The translations under genes were made by a program, and so were the position numbers. Shown here one piece after another: positions 1 through 64,000 of a stretch of DNA of 64,000 nt. Origin of the DNA: Pedobacter sp. SYSU D00535 (GTDB lineage Bacteria; Bacteroidota; Bacteroidia; Sphingobacteriales; Sphingobacteriaceae); assembly GCF_017355855.1 (NCBI RefSeq), contig NZ_JAFEWD010000003.1, positions 62,001 through 126,000 of the forward strand. Direction: 5' to 3'. Every line of letters starts with the position of its first letter. Position 1 is the stretch's first letter. The notes under the pieces are model-generated. The model saw nothing but the letters and a program-made list of their open reading frames with translations. It had not been told where the DNA came from and made no database searches.

Positions 1-1
1 A

Positions 2-541
2 AAATATATTGCCCGAATGGATGCTGATGACTTATCTTTTCCAACAAGAATCCAAAAGCAAGTAAATTTTATGGAGGCTCACCCGGAGATAGATTTACTC
101 GGCTCATCTATTATTGCATTCGGTGAATCCGGAAATTTTCTTTATCGGTATATTGCTCCTCAGAGTCATTACGAGCTTGTTAAAAATATAAGTAATGGTA
201 TTCCCCTGTATCACCCGACCTGGTTCGGAAAGAAAGAGTGGTTTTTTAGATGGCGATACCGGAATTTTTTTTTAAAATACGGGGGAGAAGATTTTGACTT
301 ATTGTTAAGATCATTCAGCAGTAGCCATTTCGCCTCCTTGCAAGAGCCTTTATTAGCCTACCGCCATGTGTTTTCTATTAGAAGAATTTCCTATAATACG
401 ATCCGAATGGTCACGTCGCTTTTCAAGAGCAATTATCGGAAAGAAGCAGCTTTGGTGCTTCTCAAATTTACTCCGAAGTTGTTTATTAGTTTTACGCTTG
501 TCACCTTCCGTAACCTTAAATACAGGAATTTGAAAAGATAA
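2..541 (+). CDS. Glycosyltransferase family 2, 3' part only
   Basis: The gene runs in from beyond the left edge of the window, so the N-terminal nucleotide-binding half is missing. The visible part opens with the residues ARMDADDLS, which is the DxD-type metal/nucleotide-sugar motif of GT-A family 2 enzymes, followed by PTRIQKQVNFM and PEIDLLGS, a run typical of family 2 transferases that act on cell-surface glycans. An EDFDLLLR segment resembles the acceptor-side ED motif. The C-terminal end is basic and hydrophobic, which fits association with the inner membrane. The sugar donor and acceptor cannot be told from sequence. The next two genes, on the other strand, also look like glycan-modifying genes, so this is probably the edge of a polysaccharide cluster. 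The last codon before the stop gives a Lys-Arg terminus. Confidence 0.8.
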   Translation, partial: KYIARMDADDLSFPTRIQKQVNFMEAHPEIDLLGSSIIAFGESGNFLYRYIAPQSHYELVKNISNGIPLYHPTWFGKKEWFFRWRYRNFFLKYGGEDFDLLLRSFSSSHFASLQEPLLAYRHVFSIRRISYNTIRMVTSLFKSNYRKEAALVLLKFTPKLFISFTLVTFRNLKYRNLKR

Positions 542-573
542 TTTCACTCTTGTATGTTAATCCACTATGTGCT

Positions 574-1410
574 TTAGCTCCACTTTGCATGCCAATCGCA
601 CCAGAACCCGTAATTTAAAGCATTTTTTTTGCTGTAATAAGCTTCTCTATGATAGAGTAGAGTAGCCCTGGCAGTATTAAAATCGAGCCATGGGCCGGAA
701 ATATCGTCACCGAAAGGCCCTGAACAGCCTGGTAAAAAGTGGTGGCCAAATATCTTGCTCAGTTTATGACGGTAGCTTCTCAAAAAAATATAGTTATACC
801 TAGCCCTCATCCTTATTCGGCCTAGAAAATCAAGGGTATAAAACTGTTCATCTGGCAACAATGGAAGGAGAGTTGTCTGGTCAACAAGTTTGAATTTTGT
901 ATAGCCTAACTTACGTAGAAGTAGAAGCGTCTCTAGTGCTTCGCCATTTCCTAGCTGTTTCTCTTGTCCGATGCATTCTGTTTCAACTGAAATAAGTTCA
1001 GGCCTTTCTGCAATGCTGAACAAGGATTGAAGCGCATGTTTATCAGAGCCTTCTATATCGATCTTGCAGTAAGAAGGCATCCCAAATTCCTCGATCAACG
1101 AAAGTAAAGTTCTAGCTTTAACAGTAACGGTGTCCTTTAGGGCTTCCTGTCTGTTAGCTATATCAAAATTTAATGAGGACCATACACTTTCCTGGCTAAT
1201 GTTGAAGTTGGCGTATCCTTCGAAATTAGAAATAGCACAATTAATGAGAGTGAGCTGGCCAGAATTAATATAGGGTCCAAATTTTGTCCCAACTGCAGCA
1301 ACACACTGAGGGTTAGCGTCTATTGCGACTACCTTAAAACCTTTTTTTAAAAAATAATCTGAATCTTCTCCTAAATGGAAACCGATATCAAAAATTAACT
1401 CTTCACTCAC
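574..1410 (-). CDS. FkbM family SAM-dependent methyltransferase
   Basis: This 278-residue protein has the FkbM methyltransferase layout. Near residues 6-20 is a glycine-rich SAM-binding loop (FDIGFHLGEDS), then an acidic residue at the end of the second strand (VVAIDANP), and in the middle a CKIDIEGSD segment, the conserved (D/E)IEG stretch of the family. FkbM enzymes mostly O-methylate sugars or lipids, often in glycan clusters. The start codon overlaps the end of the upstream glycosyltransferase gene by 8 bp, so the two are probably cotranscribed and translationally coupled. I infer methylation of a surface glycan, but the substrate is unknown. The C-terminal third (after about residue 190) is less typical and rich in aromatic and basic residues. 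Confidence 0.75.
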   Translation of the reverse strand: MSEELIFDIGFHLGEDSDYFLKKGFKVVAIDANPQCVAAVGTKFGPYINSGQLTLINCAISNFEGYANFNISQESVWSSLNFDIANRQEALKDTVTVKARTLLSLIEEFGMPSYCKIDIEGSDKHALQSLFSIAERPELISVETECIGQEKQLGNGEALETLLLLRKLGYTKFKLVDQTTLLPLLPDEQFYTLDFLGRIRMRARYNYIFLRSYRHKLSKIFGHHFLPGCSGPFGDDISGPWLDFNTARATLLYHREAYYSKKNALNYGFWCDWHAKWS

Positions 1411-2284
1411 TATTTCTTCTATTTCGGCAATAGTAAATAAAAAACGTCTTAAAAAATATGGTTTTTTTAGTTCGTCTGGCTAAACTAATGCCCCTCTTAA
1501 ATGCAAGTAGGAAGTATATTAAGCTGTCAAGGGGGCTATTTCTCTCAATGTTTCGTGCTCCCTGGCAAAAAAAACTATATCTCAAATTCAATTTCAAAAC
1601 ATCGGTTTCATTGTTAGAAAAATTTTGGTGGCCAATTGCCCCTGTAAGGCAAAAGGAAGGGTGTATTTTTTTAAGTCGTTCAATAAACTGAAGGTCGCTA
1701 AAATCAAGTTTGACTTTCTCATTGTATTTTCCCGCTTCAAAGAAAGCGGTTTTTGAGATAAGTAGGCCGCTATTTACCGGCACGATTTTTTTTAAATGAT
1801 AAATTCCAGGAGCTACATCACTGAGACGATGGCCACTCTTGTATTTGTACTTAGCAGGGGAAAATATCCCTATCTCGTCAAAAAGCTTCGGTGCAAATAA
1901 TGTTACGCAGGGATAAGTTTCTACTGCGATCTGCGTTTTGTGAAAAAAGTCGGTTGAAAAAGTAGTGTCTTGATCTAATAATAATAGCCACTTTTTATCG
2001 GATCGTTCCTTGATAAGGTCTGCTCCGAAGTTATAGGCGACACCGAGGCCTCCATTGAGAGGATTGTGGCAATAGAGGATGTTTAATCTATTATATTTGA
2101 AGTAATTAGGGTAATCCTGCGGTCTTGGGCTGTTATTATAAACCAGCATGTCCAATTCGCTTTCCGCGTCCTCTAGGGATCTATTTAAGGACATTAAAGT
2201 AGAAGAATCTTCGAGCCGGGTTTCGTATAATACAAGTACGGCAAATACACTCTTTATTGCAAACATTATTAATAGTAGGGGCAT
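1403..2284 (-). CDS. Glycosyltransferase family 2 (rhamnosyltransferase-like)
   Basis: This is a 293-residue GT-A fold transferase. It has a Val/Ala-rich first strand (about residues 10-20), a VYNNS segment near 48-52, a GGLGVAYNFG stretch near 78-87 as in rhamnosyltransferases (the usual form is N-x-G-x-A-x-x-x-N-x-G), and LDQDT at 103-107 as the metal-binding DxD equivalent. This combination is typical of WbbL/RfbF-like rhamnosyltransferases that build O-antigen or capsular glycans, but the sugar specificity is inference. A second ATG at 2266 (residue 7) is an equally plausible start. The gene is followed with an 8-bp overlap by the FkbM methyltransferase gene. The DNA here looks more AT-rich than the core genes downstream, as is common for glycan loci, though I have not computed it. 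Confidence 0.75.
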   Translation of the reverse strand: MPLLLIMFAIKSVFAVLVLYETRLEDSSTLMSLNRSLEDAESELDMLVYNNSPRPQDYPNYFKYNRLNILYCHNPLNGGLGVAYNFGADLIKERSDKKWLLLLDQDTTFSTDFFHKTQIAVETYPCVTLFAPKLFDEIGIFSPAKYKYKSGHRLSDVAPGIYHLKKIVPVNSGLLISKTAFFEAGKYNEKVKLDFSDLQFIERLKKIHPSFCLTGAIGHQNFSNNETDVLKLNLRYSFFCQGARNIERNSPLDSLIYFLLAFKRGISLARRTKKTIFFKTFFIYYCRNRRNSE

Positions 2285-2597
2285 GTGTACAAGAAAAACG
2301 AGAGTTTCCTCCGCTGCTCGCCCACTAGATCCGGGCAGCTCTTAGCGGCTTTTTAGTTTCGGGTTCTTTATACTCTCTCTAGCACCTTTTTTCTAAGTAC
2401 ATGTTCCAACACTACTGGTTTATATATTAATTATCTGGCGGAACCTCATGGTTATCCTCTATATTTATACGTGGTACACGAAGGATAAAAAAATCTAATC
2501 ATCAGCTTAACGTATACTTTATTATAGGAGAAATTCGAGCTTGAGGTAGGTGGAGATGGATGCAAGAAGCTAGATTAATACCGGAATTCGCGCCCTC
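2285..2597. other. Intergenic stretch without a recognised gene
   Basis: About 310 bp separate the start of the glycosyltransferase gene from the end of dxs, both on the minus strand. I see no convincing reading frame, tRNA or strong hairpin with a T-run. The stretch presumably contains the promoter of the glycosyltransferase-FkbM pair and the 3' end of the dxs transcript, but no good TAnnTTTG element could be picked out with confidence. Confidence 0.5.
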
Positions 2598-4526
2598 CTA
2601 ACTTGCAATCGTACTTGTTGCCCGGCTTACCGCCATCTCCCTTACCGCTGAAGCAATCGCCGCAGCATCAAATCCACATTCAGCCCAGAGCTCCGGTTGT
2701 TCGCCGTGCTCGATTACTTTGTCGGGGATGCCAAGTCGAACTACTTTAGCGGCATAGCCATTATCTGCCAAGAATTCCAGGACTGCACTTCCCATTCCCC
2801 CCTGGATGCAACCGTCTTCTACGGTAATGACCTTCTGGAATTTAGAAAATACCTGATGCAGCAATTCTTCGTCCAGGGGCTTGACAAAACGCAGGTCGTA
2901 ATGGGCAGGGTTGATTCCTTCGGTATTCAACTCCAGGCAGGCTTTCACTGCCTCATTCCCGATATGGCCAATGGAAAGGATGGCAACATCTTCTCCGTCG
3001 CAGATCTTTCTTCCTTTCCCTACTGGTATGGCATTGAAAGGGCGGCGCCAGTCGGCCATCACACCATTCCCTCTTGGGTAGCGGATGGAGAAGGGGCCCA
3101 TGTTTTCCTGCTGCGCAGTGTACATCAGGTTCCGAAGTTCTTCTTCGTTCATCGGTGCTGACACGATCATGTTCGGAATGCAACGGAAGTAAGCGATATC
3201 GTAAGCACCATGATGAGTAGGACCGTCAGCCCCGGCGATCCCGGCCCTGTCCAGGCAGAAGACTACGTTTAGCTTCTGAAGCGCAACATCGTGTATCACC
3301 TGGTCGTAGGCCCGCTGCATAAAGCTGGAATAGATGTTACAAAAGGGAACCAGCCCTTGTGTAGCAAGTCCTGCCGAGAACGTCACCGCATGTTGTTCTG
3401 CAATGCCTACGTCGAAAGCCCGGTTAGGCATGGCTTTCATCATAATATTTAGAGAACTGCCGCTCGGCATTGCCGGCGTGATTCCCATAATTTGCACATT
3501 CTGCTCCGCAAGTTCGACGAGGGTATGGCCGAAAACGTCCTGGTATTTGGGAGGCTGCGGCTTATCGCTAACAGTTTTCTTGATCTCACCGGTGATCTTA
3601 TCGAAAAGACCTGGTGCATGCCACTTCGTTTGATCTTTTTCGGCCAGAGCGAAACCTTTGCCTTTCACCGTAACACAATGTAGAAGCTTCGGTCCGGGAA
3701 TCTCTCTCAGATCCTTCAGTACTTTTACCAAGTGTTTGACATCGTGTCCGTCAATAGGGCCGAAGTAGCGGAATTTCAAGGCCTCAAAGAAGTTGCTTTT
3801 TTTAAGAAGTGTTCCTTTAATGCTCTTTTCAATCTTTTTTACGATCTGATGCGCATTCGGTCCCAGCTCTGAGAGCTTGCCCAGGACATTGGATATATCG
3901 TCGCGGAACTTATTGTATTGTTTGGAAGTGGTGATGTCGGTCAGGTATTCCTTCAGCGCGCCCACATTTGGGTCGATCGACATGTTATTGTCGTTCAGGA
4001 TCACCAGAAGATTGGAGTTTTCAATGCCCGCGTGGTTAAGTGCTTCGAAGGCCATCCCTGCCGTCATCGACCCGTCTCCAATGACTGCCACGTGTTGCCG
4101 GTCGGTTTCTCCCTTGTAGTGCGAGGCAACCGCCATTCCCAAGGCAGCAGAAATAGAAGTAGAAGAATGACCTACACCGAAGGTGTCATATTCACTTTCC
4201 GATCTTTTTGGAAATCCACTGATCCCGCCGTAGATGCGGTTGGTGTGGAATATATTGCGGCGGCCTGTTAGTATTTTATGTCCGTAAGCCTGGTGGCCTA
4301 CGTCCCATACCAGCTGATCATAAGGGGTATTCAGCACATAGTGAAGAGCAACAGAAAGCTCCACCACACCGAGACTGGCTGCAAAATGCCCACCATTTAC
4401 GGAAACTACATCAATGATGTATTGCCTCAACTCTTTACAGACTCTTTCAAGCTCTGCCTCGTTAAGTTTCCTTAGATCAGAAGGGTAATTGATTTTTTCT
4501 AACAGTTCTCCCGCTTTTACTTCCAT
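2598..4526 (-). CDS. dxs: 1-deoxy-D-xylulose-5-phosphate synthase
   Basis: DXS makes 1-deoxyxylulose 5-phosphate from pyruvate and glyceraldehyde 3-phosphate with thiamine diphosphate, the first step of the MEP isoprenoid pathway. The 642-residue protein is full length. It shows GGHFAASLG near residue 46, [11 protein letters not shown] near 74, the ThDP-binding motif GDG at 150-152 with LNDNNMSI about 28 residues later, the pyrimidine-domain segment [14 protein letters not shown], and a transketolase C-terminal domain. The frame stays open upstream to 4619, but that extension encodes a hydrophobic run unlike the family, and the ATG at 4524-4526 (MEVKAGELL) gives the normal N-terminus. It is transcribed divergently from scpA. 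No thiamine-pyrophosphate riboswitch is seen upstream. Confidence 0.97.
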
Positions 4527-4628
4527 TCGGTAGCAAATAAAAAATAAAGCTACAAAGTAACTCAATATTATCCATAAAATAATTGTAAACTGCAGCTTTC
4601 TTTGCTGTTTAAAGAGCAATTAAATACT

Positions 4629-4636
4629 TATTTTTG
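4629..4636 (+). promoter_or_regulatory. Candidate -7 element upstream of scpA
   Basis: TATTTTTG matches the Bacteroidota -7 consensus TAnnTTTG exactly and ends 7 nt before the GTG start of scpA. A TTTG occurs 24 nt further upstream (4601-4604), slightly beyond the usual spacing. Transcription would start almost at the start codon. Confidence 0.4.
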
Positions 4637-4643
4637 AGCCCTT

Positions 4644-5399
4644 GTGATACAGCAGGATACGTTTGAGATTAAGCTGCCGCAGTTCGAAGGGCCGTTTGAC
4701 TTGCTTTTATTCTTTATTGAGCGGGACGAGCTGGACGTGCACGACATTCCGATTGCTAAAATCACCGACGATTTTCTTGCCTATATCCAGCAAATGAATG
4801 CTTTAAACATTGAGCTGGCCAGTGAATTTATTTTCATTGCTGCCACCTTGATGAGGATCAAAGCAAAATTCCTGTTGCCAAGGCCGGATTTTGATGAGAA
4901 TGGGAACGAGATTGACCTCAAGAAAGACCTCGTTCAGAAACTATTGGAGTACAAGAAGTTTAAACAAGCCTCGGAAGAGCTAAGGCTACTCGAGGAACTT
5001 CGTTTTAAACAGGAGAAAAGGGGAAACATACGAGCAGATTTACAGACCATTGCCGAGACTTCAGAGCCGGGAGAGGAACTGTCTTCCTTAGGGTTATACC
5101 GGCTGATGATGGTTTATGAAAAGGCGATGTCGCGGTACAAACAGCGGGTAGTGGAGGTAACACATACGGTAGTGCAGTATCCCTACACTATCGAGCGTCA
5201 GAAAAAGATCATTTCGGACATGCTGGCGCTGAACAGGCAAATGGACTTTTCAGAAATGGTGAAGAGCTCGGAGAACAAAGTGCATTTTGTGTATAATTTC
5301 CTGGCGATGCTGGAAATGTTGCAGCAACAGCTGATTGACATTCAGATCGGACTGGGCTTTAATAATTTTTCGGTGGCTGAGAAGGAAGCTGCTTTTTAG
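4644..5399 (+). CDS. scpA: Segregation and condensation protein A (kleisin)
   Basis: ScpA is the kleisin that bridges the SMC dimer and recruits ScpB, compacting and segregating the chromosome. The 251-residue protein begins with the family signature: FEGPFDLLLFFIERDELDV lies near residues 14-32, followed by IPIAKITDDFLAYI and a LASEFIFIAATLM helix, which is the SMC-neck-binding N-terminal domain. A charged linker follows, then a C-terminal winged-helix region (FSEMV...FLAMLEML). The start is a GTG with a -7-like box just upstream. glyA follows after 27 bp, probably in the same transcript. scpB is not in the window. Confidence 0.93.
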   Translation: MIQQDTFEIKLPQFEGPFDLLLFFIERDELDVHDIPIAKITDDFLAYIQQMNALNIELASEFIFIAATLMRIKAKFLLPRPDFDENGNEIDLKKDLVQKLLEYKKFKQASEELRLLEELRFKQEKRGNIRADLQTIAETSEPGEELSSLGLYRLMMVYEKAMSRYKQRVVEVTHTVVQYPYTIERQKKIISDMLALNRQMDFSEMVKSSENKVHFVYNFLAMLEMLQQQLIDIQIGLGFNNFSVAEKEAAF

Positions 5400-5426
5400 G
5401 ATTGAATATTTAACCAACAACAAATA

Positions 5427-6698
5427 ATGAAGAAAGATAAAGTCATCTTTAAGCTGATCGATGAAGAGCAGGAACGCCAGGAGAGCGGACTGGAACTGAT
5501 CGCATCTGAAAACTTTGTAAGTAAGCAGGTAATGGAAGCTGCGGGTTCTGTGCTTACCAATAAGTATGCAGAAGGATTACCAGGGAAACGTTACTATGGT
5601 GGTTGCGAAGTGGTCGATCAGATTGAGTCAATCGCGATTGAGCGGGCGAAGGAACTGTTCGGCGCTGAATGGGTGAACGTTCAGCCTCACTCTGGTGCGC
5701 AGGCGAACGCTGCGGTATTTTTAGCATTGTTGCAGCCCGGCGATAAGATCCTTGGTTTTGATCTGGCTCATGGTGGTCACCTTACCCATGGTTCTCCTGT
5801 GAATGCTTCCGGTAAATTATACCAGCCTTTTTTCTACGGTGTAGAGAAAGAGACAGGAAGAATTAACTACAAGCAGCTTGAAGAAACGGCTTTAACTGAA
5901 AAACCAAAACTGATCATTTGCGGTGCTTCTGCTTATTCACGTGAGTGGGATTACAAATTCATCCGTCAGGTGGCTGATCAAATTGGCGCTTTGGTGTTGG
6001 CTGATATTTCTCACCCTGCTGGTTTGATCGCCAGAGGACTGTTGGACGATCCACTTCCTCATTGCCACATCGTAACGACTACTACCCACAAAACTCTTCG
6101 CGGACCTCGCGGTGGTATGATCATGTTGGGTAAAGATTTTGAAAATCCTTACGGATTGAAAACTCCTAAAGGCGAGACCAGAATGATGTCTTCTTTATTG
6201 GATATGGCCGTGTTCCCGGGAACACAGGGCGGACCATTAGAGCACGTAATTGCTGCTAAAGCGGTTGCTTTTGGTGAAGCTTTGAGCGATGACTACATGA
6301 AGTACGTGGTTCAGGTGAAAAAGAACGCGGCTGCGATGGCAGAGGCATTGGTTGAAAAAGGCTTCGAGATCATTTCTGGCGGAACAGACAACCACCTGAT
6401 GCTGATCGATCTTCGGAATAAAGGTATTACCGGTAAAGCTGCTGAAGCTGCTCTTCAGAAAGCGCACATCACCGTAAATAAAAACATGGTTCCGTTCGAC
6501 GACAAATCACCATTCGTGACTTCCGGAATTCGGGTGGGTACTGCAGCAATCACTACTCGCGGATTGAAGGAAAAGCACATGGCGAAGATTGTAGATTACA
6601 TCGATACCGTGATCTCAGATCCTGAGAACGAAAGCAGCCTGAAGAAGGTTCGTAAGAAGGTAGAAGAGATGATGGAAGAGCATCCATTGTATAAGTAA
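5427..6698 (+). CDS. glyA: Serine hydroxymethyltransferase
   Basis: GlyA interconverts serine and glycine while charging tetrahydrofolate with a one-carbon unit, using pyridoxal phosphate. The 423-residue protein is full length. SENFVSKQV near residue 27, [14 protein letters not shown] near 46-59, and [13 protein letters not shown] near 85-97 form the substrate and cofactor pocket. The PLP-binding lysine is K222 in [14 protein letters not shown]. The gene follows scpA by 27 bp and ends before a clear rho-independent terminator, so it is the last gene of that transcript. Glycine made here would feed the glycine cleavage system, whose H protein is encoded at 32.3 kb. Confidence 0.97.
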
Positions 6699-6720
6699 GA
6701 TCTTCGGAGATAAAAATGAG

Positions 6721-6745
6721 AAAGGAGCTTTAGGCTCCTTTTTTT
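6721..6745 (+). terminator. Rho-independent terminator of glyA
   Basis: An 8-bp stem AAAGGAGC/GCTCCTTT with a 5-nt loop runs straight into a T tract, 22 bp after the glyA stop codon. Confidence 0.85.
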
Positions 6746-6973
6746 ATGATCCATCCGCTGTGACCGGATGACTCTCTGCATCCAGTTATTGTCATCTGAC
6801 CACGAATTATTACCAGTCATTGTCTCCGGACGGATAAATCCTAGCTTCCAATTTACTCTTGTCAAGGCTCTTTCTTTCCGAGAATACGTACGGTAAGGGG
6901 ATCAATAAATGCGGAAGGGTCTGAAGGATATTGTTTGGGAGGAGAATTATCACGAGGCGCTTATCAAATTCCA

Positions 6974-7070
6974 CCTAAAAAAGAAAAAGCCGGTCGCCTA
7001 AGGCTCCCAGCTCTTTCATCTAAATTAACGCTCTCGGTATCCTTTTACCGTTTCGCGGAGGAAAGGTTAC
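6974..7070. repeat. Direct repeat, copy 1
   Basis: The first ~62 bp (6974-7035) match 7244-7306 with only a few differences around a poly-A tract and a hairpin loop. The similarity then fades, but AAAGGTTAC reappears at the matching offset (7062-7070 against 7332-7340). Read on the minus strand, the start of the repeat resembles an intrinsic terminator (AGCC/GGCT stem followed by a T-rich tract), but with a weaker 4-bp stem than copy 2. Confidence 0.7.
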
Positions 7071-7118
7071 AGGAAATTCATAATAATTTAATTAATGGAG
7101 ATAACCTTGTAAAATATA

Positions 7119-7207
7119 CCCGATGGCAACGGAAAGCCCGCAGCGAAGCAAAGGAAGTGTGAGGGTGCGAGGACTTGCAGTGTACAGCGGGACTGCAGGT
7201 GATCGGG
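7119..7207. repeat. GC-rich structured intergenic element
   Basis: The block is bounded by CCCGAT (7119-7124) and its inverse ATCGGG (7202-7207). Inside it TGCAGT (7176-7181) pairs with ACTGCA (7192-7197). Its composition differs from the AT-rich flanks. It resembles the short palindromic intergenic repeats dispersed in many bacterial genomes, but only one copy is present in this window, so calling it dispersed is inference. Confidence 0.4.
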
Positions 7208-7243
7208 CTGCTGGCGCACGTTTCCAAAAAAGAAAAGAAGCGC

Positions 7244-7340
7244 CCCTAAAAAGAAAAAGCCGGTCGCCATACGGCTTCCAGCTCTTTCATCTAAATTAAC
7301 GCTCTCAATTACTTGTACTGTATAACAAGCAAAAGGTTAC
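7244..7340. repeat. Direct repeat, copy 2
   Basis: This is the partner of the repeat at 6974-7070. It ends about 15 bp beyond the stop codon of the minus-strand lipoprotein gene and contains the better of the two terminator-like hairpins. Confidence 0.7.
7247..7276 (-). terminator. Probable terminator of the beta-helix lipoprotein gene
   Basis: On the minus strand AGCCG and CGGCT (7272-7276 with 7258-7262) form a stem with a 9-nt loop, followed by a T-rich tract of about 12 nt interrupted by one C. It lies about 80 bp after the stop codon of the gene at 7356-8711. It sits inside the duplicated segment. Confidence 0.6.
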
Positions 7341-7355
7341 TTTATTTTTAAAAAT

Positions 7356-8711
7356 TTACTGTATTTCGTAACTTCCTAAATCAGAGGGAAATATTCTCGG
7401 CTTGCCTGATAAATCCAGTTGTAGCCAGGACTCCTGTTGTAAATTCTTACCCTTATTTGCTGCCGGGCTTGTCGTGGAGAGCCTGAAGTTGCGGTTGCGG
7501 GGGTGTAAAAAGAGAGGATCCGCATTCAGAATATTTGCGGGCTCCAGGGTTTTGTCGCGACTTCGGATTAAATTGTTTTGGATTACTACAGAGTTTCCCA
7601 CGCTCTTCTGCTCGATATTCAATTCGTCTGTTAAACTTCCCCAAATGATGTTGTTGCTAAGGGTTAAGTTTAGCATGACAGTTTTAGCAGCTCCTTGCCT
7701 GTCTGTAAATTCCACCGACGGAGTGCTTCGGGAGAAATAATAGTTATAGTTCGCAAAAGTGTTCTGTATGAACGTATAGTTTCCACCTGAACTGGCATAG
7801 ATCAAATGCTGGCCGCAGTTAGAGATCAGGTTGTTAAAGCCGGTTACACTGGAGTTATGCGCCAGGATTCCTGCCATTGCCATGTTTCGGATTTTTGTAT
7901 TCGTGAGGAGTAGTTTAGGCTGGTCATTGAGTGAGGGTGAGTCCAATTCTAAAGCCGTGATACCGTTTTTAATGACCGCGTAGTTGATGCGGTTATCTTT
8001 GCTCGAAGGTAAAAAGTGAATCCCGTCCCATTGACCTGCTTCTTCCAGGTAGATGTTTTCAGGCCGGTCGCTGGCAAAGACAACGCTATCTGAAAGGGTA
8101 CCACGGACGTCGAGCTTTCCTTCCACTGAAATTTTTGCCCCCTTATGCAGGAAAACCTTAGTGCCTTTCTCGATAGTGAGCGTAGTATTTTCCCTAATTC
8201 TGAGCGTGCCATAGATTACGAAGGGTAGCTGATTATCCCAGATTTCGTCACTGTTGAGGCTCGCGTCTCTCAAGAAGCGGGCATTTTGTCCGTAAGCGCG
8301 AAGTTGGATACGCTGCAGATTCCCATTGGTAAGGAAACTTAGAGAATCGGAAACAACAAAGGGCAGTTGCTGCGAAGTAGGATCAATAGTCACCTTTACG
8401 AAAAGGTACATAGAGTCCTGAGCGCCAAGTTCATAGTCAAGAATGTGGTGCGTCGCCCGACCGTTGACATTCAGCTGGTAAGGTGATGAGCTTCCACCTT
8501 CCAGCTTTATCTCAGAAATTTTTACGGCTTGCTTGTTCGGGTTATATATTTTAATCCGCCGGGTGGTCGATCCCACGGAAGTGAAAATAGTATCAAAAAA
8601 GAGCGTGTCTGTTGAAAAGCGAAGTTTTGCAGATCGGTCTTTCAGGATTTCTCCTTTTCTACAAGAGATTAAAAACAGGATGGCCGATAAAAAGGTAAGG
8701 AGTAACTTCAT
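7356..8711 (-). CDS. Lipoprotein with predicted right-handed beta-helix fold
   Basis: This 451-residue protein has a lipoprotein signal (hydrophobic residues 3-16, then Cys17 in the context LISC), so it is probably anchored in the outer membrane. Residues 25-150 look like an immunoglobulin-like/ASPM-type beta domain (TDTLFFDTIFTSVGSTTRRIKI). The remainder contains short repeating Asn/Gly/Ile-rich turns of the kind found in parallel beta-helix proteins, with phrases such as NTTLTIEKGTKVFLHKGA and SNNIIWG. The family is widespread in Bacteroidota and unassigned. No catalytic residues can be named. It is 6 bp downstream of comF and probably cotranscribed with it. Confidence 0.7.
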   Translation of the reverse strand: MKLLLTFLSAILFLISCRKGEILKDRSAKLRFSTDTLFFDTIFTSVGSTTRRIKIYNPNKQAVKISEIKLEGGSSSPYQLNVNGRATHHILDYELGAQDSMYLFVKVTIDPTSQQLPFVVSDSLSFLTNGNLQRIQLRAYGQNARFLRDASLNSDEIWDNQLPFVIYGTLRIRENTTLTIEKGTKVFLHKGAKISVEGKLDVRGTLSDSVVFASDRPENIYLEEAGQWDGIHFLPSSKDNRINYAVIKNGITALELDSPSLNDQPKLLLTNTKIRNMAMAGILAHNSSVTGFNNLISNCGQHLIYASSGGNYTFIQNTFANYNYYFSRSTPSVEFTDRQGAAKTVMLNLTLSNNIIWGSLTDELNIEQKSVGNSVVIQNNLIRSRDKTLEPANILNADPLFLHPRNRNFRLSTTSPAANKGKNLQQESWLQLDLSGKPRIFPSDLGSYEIQ

Positions 8712-8717
8712 GGAAAA

Positions 8718-9416
8718 TTAGTCGGTGAAGGCAATGGCTGCAATGCTTAATTGAACCTTTGGGATGGCTAGCAATGCCTTTGCACAGCTCTCGATGGTGG
8801 CACCGGTAGTAATGATATCATCCACTAAAAGCACGTGTTTCCCTTCCAGCGTGTCAGGTATTGCTACTGCAAACACCTCCTGCATATTCTCATACCGGTT
8901 GAATCTGGACTTCCGCGTTTGTGAATCAGTAAACGTGTTGCGCTGAAGGCTGGAGCTGTCTACAGGTATATCAAGGGCAATAGCTAATCCCTCCGCGAAA
9001 AAAGAGCTCTGGTTGTAGCCGCGTTTTTTCTCCTTCGCTTTATGCAGCGGGACGGGAATGATGAGATCGGGTTTGCTCGACTCAAATGCTCGTAACAGCT
9101 GGTCTCCATACATCTGACCTAACTTGAGGCCCACGTCTGTCTTATTATTGTATTTCAGCTGATGCATTAGATTCTGCACTTTCGAACCTTTCCTAAAATG
9201 TAAAAAGGCACTGCAGTGGATGAAAGGCACTCTTCCCCAAAATTGCCTCGCCACGCGGTTATCTGGTTCTTTGTAGTAGTTGGTGTAAGGCAGGTGAAAG
9301 GTACAATTGGTGCAGATAGTACTTTCGTTGCTCACCAGATTTATCCCGCAACCGCAGCACAGATCAGGAAAGAACAGCGACAGGAAGTCGTTCAGATAAT
9401 TGTAAACCGCGTTCAT
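8718..9416 (-). CDS. ComF family phosphoribosyltransferase-like protein
   Basis: The 232-residue protein has a four-cysteine zinc-binding motif at the N-terminus (CCGCG near residue 21 and CTNC about 15 residues later). The C-terminal type I phosphoribosyltransferase domain carries the PRPP-binding loop LLVDDIITTGATIESC near residues 196-211. ComF family proteins in competent bacteria act in DNA uptake; in Bacteroidota the role is not established, and no other competence gene is visible here. The upstream sequence has TAAATTGT placed 4 nt before the ATG, a weak match to a -7 box. The lipoprotein gene follows after 6 bp. Confidence 0.88.
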   Translation of the reverse strand: MNAVYNYLNDFLSLFFPDLCCGCGINLVSNESTICTNCTFHLPYTNYYKEPDNRVARQFWGRVPFIHCSAFLHFRKGSKVQNLMHQLKYNNKTDVGLKLGQMYGDQLLRAFESSKPDLIIPVPLHKAKEKKRGYNQSSFFAEGLAIALDIPVDSSSLQRNTFTDSQTRKSRFNRYENMQEVFAVAIPDTLEGKHVLLVDDIITTGATIESCAKALLAIPKVQLSIAAIAFTD

Positions 9417-9447
9417 TCGTACAATTTACCTAAATTAAGGAAGATTT

Positions 9448-10500
9448 TTATTTTTCTTCCTTAATCGCCAGTTGCCCGCAGGCAGCATCGATATCCTTGC
9501 CTCTGCTTCTCCTGATGACGGTAATAATCCCCTGTTTCTTCAAGTAGTTTGCGAATGCTTCTGTTTTATCTTCTTCTGCATTGGTGAAGGAAGCGAATGA
9601 AATGGGGTTATACTCAATAATATTTACTTTGCAGGGAAGGTGTTTGCAAAACTTAGCTAGCTCCATTGCATCCTGAATACTATCGTTAAAGTCGTTGAAG
9701 ATGATGTATTCGTAGGTAACCGGATTTTTAGTTTTCTGATAGTAATATTTGAGTGCTTCTGCCAGGGCCTTTAGCGAGTTCTGCTCATTTATCGGCATAA
9801 TCTCGTTCCGTTTTTTATCGTTGGCAGCATGCAGCGAGAGTGCCAAGTTGAACTTCACCTGATCATCCCCTAGTTTTTTGATCATTTTAGCGATCCCAGC
9901 CGTGGAAACGGTGATCCGTTTAGCCGCCATATTTAAGCCATCCGGGGCTGTCAGCCTGTCAATTGATTTCAGAACGTTCGCATAGTTAAGCAACGGTTCG
10001 CCCATCCCCATGTACACGATGTTCGAGAGCGGAATGCCGTAATTCTCTTTTGCCTGTTGGTCAATCAGCACCACCTGATCATATATTTCGCCCGGTTCCA
10101 GATTTCTTTTTCGCTCCATATATCCCGTAGCACAGAACTTGCAGGTTAGACTGCAGCCCACCTGAGAGCTCACGCAAGCAGTCATACGCTCGGGAGTGGG
10201 AATCAATACGCCCTCGATGATATTATTATCATAGAGTTTGAAAGTATTCTTGATGGTGCGGTCGCTACTAAACTGGGATTGGTTGATTTCTACCGCGTTA
10301 ATCTGAAAGTGAGCTTTCAGTTTTTCCCTTAAGCCTTTTGAGAGATTGCTCATCTCGTCAAAGCTTCTAGCAGATTTCATCCACAGCCACTCTGAAATTT
10401 GTTTAGCTCGGAAAGCCGGTTCGCCTACTTCCGATAGAAATTTTAGCAGATCGGCAGATGTTAAGTTTCTGATTTCTTTTTTTACAACAACCTCATTCAC
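9448..10500 (-). CDS. rlmN: 23S rRNA (A2503-C2)/tRNA (A37-C2) methyltransferase RlmN
   Basis: RlmN is a radical-SAM enzyme that methylates C2 of A2503 in 23S rRNA and of A37 in some tRNAs. The 350-residue protein has the CxxxCxxC cluster motif at C116, C120 and C123 in GCSLTCKFCATG. The two catalytic cysteines expected for the methyl-transfer mechanism are C109 (MTACVSSQ) and C341 (AACGQLA). The GMGEPLLNY and YEYIIFNDFNDS segments are also typical. The start is a GTG, supported by homology of the N-terminus and by a perfect -7 box 4 nt upstream. comF is downstream on the same strand with a 31-bp gap. Confidence 0.96.
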   Translation of the reverse strand: MNEVVVKKEIRNLTSADLLKFLSEVGEPAFRAKQISEWLWMKSARSFDEMSNLSKGLREKLKAHFQINAVEINQSQFSSDRTIKNTFKLYDNNIIEGVLIPTPERMTACVSSQVGCSLTCKFCATGYMERKRNLEPGEIYDQVVLIDQQAKENYGIPLSNIVYMGMGEPLLNYANVLKSIDRLTAPDGLNMAAKRITVSTAGIAKMIKKLGDDQVKFNLALSLHAANDKKRNEIMPINEQNSLKALAEALKYYYQKTKNPVTYEYIIFNDFNDSIQDAMELAKFCKHLPCKVNIIEYNPISFASFTNAEEDKTEAFANYLKKQGIITVIRRSRGKDIDAACGQLAIKEEK

Positions 10501-10504
10501 AATG

Positions 10505-10512
10505 CAAAAATA
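10505..10512 (-). promoter_or_regulatory. -7 element of rlmN, adjacent to the start codon
   Basis: On the minus strand TATTTTTG matches TAnnTTTG perfectly and is followed by just 4 nt (CATT) before the GTG. No good TTTG -33 element is seen at the usual distance. If this is the promoter, the mRNA would begin at or next to the start codon. Confidence 0.5.
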
Positions 10513-10625
10513 CTCAATAATTAAGTAATTGGAATGTTAAAAAACGCCGGAAACAAATTTTTTCCTATTATTGTTGTTATAACAGCAATAAAAAATGCAG
10601 GGGTGGATGAGTTTGGAAATTTCTT

Positions 10626-11801
10626 ATGATAAAGTACTTTACAGCCGATTATATTCTGCCTGTTTCCAGTCCGCCTATCAAAAAAGGAGTGGTAGCTGTT
10701 GATCTTTCAGGCGAAATAACGGGTATTTATACGGATACAAGCGCCGAAATAAAAGATAAAGACATTCAAAAATTTGAAGGAATAATTGTTCCTGGTTTTA
10801 TAAATGCTCATTGTCATCTGGAGCTTTCTTATTTAAAAGGGCAAGTGCCGCAAAAGAAGGGCCTGGTGGCTTTCATTCTGGAGGTGATCGGTAAGCGAAA
10901 ACAGGTGCAGAAGGGCATTGAAGAAGCTATGGCAGAAGCCGACCAGCAGATGCAGGAGAATGGAATTGTTGCTGTAGCTGATATTTCAAATACCGTTATA
11001 TCCAAAGAAGTTAAGCAAAAAAGTAAGATCCACTACCACACCTTTCTGGAGCTGCTTTGCTTTGAGCCCGAATGTGCAAAAGACGTTTTCCGTGATGGCC
11101 TTCAGCTTAAAGAACAATTTGCACCTTTAAAGACCTCCATTGTTCCCCATGCTCCCTATTCCGTATGTAAAGAGCTTTTTCGGTTCATTGGAAAATTTTG
11201 TGGTGAAGCAGGCGACCTCCTTTCCATCCATAACCAGGAAACTGAAGAGGAAAACAAGTTCTACCGGTATAAAAGCGGTCAATTCCTGGACTTCTACGAA
11301 AAGCTAGGGCGTAACATCGACTTTTTTAAACCTCAGGCCCGAAATTCTATACAAAGCGTCATTCCTTTGCTTCCGGAGCAGCAAAAGGTGTTACTGGTTC
11401 ATAATACGTATACCAGTCTGAAAGACATTTACTTTATCCGCCGTTCCGGCCGGGAAGTTACCTGGTGTTTTTGTCCAAATGCTAACTTATACATTGAAGA
11501 CAGATTGCCCAAAATAGATATGTTTCTTTTTAATGATTTCAATATCGTTCTGGGTACAGACAGTCTTGCCTCCAATACACAACTTTGTATGCTGTCCGAG
11601 CTGCAAACGTTACACACTCATTTTCCTTCCCTCTCATTATCAGAAACAATGGCCTGGGCTACTTTGAACGGCGCCAAGTTTTTAGGTGTAAACGAACGCC
11701 TCGGAAGCATCGAGAAAGGAAAGATGCCCGGACTGAATCTTATCACGGAGGTGAGGGATATGAAACTTTCTCCAGATTCAAAAGTTCAAAAACTGATTTA
11801 A
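10626..11801 (+). CDS. Amidohydrolase superfamily enzyme (TRZ/ATZ-like)
   Basis: This 391-residue protein has the metal-dependent TIM-barrel hydrolase layout: VPGFINAHCHLELSYLKG with metal-binding H62 and H64, an APYSV segment, a second histidine in SIHNQETEEE near residue 200, LVHNTY near 258, and the metal-binding aspartate in GTDSLASN near 306. This arrangement is that of deaminases and chlorohydrolases of the cytosine/guanine deaminase-like branch, which includes aminodeoxyfutalosine deaminase. The substrate cannot be read from sequence, and no futalosine-pathway genes are nearby. It is divergent from rlmN, and the region between the starts is short (125 bp). Confidence 0.78.
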   Translation: MIKYFTADYILPVSSPPIKKGVVAVDLSGEITGIYTDTSAEIKDKDIQKFEGIIVPGFINAHCHLELSYLKGQVPQKKGLVAFILEVIGKRKQVQKGIEEAMAEADQQMQENGIVAVADISNTVISKEVKQKSKIHYHTFLELLCFEPECAKDVFRDGLQLKEQFAPLKTSIVPHAPYSVCKELFRFIGKFCGEAGDLLSIHNQETEEENKFYRYKSGQFLDFYEKLGRNIDFFKPQARNSIQSVIPLLPEQQKVLLVHNTYTSLKDIYFIRRSGREVTWCFCPNANLYIEDRLPKIDMFLFNDFNIVLGTDSLASNTQLCMLSELQTLHTHFPSLSLSETMAWATLNGAKFLGVNERLGSIEKGKMPGLNLITEVRDMKLSPDSKVQKLI

Positions 11802-11844
11802 GCGATATTTGTCTGTTCTAGTTTAATAGTTCAAATTACGGGTG

Positions 11845-12789
11845 ATGAACAGTTTGTGCTCTCTGTTTAATATTCGCTTTCCTGTCATTCAAGCGGGGAT
11901 GGTTTGGTGTAGCGGATGGAAACTGGCAGCAGCAGTCAGCAATGCCGGTGGTTTAGGTTTGATAGGGTCCGGCTCCATGCATCCCGGAACGCTGAGGGAG
12001 CACATTCGAAAATGCAAGGCAGCAACAGTCCATCCGTTCGGGGTGAACGTCCCGTTGTTGTACCCCCAGATAGAAGAACTAATGGCTGTCATCCTGGAAG
12101 AGGGTGTAAAGATCGTGTTTACTTCGGCTGGAAATCCGGCTACCTGGACCTCCAAACTTAAAGAAGCGGGAATCAAAGTAGTTCATGTGGTATCAAATAC
12201 CAAATTCGCGAAGAAAGCGGAAGTAAGTGGAGTAGATGCGGTAGTGGCGGAAGGCTTTGAGGCTGGAGGGCATAATGGCAGGGAGGAAACTACGACTCTT
12301 TGTTTGGTGCCCATGGTAGCAGACGCGGTTTCAATTCCCGTAATTGCGGCCGGTGGTATTGGTTCTGGCAGGGCGATGCTTGCTGCCTTCGCTCTGGGAG
12401 CGGAGGGAGTTCAGATAGGGTCTGCTTTTGCTGTAGCAGCAGAATCTTCTGCCCATCCGAACTTCAAAAGGGCTGTGCTCAACGCAGGGGAAGGGGATAC
12501 CAAATTAAGTATGAAAAGTTTAGTGCCTATCCGGTTGCTTAAAAATGAGTTCTATGAGCAGGTGGAACAGGCAGAGCGGATGGGTGCAAGCAAAGAGGAG
12601 CTAGCAAAGTTATTAGGTAAAGGCCGGGCAAAAAAAGGGATGTATGAAGGAGATTTGGTGGAGGGAGAACTGGAAATCGGCCAGGTTGCGGCTACGCTGC
12701 AGGAAATAAAACCCGCGGCCGAAATCCTAAAAACAATATGGGACGACTTTGTCGCCACAAAAGCTAAACTTGAAAAATTGAAGTTATGA
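11845..12789 (+). CDS. NAD(P)H-dependent flavin oxidoreductase, nitronate monooxygenase-like
   Basis: The 314-residue protein belongs to the FMN-dependent 2-nitropropane dioxygenase/FabK/YrpB group. It shows the opening FPVIQAGMVWCSGWKLAAAVSNAGGLGLIGSGS pattern in pieces (active-site and FMN-binding loops near residues 12-45), an EGFEAGGHNGRE segment near 136 that contains the catalytic-histidine position of nitronate monooxygenases, and the FMN phosphate-binding stretch PVIAAGGIGSGRAM near 171 followed by GAEGVQIGSAF. Class members oxidise alkyl nitronates or reduce enoyl thioesters, so the real substrate is uncertain. The frame is preceded by an in-frame GTG directly before this ATG. The stop overlaps the start of the acylphosphatase gene (ATGA). 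Confidence 0.85.
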   Translation: MNSLCSLFNIRFPVIQAGMVWCSGWKLAAAVSNAGGLGLIGSGSMHPGTLREHIRKCKAATVHPFGVNVPLLYPQIEELMAVILEEGVKIVFTSAGNPATWTSKLKEAGIKVVHVVSNTKFAKKAEVSGVDAVVAEGFEAGGHNGREETTTLCLVPMVADAVSIPVIAAGGIGSGRAMLAAFALGAEGVQIGSAFAVAAESSAHPNFKRAVLNAGEGDTKLSMKSLVPIRLLKNEFYEQVEQAERMGASKEELAKLLGKGRAKKGMYEGDLVEGELEIGQVAATLQEIKPAAEILKTIWDDFVATKAKLEKLKL

Positions 12790-13070
12790 AACATTTGAAT
12801 ATAACCGTATCCGGGAAAGTGCAAGGCGTATTCTTCAGAGCCTCCACCAAAGCAGTTGCTGACCAGCTGGGCGTGAAAGGCTTTGTGAGAAATCAACCGG
12901 ATGGAAGTGTTTACATCGAGGCGGAAGGCGACGACTTTTCCCTTGAATCGATACTGGAATGGTGCCATACCGGCCCGGAAAGAGCACTCGTGGAAAAGGT
13001 AGAAGTTGTAGAAGGCGAATTAAAAAACTATCGTAATTTTGAGGTTGTAAAAAAGAATCTGCTTTGGTAG
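12786..13070 (+). CDS. Acylphosphatase
   Basis: The 94-residue protein is a complete acylphosphatase, which hydrolyses carboxyl-phosphate bonds such as those of acetyl phosphate and 1,3-bisphosphoglycerate. The phosphate-binding loop GKVQGVFFRAST (about residues 11-22) contains the essential Arg, and the catalytic Asn is in GFVRNQPDGSVYIEAEG. The start overlaps the stop of the preceding oxidoreductase gene by 4 bp, so translation is probably coupled, although no functional link is obvious. Confidence 0.93.
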   Translation: MKHLNITVSGKVQGVFFRASTKAVADQLGVKGFVRNQPDGSVYIEAEGDDFSLESILEWCHTGPERALVEKVEVVEGELKNYRNFEVVKKNLLW

Positions 13071-13092
13071 ATGTGACTAATCTTAACGCTAA

Positions 13093-14589
13093 TTGTCTAC
13101 TCTTAAGAAATTTGCAGGGCAAACGGCCATTTACGGCTTAAGTACGATTGTTGCCCGTTTGCTGAATTACCTTTTAACTCCCATTTATACCCGGGTCTAT
13201 CCGGTTCAGGTATTTGGGATCCTCACCACCATGTACGCCTGGGTATCTATTCTGAACCCGATCCTCGCTTTCGGAATGGAGACGACCTTTTTTCGGTACC
13301 TGAACAAGCATGATGACAAACAGAAAGTCTACAGTAATACCTTCTTTACCACGCTTTTTATAGCCCTCTTCTTTTTAATAGTTATTCTGGCTTTCATCGA
13401 CCCGTTAGCGGCCTGGCTGCACGGGGGCAGTAAGATCGATCCTGAAAATTATAAGGCCTTTATTAAAATGTTCGCAGCGATTCTCGTTCTTGACGCCATC
13501 GCTGTAGTCCCATTTGCGAAAGTTCGGGCAGACGGAAGACCAGGCAGATACTCCGTGATAAAATTCACAAACATCCTCATCGCCGTCGCATTCAATCTCA
13601 TTTTCCTTTTTGTAATCCCCTGGCTGATCAGGCAGCAAGTAGCTCCCGAGCTGTTCAGCTGGTTCAAAGGCCGATGGGTAGGGTACGTCTTTCTGTCAAA
13701 CCTCATCGCCAGTTTTGTTACTTTACTCATGCTGTTACCAGAGCTCCTCAAGCTAAAGTTCCGCTACGACTTTGCATTACTACGGGAGATGCTGGTGTAC
13801 AGCTTTCCCGTACTTATCGCAAACCTCTCCTTCATCATCAACGAAACATCCGACAAGATCTTTATCAGGAAATTGCTTGGGGGCGACTTTGGAGAGCAGG
13901 AGGTGGGTATTTACGGTGCTGTTGCTAAGCTCGCCATTTTCCTGAGCATTTTTATACAAGCCTTCCGACTGGGTGCCGAACCTTTTTTTTTCAGCCATGC
14001 GAAAGAAAAAAATTCCGGTGCTACCTACGCCGTGATCATGGACTACTTCGTGATAGCGCTCTCTATTATTTTCGTGGCTTTGGTGGCAAACGTAGAAATC
14101 CTCAAATATTTTGTAGATGGAGGAACACCAGAACAAAGAGGGCTGTTCTGGTCGGGTTTAAAAGTAGTGCCGATCCTCTTATTTGCTTATGTCAGTTTGG
14201 GGATTTACATGAACCTGTCTGTTTGGTACAAGCTATCTGATCAGACACGGTTCGGATTATACATATCTGGTGTTGGCGCCCTAATTACCGTGGTGCTCAA
14301 TATAATCTTTATTCCAAAATACAGTTATTACGCATCCGCCTGGATAACCTTGCTTGCCTATACCTGCATGATGGTTTTATCTTACCTGTGGGGGCAGAAA
14401 AGATATCCGATCCCCTACAACATCAAGAAAAATCTCGCTTACCTGCTAACTGCAATTGGCTTTGTGTTCCTTTCTTTCGTGGTATTTGATCGGAATCTGA
14501 TTATCGGAAATCTACTTTTGCTTTTTTTTGCGGCGGGTTCTTTCTACTTTGAGCGAAAAAACTTAAAATCAATCTTGTCGTCAAAATGA
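13093..14589 (+). CDS. Polysaccharide flippase (oligosaccharide translocase, MOP superfamily)
   Basis: This 498-residue integral membrane protein has about 12-14 hydrophobic segments and the N-terminal pattern of Wzx-type transporters ([22 protein letters not shown] in pieces, near residues 8-29). Such proteins move lipid-linked sugar repeat units across the inner membrane, in line with the glycosyltransferases at the left of the window, although they are 11 kb apart. The start is a TTG 22 bp after the acylphosphatase stop. No ATG near it would keep the conserved N-terminus. The stop overlaps the dut start by 4 bp. MurJ-like lipid II flipping is a less likely alternative. Confidence 0.85.
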
Positions 14590-15020
14590 AGATCGGCGTA
14601 ATCAATAAATCAACTAACAGTCTTCCAGCTTACGAGACCCTGCAATCAGCGGGAATGGATTTAAGAGCTTTCTTGCCAGATGGGGAAGTAGTACTTAAAC
14701 CCTTGCAACGACTTTTAATTCCTACAGGATTATTTATCGAATTGCCTGCAGGTTTTGAAGCGCAGATACGACCGCGCAGTGGTTTGGCGTTTAAGCATGG
14801 GATTACCGTGCTTAATTCCCCGGGTACTATCGATGCGGACTACCGTGGAGAAATTAAAATATTGCTGGTGAATTTGTCTGATACTGACTTTGTAGTCGCT
14901 AGCGGAGATCGGATTGCCCAAATGATTATTGCTCGTTACGAGCAGGTGAGCTGGCAGGAGGTAGAAACGCTGTCAGAAACGCTGCGGGGAACCGGGGGAT
15001 ACGGTCATACTGGAGTTTAA
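14586..15020 (+). CDS. dut: Deoxyuridine 5'-triphosphate nucleotidohydrolase (dUTPase)
   Basis: Dut hydrolyses dUTP to dUMP and pyrophosphate, keeping uracil out of DNA and supplying dTMP synthesis. The 144-residue protein is the trimeric type, with all five motifs: AGMDLRA near residue 23, [11 protein letters not shown] near 62, [14 protein letters not shown] near 78 (Asp and Tyr of the uracil pocket), GDRIAQMII near 106, and the C-terminal [10 protein letters not shown] arm. It overlaps the flippase stop by 4 bp and is followed after 2 bp by a TPR protein gene, so it is embedded in an envelope-related operon. Confidence 0.96.
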
Positions 15021-15022
15021 CT

Positions 15023-16744
15023 ATGCTTAAAACTGTACTGCTTTTTATAAATTTTTTTGTTGCTGCCTTCTGTTTCGCTCAGAAAAAGAACGGAGCGATT
15101 ATCGTGGTGGGCAGGCAGTTATCAGCAGAAGACAGCCTTCGGGTAAATGAGCTCTTTTATAGCGGCCTTCGTGAAAAGGCGATACAGAAATTCGATGAGT
15201 CAGCAGCCTATTTCAAAGCAGTACTAGAGCGCGATCCGGCTAATGCAGCAGCCTTATATGAGTTAGCGAATTATTTCCATGCGAAGGGTGACGAGAAGGT
15301 TGCAGAAACCTATGCCCGTCAGGCGGTGACCGTTAAGTCCGGTAATAAGTGGTATTGGCTCCTGTTGGCAGATATATACAAACGGACAAATAGTATTGAA
15401 CCACTTGTTCTGGTGTTTGACGAACTTATCAAACTCGAGCCGCAGAACGAAGATTATTACTACGACAAAGCCAATGCCCTCACCATTCAGAAGAAAGTTA
15501 AGGAGGCGGAGGCGCTATATGCTGTCATCGAGGAAAAATTTGGCGGCTCTCACGAGCTTGTCGCCGCCAGGCAGCGTCTGTTTCAACAACAGGGGAACGC
15601 AGGCAGGAGTATCGCCGAACTGGAAAAGCTGATCGCTGCCAACCCCGCAGATCTCCGGAACTATCATATTCTTGCCGAAATTTATCAGAAAGAGGCTGAT
15701 CTGGACAAGGCCTTGGAGGTGTTGCAAAAAGCAAAAAAGGTTGATCCTAAAAATGCATTTGTGCGACTGGCCTTGGCCGACATTTATAACGCCCAAAATA
15801 ATGCTGATCTAGCTCATGAGGAGGTAAAAGCATCTTTTGCCGACCCTGCCCTGAACCTTGATACAAAAGTGCGCGTGGTTTTATCGTTTTTCCCCCGATT
15901 CCGGGATGCTAAAGTGAGGGCTCAGGCAACCGAACTGGCTCATATCCTTACGGACGTTCATTCGTCAGATCCAAAGTCATTTTCAGTTTACGGAGATGTC
16001 CTTTTTCAGGATAATAAGCTTGACGAAGCAAAGAAAGCATATCGGCAGGCTTTGAGTTTAAATAACGAAGTATACCTGATATGGGAGCAACTTCTGCGTT
16101 TAAGTCTGAGCAAGGGTGATTATGCCGACGTGATTAAGGATGGAGAAGAAGCTCTTACCTTATTCCCAAACCAATCCACCTTGTACTTCCTGACAGGGCT
16201 GGGCTATAGCCAAAATAAAAAACACGAAAAGGCCGTCGATTATTTTCAGAACGCCTTGACGCTCGAAGCGGAGAACAAGGAACTGCAGTCGCAGATCTAT
16301 TCTTCCCTGGGGGATTCGTACAACGCCCTGCAGCGGTTCAAGGAGTCGGATGCCAGCTATGAGAAGGCATTAGAACTAAGTCCGGATAATACCTATGTCT
16401 TAAACAATTATGCTTACTATTTATCGTTAAGGGGGGAAGCTTTAGCCAGAGCAGAAGAAATGTCTTTACGTTCGAATAAGCTGATGCCGGATAATGCCTC
16501 TTTTGAGGATACGTACGCCTGGGTGTTATTTAAGCAAAAGAAATTCGCGGAAGCGAAAAAATGGATCGAAAAAGCGATTAAACATAATAGCAATAGCGGT
16601 GTCCAACTGGAACACTACGGTGATATTTTGTTTAACCTTGGGGAGAAGGAACAAGCCCTCGAACAGTGGCGAAAGGCAAAAGAAAAGGGAGTTCGATCAG
16701 AAATATTGGAAAAGAAAATCAATGGAAAGAAGTTTTTGGAGTAA
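15023..16744 (+). CDS. Exported tetratricopeptide-repeat protein
   Basis: The 573-residue protein starts with a signal peptide (hydrophobic residues 4-19, cleavage probably after FCFA), so it is periplasmic or surface-exposed. From about residue 45 onward it is built of tandem 34-residue TPR units, recognisable by repeated patterns such as AAYFKAVLERDPANAAALYE and KALELSPDNTYVLNNYAY in pieces. TPR arrays mediate protein-protein contacts. The gene lies 2 bp after dut, and its last 23 bp overlap the start of the DUF4292 lipoprotein gene. That tight coupling and the following EnvC-like gene suggest a role in envelope assembly, but the function is not known. Confidence 0.85.
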   Translation: MLKTVLLFINFFVAAFCFAQKKNGAIIVVGRQLSAEDSLRVNELFYSGLREKAIQKFDESAAYFKAVLERDPANAAALYELANYFHAKGDEKVAETYARQAVTVKSGNKWYWLLLADIYKRTNSIEPLVLVFDELIKLEPQNEDYYYDKANALTIQKKVKEAEALYAVIEEKFGGSHELVAARQRLFQQQGNAGRSIAELEKLIAANPADLRNYHILAEIYQKEADLDKALEVLQKAKKVDPKNAFVRLALADIYNAQNNADLAHEEVKASFADPALNLDTKVRVVLSFFPRFRDAKVRAQATELAHILTDVHSSDPKSFSVYGDVLFQDNKLDEAKKAYRQALSLNNEVYLIWEQLLRLSLSKGDYADVIKDGEEALTLFPNQSTLYFLTGLGYSQNKKHEKAVDYFQNALTLEAENKELQSQIYSSLGDSYNALQRFKESDASYEKALELSPDNTYVLNNYAYYLSLRGEALARAEEMSLRSNKLMPDNASFEDTYAWVLFKQKKFAEAKKWIEKAIKHNSNSGVQLEHYGDILFNLGEKEQALEQWRKAKEKGVRSEILEKKINGKKFLE

Positions 16745-17522
16745 GATCTTGATATTAGCACTATTGGTAGTGGCATCGGGCTGTAAGACCCGTAAGCTAA
16801 CCACCATAACTGGTACTACTGTTGCGCCGCCTGCGGGTACAGCCGAATCGGCATCGGCAAAGGCAGAAGCTCTTAGAAAAATAACGGAGCGGCAGGTAGA
16901 TTTTAATACACTCGCCATCAAGGCAAAGGCGGATCTAAATATCAACAATAATAGCAACGATGTTAGCATGAGTATTCGCCTGAAAAAAGATGAAGCGATG
17001 TGGGTTTCGGTTACTGCACTAGCAGGTTTAGAAGTAGCCCGGGCCTTGGTTACGCCGGATAGCATAAAAATTTTGAATCGCTTTCAGGGTGAATACACCA
17101 AAAAGCCTTTCAGCTACATTCATCAGTTTACCAACCGGTCCGTCGACTTCAAGACAGTGCAGGCTTTGTTTACAGGCAGTGCTATCCCCGGAAGTCTAAC
17201 AGAGAACGCAAATGTCGATATCAGAGAAGGACAAACTATAGTGGAAGGAAGTCTTTCGGGCTTGATATACGCGCTTATTTTTAATGATGGGAACAATTTG
17301 GTGCAGAACACAGTAAAAAACCAAGAAACAAATCAAAGGCTGGCGGTAAGCTACGGTAACTTTGCGAACGTGAAAGGTCAAATATTCCCGCAGAATGTGA
17401 CGATCAAGTCGGCGGCGAATAACCAGAATGTCGCGATTAATTTGCAGTATAACAGTATCTCCCTGAACGAACCTGTGGATATGCCTTTTAGTGTGCCAAA
17501 AAGATTTAGTGTAAAAAATTAA
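16722..17522 (+). CDS. DUF4292 domain lipoprotein (LolB-like candidate)
   Basis: The 266-residue protein has a lipoprotein signal with hydrophobic residues 9-18 and Cys21 in VVASGC. The body matches the DUF4292 family of Bacteroidota: FNTLAIKAKADL, then MSIRLKKDEAMWVSVTALAGLEVARALVTPD in pieces, then a long run of alternating beta strands ending NEPVDMPFSVPKRF. The pattern of an N-terminal strand, short basic segments and repeated strands resembles the half-barrel of lipoprotein-localisation factors LolA/LolB. A role in inserting lipoproteins in the outer membrane is inference. I chose the ATG at 16722 because it alone gives a lipobox; the same frame is open further upstream inside the TPR gene. 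Confidence 0.75.
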   Translation: MERSFWSKILILALLVVASGCKTRKLTTITGTTVAPPAGTAESASAKAEALRKITERQVDFNTLAIKAKADLNINNNSNDVSMSIRLKKDEAMWVSVTALAGLEVARALVTPDSIKILNRFQGEYTKKPFSYIHQFTNRSVDFKTVQALFTGSAIPGSLTENANVDIREGQTIVEGSLSGLIYALIFNDGNNLVQNTVKNQETNQRLAVSYGNFANVKGQIFPQNVTIKSAANNQNVAINLQYNSISLNEPVDMPFSVPKRFSVKN

Positions 17523-17535
17523 ATAGATAGATTTG
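17505..17535 (+). promoter_or_regulatory. Promoter of the EnvC-like gene, abutting its start codon
   Basis: TTTA (17505-17508, three of four matches to the -33 TTTG) is followed after exactly 19 nt by TAGATTTG (17528-17535), a perfect TAnnTTTG. The ATG begins 4 nt after the box. It overlaps the last codons of the DUF4292 gene. Confidence 0.55.
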
Positions 17536-17539
17536 TAGC

Positions 17540-18802
17540 ATGAGTTTAGTTCGTGTATTTCTTTTCCTGGTACTTCTCGGCTTCGCAGGCAGCTCTTACG
17601 CCCAAAGCAGTGCCGAGCTGAAACGTCGGAAAGATGCCCTGAACCGGGAGATAGAGATGTTGAGGAGATCTCAGAGTCAGGTAAGAAATAATAAAAAGCT
17701 GTCGCTGAAGCAGATTAATGCCCTGAATGCGCAGATTCGGCTTCGCGAAGAAAAAATCAATACGATCAACTCTGAAATCAGACTCCTGGATAATGAGATT
17801 TCCGAAAATACAAATACTGTACGGTCCCTTCAGTCGCAGCTTAACAAGTTGAAGAAGGAGTATGCGGCTATGGTTCTCTTTGCATTCAGGAATCAGAGTG
17901 CCTACAGTAAGCTCATGTTCATCTTTGCTTCTCAGGATTTTAACCAGGCTTATAAAAGGTTAAAATACTTGCAGCAATTTGGGGATTACCGAAAAAAGCA
18001 GGCTAAATATATTGAAGAGACCTCTAAGGAGCTGGGTATTAAACTAGTGCAGCTGGATCGTAGTAAGAAGTCGAAAAATAACTTGCTACATGATCAGGAA
18101 AACGAGAAGGTGACGCTTGGCAAAGAGAAGAACAATCACTCGCAACAACTGAGCAAACTCTCCAAACAGGAAAAGCAATTAAGACAGGAACTTAGTAAAA
18201 AGCAAAGAGAAGCAGCGAGTTTGAGTCGGGCTATCCAAAACGCCATCAACAGGGAGATTGCGGAAGCCCGGAGACGGGAAGCTGCGGCCCGCGCTGCTGC
18301 GGAAGCTAAGGCACGCGCTGAAAACCGGGAGGTGCCTGCTGCAAAACCAGCCAGCAGAGGGACCAGCGTGCTTGCATCCACCCCGGAGGCTGCCCGGTTA
18401 TCGTCTGATTTTCTTAGCAATAGAGGAAAGCTCCCTTGGCCTGTATCAAATGCTGCTGTTACCGAGCGATTTGGTACACATAAGGTAGGTGCAGTCACTG
18501 TTGATAATGATGGCATTACCATAAGAACCAACCAGGGAGCCGCTATTCGCGCCGTGTTCGATGGGACAGTTGCCCAGGTAGGAGCTATTGGTTCTGATCA
18601 CTACGTTCTGATTAGTCATGGAGAATATTTTTCTGTGTATTTCAAGCTAAGGTCGGTAAGTGTTTCCCGGGGGCAAAAAGTATCTGTTAAACAAACCATT
18701 GGAGTGGTTTCAACAGATTCTGAGGACGGTACGACAGAAATGCAGTTCCAGATAAGAAAAGGAGCAGCGCCAATGAATCCTGAAAGTTGGTTGGCGAATT
18801 AA
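17540..18802 (+). CDS. EnvC-like murein hydrolase activator (degenerate LytM/M23)
   Basis: The 420-residue protein has a signal peptide (residues 1-21), a long coiled coil (about 22-250, rich in Lys, Gln, Glu and Leu) with an Ala/Arg/Glu tract near 235-262, and a C-terminal LytM domain (about 295-420). In active M23 peptidases zinc is held by an H-x3-D pair and an H-x-H motif. Here the corresponding places read VTVDNDG and MQF, and the YAHL histidine is replaced in YFKL. The domain therefore looks non-catalytic, as in EnvC and NlpD, which switch on amidases that split septal peptidoglycan. This function is inferred by analogy. It is the last gene of the dut-TPR-DUF4292 run but has its own likely promoter. 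Confidence 0.85.
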   Translation: MSLVRVFLFLVLLGFAGSSYAQSSAELKRRKDALNREIEMLRRSQSQVRNNKKLSLKQINALNAQIRLREEKINTINSEIRLLDNEISENTNTVRSLQSQLNKLKKEYAAMVLFAFRNQSAYSKLMFIFASQDFNQAYKRLKYLQQFGDYRKKQAKYIEETSKELGIKLVQLDRSKKSKNNLLHDQENEKVTLGKEKNNHSQQLSKLSKQEKQLRQELSKKQREAASLSRAIQNAINREIAEARRREAAARAAAEAKARAENREVPAAKPASRGTSVLASTPEAARLSSDFLSNRGKLPWPVSNAAVTERFGTHKVGAVTVDNDGITIRTNQGAAIRAVFDGTVAQVGAIGSDHYVLISHGEYFSVYFKLRSVSVSRGQKVSVKQTIGVVSTDSEDGTTEMQFQIRKGAAPMNPESWLAN

Positions 18803-18854
18803 AAATCCGTTCCTGTATTAATTACGTATATTTGTTTAAATATTGATTTAGAAG

Positions 18855-19121
18855 ATGTTGAGCACCGTTTTGTTATTGCTGAATATGGGAACCCCGGAAA
18901 TAATGCTGATCCTGGTAGCGGTATTGTTGTTGTTCGGTGGGAAAAAATTACCCGAATTAGCCAGAGGACTCGGGAAGGGGATGCGAGAATTCAAAGACGC
19001 CTCAGAAGGTGTAAAGAGAGAAATCCATCGCAATTTGAATACTGTCAGAGATGATTTGACAGTGGATTTAGACAAAAAAGATACAGATAAACCTGCCGAT
19101 CAGGCACAAACAAATTCATAG
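18855..19121 (+). CDS. tatA: Twin-arginine translocase subunit TatA/TatE, first copy
   Basis: This 88-residue protein has the TatA plan: a short N-terminal transmembrane helix (about 4-24), the [16 protein letters not shown] hinge and amphipathic helix (about 26-42), the REFKDA segment, and a charged, probably disordered tail. TatA oligomers form the pore of the Tat pathway, which exports folded proteins. A second tatA-like gene follows 1 bp after the stop. A TATATTTG sequence at 18827-18834 could be its -7 box. tatC is not in the window. TatB is normally distinct and is usually absent from Bacteroidota, so both copies could be TatA types. Confidence 0.93.
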
Positions 19122-19122
19122 C

Positions 19123-19311
19123 ATGTTACAATCGATTTTATTAATTGGCTTAGGAGCTCCGGAGATTATACTTATAGTAGTTGCTCTTTTGTTGTTGTTT
19201 GGGGGAAAGAAAATTCCTGAGTTAATGCGAGGTCTGGGGCGCGGAGTGAAGGAATTCAAAGACGCTAAAGACGGCGACCCGGCTAAAGAAGGCGACCGGC
19301 GGGATTATTAA
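19123..19311 (+). CDS. Twin-arginine translocase subunit TatA/TatE, second copy
   Basis: This 62-residue protein closely resembles its upstream neighbour in the membrane helix ([15 protein letters not shown]), the [16 protein letters not shown] hinge and the KEFKDAKDG segment, but it lacks the long tail. It is separated from the first copy by a single base, so the pair came from tandem duplication and is cotranscribed. A strong terminator follows. The two might form mixed oligomers or divide work as TatA and TatE do in Escherichia coli, which is inference. Confidence 0.93.
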
Positions 19312-19336
19312 TCCTTCACAAAATATTTTTGATACT

Positions 19337-19374
19337 ACCTCATGTTTTGTCCCAGGCAAAATATGAGGTTTTTT
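19337..19374 (+). terminator. Rho-independent terminator of the tatA pair
   Basis: A 13-bp stem (arms ACCTCATGTTTTG and CAAAATATGAGGT, one G-U pair) with a 7-nt loop is followed by six T residues. It lies 25 bp after the second tatA stop. Confidence 0.9.
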
Positions 19375-19486
19375 AGTTTTATTATTTCTCAAAGATTTGG
19401 CAGTTTCCTTAATCGTTCTTGTAACAGGCAGGCGGTTTTGTTAAGCTTGTCATGGTTCATTTAACAGAAATCCTTACCTTCACGGC

Positions 19487-20920
19487 ATGGAACAGTACAC
19501 TACGTTAAGCAGCGTACAACAAGATATTAAAGCGGGAAAGCTTCATTTAGGCCAGTTAGTAGATGGCTTTTTACAGAGGATAGAAGAGACAAAGCACCTC
19601 AATGCTTTTGTTGAAGTTTATGGTGAAGAAGCAAAAGCACAAGCTGAAAGCATCAATGCTAAAATTTTAAACGGCACTGGTGGAAAGCTGGCAGGTATGG
19701 TAGTTGGAATCAAAGACCTGATCTGCTACGAAGGTCATACCGTTTCAGCCGGTTCTCGGATCATTGAAAATTACAAATCCATCTTCTCGTCAACCGTAGT
19801 AGAGCGGTTACTTGCTGAAGATGCCATCATTATAGGCAGACAAAATTGCGACGAGTTTGCAATGGGAGGCTCGAATGAGAACTCTTATTTCGGAGCAGTG
19901 AAAAATGCGGCAGACAATACAAAAGTCCCCGGCGGTTCTTCGGGCGGTTCAGCGGTTGCAGTGCAGGCGGGTTTATGTATGGCGTCCCTGGGAACGGATA
20001 CCGGTGGCTCAGTTCGTCAGCCTGCAGCGTTCTGCGGGGTAGTAGGGTTGAAACCTACTTACGGTCGCGTTTCCCGCCATGGAATTATCGCTTACGCCTC
20101 TTCCTTCGATCAGGTAGGACCAATCGCCAATTCGGTTGAAGATGCTGCGCTACTATTGGAGGTAATTGCTGGTCATGACGATTTTGACAGCACATCTTCT
20201 CAGGAAGTGGTTCCTGAATATTCGAAGCAATTGAGCTTTGAAGGTAAAAAGCGCATCGCCTATTTGCCGGAAACACTGGAGTCTGAAGGCCTCGATCCGG
20301 AGGTAAAAGCGCTAACTGAAAAGGTTATCAGGCAGCTGAAGGCGGAGGGACACACCGTGGAGCCGATCTCCTTTCCCTATCTTGACTACGTAGTTCCAAC
20401 TTATTATATCCTAACGATGGCAGAAGCCTCTTCGAACCTGGCTCGTTATGATGGGGTTCATTACGGTTACCGAAGTCCAAACGCAGTAGATTTAGAGTCG
20501 ACCTACAAAAAGTCGAGATCAGAAGGTTTTGGGGCTGAGGTAAAACGTCGGATCATGCTAGGTACGTTCGTGCTGAGTGCCGGCCACTACGATGCTTTTT
20601 ATGGGAAGGCTCAGAAAGTGAGAAGGCTGATTGCTGAAAAAACACACGCCATTCTCGAAGACCACGATTTTATCCTGCTTCCGACAACTCCCGGTCCAGC
20701 GTTCGGCATTGGTGAAAAAACTGACGATCCGGTAACGATGTACCTTGCTGATATTTTTACAGTACAAGCTTCATTGGCTGGTATACCTGCGATATCCTTA
20801 CCTGTGGGCGAGACACAGACAAAGTTGCCGCTTGGAGTTCAATTGATAGGCAAGCGTTTTGGTGAGGTGGAACTGTTTGCTTTTTCCAAATATTTTTTGG
20901 ATGTAACTAAAAAAGAATAG
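19487..20920 (+). CDS. gatA: Aspartyl/glutamyl-tRNA amidotransferase subunit A
   Basis: GatA is the amidase subunit of GatCAB, which turns Glu-tRNA(Gln) and Asp-tRNA(Asn) into the amidated forms, releasing ammonia from glutamine. The 477-residue protein carries the amidase-signature triad: K76 in VGIKDLICYEGH, S151 in VPGGSSGGSA and the nucleophile S175 in TGGSVRQPA. CDEFAMGGSNENS near 121-133 is the GatA-specific glutamine pocket segment. gatB and gatC are not nearby, which is common. The gene stands alone after the tatA terminator. Its ATG is preceded at 4 nt by TACCTTCA, a partial -7 match. Confidence 0.96.
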   Translation: MEQYTTLSSVQQDIKAGKLHLGQLVDGFLQRIEETKHLNAFVEVYGEEAKAQAESINAKILNGTGGKLAGMVVGIKDLICYEGHTVSAGSRIIENYKSIFSSTVVERLLAEDAIIIGRQNCDEFAMGGSNENSYFGAVKNAADNTKVPGGSSGGSAVAVQAGLCMASLGTDTGGSVRQPAAFCGVVGLKPTYGRVSRHGIIAYASSFDQVGPIANSVEDAALLLEVIAGHDDFDSTSSQEVVPEYSKQLSFEGKKRIAYLPETLESEGLDPEVKALTEKVIRQLKAEGHTVEPISFPYLDYVVPTYYILTMAEASSNLARYDGVHYGYRSPNAVDLESTYKKSRSEGFGAEVKRRIMLGTFVLSAGHYDAFYGKAQKVRRLIAEKTHAILEDHDFILLPTTPGPAFGIGEKTDDPVTMYLADIFTVQASLAGIPAISLPVGETQTKLPLGVQLIGKRFGEVELFAFSKYFLDVTKKE

Positions 20921-20969
20921 GTTAGTATAAAGGATAGTTTTAAATTGTTCTACCGAATACTAATAAATA

Positions 20970-22178
20970 ATGAGAAACACTAGGGCATTCGTTCTCTTTT
21001 CAGTTTTAGGACTAGCTTCAATTAGCTATTCTGCGGCTGGAAACGCCTTTGATGTAACAGTTACTTCATCTGCAAATCCACCTGTAACGATTTCAGGTAG
21101 CTCCCGTGATTACCAGGAATCGCTCGAAGCGTTGGAAAAAACGGTTCCTCTCGCCTACAACGAGTCCGTTAAAAGGATGATCAATTACTATTCGACCTCT
21201 CAAAAGTCCCGCTTTTCACGGGTGCTTGGGTTGGCTGAATATTATTTTCCCATCTACGAAAAAATCTTTAGGGAGCGTGGTATTCCTGAAGAGATCAAAT
21301 ACTTGTCTATTGTAGAATCTTCCTTAAACCCTTATGCCTTATCATCAGCGCAAGCAGGTGGATTATGGCAGTTCCTGGAGCCCGTTGGGAAGATCTATGG
21401 CCTAAATATTAACGACACCATTGACGAACGTCGCGATCCCTACCTCGCATGTAATGCTGCAGCGAGTTACCTTTTAGACTCTTATGAGATGTATAAAGAC
21501 TGGGTGCTCGCTATTGCTTCCTATAACTGCGGTAGAAATAATATCCGTTGGGCTATGGAAAAAGCGGGTGGTGCTACCGACTACTGGTCGCTGCGGGAAT
21601 ATCTCCCTGTTGAAACGCAGAATTACGTACCTGCTTACATTGCCACCGTTTACCTGATGAACAATGCCCGGAAACACGGGATTTACCCAAAGAGCCCGGA
21701 TTTTAGTGTTTATACTAAGGAGATTCAGGTGCAGCGCCCCATATCTTTGTCCGCAATAGCGCGAGCTATTAACGTAAGCTATGATGAACTGGGTGTATTG
21801 AACGCAGCCTATAAAAACCAGTTTATCAACGGAAGTGCTGAAGCACCTAAGCGGCTGATTGTCCCCGCTATCAAACCTTATATTTTTGACGCTTTGGCGG
21901 CGGTATTAACGCAGCCTTCAACAGTCGAAACGGAGCTTAAATTAGTTTATACGATTCCTGTTGAAGCTAAGGAGCCGGTAAGAGGATTCGCTCAGCCCAA
22001 AATTAATAGCTACGTCCCTCGAAACACCTACGTCATGTACAGAGTACAAGCGGGCGACACGTTAAGCTCTATCGCTGAGAAGTTTGAGGGAGCCACGGAA
22101 GAAGAAATACGAGTAATCAATAAATTGAAGCATCAGGCAGTTAAGCCGGGAATGGTGCTGAGAATTATTCAGGGATAA
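20970..22178 (+). CDS. Membrane-bound or periplasmic lytic transglycosylase with LysM domain (MltD-like)
   Basis: The 402-residue protein has a signal peptide (residues 1-24) and a family-1 lytic transglycosylase domain (about 90-240) with the catalytic Glu at E116 in SIVESSLNP, the GLWQF strand and the AIASYNCGRNNI segment. After a linker it ends in one LysM peptidoglycan-binding repeat (about 354-400, YRVQAGDTLSSIAEKF). It cuts the glycan strand between MurNAc and GlcNAc with formation of the 1,6-anhydro product. There is no lipobox, unlike E. coli MltD, so it may be soluble in the periplasm. It is 49 bp after gatA. Confidence 0.9.
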   Translation: MRNTRAFVLFSVLGLASISYSAAGNAFDVTVTSSANPPVTISGSSRDYQESLEALEKTVPLAYNESVKRMINYYSTSQKSRFSRVLGLAEYYFPIYEKIFRERGIPEEIKYLSIVESSLNPYALSSAQAGGLWQFLEPVGKIYGLNINDTIDERRDPYLACNAAASYLLDSYEMYKDWVLAIASYNCGRNNIRWAMEKAGGATDYWSLREYLPVETQNYVPAYIATVYLMNNARKHGIYPKSPDFSVYTKEIQVQRPISLSAIARAINVSYDELGVLNAAYKNQFINGSAEAPKRLIVPAIKPYIFDALAAVLTQPSTVETELKLVYTIPVEAKEPVRGFAQPKINSYVPRNTYVMYRVQAGDTLSSIAEKFEGATEEEIRVINKLKHQAVKPGMVLRIIQG

Positions 22179-22260
22179 CAGATGAGTTTCGGGTGGGCCA
22201 ACCCCCGGGAGTTCCATTCAGATGACGGGAATTACTTTTATATCAATCCAAAGATGATAA

Positions 22261-22272
22261 TTTGGGCCCAAA
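22261..22272. repeat. 12-bp perfect palindrome upstream of maeB
   Basis: TTTGGGCCCAAA lies 17 bp before the maeB start codon and directly follows a TAAT stretch that partly matches a -7 box. It could be an operator half-site pair, but it has no other support. Confidence 0.25.
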
Positions 22273-22288
22273 CTGATTCGAAAATACC

Positions 22289-24607
22289 ATGTCAAAGTTA
22301 AATAAGAAGCAGGACGCACTTGATTATCATGCACATGGTCGTCCGGGAAAGATTGCTGTAATTCCTACCAAACCTACCCATACTCAAAGAGATCTTACCC
22401 TCGCTTATTCCCCAGGGGTAGCAGAGCCTTGTCTTAAAATTGCAGAGAATACGGAGGATGTTTACAAATACACTGCGAAAGGGAATCTGGTTGCCGTTAT
22501 AAGCAACGGTACGGCGGTTTTGGGTCTTGGGGATATTGGTCCTGAAGCGGGAAAGCCGGTGATGGAAGGGAAAGGCCTTTTGTTCAAAATCTTTGCAGAT
22601 ATAGATGTTTTTGACCTGGAGCTGAATACTAAAGATGTTGATGAATTCATCCGTATAGTAAAAGCGTTGGAGCCAACCTTTGGAGGAATTAATCTGGAGG
22701 ACATCAAAGCACCTGAATGTTTTGAGATTGAGCGTCGTTTGAAGGCAGAGATGAACATTCCGGTGATGCACGACGATCAGCATGGAACCGCCATCATTTC
22801 TGCGGCTGCGCTTATAAACGCATGTGAACTCCAGCGCAAAAAATTAGACAAAGTAAAAATCGTCGTAAACGGTGCAGGTGCCGCGGCAATTTCTTGTTCC
22901 CGCCTTTATGTAAGTGTGGGCGCACTGAAAGAAAACATCGTTATGTTGGATCGTTCGGGGGTGATCAGAAAAGACCGACCTAACCTGGATCCTGTAAAGG
23001 CAGAATTTGCAACCGACCGAAACTTGCAGACGCTCGAAGAGGCGATGAAGGATGCGGATGTCTTTATCGGGCTATCGACGGCAGACGTGCTTTCTCCGGA
23101 GGTGCTAAAAACGATGGCTAAAAACCCGATCGTTTTTGCAATGGCTAATCCCAACCCTGAAATCGCGTATGAACTCGCTGTAAAAGCAAGAAAAGATGTC
23201 ATCATGGCAACCGGACGCTCTGACTACCCTAATCAGGTGAACAACGTGCTGGGTTTTCCATATATCTTCCGGGGCGCCTTAGATGTGAGGGCAACGACGA
23301 TCAATGAAGAAATGAAGATTGCGGCAGTCAAGGCGATCGCCGAGATGGCGAAGAAGCCTGTCCCTGAAACCGTTAATCTTGCCTACAATATTAAAAATCT
23401 TAAATTCGGAAAAGATTATATCATACCGAAACCAATGGACCCTCGCCTTATCACTGCGGTATCTCCTGCCGTGGCGAAAGCTGCAATTGAGTCAGGAGTG
23501 GCACGGCAGACGATTAAGGATTGGGATGCATATACCGAAGGATTGCGTCTGCGCCTAAGCAAAGAAGACACCTTACTTCGTACAATCAGCAGCAAAGCTA
23601 AGTCAGATCCTAAGCGCATCGTTTTTGCGGAGGCAGATAATTATAAAATTTTAAAGGCTGCCCAAATCGTAAGGGATGAAGGTATAGCCAGCCCCATTTT
23701 GTTGGGTAATAAAGAACGAATTAAAAAAATCATTGCAGACAACGCACTGGAGCTGGAAGGAGTGATGATTATCGATCCTTATGCAGAACCAGCGGCTGTT
23801 GCTGAATTTGCTGAGTTTTTGTATACCAAGCGTCAACGACGGGGCGTGACCCTGGCGCTGGCTAAAAAACTCCTGCTCGACAGAAATTATTTCGGCGCGA
23901 GCATGGTTCAGTTTGGCGAAGCAGATGTGCTTATTTCGGGCTTGACCAAGGATTACGCCAGCACTGTTCGCCCTGCACTACAAGTAATCGGGACGGAAGC
24001 TGGTGTATCCAGAGTTGCAGGTATGTATATGATGTTGACTAAAAAAGGTCCGATCTTTTTTGGTGACACCACCATCAACAAAAATCCGAGTGTGGATGAG
24101 CTGGTTGATATTACCGTTTTGCTTGATAAGGCGGTGCGGAAGTTAAATGTAGATCCAAGAATTGCCTTGCTTTCTTATTCTAACTTTGGTAGCGTAGAAG
24201 GGGAGGTGCCGGTTAAAACTCGTGACGCAGTGCGGATTTTACACGAGCGATATCCGGAAATAACAGTAGATGGTGAGTTGCAAGCCAATTTCGCAATAAA
24301 TCCTACGCTGCTCCGCGATAATTTCGCTTTTAGCAATCTAGCCGGCGCACCGGCTAACACCTTGGTATTCCCGAACCTGGAATCAGGGAATATAGCATAT
24401 AAACTTTTGCAGGAGTTGGGAGAAGCGGAAGCTGTAGGCCCGATTCTGCTTGGTTTGAATAAGCCTGTCCATGTCTTACAATTAGATAGCTCGGTGCGTG
24501 AAATAGTAAACATGGTAACAATAGCCGTGGTAGATGCTCAGTCTAAACAGGCGGAAGCGGCTAAGAATAGTAAAAGGGGATTTTTTAGTCGCAAGGCTAA
24601 AGCTTAA
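22289..24607 (+). CDS. maeB: NADP-dependent malic enzyme with C-terminal phosphotransacetylase-like domain
   Basis: This 772-residue protein is the long MaeB type. Residues 1-430 form the malic enzyme: [11 protein letters not shown] near 36, the substrate/metal segment [18 protein letters not shown] near 131 in pieces, HDDQHGTA near 162 and the NADP-binding loop [12 protein letters not shown] near 193. Residues 435-772 match phosphate acetyltransferase, which in E. coli MaeB is catalytically inactive and binds acetyl-CoA as a regulator. The enzyme converts malate to pyruvate, CO2 and NADPH. ruvA follows after 7 bp. The upstream region contains a 12-bp palindrome. Confidence 0.94.
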
Positions 24608-24614
24608 TTAGGAA

Positions 24615-25199
24615 ATGTACGCATATATAGACGGCAGATTAACATTTAAATGTCCAACCTACGTAGTTATCGAGGCAGGGGGCATAGGTTATCAGATTAA
24701 TATTTCACTGAATACTTACGGAAAACTGCCGGCAGACGAACGGTGCAAACTTTTTACCTGGCTTCACGTAAAGGAAGACGCACACACCCTATACGGATTT
24801 ATCGATGAAGGGGAACGTCGTCTTTTTTTACACCTGATTTCGGTTTCAGGTATTGGAGCAGGAACCGGGCGGATGATATTATCTTCTATCACACCTGAAG
24901 AAATACAGACGGCAATCATAAAAGGAGATGTGCCCTTGATTCAGCGCATTAAGGGTATCGGTCCCAAGTCTGCGCAGCGCATTATTTTGGAGCTGCAAGA
25001 CAAGCTGAAGAAAGAAGGCTCCGCTTCTTTGATTGACCTGCCGGCATACAGTAACTCGCGGGAGGAAGCTTTGGCCGCTTTGGTGATGCTGGGCTTCGCT
25101 AAGAATGCGGCTGAAAAGGCGCTGGACAACGTGATTAAAAGAGAGTCAGAAAGTTTGACAATTGAGCAAATGATTAAAAGTGCTCTGAAAGTTTTATAA
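24615..25199 (+). CDS. ruvA: Holliday junction branch migration protein RuvA
   Basis: RuvA binds four-way DNA junctions and loads the RuvB motor during recombinational repair. The 194-residue protein has the three usual domains: an OB fold (1-62, MYAYIDGRLTFKCPTYVVIEAGG in pieces), tandem helix-hairpin-helix motifs (about 65-140, with SVSGIGAGTGRMIL and IKGIGPKSAQRIILEL) and a C-terminal UBA-like domain (about 145-194, EEALAALVMLGF) that contacts RuvB. It lies 7 bp after maeB and 32 bp before sprA. The ruvA-sprA-gcvH order is also found in other Bacteroidota as far as I know. Confidence 0.95.
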   Translation: MYAYIDGRLTFKCPTYVVIEAGGIGYQINISLNTYGKLPADERCKLFTWLHVKEDAHTLYGFIDEGERRLFLHLISVSGIGAGTGRMILSSITPEEIQTAIIKGDVPLIQRIKGIGPKSAQRIILELQDKLKKEGSASLIDLPAYSNSREEALAALVMLGFAKNAAEKALDNVIKRESESLTIEQMIKSALKVL

Positions 25200-25231
25200 G
25201 AGTTTATAATAAAAAAAATTACATAAGGGTT

Positions 25232-28200
25232 TTGAGAAAGATATCTACCTTCTCCTTGGTTGGGATTTGTTGCGGTGTTATGTTTTTTTTACAAGGGGGA
25301 GCCTATGCCCAAAGCAATAGCTCTAGTACGGATAGCTTAAAGCTGAAGTACCCTTTCCTAGACTCAAGGCTTTTGGAGCTTAATCCCAAGCCTGGATTTT
25401 ATTTACCTAATCCTTCTAACATTCAAAGATCCGTAGAGTTTGATCCAATTTCAAAAAGATATGTAATTCGTGAGAAAATTGGAGACAGGCTGTACCGGGA
25501 GCCGCAGTATCTCAGTATCGAGGAGTATCAGAAGTATGAAACCGAGCAGATCAAACGCGACTACTGGAAACAACTGTCGGAGGCGCCCATAAAGGAAGCT
25601 CGTGAGCCTGGATTTGTTCCACGTGTAACAATTAAAAGTGAGTCGTTTGAAAGGATATTCGGCGGCTCTACCATTGATATCCGGCCACAGGGAACTGCCG
25701 AGCTTACGCTTGCCGGCCGGATCAATAAGAATCAGAATCCTTTATTTAATGAGCGGCAGCGGCGTCAGGGAAACTTTGATTTCGATCAACGGATCCAGAT
25801 GAACGTGCTCGGCCAGATTGGAAATAAACTCAGGATCACTACCAATTATAATACAGAAGCGCAGTTTGATTTCGAGAATCAGATGAAGCTCGACTATACC
25901 GGTAGGCCCGATGAAATTGTTCAGAAAATAGAAGCGGGAAATGTAAACCTGCCGCTTAGCTCTTCTTTGATAACCGGAAGCCAGGCACTTTTCGGATTGA
26001 AAACGCAGCTTCAGTTTGGTAAACTGAACGTAACCAGTGTTTTCTCTCAACAGAAGTCGCAACAGCGCGAAATCACCATCACTAACGGTTCGCAACAAAA
26101 CGAGTTTCGCCTTACTGCGGATAACTACGAGGCGAACAGGCATTATTTCCTTGCTCACTACTTTCGTGAAAATTATAACAAGTATCTCAGCAAACTTCCC
26201 ATTATTACCTCCGACATCAATATTACCCGTATCGAGGTTTGGGTGACAAACCGGAATAACAGTACGGTGGATTCAAGAGATATCATTGGTTTGATCGACC
26301 TGGGAGAAAATAATCAGGATACGATCTATAATGATTCGAGGGTAGCAGGCGGTCCGTCCTATTCAAGATACCCCGCCGCCGGTCCCCTGGGAGATCCAGC
26401 CTTTCCTCAGCACTCGAATAATCTCTTACAACAATTGGCGGCTGACCCGGGCAACCGGCTAACGAACTCTAACAATATCTATAACTTCTTCGGCGGTAAC
26501 ACAGATAACTACTCCAAATTGTCGTATGCCAGAAGATTAACAGAGCGAGAGTTTACGCTTAATCCTCGTCTGGGTTATATCTCTCTGAATACGGCGCTAA
26601 ATGCCGATGAAGTGCTGGCCGTGGCCTATCGCTACAATGCCAACGGCGTAGAGTATCAGGTGGGGGAGTTCTCTACTGATGTTCCGGTAGATCCCGCAAG
26701 TCCCAATGCGCTCTACGTGAAGTTGCTGAAGGGCGAGGCGCTGAAAACGTCGTTGCCAACCTGGCATCTGATGATGAAAAACATTTATTCTCTAGGGGCT
26801 TACCAGGTGAGTCGCACCGGTTTCAATTTGAACATTTACCGACTGGATGAGAAAACAGGCGTGGAGATTCCGGTAGTAAATGAAGGAGATCAGAATACAA
26901 ATGGAAAACTGTGGCTGCAGCTAACCAACCTGGACCGCTTGAACCAGGCAGGGTCAGACGTTGCAGATGGATTTTTCGACTTTGTAGAAGGGGTGACAAT
27001 CGATCCGCTCAACGGACGGGTTACCTTTCCATTGGTAGAACCTTTCGGAGAAGACCTAGGTCGTAAATTTTCTAATCCGTCAGACCGGAGCAGATATGCT
27101 TTTCCCGAGCTCTACGACTTAACGAAAGCCGATGCTCAGCAGTTATTTACTCATAAAAACCGCTATATCATCAGGGGTACTTTCCAATCGGAAGTTTCCT
27201 CCGAGTTTCAATTAAATGCTATTAATGTTCCTCCGGGATCTGTACAGGTAGTTGCAGGAACTTTGCCGCTTCAGGAAGGTGCCGACTTTACCGTCGACTA
27301 TAACAGTGGTAGGGTAAGAATCTTGAATCAGGCCTTGCTTAACTCGGGACAGCCCATCCGGATTAAACTGGAGAATAACGAGCTTTTTGGGTTGCAACAG
27401 CGCTCTCTCTTTGGTTCAAGGTTCGATTATCGGGTAAATCATAAGCTTAACCTGGGCGGAACGGTTATGAATCTCACAGAGCGTCCTCTTACTCCTAAAG
27501 TTAATATCGGCGAGGAGTCGATCTCGAACACTATTTGGGGTATGGACGCGAACTATAGTTCTGATTCCAGGTGGTTAACGCGTCTGGTAGATAAAATTCC
27601 GTTCATTAACACCAAGGAAACCTCGTCAATTACCTTCACGGGAGAATTTGCTAATCTGATTCCCGGCCATCCCAATGCACTGAACTTTGCAGGAAGCCGC
27701 AACGGGGCAAGTTATTTAGATGATTTCGAAGGTTCCCGTTCTATTATCGATTTAAAAAGTGCCTCTGCCTGGCAGATATCGGGTACTCCTCAACGCTTTC
27801 CGGAAGCCAATCTCGCGAACAATCTCGAATATGGAAAAAACAGGGCCCGTTTAGCTTTCTATAACATCGACCCTATTTTCTTCAATCGCGGAAGCACCCT
27901 TACCCCCACTAACATCAAGAACAACAAGAATGAGCAATCGAATCATTATGTGAGAGAGGTGTTGGAGCAAGAAGTGTTTCCTTTTAAGCAGTCGAGCACC
28001 GGTCAGCCCTTAACCTTGCCAACCCTTGATCTTGCCTATTATCCTAACGTCCGCGGGCAATACAATTTTAGCTCTGACGTCAATCCGGATGGTACTTTAA
28101 CCAGGCCACAAGACAGGTGGGGAGGCATTTTCAGGAGACTGGAGTCGAATGACTTTGAAGCGTTGAACATCGAGTTCATTGAGTTTTGGGTGATGGATCC

Positions 28201-31200
28201 ATTTATCTACAACCGTAACTCTTCGGGCGGCGATTTATATTTCAACCTTGGTAACATTTCCGAAGACATTTTAAAAGACGGAAAGAAGTCGCTTGAAAAC
28301 GGTCTTCCTGCTGATGGTGATCTTGGGAAGACAGACGAGTCTGCCTGGGGACGAGTGGCGCGTTTACAACCCGTTATTCAAGCTTTCGACAATAATCCTG
28401 AAGCCAGGAAGTACCAGGACGTGGGTTTGGACGGTTTGTCCAGCAACGAAGAGCAACGGTTCTTTTTGGAACAGATCAATCAGATTAAAGGCCGTTTAGC
28501 ACCTCAAGCAGCCGCCGCGCTGGAAGCAGACCCGGCGTCTGATGATTACCACTACTACAGAGGCAGTGATTTAGACAACGCGAATGCAGGAGTTCTTCAA
28601 CGCTATCAGCGATACAACGGCTTGGAGGGAAACTCGAAGACTATCGAGCAGTCGCGGGCCGAAACGGGAATTGAAAACACGGCCTCCACACCTCTTCCTG
28701 ATGGCGAGGATGTGAACCGTGACAATACGACAACTATTGCCGATGAATACTTTGAATACAAGGTTTCGCTGAGGCCCCAGGATATGGTGGTAGGTTCTAA
28801 CAATATTACCGATAAGGTGACTGCCAGCGTAAAACTTCCCAATGGAACAACTCAGCAGGTGAACTGGTACCAGTTTAAAGTGCCGCTAGCGCAGTATCAC
28901 AATCAGGTGGGAAATATTCAGGATTTCAAGTCGATCCGCTTTATCCGTACTTACCTTACCAACTTCCGTGATACTACCATTTTGCGGATGGCCAGAATGC
29001 AGTTGGTAAGAGGCGAGTGGAGACGCTTTAATGCGAAGAACCTGCCAGGTAATGAGGTGATTGTAGATAAGGATTTGAATACCACTAATCCCGATAACTC
29101 TACTATTGAAGTTACTACCGTAAACATCGAAGAAAATGGGAAGCGTACCCCAATCCCTTATGTGGTACCTCCTGGTATCGAGCGGGAAAGAGATTTTAGT
29201 AACTTCAGGGGAGAAACAGTTCAAAATGAGCAATCACTCGCTGTCAATGTTCAAAACTTGCGCGACGGATACGGCCGTGCCGCTTTCAGAACTACCTTCA
29301 ACGATTTCAGATCCTACAAGCGTCTGGAAATGTTTATTCATGCTGAAGGGGAGCAGCTGAGAGACAACGACGTGAGCGCAATTATCCGGATCGGTACGGA
29401 TAACCAGAATAACTATTACGAGTACGAGATTCCGCTTAAGGTAACTCAGCCCAACACCCGCGACGCCTATCGGATCTGGCCGGAAGAAAATAAGCTGGAC
29501 ATAGCGCTGCAAAAGCTTCAGGAGGCCAAGGCAGAACGTAATAACTCTGGCTATCCTCAGAACCTTCCTTTCGTTAAAACAGACGGAAACAATAAGATCA
29601 CCGTGGTGGGACAACCTGACCTTAGCAAGGTGCGGGTATACATGGTGGGAGTGAAGAATCCTCTACGGAACGCAGCAGCTCCGGGTTCTGATGATGGTTT
29701 GGAAAAGAGCGCCCAGGTTTGGTTCAATGAGCTGCGGTTAACCGACTTTGATGAACGTGGCGGCTGGGCTGCTACAGCCCGGATAAATGCCAAGTTAGCC
29801 GATTTTGGAGATCTTACCCTTTCCGGAAGTAAGAGTACCGTAGGGTTTGGCTCTATCGACAGAAGGGTGAGCGAGCGAAGTAGAAATGACGATACTTTTT
29901 TTGATATGTCATCCAGTCTGGAGTTGGGTAAGTTTTTCCCTGAGAGGGCCGGAATTAAGGTTCCTTTCTTCTTCAACTGGTCTTCGCAGCATAGCATCCC
30001 TCAGTTTGATCCGCGCTTTCAGGATATGGAGCTCAAAACTTCCCTGACTGGTTTATCGGGAAGCGAGAAAAATAGGGTGCATCAATTGGTAGATGATGTA
30101 ACTCAAAGGCGGAGTATCAATTTTACGAATGTCCGGAAGATCAAAACTGATCCTAATAGTAAAAGCCATGTCTGGGATATTGAAAACTTTAGTGCTACTT
30201 ATGCTTTCACCGAGTTCAGTCACAGAGATTATATTACGGAGCTGGCCCTGCAGAAGAATTACAGGGCGGGTCTAGCTTATAATTATAGCGGGCAGTCCAA
30301 AGGCTTTACGCCCTTCGAGAAGTTGATTAAATCAAATACGCTGGCATTACTGCGTGATTTTAATTTCAACTTGATGCCTTCTCTATTGAATTTCCGGATT
30401 GACGTAGATCGTCTTTACACAGAGAACACGCTACGTGATAACAGTCCGAATAACGTACTTCCCACTATCACCAACTTCAACAAGAACTTCCAGATGTCGA
30501 GGGTGTATGGTATTAGCTGGAACCTGACGAAATCAGTACAGTTGGATTTCAACGCCACCAATTACTCCATCATTGACGAGCCGGAAGGCCGGATAGATGG
30601 TCGGGCGAGAGATACGATTTGGAATAATTTGAAGAAGCTGGGCAGGACAACCGACTATAATCACACCCTGAACGTGAATTATACGGTTCCTATTAATAAG
30701 ATCCCCGGCTTTGGCTGGACTAATCTGGTAGCTCGTTACGGAACTAACTTCAACTGGCGTACAGAGCCCTTGATTACCCTTCGCGACCCTGATATCAACT
30801 TTGGTAATACGATCCAAAATTCGAGAACCATTCAGCTTAATCCATCTCTGAACTTTGTTTCGTTATATAACAAGTCGCGGTTAATACGTTCGGCTACGAG
30901 TCCGGAGGCGAGTCCGGTAAAGAGGTTTTTGGTGAATACACTGACAAGTGTGAAGAATGTGACTGGTGCTTATACCCGTACCGAGGGAACTTTCCTTCCT
31001 GGTTACCTTCCGCAAACCAACGTGTTTGGTTATGATCTGGATGCCAGTGCTCCAGGTTGGGATTTCGTATTTGGAAGCCAGCAGGACATTCGGGGCAGAG
31101 CTATTCGAAACGGTTGGATAACGCGGGATGCTTCTATGAATCAGCTGTATATCAACACAAAGAAAGAGGATATGAACTTTCGCGGTACTATAGAGCCTTT

Positions 31201-32275
31201 GAAAGACCTTAGGATAGAATTGACAGCTGTAAAAAGCCAGAATTTCAACTATTCCACTACTTTCAAGTACGACAGTATCAGCGGTGGTTTCCAGAATCAA
31301 AGTCCTATTACCAATGGCGACTTCAGCATTTCTTTCTTCTCTCTTCGTACAGCTTTCGCTAAGGAGTCGCCGAACGGTACTTCCAGGCTTTTCGAGCAGT
31401 TTGAAAGAAACAGACAGATTGTTTCAAGGCGACTGGGTGCTCAAAATCCTAACTCACAGGGGACCGATGGAAATGGTTTTGCTGAAGGATACAAAGCTAA
31501 TTCGCAGGATGTGGTAGTAGCCTCATTCCTTGCTGCCTATACTGGTAAGGATGCGGAGCGAGCGACGCTAAGCCGTTTTCCAAAGATTCCAATTCCAAAC
31601 TGGCGTATCACTTATAATGGCCTAACGAAGTATCCTTTTTTCAACAAGCTGTTTGCGTCCTTTGATGTGAGCCATGGATACCGTTCCACCTACAACGTAA
31701 ACTCCTTCAATACACTGGCTCGATACCAGGAGGCAAATGGCGCTGTCAACATCAAAGATGCTAACGGGAACTTCCTGCCCTTTTATCAGTATTCGCAGGT
31801 TACTCTTTTCGAACAGTTCGTGCCGCTATTGGGTGTCGATTTTAGGTTGAAGAATAATATGAGCATGAATTTCGAGTATCGCAAATCTCGGGCTTTAAGT
31901 TTAAGTCTGTCTAACAGCCAGCTTGCGCAGCAACGCGACGACGGTATCATCTTTGGTTTCGGATACAGAACGGCTAATTTTCGTTTTCCTTTCGGATTGT
32001 TGGGAGGCCGCAAGCTGAGCAACGACCTGAACATGAAAGTGGATTTTGCCCTAAACGACCGAAAGACAACTATCTTCAGAGCGGATGTCGATGATGCGGA
32101 GGTTTCTTCAGGTGCGAAAAATATTTCTTTCCGTCCTTCAATCGACTACGTGCTGAACCAAAGGGTGAATTTGAGAATGTTTTACGACGGAAATATTACC
32201 CGGCCGTATACCTCTCAAACGTTCAACACGGCATTCAGCAACTTCGGTTTAAGTTTAAGATTTACGCTTCAATAG
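25232..32275 (+). CDS. sprA: SprA, outer-membrane translocon of the type IX secretion system
   Basis: SprA (Sov in Porphyromonas) forms the very large 36-strand beta barrel through which type IX substrates cross the outer membrane, and gliding adhesins in gliding species. The 2347-residue length matches the family. It has a signal peptide ending near residue 26 (GGAYAQ), an N-terminal segment rich in ordered motifs, repeated beta-strand/Asn-rich loops throughout, phrases such as GSRNGASYLDDFEGSRS near 827-843, and a final strand ending in RFTLQ, as expected for a barrel recognised by the BAM complex. The start is a TTG, chosen because it alone gives a full signal peptide. No type IX substrate or other por/gld gene is in the window. 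Confidence 0.95.
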   Translation: MRKISTFSLVGICCGVMFFLQGGAYAQSNSSSTDSLKLKYPFLDSRLLELNPKPGFYLPNPSNIQRSVEFDPISKRYVIREKIGDRLYREPQYLSIEEYQKYETEQIKRDYWKQLSEAPIKEAREPGFVPRVTIKSESFERIFGGSTIDIRPQGTAELTLAGRINKNQNPLFNERQRRQGNFDFDQRIQMNVLGQIGNKLRITTNYNTEAQFDFENQMKLDYTGRPDEIVQKIEAGNVNLPLSSSLITGSQALFGLKTQLQFGKLNVTSVFSQQKSQQREITITNGSQQNEFRLTADNYEANRHYFLAHYFRENYNKYLSKLPIITSDINITRIEVWVTNRNNSTVDSRDIIGLIDLGENNQDTIYNDSRVAGGPSYSRYPAAGPLGDPAFPQHSNNLLQQLAADPGNRLTNSNNIYNFFGGNTDNYSKLSYARRLTEREFTLNPRLGYISLNTALNADEVLAVAYRYNANGVEYQVGEFSTDVPVDPASPNALYVKLLKGEALKTSLPTWHLMMKNIYSLGAYQVSRTGFNLNIYRLDEKTGVEIPVVNEGDQNTNGKLWLQLTNLDRLNQAGSDVADGFFDFVEGVTIDPLNGRVTFPLVEPFGEDLGRKFSNPSDRSRYAFPELYDLTKADAQQLFTHKNRYIIRGTFQSEVSSEFQLNAINVPPGSVQVVAGTLPLQEGADFTVDYNSGRVRILNQALLNSGQPIRIKLENNELFGLQQRSLFGSRFDYRVNHKLNLGGTVMNLTERPLTPKVNIGEESISNTIWGMDANYSSDSRWLTRLVDKIPFINTKETSSITFTGEFANLIPGHPNALNFAGSRNGASYLDDFEGSRSIIDLKSASAWQISGTPQRFPEANLANNLEYGKNRARLAFYNIDPIFFNRGSTLTPTNIKNNKNEQSNHYVREVLEQEVFPFKQSSTGQPLTLPTLDLAYYPNVRGQYNFSSDVNPDGTLTRPQDRWGGIFRRLESNDFEALNIEFIEFWVMDPFIYNRNSSGGDLYFNLGNISEDILKDGKKSLENGLPADGDLGKTDESAWGRVARLQPVIQAFDNNPEARKYQDVGLDGLSSNEEQRFFLEQINQIKGRLAPQAAAALEADPASDDYHYYRGSDLDNANAGVLQRYQRYNGLEGNSKTIEQSRAETGIENTASTPLPDGEDVNRDNTTTIADEYFEYKVSLRPQDMVVGSNNITDKVTASVKLPNGTTQQVNWYQFKVPLAQYHNQVGNIQDFKSIRFIRTYLTNFRDTTILRMARMQLVRGEWRRFNAKNLPGNEVIVDKDLNTTNPDNSTIEVTTVNIEENGKRTPIPYVVPPGIERERDFSNFRGETVQNEQSLAVNVQNLRDGYGRAAFRTTFNDFRSYKRLEMFIHAEGEQLRDNDVSAIIRIGTDNQNNYYEYEIPLKVTQPNTRDAYRIWPEENKLDIALQKLQEAKAERNNSGYPQNLPFVKTDGNNKITVVGQPDLSKVRVYMVGVKNPLRNAAAPGSDDGLEKSAQVWFNELRLTDFDERGGWAATARINAKLADFGDLTLSGSKSTVGFGSIDRRVSERSRNDDTFFDMSSSLELGKFFPERAGIKVPFFFNWSSQHSIPQFDPRFQDMELKTSLTGLSGSEKNRVHQLVDDVTQRRSINFTNVRKIKTDPNSKSHVWDIENFSATYAFTEFSHRDYITELALQKNYRAGLAYNYSGQSKGFTPFEKLIKSNTLALLRDFNFNLMPSLLNFRIDVDRLYTENTLRDNSPNNVLPTITNFNKNFQMSRVYGISWNLTKSVQLDFNATNYSIIDEPEGRIDGRARDTIWNNLKKLGRTTDYNHTLNVNYTVPINKIPGFGWTNLVARYGTNFNWRTEPLITLRDPDINFGNTIQNSRTIQLNPSLNFVSLYNKSRLIRSATSPEASPVKRFLVNTLTSVKNVTGAYTRTEGTFLPGYLPQTNVFGYDLDASAPGWDFVFGSQQDIRGRAIRNGWITRDASMNQLYINTKKEDMNFRGTIEPLKDLRIELTAVKSQNFNYSTTFKYDSISGGFQNQSPITNGDFSISFFSLRTAFAKESPNGTSRLFEQFERNRQIVSRRLGAQNPNSQGTDGNGFAEGYKANSQDVVVASFLAAYTGKDAERATLSRFPKIPIPNWRITYNGLTKYPFFNKLFASFDVSHGYRSTYNVNSFNTLARYQEANGAVNIKDANGNFLPFYQYSQVTLFEQFVPLLGVDFRLKNNMSMNFEYRKSRALSLSLSNSQLAQQRDDGIIFGFGYRTANFRFPFGLLGGRKLSNDLNMKVDFALNDRKTTIFRADVDDAEVSSGAKNISFRPSIDYVLNQRVNLRMFYDGNITRPYTSQTFNTAFSNFGLSLRFTLQ

Positions 32276-32287
32276 CTTCGCATAAAC

Positions 32288-32319
32288 TTTGCTATTTGAT
32301 AGAGTAAAAGGTATTTTTG
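32288..32319 (+). promoter_or_regulatory. Promoter of gcvH
   Basis: TTTG (32288-32291) is separated by 20 nt from TATTTTTG (32312-32319), which matches the Bacteroidota consensus TTTG-N19-TAnnTTTG at every defined base. The start codon of gcvH is 18 nt further on. It means that gcvH can be transcribed independently of sprA. No glycine riboswitch fits in the 62-bp gap. Confidence 0.65.
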
Positions 32320-32337
32320 GCCACAAAATAAATAGAG

Positions 32338-32718
32338 ATGAATTTTCCATCAGAATTAAAGTACACCAAAGATCACGAATGGATTCGTTTGGAAGGTAAC
32401 GAAGCATATATCGGAATCACTGATTTCGCTCAGCGGGAATTAGGAGACATCGTTTACGTGGATATCAACACTGTTGGGCAGGAAGTTTCGCAGAATGACG
32501 TGTTTGGTACTGTAGAAGCTGTTAAAACTGTTTCTGACTTGTTTATGCCTGTTACCGGAACCATTTCTGAAATCAATCCTAAACTCGATGCGGCTCCTGA
32601 ACTCGTTAATCAAGATCCTTACGGAGACGGCTGGATGGTAAAAGTTACTGTTAATTCCGCAGCAGAGGTAGAAGCTCTTCTGTCTGCCGAGGCCTATAAA
32701 GAACTGATCGGAGCCTGA
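32338..32718 (+). CDS. gcvH: Glycine cleavage system H protein
   Basis: GcvH carries the methylamine intermediate of glycine on a lipoyl arm between the P, T and L proteins. The 126-residue protein is complete: [20 protein letters not shown] near 9-28 opens the family fold, and the lipoylated lysine is K63 in [32 protein letters not shown] is the second conserved stretch. It works with glyA (5.4 kb) in one-carbon metabolism. The stop overlaps the start of the VanZ-like gene by one base (TGATG). Confidence 0.97.
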
Positions 32719-33116
32719 TGATCAATACCATAAAGCACCAGTACTTGGCCATTATCTGGTCGGTTCTGGTGCTCATTCTATGTGATATTCCTATGGGGGC
32801 GGCCGAAACCGGCCATATTCCAACCTTCGAAGGTATGGACAAACTTGTTCACACCGGTTTTTTCTTTGTGCTTACTGTACTGATGTTTTATGGAAAAATA
32901 AGGCAACAGCGTAGCTACGTCTTCCGTATAAAAACTATTCTAAAAATCCTGGTAATTGCTTCGGCCCTGGGCGCTGGTATTGAGTTGCTGCAGTGGAAGG
33001 TTTTTACCTACCGCTCCGCGGACTGGTGGGACTTGTTCTGTGATATTGTAGGAGTAGGAATGGGGATTTTTAGTTATATATTTTTACACAGAAACGGCCA
33101 TGAAAAATTTCTTTAA
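32718..33116 (+). CDS. VanZ family membrane protein
   Basis: The 132-residue protein has four likely transmembrane helices (about 9-27, 49-67, 76-95 and 108-127). The stretch between the first two contains FEGMDKLVHTGFFF, the DK-x2-H motif region of the VanZ family, and GAGIELLQWKVFTYRSADWWD is the typical central motif with E and QW followed by D. VanZ itself gives low-level teicoplanin resistance by an unknown mechanism. In Bacteroidota these proteins are widespread and uncharacterised. It overlaps gcvH by one base and the small lipoprotein gene by 17 bp. Confidence 0.85.
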   Translation: MINTIKHQYLAIIWSVLVLILCDIPMGAAETGHIPTFEGMDKLVHTGFFFVLTVLMFYGKIRQQRSYVFRIKTILKILVIASALGAGIELLQWKVFTYRSADWWDLFCDIVGVGMGIFSYIFLHRNGHEKFL

Positions 33117-33222
33117 GCTTTCTATTCTTTTTATTACCCTCGCATCTGTCAGTTCCTGCAAACTCTTTAAAAAGGACTGTAATTGCCCGCATTTCAAGCA
33201 ACGGGTATCCTATTCTAAATAG
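33100..33222 (+). CDS. Very small predicted lipoprotein (40 residues)
   Basis: An ATG inside the last codons of the VanZ-like gene opens a 40-codon frame. It encodes a basic N-terminus, a hydrophobic run (residues 8-16), a lipobox-like SVSSC with Cys20, and a 20-residue mature part that contains CNCP and is Lys/Cys-rich. The pattern is that of a short surface or periplasmic lipoprotein. The signal peptide is well formed, and the overlap with the previous gene suggests translational coupling, so I think it is real although it has no known function. The three cysteines after the lipobox area (DCNC plus Cys20) might bind metal or thiols. It sits directly upstream of feoA. Confidence 0.65.
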   Translation: MKNFFKLSILFITLASVSSCKLFKKDCNCPHFKQRVSYSK

Positions 33223-33264
33223 AATTACGCAATAATGACACAGGTCTCAGGATCGCGCTCCTCT

Positions 33265-33289
33265 CTTATTTGGAATTATTTCAAATAAG
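33265..33289. promoter_or_regulatory. 25-bp palindrome upstream of feoA, candidate operator
   Basis: Left arm CTTATTTGGAAT and right arm ATTTCAAATAAG flank a single central T, with only one mismatched pair in 12. The site covers the -33 element of the feoA promoter. Such an overlap would let a bound repressor block RNA polymerase. The sequence resembles Fur- or DtxR-type iron operators in general shape (AT-rich, near-perfect symmetry), but the regulator is inferred from the genes downstream, not proven. Confidence 0.6.
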
Positions 33290-33299
33290 GTTAACTTTG
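33269..33299 (+). promoter_or_regulatory. Promoter of feoAB
   Basis: TTTG (33269-33272), exactly 19 nt, then TAACTTTG (33292-33299) fit the Bacteroidota consensus perfectly. The feoA start codon is 16 nt downstream of the -7 box. The -33 element is contained in the palindrome at 33265-33289. Confidence 0.7.
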
Positions 33300-33315
33300 A
33301 GAAGTTTAAATTGTT

Positions 33316-33531
33316 ATGAAGCTTTCGCAACTACAACCAGGACAATCAGGAGTTATTAAGGAGTTTACAGATTTGGAAATGTCAGTAAAGCTGATGGAAA
33401 TGGGATGTTTACCTGGTGAGCATGTAGTAGTCGAGCGCTTTGCTCCCCTCGGTGATCCAATGGCTATTACAGTTTCCGGATATCAGTTGAGCCTTCGTAA
33501 ACATGAAGCTTCTACCATCATTTTGCAATAA
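33316..33531 (+). CDS. feoA: Ferrous iron transport protein A
   Basis: FeoA is a small SH3-like cytosolic protein that stimulates FeoB. The 71-residue protein begins MKLSQLQPGQSG, contains the MKLMEMGCLPGEHVVVERFAPLGDP-type stretch around residues 27-50 (Gly/Pro turn and hydrophobic strands), and ends with a SLRKHEASTI segment, all typical of FeoA. feoB begins 13 bp after its stop, and both depend on the promoter with the palindrome. No feoC is present, as in most Bacteroidota. Confidence 0.93.
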   Translation: MKLSQLQPGQSGVIKEFTDLEMSVKLMEMGCLPGEHVVVERFAPLGDPMAITVSGYQLSLRKHEASTIILQ

Positions 33532-33544
33532 GATATATAGATAA

Positions 33545-35659
33545 GTGAACGGTGATCTCAAAATTGCACTCGTAGGGAACCCGAATACAGGAAAATCCAC
33601 ATTATTCAACGTTTTAACAGGTTTAAACCAGCGGGTTGGCAACTTCCCAGGGGTGACAGTCGATAAAAAAACAGGTTATACAAGATTAGCTGACGGCCGA
33701 AATGCCGAAATTATTGATCTGCCTGGGACGTATAGTTTGTATCCAAAAAGCAAGGACGAATCCATTGTTTTTCAGGTATTGGCAGATCCAAATAATAGCG
33801 CCCACCCGGATTTGATCATTTTCGTCGCAGATGCCTCTAATCTTAAGCGAAACCTGCTCCTCTATACGCAAGTAGCGGATCTTAAAATTCCGGTTATCAT
33901 CGCACTTAATATGGTCGATCTGGCGGAAAAGGCGGGCACCGAGATAAACGTCGATGAGCTTTCTAAGCGTCTGGGTGTTCAGGTTATTCCTGTTTGCGCC
34001 CGTAAAAATGCCAATATTGGGAAACTTCGGGAAGCTTTAAGCTATGCTTCGAAAATGCCGTTACAGCTGGAAACAATAGAGGTTGCAGCGCTTGCCCCAG
34101 GACTTATTGGAAAGATTCAAACGGAGTTTCTGGTTGATGAGCCTTACACGGCACTCCAGTTTGCCCATCAGCATGAAACGCTCAAATTTCTTACCCCTGA
34201 ACAAAGCGACAGAATTGAGGAGATAGAGAAAGAGTATTCCTTCCATTCGACAAAAGCGCAGGCAGCGGAAACTATTGCTCGCTACAACTTCATCAACGAT
34301 GTGTTGCTTGATACAGTCAAGTTCAAACCTGAAGGGACTAAGGAAACATTCAGTAATAAGATTGACAGTGTGCTAACGCATCGCTTCTGGGGTTTCCTCA
34401 TTTTCTTTGCGGTGCTGTTCATTATATTCCAGGCTATCTTCGCCTGGTCCGAGTTTCCCATGACTTTGATTGAAGAGGCCTTCGTCTGGGTTTCTGAAGC
34501 CGCTCATAATGCCTTGCCTCCCGGCCCTTTGGCAGATCTTCTAGTTGACGGAGTGTTAGCGGGACTAAGCGGGGTGCTCGTTTTTATTCCGCAGATCGCT
34601 ATTCTTTTTGCCTTTATATCCGTGCTTGAAGATACAGGCTATATGGCTCGCGTTACGTTCATGATGGATAAAATCATGCGTAAGGTTGGGCTCAACGGAA
34701 AGTCGGTGGTGCCTCTTATTGGAGGACTGGCCTGTGCAGTCCCTTCTATCATGAGTGCCAGAACTATTGAGAACTGGAAGGACAGGATGATCACCATTAT
34801 GGTAACGCCTTTAGTAAGCTGTTCAGCACGTTTGCCGATTTATACCTTGTTGATTTCGCTCGTCGTTCCTGATGAGTCTTTCGGGGGGCTGATTAATTTA
34901 CAGGGCCTTGTACTCATGTCAATGTATGTCCTTAGTATGGTCATGGCGGTGCTGGTGGCCTGGGTAATAAAGTTATTGATTAAGTCGGGCGAACGGGGTT
35001 ATTTCATAATGGAATTGCCTGTGTACCGCTTGCCTAGATGGAACAACGTTGCTTTTACGATGTACGAAAAAGTGAAGACGTTTATTATAGAAGCAGGAAA
35101 AGTGATCATCGCGATTTCGGTCATACTATGGGTGCTGTCGTCTTATGGTCCTCCTGCCAGGATGGAAGTGCTGGAGCAGAAGTATCAAACAGCGAAGGTA
35201 ACGGGCGTCACTCCCTCAGAAGAAGTTCAAAATCTTTATGCTTCTGAGAAGCTCGAGAATTCGTACGCCGGAATTATTGGGAAGACTATAGAGCCCGTGA
35301 TAAAGCCGCTCGGATTTGACTGGAAGATTGGGATAGCTCTCATCACCTCTTTTGCAGCACGCGAGGTATTTGTAGGGACGATGGCAACAATTTACAGTGT
35401 AGGGACTGACGAAGCGCAGGAGGAGTCAGTTCGAGAGAAAATGGCCTCAGCAAAAAATCCTGAAACAGGACAACCTATATTTACCACTGCCGTTGCTTTT
35501 TCTCTCATGGTCTTTTATGCTTTCGCGATGCAGTGTATGAGTACTCTGGCGATTGTCTATCGGGAAACCAAAAGTTGGAAATGGCCTATGATACAGCTAG
35601 CTTACATGACCGTCCTGGCCTACGTTTCCAGCCTTGTAGTATATCATTTACTCAAATAG
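33545..35659 (+). CDS. feoB: Ferrous iron transporter FeoB
   Basis: FeoB imports Fe2+ across the inner membrane, with a G-protein domain controlling the channel. The 704-residue protein has the G1 loop GNPNTGKS at 11-18, switch II DLPGTYSLYPKS near 58, and G4 NMVD near 121 in the N-terminal GTPase domain. A helical spacer leads to two Gate domains, recognisable by ARVTFMMDKIMRKVGLNGKSVVPL and CAVPSIMSART in the first and FAAREVFVGTMATIY in the second. The start is a GTG 13 bp after feoA. A SprT-like gene follows after 12 bp. Expression is probably iron-responsive through the upstream palindrome. Confidence 0.96.
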   Translation: MNGDLKIALVGNPNTGKSTLFNVLTGLNQRVGNFPGVTVDKKTGYTRLADGRNAEIIDLPGTYSLYPKSKDESIVFQVLADPNNSAHPDLIIFVADASNLKRNLLLYTQVADLKIPVIIALNMVDLAEKAGTEINVDELSKRLGVQVIPVCARKNANIGKLREALSYASKMPLQLETIEVAALAPGLIGKIQTEFLVDEPYTALQFAHQHETLKFLTPEQSDRIEEIEKEYSFHSTKAQAAETIARYNFINDVLLDTVKFKPEGTKETFSNKIDSVLTHRFWGFLIFFAVLFIIFQAIFAWSEFPMTLIEEAFVWVSEAAHNALPPGPLADLLVDGVLAGLSGVLVFIPQIAILFAFISVLEDTGYMARVTFMMDKIMRKVGLNGKSVVPLIGGLACAVPSIMSARTIENWKDRMITIMVTPLVSCSARLPIYTLLISLVVPDESFGGLINLQGLVLMSMYVLSMVMAVLVAWVIKLLIKSGERGYFIMELPVYRLPRWNNVAFTMYEKVKTFIIEAGKVIIAISVILWVLSSYGPPARMEVLEQKYQTAKVTGVTPSEEVQNLYASEKLENSYAGIIGKTIEPVIKPLGFDWKIGIALITSFAAREVFVGTMATIYSVGTDEAQEESVREKMASAKNPETGQPIFTTAVAFSLMVFYAFAMQCMSTLAIVYRETKSWKWPMIQLAYMTVLAYVSSLVVYHLLK

Positions 35660-35671
35660 AAGGGAACGTTT

Positions 35672-36283
35672 TTGGAAAAGGCAGCGGTACTTGCTAATTA
35701 TCTTCCTGCTGGAGCGGCTCCTCTCATAGCTCGGTGGATAGACTACTTTCAGTGCGAATTCAAAATTTCGAGAAACCGAAATACCAAATTTGGTGATTAC
35801 CGCGCTCCTTTCCGGGGGGCAGGGCATCGTATCTCCGTTAATTTCGATCTAAACCCTTTCGCTTTCCTTGTCACCACAGTGCATGAATTTGCCCATCTTT
35901 TAACCTGGAACGAATATAAGGGTAAGGTAAGACCTCATGGGGCCGAGTGGAAAGCTAACTTTAAAAGGATGATGAAACCTTTTTTCGACCAGGATATTTT
36001 TCCGCCGGACCTGAAGACCGCCATCAGTCTCTACCTAGAAAATCCTGCTGCCTCTAGCTGCAGCGACAGCAATCTCTTTCGAGCGCTTAAAAAGTATGAT
36101 TCCAAGCCGGAAGGAGTGTTTTTAGTCGAAAACTTGCCTGTAGCGACTGTATTTAAAATTAGCGATGGAAGGATTTTCAGGAAAGGTGAACGGGTCCGGA
36201 AGAGGTTTAAATGTGAAGAGCTGTCCTCCGGCAAGATTTACCTTTTTAATCCTCTAGCAGAAGTATCCCCGATAGGTGACTAG
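35672..36283 (+). CDS. SprT-like zinc metallopeptidase-fold protein
   Basis: The 203-residue protein contains HEFAHLLTWNEYKGKVRPHGAEWK around residues 71-94, in pieces the HExxH zinc site followed by a third histidine (H90 region), as in the SprT/Spartan family. The C-terminal part (about 150-203) has alternating strands with RFKCEELSSG, which may replace the usual zinc ribbon, since no paired cysteines are seen. SprT-like proteins in eukaryotes remove DNA-protein crosslinks; the bacterial role is unclear. The start is a TTG 12 bp after feoB, so it is probably cotranscribed with it. Its stop shares the CTAG sequence with the stop of the convergent gene. Confidence 0.8.
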   Translation: MEKAAVLANYLPAGAAPLIARWIDYFQCEFKISRNRNTKFGDYRAPFRGAGHRISVNFDLNPFAFLVTTVHEFAHLLTWNEYKGKVRPHGAEWKANFKRMMKPFFDQDIFPPDLKTAISLYLENPAASSCSDSNLFRALKKYDSKPEGVFLVENLPVATVFKISDGRIFRKGERVRKRFKCEELSSGKIYLFNPLAEVSPIGD

Positions 36284-37065
36284 TTTCTGCTTAGTCGCCC
36301 ACTTTCGTAAAGAACTTCGTTCGTGTCACCTATTTCCCAGTCAATCTCCAGTTTTTCACCTCTGTACTCATAGGCGTTCGTAGATAGCTCATGAATAAAG
36401 GCGTCCTCGTTTGCGACACGGATAGGAGCGCGGTAACCCTTATAGCCACTTTTGCCTAAAATAATATACTTGGCTTTAGGGGATTCTGCGATGCCCTCAA
36501 AAACCAGATCGAAATTTCCTCTCTGTGTTAGAGCGTCTTCGTACGTAGAGAGGTTTGGTACGTTAAAAGTAGCTGGAAGGTTAGCTTTTTGAAAACGCAC
36601 CCGCTGCAGTCCCGAATCACTTAAAGCAACCTTTTGCTCGGCGTAAAATAATCTGTTGTTTTTGAAGTAGGCCTTCGTAGCAACGTAAGGTTTGGTAGAG
36701 TTGTTAGTAACAGCATTCTCTTCATAAAGAGCCAGCCTGTTGTCTTTCACATAGTATTTTTTCTCGACCTGCCCCTCTCTTCCGTTGCTTCCCCTCTCAA
36801 TATATAGTACAGGTTCACCATTAGTCATATATTTAAAGACCTGGAAGGAATAGTTTCCCTGCTGGTAGATCAAGCTTTTTTGCAAGGAAAGATGCGGTAG
36901 AATTGCATCAACGGAATCCGCATAACAAGCAAGGCGGTTTTCGTCCGACTTCACCAAGGCACTTGCTGAAGCAGCAGTCCCACTAACCCAAGAAAATTCT
37001 TCGCAAGTAAACATTAGCAGCACGCTCATTAACACGACCCCAATCCCAACCTTAATCCTTCGCAT
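36280..37065 (-). CDS. Exported protein of unknown function
   Basis: The 261-residue protein has an N-terminal basic and hydrophobic segment (residues 1-22) that acts as a signal or anchor. Cys21 is preceded by MFT, so a lipoprotein signal is possible but not clear. The rest is rich in alternating hydrophobic strands with Tyr/Lys/Asn (VEKKYYVKDNRLALYEENA in pieces), suggesting a beta-rich fold with repeated units of the kind seen in antitoxin-like or MORN-like proteins. I do not recognise the family. It is convergent with the SprT-like gene and its start lies about 20 bp from a 34-bp inverted repeat. Confidence 0.6.
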   Translation of the reverse strand: MRRIKVGIGVVLMSVLLMFTCEEFSWVSGTAASASALVKSDENRLACYADSVDAILPHLSLQKSLIYQQGNYSFQVFKYMTNGEPVLYIERGSNGREGQVEKKYYVKDNRLALYEENAVTNNSTKPYVATKAYFKNNRLFYAEQKVALSDSGLQRVRFQKANLPATFNVPNLSTYEDALTQRGNFDLVFEGIAESPKAKYIILGKSGYKGYRAPIRVANEDAFIHELSTNAYEYRGEKLEIDWEIGDTNEVLYESGRLSRN

Positions 37066-37086
37066 AACTATTTGTCATTATGCAGA

Positions 37087-37120
37087 GCGTAGAAATACCG
37101 TGCCATAGGTACTTCTACGC
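37087..37120. repeat. 34-bp inverted repeat in the 5' region of the exported unknown gene
   Basis: GCGTAGAA-A-TACC and GGTA-C-TTCTACGC form an 8-bp stem, a one-base mismatch and a 4-bp stem with an 8-nt loop. It lies 22 bp upstream of the start codon of the minus-strand gene at 36280-37065 and about 145 bp past the lutB stop. There is no T-run on either side, so it is more likely an operator or leader hairpin than a terminator. Confidence 0.5.
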
Positions 37121-37265
37121 GAAAATATTTTGACACATTGCTTTCTTTATAGAGAGGAAGACGAACCTTAAAGGCATTCTACTCACTAGCGCAGCACTTC
37201 ATGCCCCATGGCTGTTCAGTATTTGAGGCAGTAGTGTATATAAAGCACTAGGGCAGATTGAAGGG

Positions 37266-38645
37266 CTATTCCCCGCTTTTCTCCTGCCACTGTTTGCTGA
37301 ACGACTTAGGTGCTAGTTCAGGAAGTTCCCGGTATTTTCCCCAAGCTTTCCTGAAGAAGTTTCGCATCAGGAAGTTTTTCATTTTGCCTCCCACCAAATC
37401 CATGAACTTCCTCTTCAGCATTCCTTTTTTCCAGCCTTTCCAGCCCATCTTTTCGACTTTCGTAGTCATCCCGTCCCGTACCGAATCTCTCCTATTTAAG
37501 AGTAGCATTTTATGGATATCAATTTTAACGGGACAAACTTCGGTACACTTTCCGCAAAGACTGGAAGCGTAACTCAGGTGCTTGAAGTCCTCCATGCCCT
37601 TCATGTGAGGAGTGATGACAGAGCCAATAGGGCCGCTATAGGTGGTCTCGTAGGTATGGCCGCCTACATTTTTGTAGATAGGGCAGGCATTTAGGCAAGC
37701 TCCGCACCGTATGCAGTAAAGACCCTGGCGCTGTTCTTTCTGAGCAAGTAGGTTTGTTCTGCCGTTATCGAGCAAAATCACGTACATCTCTTCGGGGCCG
37801 TCAGTTTCCCAATCTTGTCGCGGGCCACCGAGGATGGTATTGTACACCGTAAGATTTTGACCAGTGCCATGAGTGGCTAATAGTGGCCAGAACAAATCCA
37901 GATCAGTAATGGATGGAATTACCTTCTCAATCCCAGCAATTACAATATGGATTTTTGGGAAAGTAGTCGATAGCCGCGCATTTCCTTCATTTTCAGTCAG
38001 CGCAATACTACCTGTATCTGCCAGTAAAAAGTTGGCTCCCGTTATCCCCACATCAGCTGTAAGGTATTTTTCTCTTAATACTTCCCGCGCTTTCAGCGTC
38101 AGCTGCTCAGGGGTGGCGTCTGCCGGAGTACCGAGTTTTTCATGAAAAAGCTTAGCAATATCTTCTTTGCTAAGATGCATCGCAGGGGTTACAATATGGT
38201 AAGGCTTTTGACCTAGCAGTTGAACAATATATTCACCCAAGTCACTTTCAAGTGTCTCAATATGATGTTCTTCTAGAAATTCGTTCAAATGAATTTCCTC
38301 GGTTGACATCGATTTCGACTTGATAACGCTTCTGGCATTCGCCTTTTTCAGGATGTTTAGGATCTCGCGGTTAGCTTCCTCGGCGTCATTTGCCCAGATC
38401 ACTTTCCCGCCCTTCTTCTGGAAGTTGGCCTCGAACTCAGGCAAGTATTTGTCGAGGTTCTCCATCACCCGCCATTTGATGGTGTGCGCCTTTTTTTTAG
38501 CAGCATCCAGATTGGCCAGCTTTGACAATCCTCTTTCTACCGCCGTATGATATCTGCCCATGTTGAAGTTGATGATGCGGCGGTGGTTCAAGTCAAATGC
38601 CTTATTGTCAGATGTTTCCAGAAAATCCTCGGCGAATTTTGTCAT
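37266..38645 (-). CDS. lutB: LutB/LldF-family lactate-utilisation iron-sulfur protein
   Basis: This 459-residue protein belongs to the LutB (YkgF) family, whose members with LutA and LutC oxidise L-lactate and pass electrons through iron-sulfur clusters. An N-terminal helical LUD domain (about 60-300) is followed by two 4Fe-4S motifs, CIRCGACLNACPIYKNVGGH near 311 and CGKCTEVCPVKIDIHK near 365. The gene is unusual in standing alone: neither lutA nor lutC adjoins it, and they may be elsewhere. The ATG is preceded at 4 nt by TAACTTCG, a near match to the -7 box. A divergent lipoprotein gene starts 170 bp away. Confidence 0.9.
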   Translation of the reverse strand: MTKFAEDFLETSDNKAFDLNHRRIINFNMGRYHTAVERGLSKLANLDAAKKKAHTIKWRVMENLDKYLPEFEANFQKKGGKVIWANDAEEANREILNILKKANARSVIKSKSMSTEEIHLNEFLEEHHIETLESDLGEYIVQLLGQKPYHIVTPAMHLSKEDIAKLFHEKLGTPADATPEQLTLKAREVLREKYLTADVGITGANFLLADTGSIALTENEGNARLSTTFPKIHIVIAGIEKVIPSITDLDLFWPLLATHGTGQNLTVYNTILGGPRQDWETDGPEEMYVILLDNGRTNLLAQKEQRQGLYCIRCGACLNACPIYKNVGGHTYETTYSGPIGSVITPHMKGMEDFKHLSYASSLCGKCTEVCPVKIDIHKMLLLNRRDSVRDGMTTKVEKMGWKGWKKGMLKRKFMDLVGGKMKNFLMRNFFRKAWGKYRELPELAPKSFSKQWQEKSGE

Positions 38646-38815
38646 TATGCGAAGTTATTGATTTTTATAAGATAGATATTAGTAATGTTTCAATAAATAG
38701 GAAAGTTTGATGCAATCTCAGAATTTCTGCTTCAGCTTGTAACTTCTGCCTTTCCAGCTACGTCATAGGTATACAATACACACTTAGATTAATCACATAC
38801 TTAGATTTTTGTCAC

Positions 38816-39532
38816 ATGAAAAGGATTGCATTTAAAACGATGTTAGCAGCGGTAGTATTGTTGCAAGCGTGTTCAGGAAGAGTTTATAATAACAAAGCGT
38901 ATTTAAAACAGGTGGACCTGGAAGGGAAAAGGGTAGCAATACTTCCGGTGGAAGTGGAGTTTACAGGTCGTCTCCCGAAAGGGATGACTGTTTCTAAAAA
39001 GATGCTTCGCGAAGAAGAGGAAAGTACGTTGATTCAAAATCAGCTGTACAGCCAATATCTTTTCAAAGCTAAATCAGGGAGTAAAAAAAAGAAGGCAGTT
39101 GAACTGATCAATGTGGATCGGATAAATAGCATTTTGAGCGAACGTGGAATTGATATAAGAGATTCGTGGGCGATGAATCCGGACAGTCTGGGTAGGTTGG
39201 TGGGGGCGGACATGGTGCTTAAAGTGCGGGTGAAAGAGGATAGAATTATGTCCGAGACGGCTTCCCTTGGAATTGGCGTGGCTGCAAACGTACTTGATAA
39301 TCTGCTCAGTAAAAAAGATAACAACCATAATACTAATGCTACAGGGGTAGGGCTTACGCCCAAAACTTACAATATGTTTCTTAACGCGACTTTAACTGAT
39401 GTAAACAGCCACATGGTGATTACCAGGTTTACACATAATGGCGAGGCTAACTGGAACAGAACGCCGCAGGAGGTGATTGATTCGCAAGGCCGGAAGATTG
39501 TAAGAAAGGGAGTTGTTTACGCGCAGAAATAA
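38816..39532 (+). CDS. Lipoprotein with a CsgG/GNA1162-like pattern
   Basis: The 238-residue protein has a lipoprotein signal with Cys19 (LLQAC). The next part (KRVAILPVEVEFTGRLP near 39) and the later GRLVGADMVLKVRVKE (about 125-140) match the general pattern of CsgG/GNA1162/LpoB-type outer-membrane lipoproteins, in which a strand-helix fold carries a DxxR/GADY-like segment. The similarity is seen only as short motifs, so I am not sure. A 60-residue poly-Lys linker region (SGSKKKKA) sits near residue 88. A terminator follows the stop. No partner gene is obvious. Confidence 0.55.
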   Translation: MKRIAFKTMLAAVVLLQACSGRVYNNKAYLKQVDLEGKRVAILPVEVEFTGRLPKGMTVSKKMLREEEESTLIQNQLYSQYLFKAKSGSKKKKAVELINVDRINSILSERGIDIRDSWAMNPDSLGRLVGADMVLKVRVKEDRIMSETASLGIGVAANVLDNLLSKKDNNHNTNATGVGLTPKTYNMFLNATLTDVNSHMVITRFTHNGEANWNRTPQEVIDSQGRKIVRKGVVYAQK

Positions 39533-39554
39533 ACGCAACTGCATATGACTTTCG

Positions 39555-39586
39555 AGCTGCTATCCCAGGATAGCGGCTTTCTTTTT
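39555..39586 (+). terminator. Terminator of the CsgG-like lipoprotein gene
   Basis: AGCTGCTAT and ATAGCGGCT pair across a 6-nt loop with one wobble pair, and TTCTTTTT follows. It lies 22 bp after the stop codon. Confidence 0.75.
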
Positions 39587-39620
39587 GCAATTTTAAAAGA
39601 CGTAGGATTCGTCTATCGAT

Positions 39621-39660
39621 CAAAAACAAAAGCGGCCGTACATTTCCGTACAGCCGCTTT
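39621..39660 (-). terminator. Terminator of groEL
   Basis: On the minus strand AAAGCGGC and GCCGCTTT form the outer stem, a one-base mismatch follows, and the inner GTAC/GTAC pair closes a 6-nt loop. A T-rich tract comes after it. It lies 33 bp beyond the groEL stop and faces the terminator of the convergent lipoprotein gene. Confidence 0.85.
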
Positions 39661-39692
39661 GTTTTATTTGGGTTCCTTTAAGGATTGCCTGA

Positions 39693-41366
<1,674 letters not shown>

Positions 41367-41386
41367 CTAGTTCTTCGTCATCTAAA

Positions 41387-41662
41387 TTAAAGAACCGCGT
41401 AAATGTCAGATTCACGCATAATCAGGTACTCTTTACCATCATAAGTAATTTCAGTACCGGCATACTTGCCATATAAAACCTGGTCACCAACTTTAACAGT
41501 TAAAGGCTCATCTTTTTTGCCATCTCCAACGGCAACTACAGTTCCTCTTTGAGGTTTCTCTTTAGCTGTGTCAGGGATATAGATTCCTGATGCTGTCTTT
41601 TCTTCTGCAGGAGCAGCTTCAACTACTACTCTGTCTGCGATTGGTTTAATATTTAATGACAT
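41387..41662 (-). CDS. groES: 10-kDa chaperonin GroES
   Basis: GroES is the lid of the GroEL cage. The 91-residue protein has the mobile-loop region around residues 16-32 ([14 protein letters not shown]), the [12 protein letters not shown] strand near 34, [17 protein letters not shown] near 55 and the ILREEDIYAVL-like end (RESDIYAVL). It is the first gene of the groESL operon. The upstream 210 bp have the sigma-54-like element and clustered CTGAC repeats described in the findings. secG lies upstream with its own terminator in between. Confidence 0.98.
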
Positions 41663-41695
41663 AGTTTAATATGATTTTAATTCTGTTCCCTACCG

Positions 41696-41711
41696 GTCAC
41701 TTATTATGCCA
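41696..41711 (-). promoter_or_regulatory. Weak sigma-54-like promoter element upstream of groES
   Basis: On the minus strand TGGCATAATAAGTGAC has the -24 GG followed by 10 nt and then GA where the -12 GC is expected. The -24 part (TTTGGCAT) fits well; the -12 part fails at one invariant base. Four CTGAC pentamers lie 57-127 bp further upstream. It is a hypothesis only. Confidence 0.3.
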
Positions 41712-41823
41712 AAGCCTGAAATTGCTGTTTTTTCGACTTAAAGTTGTCAAAATTTCATTTTTATCGGGTCAGCTCTTGAGTAGAGATTACGAATGCAATG
41801 TCAGCCTGTCAGGGAAGTGTCAG

Positions 41824-41851
41824 CAACAAAAAAGGCTCCTTGCGGAGCCTT
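41824..41851 (-). terminator. Rho-independent terminator of secG
   Basis: On the minus strand AAGGCTCC and GGAGCCTT form an 8-bp stem with a 4-nt loop, followed by TTTTTT. It lies 22 bp after the secG stop codon and insulates groES from the upstream genes. Confidence 0.9.
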
Positions 41852-41872
41852 GTATCTGTAGATGCGAATCTT

Positions 41873-42223
41873 CTATCTTTTAGAGGTATCACCAGCTGCT
41901 TTAGGAGTAGCACCAGGTAAAGCAGGCGCTGCTGGAACAGAGGTTGCTGGCTTGTTAATCTGGTTTTGGAGATCTTCTCCACTTTGGCCAGAAGTGCCGC
42001 CTTTAGGAATTACCACATTTATAAGTAATACGATTACCATTAATGATATTGTAAGAATCCAGGTTCCTTTTTCCAAAATATCGCCAGTGCGTTGAACTCC
42101 CATAATGTTATTTGATCCCGCGAAGCCTGAAGTAAGGCCGCCCCCTTTTGGTTCCTGGATCAAAATAATCAGAGCCAACAAAACGCAAACAATAATTGCC
42201 AGAATAACCAGTGTATAAAACAT
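41873..42223 (-). CDS. secG: Preprotein translocase subunit SecG
   Basis: SecG is the small auxiliary subunit of the SecYEG channel. The 116-residue protein has two transmembrane helices (about 3-21 and 56-72) separated by the conserved cytosolic stretch IQEPKGGGLTSGFAGSNNIMG, and a low-complexity Ala/Pro/Thr tail that is typical of Bacteroidota SecG. It works with SecA (57.9 kb). It is the last gene of the transcript that comes through lptE and the acidic protein gene, since a strong terminator follows. Confidence 0.95.
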   Translation of the reverse strand: MFYTLVILAIIVCVLLALIILIQEPKGGGLTSGFAGSNNIMGVQRTGDILEKGTWILTISLMVIVLLINVVIPKGGTSGQSGEDLQNQINKPATSVPAAPALPGATPKAAGDTSKR

Positions 42224-42234
42224 GATAAATATAA

Positions 42235-43752
42235 TTAATGGATTTTCTTTTCTAATTCTTCAATTTGACCCGCAAAGTAAAGCTTTTTCTCCGGGAATTT
42301 CAAACTTAATTTTTTGTAGATATCAATGGCCTTGTGATACAACATCTGGTCAGTATAGATTCTCGCTAGCGTCTCAGTAACCAGGTCCAGGTTATCTTCC
42401 GAGCTTTTACGCGCCTTATTTTCTGTATCCAGCTGAGTAAGTTGCGGAGGTCTTATCTGCGGCTCTTCTTTGATGAATTTTTCAATGATCTCGTCCTCTT
42501 TCTTCTTTGTCTCGACAGGAGGGCTGGCTAGCACATTGGGCGGGAAAGTGTTTAACTCTGGTTGTATATGAAAGATGTTCTCAATTATCTGCTGGTTCAA
42601 TTCTGCATTGCCTGCTTTCTGCACCCCGAAAGCCGGAGCTTTAATAACATAGGGCTGATAAGTAGCAGCGTACTCTTTTCGGGTTTTATGCAGCCACCAA
42701 AGGAATGTATAAGGCAGTGTATCATCATGATATTTGGCCAGGTCATTCACTTCTTGTACCTCTGCCGGATCAGGCTCCTGGTTTTCTTCAATCGCCGGCG
42801 ATTTTAGAGGATCAACAGCCGAGCGGTCAAAAACAAAGTAGTCTGAGGATGCAATGCTTCCCACTATCCGCCGATCTTCTGCGGGGTCGTTGGCGGGAGC
42901 AGCTACAATTTCCTCCTGTTCGGATGCGATTTCCGGACTAGCTTCTTCTTCGACGGCATTGATCGCCGGATGGCCCTCTGTTTCCTTTTCTCCGAAAGGG
43001 GATTCTACTTCCGGTATCACCGTTTCAATCTCGTCTGCTACTGAATAATAGGCATTTTCAATTGAAACCGGAATTGGCAAAGGCAGTTCTTCAGGAACTA
43101 CACTTTCAATTTCTGGCGAACTATTATGCAGTTCGATTGCTTCATCGTCTTCCTCCTGATCGTCTTCCAACTCAAGAGCAGTGAAATTGGAACTCGAAAA
43201 ATCATCTTCCGAAACAGAAGCTTCTTCACTCACATTCTCCAAACTCCTTTCTGTTGCTGGTTCGCTTTCAGGATCTTCTGAGGAAAGCTCGAGCTCTGGT
43301 AAGTCAGGTGACTCAGTATCGCTCTGCATCGGTTCGATTATTTCTTCGTCGCTTTCATCCACCGATAAATTTTCAACTGCGTCTTCCAGCTCTGTGGAAG
43401 CAAGGGGGAGCGAATCAGAGGAAGTGTCTATTTCAGCAACCGGCTCATCGACTAATATCTGGTCAACACCCGGCGCTTGCAGGACATACTTGAAGCGTTC
43501 CGGCTGGTGGATGTATTTATAAAGGACTTCCCTTTCAGGCGAGTAAAACGCTGCCTTTTGCACATAGTGCTCATACTGTTGAGGCTGGAACCTGCGCAGC
43601 GCAGAGGTATAGGCGTAGTGGAAGGACTGGCAATAAGGAAATTCTTTGGTCAGATCTTCCAGTATTGATAAGTCCCGGGCTGTAATTGCTTCAGGATCTG
43701 AAAGTATCCGAGTAATTTCTGTTTGACTTGTCAGACGTTGTTCTTCCACCAT
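42235..43752 (-). CDS. Acidic protein with TPR-like C-terminus, unknown function
   Basis: The 505-residue protein has three parts. Residues 1-100 look folded (LSILEDLTKEFPYCQSFHYAYTSAL in pieces, which resembles half a TPR pair). Residues 100-330 are highly acidic and Ser/Glu/Asp-rich, probably disordered. The end (about 440-505) is again helical, with LARIYTDQMLYHKAIDIYKKL matching a TPR unit. No signal peptide is present, so it is probably cytosolic. It lies between lptE and secG with short gaps (29 and 11 bp) and so is probably cotranscribed with envelope-assembly genes. I do not recognise a function. Confidence 0.65.
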   Translation of the reverse strand: MVEEQRLTSQTEITRILSDPEAITARDLSILEDLTKEFPYCQSFHYAYTSALRRFQPQQYEHYVQKAAFYSPEREVLYKYIHQPERFKYVLQAPGVDQILVDEPVAEIDTSSDSLPLASTELEDAVENLSVDESDEEIIEPMQSDTESPDLPELELSSEDPESEPATERSLENVSEEASVSEDDFSSSNFTALELEDDQEEDDEAIELHNSSPEIESVVPEELPLPIPVSIENAYYSVADEIETVIPEVESPFGEKETEGHPAINAVEEEASPEIASEQEEIVAAPANDPAEDRRIVGSIASSDYFVFDRSAVDPLKSPAIEENQEPDPAEVQEVNDLAKYHDDTLPYTFLWWLHKTRKEYAATYQPYVIKAPAFGVQKAGNAELNQQIIENIFHIQPELNTFPPNVLASPPVETKKKEDEIIEKFIKEEPQIRPPQLTQLDTENKARKSSEDNLDLVTETLARIYTDQMLYHKAIDIYKKLSLKFPEKKLYFAGQIEELEKKIH

Positions 43753-43781
43753 GTTCAGTAAAGAATAAATTTAAAATTAAA

Positions 43782-44297
43782 CTACCAGTTTGCGAAAGCG
43801 CGGTTAAAGATATCTTCCGTAAGCATCTGTGTCACCAGCCTGATCATCTCAGGTTCTTGCTGCTGCAGGGAGCGAGCCTGTATATCAAAGTCAGTATAGC
43901 GGGTAAATGATTGTTCGAAACTATATTCGTTGTCAACAGTATTGGTGAATTTAACGTTTACGGTGATAGTCAGCCGGCTAAGTCCTGCACGTTCATCGGC
44001 AGTTACTGCAACCGGTTTTATGCTGTAATCTGTTATTCTACCCTCAAAAGTTCCGTCGGCGTTCTCCCTTACCATAGAGAGGCCCGATTGGTTACGCACT
44101 CGCTCTTTTAAAGCTTCCGTAAATTGTTGGCTCAAATAGGGTACTACCAGGGGTGCAGTATTTTCGAAAAAGGAAACCGAGAACGTTTTCATATTTGCCG
44201 GAATAGATGCTCCTGAAAAGCTGTATATCCAGCATGACTGCATGAAAAACGTAAGGGGCAGGATTAGCAAAAGAGCCTTTTTTAAAGTGAATCTCAT
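43782..44297 (-). CDS. lptE: LPS-assembly lipoprotein LptE
   Basis: LptE plugs the LptD barrel that puts lipopolysaccharide on the cell surface. The 171-residue protein has a lipoprotein signal with Cys22 (FMQSC), followed by YSFSGASIPANMKTFSVSFFEN, which fits the LptE opening pattern in Bacteroidota. The rest alternates strands (GRITDYSIKPVAV, RLTITVNVKFTN) with two helices, as in the LptE fold. It is placed between the sigma-54 activator gene (6 bp away) and the acidic protein gene. lptD is not in the window. Confidence 0.8.
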   Translation of the reverse strand: MRFTLKKALLLILPLTFFMQSCWIYSFSGASIPANMKTFSVSFFENTAPLVVPYLSQQFTEALKERVRNQSGLSMVRENADGTFEGRITDYSIKPVAVTADERAGLSRLTITVNVKFTNTVDNEYSFEQSFTRYTDFDIQARSLQQQEPEMIRLVTQMLTEDIFNRAFANW

Positions 44298-44303
44298 TTC
44301 TTA

Positions 44304-45539
44304 CTAACTCAGGTTTAATTCTTTTATTTTACGGTACAAAGTGCGTTCGGAGATTCCCAATTCCTGCGCTGCCAGCTTTCGTTTCCCCTTATGCTTTTTT
44401 AGTGCTTTCTTGATCAGATCCGATTCTTTTTCAATCAACGAAAGAGATTCTTCGACCTCTTCCTCATGGTGGGAAAAGTTAAAATCAGCCTTTGCCTTCT
44501 CGGGATGATGAATAGTGATAGTGGGAGCCTGTTCTTCAGCTCCTAATAGCTCCACATCATGGTAAAGCTGGTTAATCAGCTGCGGATTTGCTGTTAAAGC
44601 AGCAGGGTTTCCCCCGTTTTTGATGATCTCGGCTACCAGCTTTTTAAGTTCTACCATATCCCGCTTCATGTCGAACAGCACTTTATACAGGAGATCTCTT
44701 TCTGAGAAATCTTCTTTCTTGTCTTTACTTACCAGCATTGGTAAATTACTGGTGTTGCTCTCCGCGGGAATGTATTTGAGGATCGACTGTCCGGTAAGAT
44801 TTCTTTCTTTCTCGAGTACTGCTATCTGCTCAGCAATATTTTTTAGTTGTCGCACGTTTCCAGGCCAGCTGTACTTCGTTAGAACTTGCTGTGCTTCGGC
44901 ATCCAGCTGTACTGACGGACTGCGGTACTTATTTGTGAAATCGGCGATAAACTTTCTGAAAAGTAGGTAAATGTCCTCCTGGCGTTCGCGCAGAGCCGGG
45001 ATTTTCAAAGGAACCGTGTTTAGGCGGTAGTACAAGTCTTCCCTGAATTTGCCGTTTCTCACAGCATCAAAAACGTCGACATTGGTAGCAGCAACGATCC
45101 TCACGTCAGTTTTTTGAACCTTCGATGATCCCACGCGCAAGTATTCACCGGTTTCGAGCACGCGCAGCAACCGGGCCTGTGTTCCAAGGGGAAGTTCAGC
45201 CACCTCGTCGAGGAAGATTGTTCCACCGTTTACCACCTCGAAATATCCCTTCCGAGCCTCGTGTGCCCCGGTGAAAGAACCCTTTTCGTGACCGAAGAGT
45301 TCGGAATCTATCGTTCCCTCAGGAATGGCCCCACAGTTAACCGCTATAAAAGGACCGTGCTTCCGTGCGCTTAAATGATGAATGATATGTGAAAAAACTT
45401 CTTTTCCACTTCCACTTTCACCCGTAATTAGCACCGAAATATCGGTAGGAGCCACCTGCCGGGCAATATCGATAGCACGGTTTAACAGGGGAGAATTTCC
45501 GATAATACCAAACCGGTTTTTAATGTCTTGGATATCCAT
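44304..45539 (-). CDS. Sigma-54-dependent transcriptional activator without sensor domain
   Basis: The 411-residue protein starts directly with an AAA+ sigma-54-interaction domain (about 10-240): Walker A GESGSGKE at 40-47, the sigma-54 contact loop GSFTGA at 87-92 (usually GAFTGA) and Walker B GGTIFLDEV near 104. After a linker of about 110 residues rich in charged residues it ends in a Fis-type helix-turn-helix (LAAQELGISERTLYRKIKEL, about 390-409). There is no receiver, GAF or PAS domain at the N-terminus, so regulation must come from another protein or from its own level, as in PspF. It lies 6 bp upstream of lptE. Its targets are unknown. Confidence 0.9.
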   Translation of the reverse strand: MDIQDIKNRFGIIGNSPLLNRAIDIARQVAPTDISVLITGESGSGKEVFSHIIHHLSARKHGPFIAVNCGAIPEGTIDSELFGHEKGSFTGAHEARKGYFEVVNGGTIFLDEVAELPLGTQARLLRVLETGEYLRVGSSKVQKTDVRIVAATNVDVFDAVRNGKFREDLYYRLNTVPLKIPALRERQEDIYLLFRKFIADFTNKYRSPSVQLDAEAQQVLTKYSWPGNVRQLKNIAEQIAVLEKERNLTGQSILKYIPAESNTSNLPMLVSKDKKEDFSERDLLYKVLFDMKRDMVELKKLVAEIIKNGGNPAALTANPQLINQLYHDVELLGAEEQAPTITIHHPEKAKADFNFSHHEEEVEESLSLIEKESDLIKKALKKHKGKRKLAAQELGISERTLYRKIKELNLS

Positions 45540-45623
45540 TTTGCTCTGTTAAGAGTGGAGAGTCGGGAAGCAGGTGTACCTGCACTTCTATTGACTCCCG
45601 GTCGTCCTGTTTAAATCATGTAA

Positions 45624-47045
45624 TTAACCAACAATTCGTCCTATCAGGGTGGCCGTGGTGCATTTCTCCACTAGGACATTTACATACTGCCCTGGCTTAA
45701 CCCTGGAGTCTACCGGGAATACGACCGTTGCGTTCTGGTCGTTTCTGCCCGCGTAGTCATCCTTTGATTTCTTTGAAAAACCGTCGATCAATACTTTGTG
45801 CACCTGACCCACTTGTCCTAACAATCTTTCGTGCGAATGTTGTTGTTGTTTATTTACTATTTCAGTCAGCCGTCGTTTTTTTACCTCCTCAGGAACGTCG
45901 TCTGCATATCGTTTCGCAGCGAGGGTTCCTGGTCGTTCGGAGTACATGAACATATAGGCGAAGTCGTACTTTACATAATCCATCATACTCAACGTTTCCT
46001 GATGCTCTTCTTCGCTCTCCGAACAGAAGCCTGCGATCACATCGGTCGAGATAGCACAACCGGGCAGGATACGGCGAATAGCGTCGACCCTGTTGATGTA
46101 CCACTCTCTGTCATATGTTCTGTTCATTAATTCGAGCACTCGAGAATTTCCAGACTGCACGGGCAAGTGGATATATTTACAGATGTTCTCGTATTTTGCC
46201 ATCGTCTCGAGCACTTCATCAGTAATATCTTTGGGATGGGATGTTGAAAAACGCACCCGAAGTTCGGGGCTGACAATCGCTACCATCTCAAGCAACTGAG
46301 CAAAGTTGACTTTTTCGGTACCCTCCTCATTGCTCCATTTGTAGGAGTCGACATTTTGGCCGAGTAGAGTCACTTCCCGGTAACCTTCGTTAAACAGATC
46401 CTGCGCCTCCTGTATAATCGACTTAGCATCGCGACTGCGCTCCCTTCCACGCGTAAAAGGTACTACGCAGAACGAACACATATTGTCACAACCGCGCATA
46501 ATGGAAATAAAGGCGCTAATTCCATTTGAATTAAGCCGAACGGGGTTGATATCAGCATATGTTTCCTCACGGGAAAGCAATACATTTACGGCCTTATTAC
46601 CATCGTCAACACGATCTATAAGATTCGGCAGATCACGGTAGGCGTCCGGGCCTACCACCACATCTACCAACTTCTCTTCTTCCAGAAATTTTGCTTTTAG
46701 CCGCTCCGCCATACATCCCAGCACACCGACCACCAAGCCAGGATTTTTAGCTTTCACTGCTTTGAATTCGCGAAGTCTGTTACGTACTCTTTGCTCCGCG
46801 TTTTCCCTGATCGAGCAAGTATTTATAAAAACTACGTCAGCTTCTTTATATTCTCCTGTAGTTTCGAAACCCATCTCCATCATGATAGAAGCTACGATCT
46901 CACTGTCAGAAAAATTCATTGCACAGCCATAACTCTCAATATAGAGCTTCCGGCCGCTGTTTTTTCCCGTCGTATTCTCCAGCACTAAGGCTTCGCCTTG
47001 CCGGGCTTCGTCATGTTCTTTTTCACTTACCTGTGGACTAAACAT
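45624..47045 (-). CDS. miaB: tRNA-2-methylthio-N6-dimethylallyladenosine synthase MiaB
   Basis: MiaB adds the methylthio group to i6A37 of tRNAs, using two 4Fe-4S clusters and SAM. The 473-residue protein has the N-terminal UPF0004 domain ([15 protein letters not shown] near 32 and [14 protein letters not shown] near 79, two of the three cluster cysteines), the radical-SAM motif CDNMCSFC near 186 and the C-terminal TRAM domain (about 400-473, with [11 protein letters not shown]). It ends with [12 protein letters not shown]. It is 84 bp upstream of the sigma-54 activator gene, and the two may share a transcript. RimO is ruled out by the position and pattern of the motifs. Confidence 0.93.
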
Positions 47046-47064
47046 CTTTTAAATTTTGGAATGT

Positions 47065-47072
47065 CAAAAGTA
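47065..47072 (-). promoter_or_regulatory. Candidate -7 element of miaB
   Basis: On the minus strand TACTTTTG matches TAnnTTTG perfectly, 19 nt before the miaB ATG. No TTTG is found at the -33 position, so support is partial. Confidence 0.45.
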
Positions 47073-47165
47073 CGGATTTAAATGAATGACAGGATGTCAG
47101 CCGGCTATTTTTTACAAAAAACGATATGATGAGTAACCTTGTTATTTAGAAGAGGTAAAAGGTGA

Positions 47166-48974
47166 ATGACCCTAACGCAAAAGCAGGTTAAAAGAGTGTC
47201 TTTCAGACTTAAGCTGGCTTTAGCTCTGCTGACTGTTCTATTGGTTTTATTTTTTTCGGCGATGATCTACATGGCCCGGAAAATAGAGCCGACGGTTGCT
47301 GATCGGATAAAAGAGACTATCACCAGTTCGACGGACGGTTTATACACAATTAGTTTTTCAGGCATACAAATCAACCCTCTGAGTGGTAATGTAAAACTAC
47401 GGGACATTAAATTCCAACCTGATCCGGCAGTCTATGCCGCATTACTGCGCAAAGGTTCGAACCCAACTCACATTTACACTGTTCAAGTTAAAAGTTTAGT
47501 GCTGAAGGGTGCGCATCCGCTTAAGGCTTATTTCGACAGGAAGTTGATAGTGAATGCGTTGATCATAAACGAGCCGGAGATCAAAGTATACTTTCAAAAC
47601 CGTAACGATGATGTAGAAGAGTCGGAGGATAGACGCACTGCCTGGCAGCGGCTATCTAAATATCTTAAAGCTATACATATTCACCGCATTGAGCTTCACA
47701 ATGCCAATTTTCAGTATATAGATGAGACTATTCAGAAGGCAGAAATTGACGGAGTGAAGAATTTGTCAGTCACGGTCTCAGACCTGCTGATTGATTCTAC
47801 AAGTCATCTGGACAAAAATCGCTTCTATTTCTCTAAAGATATTTCTCTGCGCATTCAGGGGCACGAATATTTCTCGAGAGACAGTTCCTATAAAATATAC
47901 TTTGATGAACTCAAAGCTTCTTCATCTAAAAAGGAAGCTACTGTGGAAGGATTTAAACTTATTCCTCGTTTTCCGGAGATGTCCCTTTTGCCCGATAGAA
48001 GAACGAAGAGAATTCGCTATGTGGTAGGTGTGGAAGAAATAAAGCTCGAAAATATAGACTTTAAAACATTGATTGACAGGAGACGACTTCGAGCTTCAAG
48101 TCTTTCATTAGGAAGACTCGAGTTGAACGCGTTTTCAAACAAAACTATTCCTAAACCACTGTATGATCGCGGAAGAAATTTTCCCCATGTTGCGCTAAAA
48201 CGTTTCCGGTTGAATACGAGTATTGACACCTTAAAACTTCGAAACTCCTCGATCACCTATGCCGAATATAATCCGGTGACTGCGAAAACAGGTAGGGTGT
48301 TTTTTAATTCGATTAACGGCAAAGTTCTGAATGTAACCAATGACTCATCGCGGATAGCAAAAAATAGCTGGGCCAAATCTGATTTTCGGGCGCTGTTATT
48401 TGGGAAGGGTGCTTTTGAAATGAAGATTGACTTTGATTTACGTTCCGCGGAAGCAGCATATAATTATAGGGGGAGGGTAGGAGAAATAAATACACGGGTT
48501 TTCAACTCTGTATTGCGACCACTCGCTTTAATGCAGTTTAATTCCGGAAGGGTCATTAAGGCGGAGTTCGATGTAAAGGCAGATTACAGGCGATCAGAAG
48601 GAAGCATAAAGCTGTTTTATGAAAACCTTGGAGTGGGCATATTTTCGATTAACGAGAATAAGCTGTTGCAAAGAAATACTTTGAAGTCGCTTGTGGCGAA
48701 CAATCTGCTCCTAAAAGAAGATAACCCTACAGCGGGAGAGCCTTTGCGGGTTGGAAGGATCCAATATTATCGTCCTGATTCCATTGCTTTTTTTAGTTCC
48801 ATGTGGAACAGTATCTATACTGGTTTACAGGAAAGTATAGGTTTAACCAGGGAGCGAGAACAGCACCTGATGAATCAGCTGAAAGGGATTACTCAGGATG
48901 AGGAAGTGCGGGAAAAGAAACGGGATCTGCGACGGGAGAAAAGGTTGAAACGAAGGCAGAAGAGAAACAGATAA
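47166..48974 (+). CDS. AsmA-like inner-membrane-anchored protein
   Basis: The 602-residue protein has a single N-terminal transmembrane helix (about residues 17-36) preceded by basic residues, so most of it is periplasmic. The rest has repeated amphipathic strands (SGIQINPLSGNVKLRDIKF, LSLGRLELNAF, IDTLKLRNSSITYAEYNP), as in the AsmA/TamB/DUF748-type proteins that build long beta-sheet grooves for lipid transport between membranes. The last 20 residues are strongly basic (about 12 Lys/Arg). The assignment to the AsmA superfamily rests on pattern, not on a motif. A terminator follows. Confidence 0.6.
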   Translation: MTLTQKQVKRVSFRLKLALALLTVLLVLFFSAMIYMARKIEPTVADRIKETITSSTDGLYTISFSGIQINPLSGNVKLRDIKFQPDPAVYAALLRKGSNPTHIYTVQVKSLVLKGAHPLKAYFDRKLIVNALIINEPEIKVYFQNRNDDVEESEDRRTAWQRLSKYLKAIHIHRIELHNANFQYIDETIQKAEIDGVKNLSVTVSDLLIDSTSHLDKNRFYFSKDISLRIQGHEYFSRDSSYKIYFDELKASSSKKEATVEGFKLIPRFPEMSLLPDRRTKRIRYVVGVEEIKLENIDFKTLIDRRRLRASSLSLGRLELNAFSNKTIPKPLYDRGRNFPHVALKRFRLNTSIDTLKLRNSSITYAEYNPVTAKTGRVFFNSINGKVLNVTNDSSRIAKNSWAKSDFRALLFGKGAFEMKIDFDLRSAEAAYNYRGRVGEINTRVFNSVLRPLALMQFNSGRVIKAEFDVKADYRRSEGSIKLFYENLGVGIFSINENKLLQRNTLKSLVANNLLLKEDNPTAGEPLRVGRIQYYRPDSIAFFSSMWNSIYTGLQESIGLTREREQHLMNQLKGITQDEEVREKKRDLRREKRLKRRQKRNR

Positions 48975-48980
48975 GAATAG

Positions 48981-49017
48981 TCCGGGCGGCTATTCGGCCA
49001 CCCGGATCATTTTTTTA
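48981..49017 (+). terminator. Terminator of the AsmA-like gene
   Basis: TCCGGG and CCCGGA (48981-48986 and 49001-49006) with an inner GGC/GCC pair form a stem with one mismatch and a 6-nt loop, followed by a T-run that reaches into the end of the convergent ilvE gene. Confidence 0.8.
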
Positions 49018-50079
49018 TATCACGTAGTTCCAGTCAAACTCGTCAGGAGCAAGACCGTAACGCATATCTGTAAGTATTTTCAAAGCTTTGCTTGAGAACT
49101 GATCAGCAGTAGCTTCAGGCAGGTGATACAGCTCGCCTTCGTAGCCGATCGTCGCAATGGAAGTAACAGTAGCAGCTGTTCCAACTCCAAAGGCTTCCGT
49201 TAGTTTACCAGCTTTCAGGCCTTCAATAACTTCGGCTACCGAAACCCTTCGCTCTTCTACTGGTACTCCCCAATTCCGTGCAAGTGTAAGTACCGAGTCA
49301 CGTGTAACTCCGTTTAATATAGTGTCTCTGGTTGAGGGCGTTACCAGGGTGCCGTCGATCACGAACATTACGTTTGCAGCTCCCAGCTCTTCTATGAACG
49401 CATGGTCCTTCCCATCTGTCCAGATGACTTGATCGAACCCTTCTTTTAATGCTTCCTGCGCAGGGAAAAGAGAACCTCCATAATTGCCTCCCGCCTTCGC
49501 AAATCCGAATCCTCCTTCGCTTGCACGCGAATACTTGTTCTCGATTTTAACCTTCAGCGGCTTGGCAAAGTAGGCGCCTACCGGACAGGTCAAAATCATA
49601 TACTTATAGCTCTTTGATGGCTGTACTCCAAGATAGGGGTCGGTAGCAAACATGAAAGGGCGGATATACAGCGAGTGGTTGGCAGCGTCAGGAACCCAAT
49701 TCCTGTCTAAATCTACCAGTGCCGCAATGCTTTTAACGAAGATTTCTTCTGACAGTGCCGGCATACACATACGGGCAGCCGACAAGTTGAAGCGCTGGGC
49801 GTTTTTATAAGGGCGGAAAACGACTATTTTACCGTCTTTTTGTTTGAAAGCCTTTAGTCCCTCAAAAAAGGTCTGGCCATAATGTAATGAGGCCATTGCC
49901 GGACTGAAAGAAAGATTGCCGTAAGGAACAATCTCAAAGTTTTTCCATTCGCCATTATCGTAATCCGCAACGAACATATGGTCAGAAAAGATCTTACCAA
50001 AAGGCAGATTGCTAAAGTCTGTTTCGGGTAATTTAGAGGTAGTAGTTTTTGAAATTTTTATATCAAGTGTATCGGCCAC
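49015..50079 (-). CDS. ilvE: Branched-chain amino acid aminotransferase
   Basis: IlvE makes Leu, Ile and Val from their keto acids with glutamate, with pyridoxal phosphate. The 354-residue protein is fold-type IV: the PLP-binding lysine is in the KIENKYSRASEGGFGFAKAGGNYG region around residue 180-200, and EELGAANVMFVIDG (about 232) and GVTRDSVLTLARNWG (about 259) are typical of the class II IlvE used by Bacteroidota. The start is a GTG. crcB lies upstream on the same strand with a gap of 80 bp. The terminal codons share DNA with the T-run of the convergent terminator. Confidence 0.95.
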   Translation of the reverse strand: MADTLDIKISKTTTSKLPETDFSNLPFGKIFSDHMFVADYDNGEWKNFEIVPYGNLSFSPAMASLHYGQTFFEGLKAFKQKDGKIVVFRPYKNAQRFNLSAARMCMPALSEEIFVKSIAALVDLDRNWVPDAANHSLYIRPFMFATDPYLGVQPSKSYKYMILTCPVGAYFAKPLKVKIENKYSRASEGGFGFAKAGGNYGGSLFPAQEALKEGFDQVIWTDGKDHAFIEELGAANVMFVIDGTLVTPSTRDTILNGVTRDSVLTLARNWGVPVEERRVSVAEVIEGLKAGKLTEAFGVGTAATVTSIATIGYEGELYHLPEATADQFSSKALKILTDMRYGLAPDEFDWNYVI

Positions 50080-50159
50080 AACTCAAAAGGGTTTTATAGA
50101 GATAACAATGCCGCAAATTAACAGTTTTTCTGCGATTTTTTTATCATTAAACCCGTGCT

Positions 50160-50528
50160 TTAGAAAAGTTTAGCTACCAATGTCCCCAGAGAAAGCCCGC
50201 CAACACTTAGCAGGAAGTTGATAACAATATTGGCAAAGGCGAGGCCGTGCTGACTTCCCCTGAAGAGCTCCACTGTTTCAAAGGTGAAACTGGAGTAGGT
50301 GCTGAATCCGCCGCAGAAACCGGTGATTAATAATAGTTTTAGGGGTTCGCTGATGTGCAGTTTTTCTGTTCCCAAGGCAATGACGACACCAAAAACAACG
50401 CAGCTTAGAAAATTGGACGTAAGGGTAGCGAAGGGGAAGGCCGGTTGCCAGGTGGAATAGAGTCTGCCAATAAGGAAGCGGGCTATGCTACCCAGCCCCC
50501 CTCCTAAAAATACCAGCAACAGCTTCAT
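50160..50528 (-). CDS. crcB: Fluoride channel CrcB (Fluc)
   Basis: Fluc channels expel fluoride from the cytoplasm. The 122-residue protein has four transmembrane helices (about 1-20, 33-53, 63-83 and 95-117). GGGLGSIARFLIGR near 9 and GFCGGFSTYSSFTFETVEL near 71 contain the Gly and Ser/Thr-rich pore stretch with the conserved Phe residues of the fluoride path. There are only 15 bp between the upstream gene stop and this start, so a fluoride riboswitch is not possible at this gene. Confidence 0.93.
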   Translation of the reverse strand: MKLLLVFLGGGLGSIARFLIGRLYSTWQPAFPFATLTSNFLSCVVFGVVIALGTEKLHISEPLKLLLITGFCGGFSTYSSFTFETVELFRGSQHGLAFANIVINFLLSVGGLSLGTLVAKLF

Positions 50529-50543
50529 CTTTTATTTGCAATC

Positions 50544-51836
50544 CTAATAGAGCACCCGGAATTTAATCGTGTGATCTATTTGTTTTAGTTCCTTCAATAC
50601 TTGTTTGTCGTACTGCGCACTCACATCCGTAATCGCGTAACCAATTTGCTGATTCGTCATCAGGAACTGTCCCAGGATGTTGATGTTATGACGAGCGAAT
50701 ACCTGGTTTATCTGGGCCATGATACCAGGAACGTTGCTGTGGATATGGATCAAACGATGGGCACTTGCAATCTTAGGCAATTGAAGATTAGGGAAATTCG
50801 TGCTTAGATAGGTGTCTCCTTTATTGATGAAATCTGCCATCCGTTTGGGGATAAACTGGCTGTTCCGTGGGTTTTGTTTCGGATCATCAAAAACGACAAT
50901 ACCCATCTCCGTTGCTATATCCATGGTAATATTTTCCCGACTATGACCGAGGTATCCAATGGTTTTTAACTTTACAGCCCGCTCCAGTTGATGATCTTCC
51001 AGCTTCTGTCCGTCCGCCAATAGTAACATACCTACATCTGCCACATACTTTTCCTCAAAGCTTGTTTTGTGTCTTATTGAGAATCCATCCTTCTTCAAAA
51101 CCTGGATCGCCTGTTCTGGCACGTCTCCTACAATTAAACACAGTATCCGGTTTTTAGGGTAGGATATCGCTCTTGGAAGATTGTTGACATACAGAAACTC
51201 ATCAAAGCTCGGCGTGATATGGTCCGCTTTTTCCAAAATGCTTTGACGGGCGATATTTTCTGTGTATGCATAAAACTTCTGGATCAAACCGGATTCCTTT
51301 AACTGGAAGTCAGAGTATCCGTCGCCAATACCAAAAATATTGCCCTGCAGGTTCAGCTCCCGCAGCAACTTTACTTTGCCACCTTCTTCTGAGAGAGGAT
51401 TGGTATCGTCGTAACCTATAATCTTTCCCTCCTCGTCAAACTTGAAGGTATTGGCATAGATGTTTTCTTGTTTTATATGATAGGGAAGTACTACTGGAGT
51501 AATAAATTCCTTAAATCCGCCCGATACAATTAATACTTCATCTGCATGCTTTTTGAAAAATGCCCTGTTGCGGGAGAAGGAGGAGGAAACCTTTTTCTTC
51601 AGTCTGCTAACCAGCGTTTTCAGGTGATCCTGATTAGCATGAAGAAGTTTTACTCTTTCTGACAAGCTTTGACGGAAAGAAAGACGGCCTTCCATAGCAG
51701 CATTCGTAAGGTCTTCAATCTCCTTATAAATCCTTTCCCTTTCGGGATGATCTTTCAGGGATATACGTACCAACTCATCTAGTGCTTCAACCTGAGTAAA
51801 TGTGCTATCAAAATCGATAATGTAAAAATTCTTCAT
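50544..51836 (-). CDS. SerB-like HAD phosphatase fused to a SerA-derived regulatory region
   Basis: This 430-residue protein has two parts. Residues 1-215 are a HAD-type phosphoserine phosphatase: DFD at 8-10 with T12 (DxDxT motif), S105-G106, K154 and GDGYSD at 171-176 with D172 and D176. Residues 229-430 align end to end with D-3-phosphoglycerate dehydrogenase (SerA): 229-326 is the first substrate-binding lobe (MGIVVFDDP near 311-319), and 338-430 is the ACT domain (STNFPNLQLP, RLIHIHSNVPG, GYAITDV, FRVLY). About 190 residues, the whole NAD-binding and catalytic domain of SerA, are missing between them, so the SerA half cannot oxidise substrate. It probably hydrolyses phosphoserine and senses serine. 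It lies 15 bp upstream of crcB. Confidence 0.85.
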   Translation of the reverse strand: MKNFYIIDFDSTFTQVEALDELVRISLKDHPERERIYKEIEDLTNAAMEGRLSFRQSLSERVKLLHANQDHLKTLVSRLKKKVSSSFSRNRAFFKKHADEVLIVSGGFKEFITPVVLPYHIKQENIYANTFKFDEEGKIIGYDDTNPLSEEGGKVKLLRELNLQGNIFGIGDGYSDFQLKESGLIQKFYAYTENIARQSILEKADHITPSFDEFLYVNNLPRAISYPKNRILCLIVGDVPEQAIQVLKKDGFSIRHKTSFEEKYVADVGMLLLADGQKLEDHQLERAVKLKTIGYLGHSRENITMDIATEMGIVVFDDPKQNPRNSQFIPKRMADFINKGDTYLSTNFPNLQLPKIASAHRLIHIHSNVPGIMAQINQVFARHNINILGQFLMTNQQIGYAITDVSAQYDKQVLKELKQIDHTIKFRVLY

Positions 51837-51877
51837 TGCTATAAATGGGATGCAGCCTCGTGTTTAAAAAATTGCTG

Positions 51878-51885
51878 CAAATGTA
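51878..51885 (-). promoter_or_regulatory. Candidate -7 element of the SerB-SerA fusion gene
   Basis: On the minus strand TACATTTG matches TAnnTTTG perfectly, 41 nt before the ATG. The -33 position has CTTT rather than TTTG. Confidence 0.45.
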
Positions 51886-51893
51886 GTAATAGT

Positions 51894-52865
51894 TTAATCT
51901 TTTAAAGCTCTGCAAATCTCTTCAACCGACTTTTTTACAGGCTTATAATGGAACGAGGGGAAATGCCGGAGGAACTTTTCGTTAGAATATTTTAAGCGCT
52001 TGAGCGAGTTCCGTGCCGTATCTCGGGTAAGACCGTAGTCTTTTCCGCTAAATGCAGCAGCAATGGAAGCACCCCTCCAGGCTAATTCCATCATCCATGA
52101 TTTTGCCTCTACACTTGGAATTTTAGTACCGAAACAGGTTGCGGCTTCAACGAAAAGCTCTTTGTATTGCCAGTTTTCTGCATTCAGGATGAAGCGCTCA
52201 GCGCTCAGGTCGCTGTTCATCAGTAAGATCATTGCTCTTGCTACGTCTTCTACATCTACCAGGCCGCAGGACCCCGAAGGATAAAACTTCACACCTTTTC
52301 GGATCATTTCAAAAATTTGCCCGCTGCCCTTCGTCCCGGCTCCTGCACCAATAATTAAGGAAGGATTTACAACGACCGCCTGCAGCCCCTCCGAAATGCC
52401 TCTCCAAACTTCCATCTCACTTTCATATTTGGAGATGGAATAGCCGTGCTGGGTACCATTAAACTCCCAGTGATTTTGTTCGGATACCGGCTTCCCCTCT
52501 TTCGCTTCGCCAAGTGCCGCCACCGAGCTGACGTGAACGAATTTCTCCACTCCGAGGTCAAGTGCCAGATTAACCAGGTGAGCAGTTCCCTCCCGGTTAA
52601 GTTTTAAAAGTTTCTTTTTATCAGATCGCCGAAAGGAGATATAGGCAGCGCAATGGTATATTTTGGTTATTCCCTGGAGCGCGCTTTCCAACGAAAAGTA
52701 GTCAAGAATGTCGGCATTAACCCATTCTACTGTATCAATATCCCGAAGAATAGTTGGAATCACGGAGTCAGGGCGCCTGAGGACACGTACCTGTTCCCCG
52801 GCCAGGGAAAGTTGTTTAACAAGTTCAGAACCTAAAAATCCGGTAGCCCCGGTTACTAATACCAT
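51894..52865 (-). CDS. NAD-dependent epimerase/dehydratase family protein
   Basis: The 323-residue protein is an extended short-chain dehydrogenase: GATGFLG near residues 6-12 is the Rossmann NAD(P)-binding motif, VSSVAALG is the conserved Ser strand, and Y in GYSISKYESE (Y-x3-K) with the Lys four residues later gives the catalytic pair. Substrates of this branch include dihydroflavonol-like or sugar nucleotides, and I cannot pick one. I prefer the ATG at 52863-52865 (MVLVTGATG) over an upstream TTG at 52892. It faces the divergent arginase-like gene, whose extended frame would overlap it. Confidence 0.8.
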   Translation of the reverse strand: MVLVTGATGFLGSELVKQLSLAGEQVRVLRRPDSVIPTILRDIDTVEWVNADILDYFSLESALQGITKIYHCAAYISFRRSDKKKLLKLNREGTAHLVNLALDLGVEKFVHVSSVAALGEAKEGKPVSEQNHWEFNGTQHGYSISKYESEMEVWRGISEGLQAVVVNPSLIIGAGAGTKGSGQIFEMIRKGVKFYPSGSCGLVDVEDVARAMILLMNSDLSAERFILNAENWQYKELFVEAATCFGTKIPSVEAKSWMMELAWRGASIAAAFSGKDYGLTRDTARNSLKRLKYSNEKFLRHFPSFHYKPVKKSVEEICRALKD

Positions 52866-52978
52866 CCGCCCGAAAATTGAAATTGCTTTCAAAAGTATTT
52901 AATAAAGTTGATATTTGGGCGAAACGAAACAGGATATTGCTCGCGCGAAGAAGCGGCAGAAGCAAAAAAGCTCAAACT

Positions 52979-54163
52979 ATGTCATTAGCCGATTTTCTTT
53001 CTCCTTTAGATGCAAAAAAGTTCAACCCGGGCGATGCCTTATACGTCAGCCAGTTGGGTTCTAAAGTGGAAATCTTCTCTAGTGATTTTCCGGATCTCGA
53101 GGAACAAAAGTTTGATATTGCCATTATCGGCGTTTTGGAAGATAGGAATGCGGTGGACAACCAGGGCTGTGGCCTCGGGCCAGATTACGTGCGGGAGAAG
53201 TTGTACAGCCTTTACGAGGGTAGCTATACCACCAAAATTGTGGATCTGGGAAATATTCGCGCAGGTCACCGGGTTGCTGATACTTATATCGCCCTGAAAA
53301 CCGTAGTCACTGAGTTGATTAAAAAGGATATCGTCCCGTTAATTATTGGCGGAGGGCAAGATCTAACGTATGCACAGTACATGGCCTACGAGGATCTCGA
53401 ACAAAAGGCGGACCTGGTGGTGATTGATCCCAAGTTTGATTTAGACGACTCATTTGATGCCGAGTCGATCGAGACCTCATCCAAATCATACCTTAACAAG
53501 ATTTTCCTGCATCAGCCAAACTACCTGTTCAACTTCAGCAATATAGGCTACCAAACCTATTTTGTTAATCAGGAGAGCCTTCGCGTTATGGAGAAGTTAT
53601 TGTTCGACGTGCACCGGCTGGGGGAGTTTACGAATAGTATTCCTCTGGTTGAGCCAATTGTCAGGAATGCCAGCTTGATTAGTTTTGATATTTCTGCTGT
53701 TCGCGCCTCCGATGCCTGTGCAAACGGAAATGCTACACCCAATGGTTTTTATGGGGAGGACGCTTGTCAAATGTGTCGTTATGCAGGAATGAGTGATAAG
53801 CTTACCTCCATAGGCTTTTATGAGTTTAATCCGGCTTACGACAGGAATGGACAAACAGCGATGCTGCTAGCACAAATGATCTGGTACTTTATTGACGGGT
53901 TTTACAACCGTAAAAAGGACTTTCCGCTGCAGCCTAAATCACAATACCTTATATACCGCGCTTCGCTGAAGGATAACTCGCACGAACTCGTCTTCGTAAA
54001 GAGCAAAAAGTCCGACCGCTGGTGGATGCAAGTCCCTTACCCAACCGGGCCTTCCGGAAATGAGCGGTACCATTTAGTGCCCTGCAGATACGAAGATTAT
54101 CAGATTGCCGTTTCAGGAGAGATGCCGGACCTCTGGTGGCGCACTTACCAAAAGCTAATTTAA
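52979..54163 (+). CDS. Arginase/formimidoylglutamase-fold protein with degenerate metal site
   Basis: The 394-residue protein has the ureohydrolase fold but lacks key ligands of the Mn2+ pair. The GGGHS motif reads GGGQD, with Q127 in place of His. The DAHxD motif reads D150-P-K-F-D154, with Lys152 in place of His. The SxDxD motif reads S-F-D237-I-S239, with Ser in place of the last Asp. So three of six canonical ligands are replaced, and hydrolysis of arginine or formiminoglutamate is unlikely. The gene is well preserved (no stops, normal codons), so it probably has another role such as binding. I start it at the ATG (MSLADFLSP) because the frame extends upstream only from a TTG that would overlap the divergent gene. 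A TlpA-like gene starts directly after the stop. Confidence 0.75.
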   Translation: MSLADFLSPLDAKKFNPGDALYVSQLGSKVEIFSSDFPDLEEQKFDIAIIGVLEDRNAVDNQGCGLGPDYVREKLYSLYEGSYTTKIVDLGNIRAGHRVADTYIALKTVVTELIKKDIVPLIIGGGQDLTYAQYMAYEDLEQKADLVVIDPKFDLDDSFDAESIETSSKSYLNKIFLHQPNYLFNFSNIGYQTYFVNQESLRVMEKLLFDVHRLGEFTNSIPLVEPIVRNASLISFDISAVRASDACANGNATPNGFYGEDACQMCRYAGMSDKLTSIGFYEFNPAYDRNGQTAMLLAQMIWYFIDGFYNRKKDFPLQPKSQYLIYRASLKDNSHELVFVKSKKSDRWWMQVPYPTGPSGNERYHLVPCRYEDYQIAVSGEMPDLWWRTYQKLI

Positions 54164-55294
54164 ATGAGATTCACCCTGTTACTACTTTTTACCTTTTTGA
54201 GCTCCATTACCTTGGGGCAGAGTAAAAAGTTCACTATTAATGGAAGCGTTGATACAAGCTTCAAGGCCGACAAAATCTACTTCTCGCAGGTAAAGCTGTT
54301 CGGAAGTCAGGCGCCGCAACCGCGGGTCATCAATATAAAGGACGGTAAATTCGTAATCAAAGGAGAACTGGATGAACCGCAGCAAGCGATCATTTCACTT
54401 ACCGAAGATCTTCGCCAGAGGGAAACTGCCTTTAGGTTTTTAATTGATTCAGGATCTGTTAAGATTCAGGTTCCTTCCAATATTCGTGCATCCGTAGTAA
54501 GCGGATCGAAGATAAATTCGACGTTTACCCGCTTTCTGCAGTCAGGCAGCGAACAGCAAGAAAATTTTCATAAATTCTATCAGGAAGTGCAGCAGGCGTC
54601 AAGTGCGGGTAAAAATCAGGATTCCCTGCAGACACTCTTTCAGGAGCGTTATGCTAAATTCTTGGAAGAACAGCAGAAGCTCAAGATCGGCTTCCTTAAG
54701 GATAACAAAAATTCTTTCGTAAGCCTTTTGGTAATAAAAGAGGTTGCAGAAAGTTCTCAGAATTATAATAAAGCCGACTCCCTGTTTCAGCTTCTGGCGA
54801 AGGAAGTGAAGAAGACGCCTTCCGGACAGGCGATTGCCGCTGAGATTGAGGCACAAAAGATGTTTTCAGTTGGGGCCGTTGCTCCCAATTTTACGCAGGT
54901 GGATACTGCTGGGAAACCAATCAATTTAACTGATTTCAGAGGGAAGTATGTCCTCCTTGACTTCTGGGCTTCCTGGTGTAAGCCTTGTCGGGATGAGAAT
55001 CCAAACGTAGTAGCCGCTTTTAATCAATATAAAGGAAAAGGATTTACCGTATTGGGGGTTTCACTTGATCGCGAAGGTGCGAAAAACGCCTGGTTGAAGG
55101 CGATTGCAGACGATGAACTGGCCTGGACGCATGTATCAGATCTGAAATTCTGGCAGAATGAAGTAGCCAGAATGTATAACATCCGCTCTATTCCGCAAAA
55201 CTTCCTGCTGGATCCGAAAGGTAAGATCATCGCTAAAAATCTCCGTGGAGCGGAACTTCAAAGCTTTCTTGCCAACTTATTTTCAGAGGATTAG
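54164..55294 (+). CDS. TlpA-like thiol-disulfide oxidoreductase with DUF4369 domain
   Basis: The 376-residue protein has a signal peptide (residues 1-18, cleaved after LG), a DUF4369 domain with the FTINGSVDTSFKADKIYF pattern (about 22-110), a helical middle, and a C-terminal thioredoxin-fold domain (about 235-376) with active-site WCKPC in FWASWCKPCRDENP. Proteins of this type occur often in Bacteroidota and keep periplasmic or surface proteins reduced, possibly in cytochrome maturation; the partner is unknown. It begins directly after the stop of the arginase-like gene, so the two are probably translated together. Confidence 0.88.
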   Translation: MRFTLLLLFTFLSSITLGQSKKFTINGSVDTSFKADKIYFSQVKLFGSQAPQPRVINIKDGKFVIKGELDEPQQAIISLTEDLRQRETAFRFLIDSGSVKIQVPSNIRASVVSGSKINSTFTRFLQSGSEQQENFHKFYQEVQQASSAGKNQDSLQTLFQERYAKFLEEQQKLKIGFLKDNKNSFVSLLVIKEVAESSQNYNKADSLFQLLAKEVKKTPSGQAIAAEIEAQKMFSVGAVAPNFTQVDTAGKPINLTDFRGKYVLLDFWASWCKPCRDENPNVVAAFNQYKGKGFTVLGVSLDREGAKNAWLKAIADDELAWTHVSDLKFWQNEVARMYNIRSIPQNFLLDPKGKIIAKNLRGAELQSFLANLFSED

Positions 55295-55308
55295 CGTACA
55301 AAGAAAAA

Positions 55309-55788
55309 CTAGCGGCTTGGTTTCCTGCCAAATAGCAGGGCAAAGGAAATCAGGCTTATCAACACCACGGACGCTATCCAGTAAAGCTGCACTTTAGATG
55401 TGTTTGTAGTTGTTACAAGCGATTCAGACTTGGTAAGATCAGTTGTTGCCGGAGGTTGGGAACGCGACTGAATCTGGACCTCTGCCGGCTCCTGTTTCGC
55501 TGGTTTCTGAATTGGTAGCACCTGGTTTTCCGGTTCCTGAGCTATTGAGGCCCTTACCGCCCTTTCTGATTTTTGTTCAGCCTTTTGGATCTTTTTTTTC
55601 TCTTTCTTTTCTGGTTTTGAAGACGCACTTACTGGTTGGTTTAGTGCACTGTCAATCGAGATAGAAACAGGTTTGGGAGCAGCGATAACCTTAACGGTTA
55701 TTTTTTTTACTGAGTCCTGCGCAGAGGCTGGCCCAGCTACAGAAATAAAGAAGGCCACCGCCCAATAGAAAAAGGTTTTCTGGCCCAT
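55309..55788 (-). CDS. Secreted/membrane-anchored low-complexity protein
   Basis: The 159-residue protein has an N-terminal signal peptide (residues 1-24, ending PASAQ) and a C-terminal transmembrane helix (about 132-152) followed by a short basic tail. Between them lies a Lys/Glu/Pro/Ser-rich stretch (EKKEKKKIQKAEQKSE) that is probably disordered. I do not recognise a domain. I use the ATG at 55786-55788 because the preceding 20 residues of the open frame do not add to the signal. It is downstream of purD on the same strand, 114 bp away. It could be an anchor or spacer for envelope proteins, which is only a guess. Confidence 0.5.
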   Translation of the reverse strand: MGQKTFFYWAVAFFISVAGPASAQDSVKKITVKVIAAPKPVSISIDSALNQPVSASSKPEKKEKKKIQKAEQKSERAVRASIAQEPENQVLPIQKPAKQEPAEVQIQSRSQPPATTDLTKSESLVTTTNTSKVQLYWIASVVLISLISFALLFGRKPSR

Positions 55789-55901
55789 GCTGTTGAAACA
55801 AATATTGAAACCTTGTGCCAAAAAACCTTTCCTTAAACTATCTTCCAACGCTATTACTTTTAGAGAAGTAATCTAACGAATTTAGGTGAAAAATATTCTG
55901 A

Positions 55902-57176
55902 TCAAAGCAGATCGAAACCAATATCTGTCCTGAAGTACCTGCCGTCATAATATACTCTTCCGGCATCCGCCACTGCTTGCTGTACGGCGTCAAACATGGT
56001 GTCCTGCAGTGAGGTTACCGCCAGTACGCGACCGCCCGATGTTTTGATCAAACCGTCCTCCAGCGTAGTGCCGGCATGGAATATATGAGAATCCCGGATA
56101 TTATCGAGGCCCGAGATTACTTTTCCTTTCAGGTAGGTTCCAGGATAACCGCTGGCTACCAGCATTACCGTGGCTGCTGTCTTGTCAGACACCTTCAATT
56201 CTTTTTCCGCGAGGTTTTCATGCGCTACACCCAGTAAAAGGTCAACAAAATCGCTCTCGATACGTGGCATTACACTTTCAGTTTCCGGATCGCCCATGCG
56301 TACGTTATATTCAATTACATAGGGATCGCCATTATCGTTCATCAGGCCAATGAAGATAAAGCCCTTGTAAGGGATATGATCGCTTTTCAAGCCGGCAATG
56401 GTCGGTTTTACAATCTGATCCTCTACCTTTTTCATAAATGCTGCGTCAGCAAACGGAACCGGGGAAATAGAACCCATTCCGCCCGTATTAAGTCCGGTAT
56501 CGCCTTCGCCGATACGCTTATAATCTTTTGCCTCCGGCAGGATCTTGTAGGTATGACCATCTGTAAGGACGAAGACTGAAAGCTCAATCCCAGTCAGAAA
56601 TTCCTCAATGACTACGGTGCTGCTCGCCTCACCAAACTTGGCATCTTGAAGCATGGCTACCAATTCTGTTTGCGCTTCTTCCACCGTCTGGCAAATCAAT
56701 ACGCCTTTACCAGCTGCCAGGCCATCAGCTTTTAATACAACAGGATATTTGTGGGTTTCAAGATAGGAAAGACCTTCATTTAGGGAGTTGATAGTGAAAG
56801 ATGCCGAGGCTGCGGTCGGGATAAAATGTCTTCTCATGAACGCTTTAGAGAAGTTTTTACTGCCTTCCAGCTTAGCACCTTCTTCCCGGGGACCGATAAC
56901 GGGAATGCTTTTCAAATCCTCATCCGCAAGGAAATAATCGTGAATACCTTTTACCAGCGGTTCCTCTGGTCCAACCAGCACAAGCTGAACATTATTTTGC
57001 AAAACAAACTCACGAATACCCGCGAAATTCGTTGCCTGAATATTTACATTTTTTCCGAAAGCTCCTGTTCCTGCATTTCCAGGTGCTATAAATAACTGGC
57101 TGCATAAGGGGCTTTGTGAGATTTTCCAGGCAAAAGCACTTTCTCTTCCGCCCGAACCTAGTAAAAGAATGTTCAT
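55902..57176 (-). CDS. purD: Phosphoribosylamine-glycine ligase
   Basis: PurD joins 5-phosphoribosylamine and glycine with ATP in de novo purine synthesis. The 424-residue protein opens with MNILLLGSGGRESA, and the ATP-grasp domain has the segments KADGLAAGKGVLI near 147, LVIEEFLTGIELSVF near 186 and EYNVRMGDPETE near 289. All parts are present, with a normal length. Its glycine substrate links it with glyA. The ATG sits 4 nt after a perfect -7 box. The gene is divergent from the helical unknown at 57262. Confidence 0.96.
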   Translation of the reverse strand: MNILLLGSGGRESAFAWKISQSPLCSQLFIAPGNAGTGAFGKNVNIQATNFAGIREFVLQNNVQLVLVGPEEPLVKGIHDYFLADEDLKSIPVIGPREEGAKLEGSKNFSKAFMRRHFIPTAASASFTINSLNEGLSYLETHKYPVVLKADGLAAGKGVLICQTVEEAQTELVAMLQDAKFGEASSTVVIEEFLTGIELSVFVLTDGHTYKILPEAKDYKRIGEGDTGLNTGGMGSISPVPFADAAFMKKVEDQIVKPTIAGLKSDHIPYKGFIFIGLMNDNGDPYVIEYNVRMGDPETESVMPRIESDFVDLLLGVAHENLAEKELKVSDKTAATVMLVASGYPGTYLKGKVISGLDNIRDSHIFHAGTTLEDGLIKTSGGRVLAVTSLQDTMFDAVQQAVADAGRVYYDGRYFRTDIGFDLL

Positions 57177-57180
57177 GCGG

Positions 57181-57213
57181 CAAAGATAAAATTCTAGCTT
57201 GTTATTGTTACAA
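57181..57213 (-). promoter_or_regulatory. Promoter of purD, abutting its start codon
   Basis: On the minus strand TTG (57211-57213) is followed after 22 nt by TATCTTTG (57181-57188), a perfect TAnnTTTG, and the ATG comes 4 nt later (CCGC). The -33 spacing is at the long end of the range. Confidence 0.5.
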
Positions 57214-57261
57214 GAATTGACGGAGCCTTTTATTTAAGGTAAAGATGTTTAACTTGCATAG

Positions 57262-57762
57262 ATGAGGGATGAAATAGAAAATCTTCCGGTCTATCAGAAG
57301 GCGAAGGAACTGATGATTCTGGCCGAGCATATTTCTGAGTTTTTCAAAGATGATGAGCAAAGGGAGGAGCTGAAAGCCCAAATCCTCAGCAACGCGATGC
57401 TTATCGTTATTAAAATTGCAGGAGCTGAGGCGGCAGAGCTGTACACTATGAAAATGGAAAACGCCCTTCGTATAAAGTTTGCAGTGAAGGAGCTCTTTGA
57501 TGCGGTACTATTCGCCCGCATCATCAAGATAAACAACAACGACTACGTACAGCTGGTCAGAAACACCATTGAAGAGTTCAGGCAGGAGTTCGTTAAGTGG
57601 ATCCGGACTTTCGACATTGAAGCTGATTTTAAAGACGACTGGGGGATTAGGTTTGCCATCGATCTTTCTGACGACTATGAGGTGAAGATGGTTCAGGCAG
57701 AGGGAAAGGACTTCGATTTTGATAACAGTGATTTCGACTGGGGATTTGATGAAGAGGAATAG
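57262..57762 (+). CDS. Small helical acidic protein of unknown function
   Basis: The 166-residue protein is predicted mostly helical in its first 110 residues (LPVYQKAKELMILAEHISEFF near 8-28 recalls the opening of four-helix-bundle 23S-IVS-type proteins) and ends with an acidic, Phe/Asp-rich tail (DFDNSDFDWGFDEEE). There is no signal peptide. The start codon is preceded at 4 nt by TAACTTGC, a partial -7 match. It lies between purD and secA. I assign no function; the four-helix resemblance rests on one motif. Confidence 0.6.
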   Translation: MRDEIENLPVYQKAKELMILAEHISEFFKDDEQREELKAQILSNAMLIVIKIAGAEAAELYTMKMENALRIKFAVKELFDAVLFARIIKINNNDYVQLVRNTIEEFRQEFVKWIRTFDIEADFKDDWGIRFAIDLSDDYEVKMVQAEGKDFDFDNSDFDWGFDEEE

Positions 57763-57767
57763 ATACT

Positions 57768-57782
57768 ACGCCCGGCGTTTTT
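57768..57782 (+). terminator. Weak terminator after the helical protein gene
   Basis: ACGC and GCGT pair across a 3-nt loop, followed by five T residues, 6 bp after the stop. The 4-bp stem is short, so support is limited. Confidence 0.35.
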
Positions 57783-57829
57783 AAGTTTAATTTTATAGCT
57801 TCATCCCAAATTAAATTCATTAATTAATC

Positions 57830-57837
57830 TAATTTTG
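57830..57837 (+). promoter_or_regulatory. Candidate -7 element of secA
   Basis: TAATTTTG matches TAnnTTTG perfectly. It lies 75 nt before the secA ATG, which would leave a long leader. No TTTG sits at the right -33 distance. Confidence 0.35.
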
Positions 57838-57911
57838 CATCCTTATGCCATATTGGCTTATTGTAGTTGATGGCCTAATTGTTGAGTAATAAGGATTTTT
57901 AAGAGTAAATC

Positions 57912-60900
57912 ATGTTAGGATTTTTAAATAAACTTTTCGGAAGCAAATCTGAACGGGATATAAAACAAATTCAGCCCTTGGTGGAGCAAATCAAAGCTGA
58001 ATATTCAAAACTTGCTTCGATCAGCAATGATGAGTTAAGGCAGAAAACGTTTGATTTTAAAGCCAGGATAGCGGAAGCGCTGGCCTCTATCGATAAAGAA
58101 GTTGCGGAGCTGAAAGCTCAGGGGGAAGACCCGGCAATTGCAGTGGAGGAAAAAACTGCAATCTATGATCAGGTGGATAAACTAGGTAAGGAGCGGGATA
58201 AGGAACTGGAGAAAGTGTTAATGGACATCCTTCCTGAAGCCTTTGCCGTTGTTAAAGAAACCGCACGTCGTTTTACTGAAAACAAAGTAATTGAAGTAAC
58301 TGCTTCCCAGTTTGATAGGGATCTGGCTGCAAGAAAGCCAAATGTAGTTATCAATGGCGACAAAGCATTACACCACAATACATGGTTAGCTGCCGGAACG
58401 GAAGTAACCTGGAACATGATCCACTATGATGTGCAGCTGATTGGTGGTATTGTACTGCATCAGGGTAAGATTTCTGAGATGGCAACAGGTGAGGGTAAAA
58501 CTCTGGTAGGAACGCTTCCCGCTTACCTGAACGCCCTTTCGGGTCAGGGGGTGCATATCGTTACAGTGAACGATTATCTTGCCCGTCGTGACTCTGAATG
58601 GAACGGACCTCTTTTTGAGTTCCACGGTCTAAGCGTGGATTGTATCGATAAACACCAGCCCAATTCTGAGGCTCGTCGTAAAGCATACCTTGCAGACATC
58701 ACCTTTGGTACCAATAATGAATTCGGTTTCGACTACCTCCGTGACAACATGACGTTGAGCCCGGAAAATATGGTTCAGCGCAAACTGCATTTCGCCATGG
58801 TGGATGAGGTTGACTCTGTATTAATTGACGACGCTCGTACGCCTTTAATTATTTCTGGTCCGATTCCTCGTGGTGATGAACATGAGTTCTATGCCCTAAA
58901 GCCAAGGATCGAACGATTGGTGAATGCACAAAGAAACTATATTACCAGCGTATTGAATGAGGCCAAAAAGCTCATCGGCGAAGGTAAGACTGGCCCTACA
59001 GAAGGCGGCCTGGCTTTATTACGTGCACACCGTGGATTACCTAAAAACAAAGCACTGATTAAATACTTAAGCGAGCCGGGTATCAAGCAAATCCTCATGA
59101 AGAGTGAAAACTATCACTTGCAGGATCAGGCGAAAGAGATGCCTAAGGCCGATGCTGAACTGTTCTTCGTTATCGACGAGAAGCATAATCAGGTGGAGCT
59201 TACTGAAAAAGGTATTGAATTTATTACCGCAACCGGAGAAGATCCAAGTTTCTTTGTAATGCCGGATGTAGGCACAGAGATCGCCGAACTGGAAAAATCA
59301 GCACTTTCTAACGACGAAAAGATCGCACGTAAGGACGAGCTGATGCGGGATTTCTCTGTGAAGTCAGAGCGTATTCACTCGGTAAATCAGTTGCTGAAAG
59401 CCTATACCTTATTTGAGCGCGATGTAGAATACATCATAGACGAAGGTAAGGTAAAGATCGTGGATGAGCAGACTGGTCGTATCATGGAAGGCCGTCGTTA
59501 TTCTGATGGCTTACACCAGGCGATAGAGGCGAAGGAAAATGTAAAGGTAGAAGATGCTACACAAACTTACGCTACCATTACGCTTCAAAACTATTTCCGG
59601 ATGTACCACAAATTAGCGGGTATGACGGGTACAGCTACAACAGAAGCAGGAGAGCTCTGGCAGATCTACAAGTTGGATGTGGTAGAGATCCCGACCAATG
59701 TTCAAACGAAGCGTAAAGACATGGAGGATAAGGTTTATCGTACCATGCGTGAAAAATATAACGCAGTCGCGGATGAAATTACAGCACTGACACAGGCTGG
59801 TCGTCCGGTGCTGGTGGGTACCACTTCCGTCGAGATATCTGAGCTATTGAGCCGGATGTTAAAGCTGCGTGGTATCAAACATAATGTGCTTAACGCGAAA
59901 TTACACCAACGGGAAGCGGATATCGTGGCGGAAGCAGGACAAGCAGGAACAGTAACTATTGCTACAAACATGGCTGGTCGTGGTACCGACATCAAGTTGG
60001 GTCCCGGCGTTAAAGAAGCGGGAGGTTTGGCAATCGTAGGTACTGAACGTCACGAATCTCGTCGTGTTGACCGCCAGCTGCGTGGTCGTGCAGGACGTCA
60101 GGGCGACCCGGGTTCTTCACAGTTCTTCGTTTCTCTGGAAGATAACCTGATGCGTCTGTTTGGTTCAGAGAGAATTGCGAACATCATGCTCCGGATGGGA
60201 ATCGAAGAGGGGGAGGTAATTCAGCATTCGATGATCACTAAGTCCATCGAGCGTGCGCAACGTAAAGTAGAAGAGAATAACTTTGGTATTCGTAAGCGTT
60301 TGTTAGAGTATGACGACGTGATGAACTCGCAACGTACGGTGGTTTATGCGAAGCGTAAAAATGCTTTGTTTGGAGAGCGTCTGGAAGTAGACCTGAACAA
60401 TACCATTTACGATACTGTAGAGGACATCGTTACGGAATATAAGGAGACGGCTAACTTTGAAGGTTTCCAAATGGAAATGATCAAAGTGTTTACCGTAGAT
60501 CCTCAGCTGTCGCACGAAGAGTTTAACGGTACTTCTATCGCTAAACTTACCGAGCAACTGTTTGCGAAAGTGACGGCTTACTACCAGCAAAAAATAGATG
60601 CCATCTCCCACCAGGCACTGCCGGTGCTACAACAGGTATACCAGGAACGTGGAGAGTTCATTGAAAATATCATCATACCGTTTACTGATGGCCTGAGAGG
60701 TTTGCAAGTATCTGCCAATCTTAAAAAGGCAGTAGAGACAGGCGGACGCGAAGTGTCACGAGCATTTGAAAAGACGGTGGTATTAGCACTGATCGACGAT
60801 GCCTGGAAAGAGCACCTCCGTGAAATGGACGAGTTAAAGCAATCTGTGCAGAACGCCGTGTACGAGCAGAAGGACCCATTGGTGATTTATAAGATGGAGG

Positions 60901-61220
60901 CCTTTAATCTGTTCAAGCAGATGTTGGCCAGCGTTAACAAGGATATTGTCAGCTTCCTATTTAAAGGTGGTATTCCGGTACAGGAAGAGGAAGTAAGAGA
61001 AGCCCGTCCTGAGCCTAGGCAAGATTTGTCGAAGCTGAAAGTTTCGAAGCCGGAGCTGGCTGCAGTAGCAGATGGAGGAGCAGGCATGCCGATGGAAGAC
61101 ACCCGCGAAATTCAAAAAACAATGCCTATCCGTAACGAGAATAAGATCGGTCGTAATGATCCTTGTCCCTGCGGAAGCGGCAAAAAATACAAGAACTGTC
61201 ACGGAGCGGGCTTAGAATAA
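57912..61220 (+). CDS. secA: Preprotein translocase ATPase SecA
   Basis: SecA drives secretory proteins through SecYEG with ATP. The 1102-residue protein is longer than the roughly 900 residues of E. coli SecA, as is normal for Bacteroidota, which have a large insert before the C-terminal domains. The Walker A motif is [11 protein letters not shown] near residue 192, [21 protein letters not shown] (in pieces) near 297 has the DEAD-like motif, and [13 protein letters not shown] near 688 is motif V. The C-terminus has the zinc-binding [14 protein letters not shown] used in SecB and lipid contacts. It works with SecG (41.9 kb). An M20 hydrolase gene follows after 6 bp. Confidence 0.97.
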
Positions 61221-61226
61221 TATCAA

Positions 61227-62411
61227 ATGCTAAGAGATAGAATTCAGGAGCTTGCCCAAAGGTTTCACGGCGATGTTGTTAGACATCGCCGTCATCTTCA
61301 TGCCCATCCCGAACTTTCTTTTCAGGAATATGAAACCTCGGCCTACGTTAAAAATGCATTAACCGAGCTGGGTATAGAGTGGGAAAGCATGGCGAACACC
61401 GGAGTAGTGGGCATTATTAGAGGAGAACTTCCTTCTGATACTGTGATAGCCTTACGAGGCGATATGGATGCACTACCCATTGTAGAAGCAAACGACGTCC
61501 CCTATAAATCTGTAAATGAAGGAGTAATGCATGCCTGCGGTCATGATGTCCACACCTCATCACTGCTCGGAACTGCGCGGATCCTTCAGGAAATGAGAGC
61601 CGAATTTGGCGGAACAGTGAAGCTGATCTTTCAACCGGCAGAAGAGAAGCTTCCGGGAGGAGCGAGCCTGATGATTAAAGAGGGAGTGCTGGAGAATCCA
61701 ACTCCGCAGGCCGTAATCGGACAACATGTAATGCCGCTGATTGATGCTGGTAAAATCGGTATCCGCTCAGGCAAATACATGGCTTCTACCGATGAGATCT
61801 ATGTTACTGTTAAAGGGAAAGGTGGACATGCTGCTCAACCTCAGCAAAATATCGATCCCGTACTTATTACTTCTCACATCATTGTCGCTTTACAGCAAGT
61901 AGTTAGCCGCATTGCAGATCCAAAAATGCCTACCGTGCTGTCTTTTGGAAAAGTAATTGCGAACGGAGCGACAAATGTAATTCCAAACGAGGTTCACTTA
62001 GAAGGGACTTTCAGAACACTGGACGAAAGTTGGCGGGCTGAAGCGCATCGGCGGATGAAGAAGATCGCTGAAGGAATTGCAGAAAGCATGGGGGGAAGTT
62101 GTGAGTTTAACATTGTGAATGGTTATCCCTATCTGATAAATGAAGAAAATCTCACTGCGCAGGTTCGGGGTTTTGCTGAAGCCTACCTGGGAAGAGAAAA
62201 TGTACTCGATCTGGATATCTGGATGGCTGCAGAAGATTTTGCCTATTACTCTCAGGTAGCCGACTCGTGTTTCTATCGTCTCGGTATCCGGAATGAAGAA
62301 AAAGGAATAACGTCTTCGGTGCATACACCTACCTTTGATATTGATGAAACTGCGCTGATTACCGGCACGGGCCTGATGGCATACATCGCGATAAAGAGGC
62401 TCGGTAATTAA
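61227..62411 (+). CDS. M20 family metallo-amidohydrolase (aminoacylase/hippurate hydrolase-like)
   Basis: The 394-residue protein has the M20D pattern: HRHLHAHPELSFQEYETS near 20 in pieces, ALRGDMDALPI near 75 (metal Asp), MHACGHDVHTSSLLGTA near 96 (metal His and bridging Asp region), FQPAEEKLPGGASLMI near 131 (catalytic Glu) and SVHTPTFDIDE near 368 (last metal His). Enzymes of this group deacylate N-acyl amino acids, hippurate or auxin conjugates, and the substrate is unknown. It is 6 bp after secA and probably shares its transcript. A strong terminator follows. Confidence 0.92.
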   Translation: MLRDRIQELAQRFHGDVVRHRRHLHAHPELSFQEYETSAYVKNALTELGIEWESMANTGVVGIIRGELPSDTVIALRGDMDALPIVEANDVPYKSVNEGVMHACGHDVHTSSLLGTARILQEMRAEFGGTVKLIFQPAEEKLPGGASLMIKEGVLENPTPQAVIGQHVMPLIDAGKIGIRSGKYMASTDEIYVTVKGKGGHAAQPQQNIDPVLITSHIIVALQQVVSRIADPKMPTVLSFGKVIANGATNVIPNEVHLEGTFRTLDESWRAEAHRRMKKIAEGIAESMGGSCEFNIVNGYPYLINEENLTAQVRGFAEAYLGRENVLDLDIWMAAEDFAYYSQVADSCFYRLGIRNEEKGITSSVHTPTFDIDETALITGTGLMAYIAIKRLGN

Positions 62412-62426
62412 GCTTCAAAATACCAG

Positions 62427-62459
62427 GCCTTCCATATCTTTGTGGAGGGCTTTTTTTTT
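62427..62459 (+). terminator. Rho-independent terminator after the M20 gene
   Basis: GCCTTCCA and TGGAGGGC (one G-U pair) close an 8-nt loop, and nine T residues follow directly. It starts 16 bp after the M20 stop and ends 10 bp before the next start codon. Confidence 0.9.
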
Positions 62460-62468
62460 CTAGCTGTG

Positions 62469-63413
62469 ATGAGAAAGATTCTGTTTTTTTGTTTTTTTGC
62501 CTGCCTTACTACTTCTGGCTTTGCCCAAAGAATTCCCCGTTTTAATCCTGATACTGTACTGACCATTACGCTCGATTCTGCTATCAGCATCAAGTCGACC
62601 CGCATTAATGTACAAACCTTCATTAACGAAATCCTGAAAGATACCAGTTTCTATGAGGCCTTTAGGAATATGAAAAAGTACAGTTTTACGGCCGAGAACA
62701 GAATTTTTACCTACAACAAAAAGAACAAGGTAGAGGGGAAAATTTACCGGAAGATCTTTCATAACAACGACGGGTCCTATAAAATGCAGTATCTGGCCAG
62801 GCAGGATAGCGGCAAGGTGTATAAGAAGAATGGCAAGTACCAGTTGTATACGGTGGAGATGTTTGATTACATCTTCATGAACGCCTATAATTCTGATTTT
62901 GCCCCCAGTAGTTCGCCCGCCGGCAAAGGCGGTGGAAGTAATGAATCCTACAAAGACAAGCTGAAGACTCTTATTTTTAGTCCTGGTCGACCGATAAAAG
63001 GAGTTCCCTTCATCGGTAGCAAAACACAGATCTTTACTGCAAATATGAAGCAGTACTACGATTATGCTTTTTTCAGTTCTACTTATCTGGATTCTATTCC
63101 TGTTTACAAATTTAAGGTTACCCAGAAGAAAGATCTGTCGAACTGGACGAAAGACGGTATCATGATCAAGGAGCTGACTACCATCTTTGATAAACGGAAT
63201 ATGCAAATCCTGGGAAGGTACGTGGATATGAAATACGATAACCTGGCCTTCGAGTTTGACGTACAGATGAACATCGAGCTGGGGTATTTCGATAATGGGG
63301 AGACTCTGCTTCCTACAAAAATCAGTTATCAGGGAAATTGGGACATACCGCTTAAAGCGGAGGAGCGAGCTGCATTTTTAATCCTCCATAAGGGATATAA
63401 GAAAGAAAAGTAA
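62469..63413 (+). CDS. Exported protein of unknown function
   Basis: The 314-residue protein has a signal peptide (residues 1-19, cleavage after GFA). The mature part has many beta strands with Lys/Tyr/Asn (TYNKKNKVEGKIYRKIF, YKKNGKYQLYTVEMFDYIF in pieces) and a Gly/Ser-rich linker near 155-160. The start at 62469 is preferred because earlier in-frame ATG codons add only a terminator-derived extension. I do not recognise the family. Perhaps an outer-membrane lipid-binding or LolA/DUF4292-like fold, based only on the strand pattern. dnaG starts 13 bp after the stop. Confidence 0.6.
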   Translation: MRKILFFCFFACLTTSGFAQRIPRFNPDTVLTITLDSAISIKSTRINVQTFINEILKDTSFYEAFRNMKKYSFTAENRIFTYNKKNKVEGKIYRKIFHNNDGSYKMQYLARQDSGKVYKKNGKYQLYTVEMFDYIFMNAYNSDFAPSSSPAGKGGGSNESYKDKLKTLIFSPGRPIKGVPFIGSKTQIFTANMKQYYDYAFFSSTYLDSIPVYKFKVTQKKDLSNWTKDGIMIKELTTIFDKRNMQILGRYVDMKYDNLAFEFDVQMNIELGYFDNGETLLPTKISYQGNWDIPLKAEERAAFLILHKGYKKEK

Positions 63414-63426
63414 ATCGTGCTGCGAG

Positions 63427-64000
63427 ATGATTGCTAAGGAAACCGTTGATAAAATTCTTGAAGCTGCCCGTATTGAAGAGGTGGTCGGTGACTTCGTGCA
63501 CCTCAAAAAAAGGGGAACGAGCTTAATCGGCAATTGTCCTTTCCACAATGAAAAAACGCCTTCCTTCAATGTTTCAGTAAGCAAGGGGATCTACAAGTGC
63601 TTTGGCTGTGGTAAGGGTGGAGATTCGGTCCGCTTTATCATGGATCATGAGAAATACTCCTATCCCGAAGCGCTGAAATACCTGGCCAATAAGTACAGCA
63701 TCGAGATTGAGGAGCTGGAGCAGTCGCCTCAGCAGCTGGAAGCAGATAACCGCCGGGAGAGCCTCTACATCGTGTCTTCCTTTGCTGCTAAGTTTTTCGC
63801 AGATACTATGTGGGAGACCAATGAAGGTAAGACCATTGGACTTGGATATTTTAAAGAGCGGGGATTTCGCGACGATATTATTAAAAAGTTCCAGCTGGGA
63901 TATTCTCCCGATAGCTGGGACGCCTTAACAGATAAAGCGGTTCAGGAAGGATTTAAGGAAGAGTTTCTGGAGCTGACAGGACTCTCCATCCGCAACGATA
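63427..64000 (+). CDS. dnaG: DNA primase, 5' part only
   Basis: DnaG makes RNA primers at the replication fork. The gene continues past the right edge, so only the first 191 codons are here. The N-terminal zinc-binding domain is complete, with C37, H40, C58 and C61 in CPFHNEKTPSF and KCFGCGKGGDSV, the CHC2 arrangement of bacterial primases. The RNA polymerase domain begins near residue 100 (ESLYIVSSFAAKFF) with YFKERGFRDDIIKKFQLGY as a family signature. The ATG gives MIAKETVDKILEAARIEEVV, the normal N-terminus. Confidence 0.97.
   Translation, partial: MIAKETVDKILEAARIEEVVGDFVHLKKRGTSLIGNCPFHNEKTPSFNVSVSKGIYKCFGCGKGGDSVRFIMDHEKYSYPEALKYLANKYSIEIEELEQSPQQLEADNRRESLYIVSSFAAKFFADTMWETNEGKTIGLGYFKERGFRDDIIKKFQLGYSPDSWDALTDKAVQEGFKEEFLELTGLSIRND

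What the first reader, a model, noticed from the sequence alone, without database searches (positions are those of the whole stretch)
50544..51836. Phosphoserine phosphatase fused to a SerA that has lost its NAD-binding domain
Seen: residues 1-215 carry all HAD phosphatase motifs of SerB, and residues 229-430 follow SerA from its first substrate-binding lobe straight into its ACT domain, with about 190 residues (the Rossmann/catalytic domain) missing at a precise domain boundary. Known: SerA and SerB are the first and last enzymes of serine synthesis, and the SerA ACT domain binds serine. Inference: serine feedback control has been moved to the phosphatase by keeping only the sensing parts of the dehydrogenase. 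I do not know whether this architecture has been described.
Basis: partly seen in the sequence, partly recalled or inferred. Interest (0 to 1): 0.75.

Follow-up and report, generated by a model that had tools for sequence, protein, structure and literature searches.

The report
Serine-making phosphatase carrying a dehydrogenase-derived sensor
A bacterial enzyme for the last step of serine synthesis carries the serine-sensing remains of the enzyme for the first step, from which the working dehydrogenase part has been cut out cleanly; most of a bacterial family shares it, which suggests that serine now controls the end of the pathway rather than its start, though nobody has measured this here.

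Summary
The gene is on the MINUS strand (51836-50544, 430 aa): a HAD-IB phosphatase domain (1-215), then SerA without its NAD-binding domain (229-430). Refinement: the cut (325|326 = E. coli SerA 111|305) lies inside the two-part substrate-binding lobe; both halves of the lobe and the ACT domain remain and superpose on E. coli SerA (Z 25.7, 1.8 A, 203 residues).

It is not chance: 81 of 90 sampled family genomes carry it. Other families have an intact SerB-SerA fusion of about 630-650 aa; some genomes have separate adjacent genes. The dehydrogenase was lost repeatedly (5 changes on the tree, at least 3 on strong branches), with clean excision in two lineages. In 39 of 39 SerA-dead proteins tabulated the three serine-binding ACT residues are kept and R60 is lost. 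The window's genome has a separate serC-serA pair whose SerA lacks ACT.

Best explanation: a phosphoserine phosphatase with a serine-sensing pseudo-SerA tail, the likely feedback point of the pathway. Serine binding and its effect are inferred. ACT-controlled phosphoserine phosphatases are known (mycobacterial SerB2), so this is a new variant of a known kind. My literature searches found neither fusion described.

The parts
50544..51836 (-). whole gene, 430 aa plus stop: HAD-IB phosphatase + pseudo-SerA
51192..51836 (-). residues 1-215: HAD-IB phosphatase domain; D8, D10, T12, E17, R61, S105, K154, D172, D176 present (their roles are recalled)
   Evidence: (human phosphoserine phosphatase 6hyy, Z 20.9)
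51153..51191 (-). residues 216-228: linker; I224-L234 invariant in 36 family sequences and SYPKNRI/SYPKSRI kept in the intact fusions shown; low model confidence (223-226 under 50)
50862..51152 (-). residues 229-325: first half of the SerA substrate-binding lobe; active-site loops (E. coli 60-63, 81-86, 103-109) mostly altered, counterparts of N108 and R110 kept
50861..50862 (-). excision junction, residues 325|326 = E. coli SerA 111|305; 193 residues (NAD-binding domain with R240, E269, H292) absent
   Evidence: the match breaks at or next to 325/326 in most long fusions
50778..50861 (-). residues 326-353: second half of the lobe (helix 325-339 and return strand)
50547..50765 (-). residues 358-430: ACT domain; H366, N368, N386 = E. 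coli serine ligands H344, N346, N364
   Evidence: ligand roles from PMC6300728 passages

Best explanation
It is a phosphoserine phosphatase (last step of serine synthesis) whose C-terminal half is a pseudo-SerA: the substrate-binding lobe plus ACT domain of a former SerB-SerA bifunctional enzyme, with the NAD-binding domain excised. Proposed working: two chains pair through their ACT domains; serine binds at the ACT-ACT interface; the lobe-ACT unit moves as one body, as in E. coli SerA; through the invariant SYPKNRI linker this changes (most likely inhibits) the phosphatase. The first step is done by a separate ACT-less SerA, so this protein is the likely end-product control point. Shown: domain make-up, fold, junction, conservation, intact fusions in relatives, repeated loss of the dehydrogenase, the separate ACT-less SerA. 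Inferred: phosphoserine as substrate, serine binding, dimer, direction of the effect.
For: Domains and fold. 81 of 90 family genomes keep it at 63-88% identity. Within 30 family sequences mean pairwise identity is 77.9% HAD, 70.9% lobe, 78.0% ACT. 39 of 39 SerA-dead proteins tabulated keep H344/N346/N364 and none keeps R60; the review says that PGDHs insensitive to serine have altered these ACT residues (PMC6300728 passages). In E. coli serine binding rotates the lobe-ACT unit against the NAD domain (same passages), which would explain why the lobe stayed. Own genome: only this protein matches SerB TIGR00338 well (E 2.9e-19; next 2.5e-4, partial; none over the cut-off); no other protein resembles it at E 0.001; the three proteins that match the whole NAD-domain profile are 308-316 aa, too short for an ACT, and one lies directly after a SerC-like gene. 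Intact fusions and adjacent serB/serA genes tie this HAD to serine synthesis. A standalone close relative of the own SerA is present with 85 of 91 SerA-dead fusions, against 24 of 57 intact ones plus 7 ambiguous.
Against: No biochemistry. SerB equivalog cut-off not met (TIGR00338 66.9 bits against 144.15). 0 of 80 family loci have serC or serA within 3 kb. The E. coli Gly-Gly hinge between lobe and ACT is not kept here or in the intact fusions shown. The ACT triad being invariant is only modestly unlikely given 20 of 73 invariant ACT columns (hypergeometric p 0.018). pTM 0.54: the placement of phosphatase against tail is not predicted. 6 of 91 SerA-dead fusions lack a close standalone SerA at E 1e-60: four in family genomes that are 60-92% complete, but also G405 and G781, 98-99% complete. 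9 of 90 family genomes lack the protein, and eight of those nine keep the standalone SerA without a good SerB match. The own genome has two His_Phos_1 proteins, a family proposed to include other phosphoserine phosphatases (PMC9026213 passage).
Confidence: 0.62

Rival explanations
1. The tail is only a structural or dimerisation relic: the ACT and lobe hold the phosphatase together but no longer sense serine.
For: The lobe has lost most of its active-site residues; ACT domains persist without binding serine in some PGDHs (PMC6300728 passages); ACT triad invariance alone gives p 0.018.
Against: All three ligand residues are kept in 39 of 39 SerA-dead proteins, from at least three separate losses by starred branches and five on the tree, while serine-insensitive PGDHs elsewhere have them altered.
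Confidence: 0.2
2. The phosphatase acts on another substrate, for example histidinol phosphate; some proteins annotated as phosphoserine phosphatase do so.
For: PMC5764234 passages propose SerB-like proteins as histidinol-phosphate phosphatases in four bacteria; TIGR00338 cut-off not met.
Against: Intact relatives are fused to a SerA with all catalytic residues (57 of 64 long fusions fetched) and adjacent serB-serA genes exist; best structural relatives of the head are phosphoserine phosphatases; no better SerB candidate in the own genome by TIGR00338.
Confidence: 0.1
3. The pseudo-SerA tail acts in trans on the standalone ACT-less SerA (mixed oligomer), returning serine control to the first step.
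For: The tail comes from SerA; each of the five lineages with a SerA-dead fusion has at least one genome with a standalone SerA.
Against: The standalone SerA is a distant relative of the fused one; Type III SerA dimerises through its catalytic domains (PMC6300728 passages), which the tail lacks; no interface evidence here.
Confidence: 0.06

Closest known systems
E. coli SerA (Type II phosphoglycerate dehydrogenase; 2p9e, 1psd)
   Same: Residues 227-430 have the same lobe + ACT fold (Z 25.7, rmsd 1.8 A, 203 aligned) and the same serine ligands
   Different: No NAD-binding domain; R60, R240, E269, H292 absent; no Gly-Gly hinge; fused behind a phosphatase
Human / bacterial phosphoserine phosphatase (HAD-IB; 6hyy, 3kd3)
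   Same: Residues 1-216 same fold (Z 20.9 and, for 2-219, 20.7) and catalytic residues
   Different: Below the TIGR00338 SerB cut-off; C-terminal pseudo-SerA tail
Mycobacterial SerB2 (ACT-ACT-phosphatase; PMC10564941, 5jlp)
   Same: Phosphoserine phosphatase with ACT regulation; serine inhibits (passages)
   Different: SerB2 has two N-terminal ACT domains and a domain-swapped dimer; here one C-terminal ACT on a SerA lobe
Intact SerB-SerA fusion of other families of the class and phylum (627-657 aa, e.g. L127)
   Same: Same order HAD - lobe - ACT; mostly 42-50% identical over about residues 3-325 (G543 39%); similar linker
   Different: Keeps the whole NAD-binding domain and SerA catalytic residues (57 proteins)
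Type III SerA of the own genome (L113:1186-2136)
   Same: 2-hydroxyacid dehydrogenase domains
   Different: Complete dehydrogenase without ACT; Type III enzymes are not serine-regulated (PMC6300728 passages)

Membership tests
HAD-IB phosphatase (TIGR01488) | curated score cut-off 45 bits | tested here: met
   69.5 bits, residues 5-179
Phosphoserine phosphatase SerB equivalog (TIGR00338) | curated score cut-off 144.15 bits | tested here: not met
   66.9 bits; 7 of 14 control genomes also have no hit above it
Phosphoserine phosphatase SerB equivalog (TIGR00338) | phosphoserine phosphatase residues (DxDxT, E, R, SG, K, GDGxxD; roles recalled) | tested here: met
   all present in P0001 and in all 30 family sequences tabulated
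Phosphoserine phosphatase SerB equivalog (TIGR00338) | hydrolyses phosphoserine | not testable with these tools
   needs enzyme assay
Type II SerA (phosphoglycerate dehydrogenase) | NAD-binding domain PF02826 with catalytic R240, E269, H292 | tested here: not met
   domain absent
Type II SerA (phosphoglycerate dehydrogenase) | ACT domain with serine ligands H344, N346, N364 | tested here: met
   H366, N368, N386
Type II SerA (phosphoglycerate dehydrogenase) | substrate-binding lobe fold | tested here: met
   PF00389 E 3.3e-6; structure Z 25.7; but R60 lost
ACT-regulated phosphoserine phosphatase of the SerB2 kind | two N-terminal ACT domains before the phosphatase | tested here: not met
   one C-terminal ACT
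ACT-regulated phosphoserine phosphatase of the SerB2 kind | phosphatase activity changed by serine | not testable with these tools
   needs assay

The most novel reading that the evidence does not exclude
An enzyme was turned several times independently into a dedicated metabolite sensor: after SerB and SerA fused, separate Bacteroidota lineages lost dehydrogenase activity and two excised the NAD domain cleanly, leaving a serine-sensing tail that now controls the last step of the pathway and perhaps, by mixed oligomers, the separate ACT-less SerA as well.
Probability: 0.12. Interest if true: 0.78.

Novelty: new variant of a known kind. Interest (0 to 1): 0.57.

Why it matters
If true, a bacterial family has its serine feedback at the last step, not the first, using parts of the first enzyme. 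The steps of the change survive in living genomes: adjacent serB and serA genes, intact fusion, dead long SerA, shrunken NAD domain, clean excision. That makes the question of how a catalytic enzyme becomes a pure regulatory domain directly testable by comparing these forms. It also warns that such proteins could be mislabelled as dehydrogenases by their lobe and ACT matches.

Tried and rejected
Chance, or a frameshift or deletion in one genome: rejected, because 81 of 90 family genomes share the form. Lobe match as noise: rejected by structure. A single loss of the dehydrogenase: the AU test rejects all short forms in the tree as one clade (p 0.005) and all SerA-dead forms in it as one clade (p 8e-6); caution, L145_G103 and L141_G131 have long branches and lie in an unresolved fork. 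Operon evidence in the family: none, 0 of 80 loci with up to 3 kb flanks have serC or serA nearby. Literature for either fusion: nine searches gave no paper that, in the listings or the passages I saw, describes a SerB-SerA fusion or its short form. I saw passages only, no whole text, of PMC7311316, PMC5764234, PMC6303947, PMC9026213, PMC6300728, PMC10564941, PMC2705460 (59: a SerA-SerC fusion in oomycetes, not SerB) and PMC1173090. The library is open-licence only, so absence there is weak. Pedobacter sp. GW460-11-11-14-LB5 appears in Table 1 of PMC7311316 for DapE only in the passages shown, consistent with serine synthesis there not being counted as a gap; I could not link it to this gene. 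The plain Foldseek search was not run; only VIA-align. The second structure job was not used.

Full report
WHAT IS THERE. The open frame is on the minus strand, 51836-50544, ATG to stop, 430 aa; the plus strand there has many stops. Pfam finds HAD (7-179), 2-Hacid_dh, the SerA lobe (234-324, 27.3 bits against a cut-off of 24.6) and an ACT domain (362-425), and no NAD-binding domain. NCBIfam's SerA model PRK11790 matches in two stretches (E 4e-45 in all, 154 bits against a cut-off of 404); the HAD-IB subfamily cut-off is met (69.5 against 45), the SerB equivalog one is not (66.9 against 144.15). Against solved structures by sequence, the tail finds E. coli-type SerA and the head finds phosphoserine phosphatases.

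THE JUNCTION. Aligned with E. coli SerA (NC_000913 b2913), P0001 residue 325 faces 111 and 326 faces 305, so 193 residues are gone. Those hold the NAD site and R240, E269, H292. SerA's lobe is made of two pieces on either side of the NAD domain; both are here, so the cut closes the lobe on itself and leaves a whole lobe and ACT. The AlphaFold2 model (36 sequences; pLDDT 82.8, pTM 0.54) aligns 203 residues of 227-430 with E. coli SerA 7-410 at rmsd 1.8 A, Z 25.7, and 203 residues of 1-216 with human phosphoserine phosphatase at rmsd 2.6 A, Z 20.9. How head and tail sit together is not predicted with confidence.

DISTRIBUTION. The window's genome has one copy. Of 90 sampled genomes of the same family, 81 have it in one continuous match (one of them partial, 94-430); 9 do not. 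Titles of the 80 loci kept from genome contigs name Desertivirga, Pararcticibacter, Arcticibacter, Hufsiella, Pedobacter, Daejeonella, Parapedobacter and others, mostly Sphingobacteriaceae (one title says Flavobacteriaceae); the family name is inferred from these titles. Outside the family the match usually breaks at or next to 325/326 with about 190 residues between: the intact fusion. In the phylum sample 49 of 392 genomes matched at 1e-40, in the class sample 78 of 395 at 1e-30; these samples overlap and also hold family members. One genome of another family, G405, has the short form at 62% identity and falls in the clade of the family's short forms (100/100; its pairing with L027 inside it is 94/72), while five genomes of its own family visible in the listing have no match at 1e-40: likely transfer. 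Three genomes of family f14 (G103 whole; G146 split over two frames; G552 on two contigs) also lack the NAD domain; in G103 the lobe is below Pfam's reach.

A GRADED SERIES. I fetched 64 long fusions and tabulated sites. 57 keep R60, S61, K62 and R240, E269, H292. Seven are long but lack R60 and R240: L140, L141, L180, L188, L196, L198, L199; six of them have a shrunken NAD domain (165-170 residues against 191-192), L140 keeps full size. Pfam agrees for the two I scanned: the NAD-domain match falls from E 4e-45 in an intact one (L127) to 9e-18 (L199) and 1e-4, under the cut-off (L141). The short ones tabulated are 30 family sequences including the window's, plus L144_G405 and L145_G103. All 39 SerA-dead proteins keep H344, N346, N364; none keeps R60. 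Lobe loops that line the active site (60-63, 81-86, 103-109; role partly recalled) are near-invariant in the 57 intact and mostly changed in the 39, though N108 stays in 31, P105 in 21 and R110 in 35. Some genomes have adjacent separate genes in the same order, a HAD of the SerB kind and a SerA of 376-414 aa (L156, L204, L205, L154); I saw the ACT match of that SerA only for G145 = L156. This looks like the state before fusion.

INDEPENDENCE. A tree of 76 proteins on phosphatase and ACT columns needs 5 changes between intact and lost, at least 3 on starred branches (bootstrap range 4-5); short forms alone need 2. Holding the shorts together is rejected (p 0.005), holding all lost together too (p 8e-6). 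Long branches (L145_G103 1.45, L141_G131 1.22) make the exact count unsure.

THE REST OF THE PATHWAY. Own genome: nine places match the NAD-domain profile PF02826, seven over the cut-off, but only three over the whole profile: proteins of 315, 308 and 316 aa; the partial ones were not examined. The 316-aa one lies just after a SerC-like gene (name recalled) and has no ACT domain: a Type III SerA, which the review says is not serine-regulated (PMC6300728, passages). A close relative of it (E 1e-60 or better) is present in 78 of 82 family genomes with the fusion, the own genome included (the four without are 60-92% complete) and in all, counting G103, G405 and the seven dead long ones, in 85 of 91 SerA-dead cases. 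Among 57 intact fusions 24 have it, 7 are ambiguous (44-50% identity, E about 1e-77 to 1e-81), 26 do not. Fisher p is about 4e-8 or less, but relatives are not independent, and only the five best candidates per genome were scored. More telling, each of the five lineages with loss has at least one genome with the separate SerA. Exceptions: G405 and G781. SerB: only this protein matches well in the own genome; two His_Phos_1 proteins exist, so another phosphoserine phosphatase is not excluded. Of the 9 family genomes without the fusion, 8 keep the standalone SerA and none shows a good SerB match, which this account does not explain.

HOW IT MOST LIKELY WORKS. In E. coli SerA serine's carboxyl binds H344 and its amino group N346 and N364 of the partner chain; binding rotates lobe and ACT together against the NAD domain (PMC6300728 passages). 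Here the NAD domain is gone and the body on the other side of the moving unit is the phosphatase, joined by a linker (ISYPKNRI) that is invariant in 36 family sequences and nearly so in the intact fusions shown. So serine should act on the phosphatase. Mycobacterial SerB2 shows that a phosphoserine phosphatase with ACT domains can be inhibited by serine (PMC10564941 passages). Whether serine inhibits or activates here is inferred, not shown.

WHAT IS KNOWN. ACT-controlled phosphoserine phosphatases, Type II SerA and fusions of serine enzymes are known kinds. The pseudo-SerA tail is, as far as I can tell, a new variant. Nine searches of an open-licence library found no description of either fusion (calls listed under tried and rejected).

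Noticed in passing
   Followed up: partly
L144 (G405): The short form in a genome of another family, in the clade of the Sphingobacteriaceae short forms: likely horizontal transfer; this genome has no close standalone SerA.
   Followed up: partly
L141:292-2121 (G131): A long fusion whose NAD domain falls below Pfam's cut-off while HAD and ACT stay intact: a possible living intermediate.
   Followed up: yes
L156, L204, L205, L154: Adjacent, unfused serB-like and serA-like genes in the same order as the fusion: probable pre-fusion state.
   Followed up: partly
window 49015-50079 and 51894-54163: Two neighbours (an NAD-epimerase-like gene and an arginase-like gene, names recalled) have a match near this gene in 79 of 80 family loci, an IlvE-like gene in 66 of 80; no serC or serA is nearby.
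   Followed up: partly
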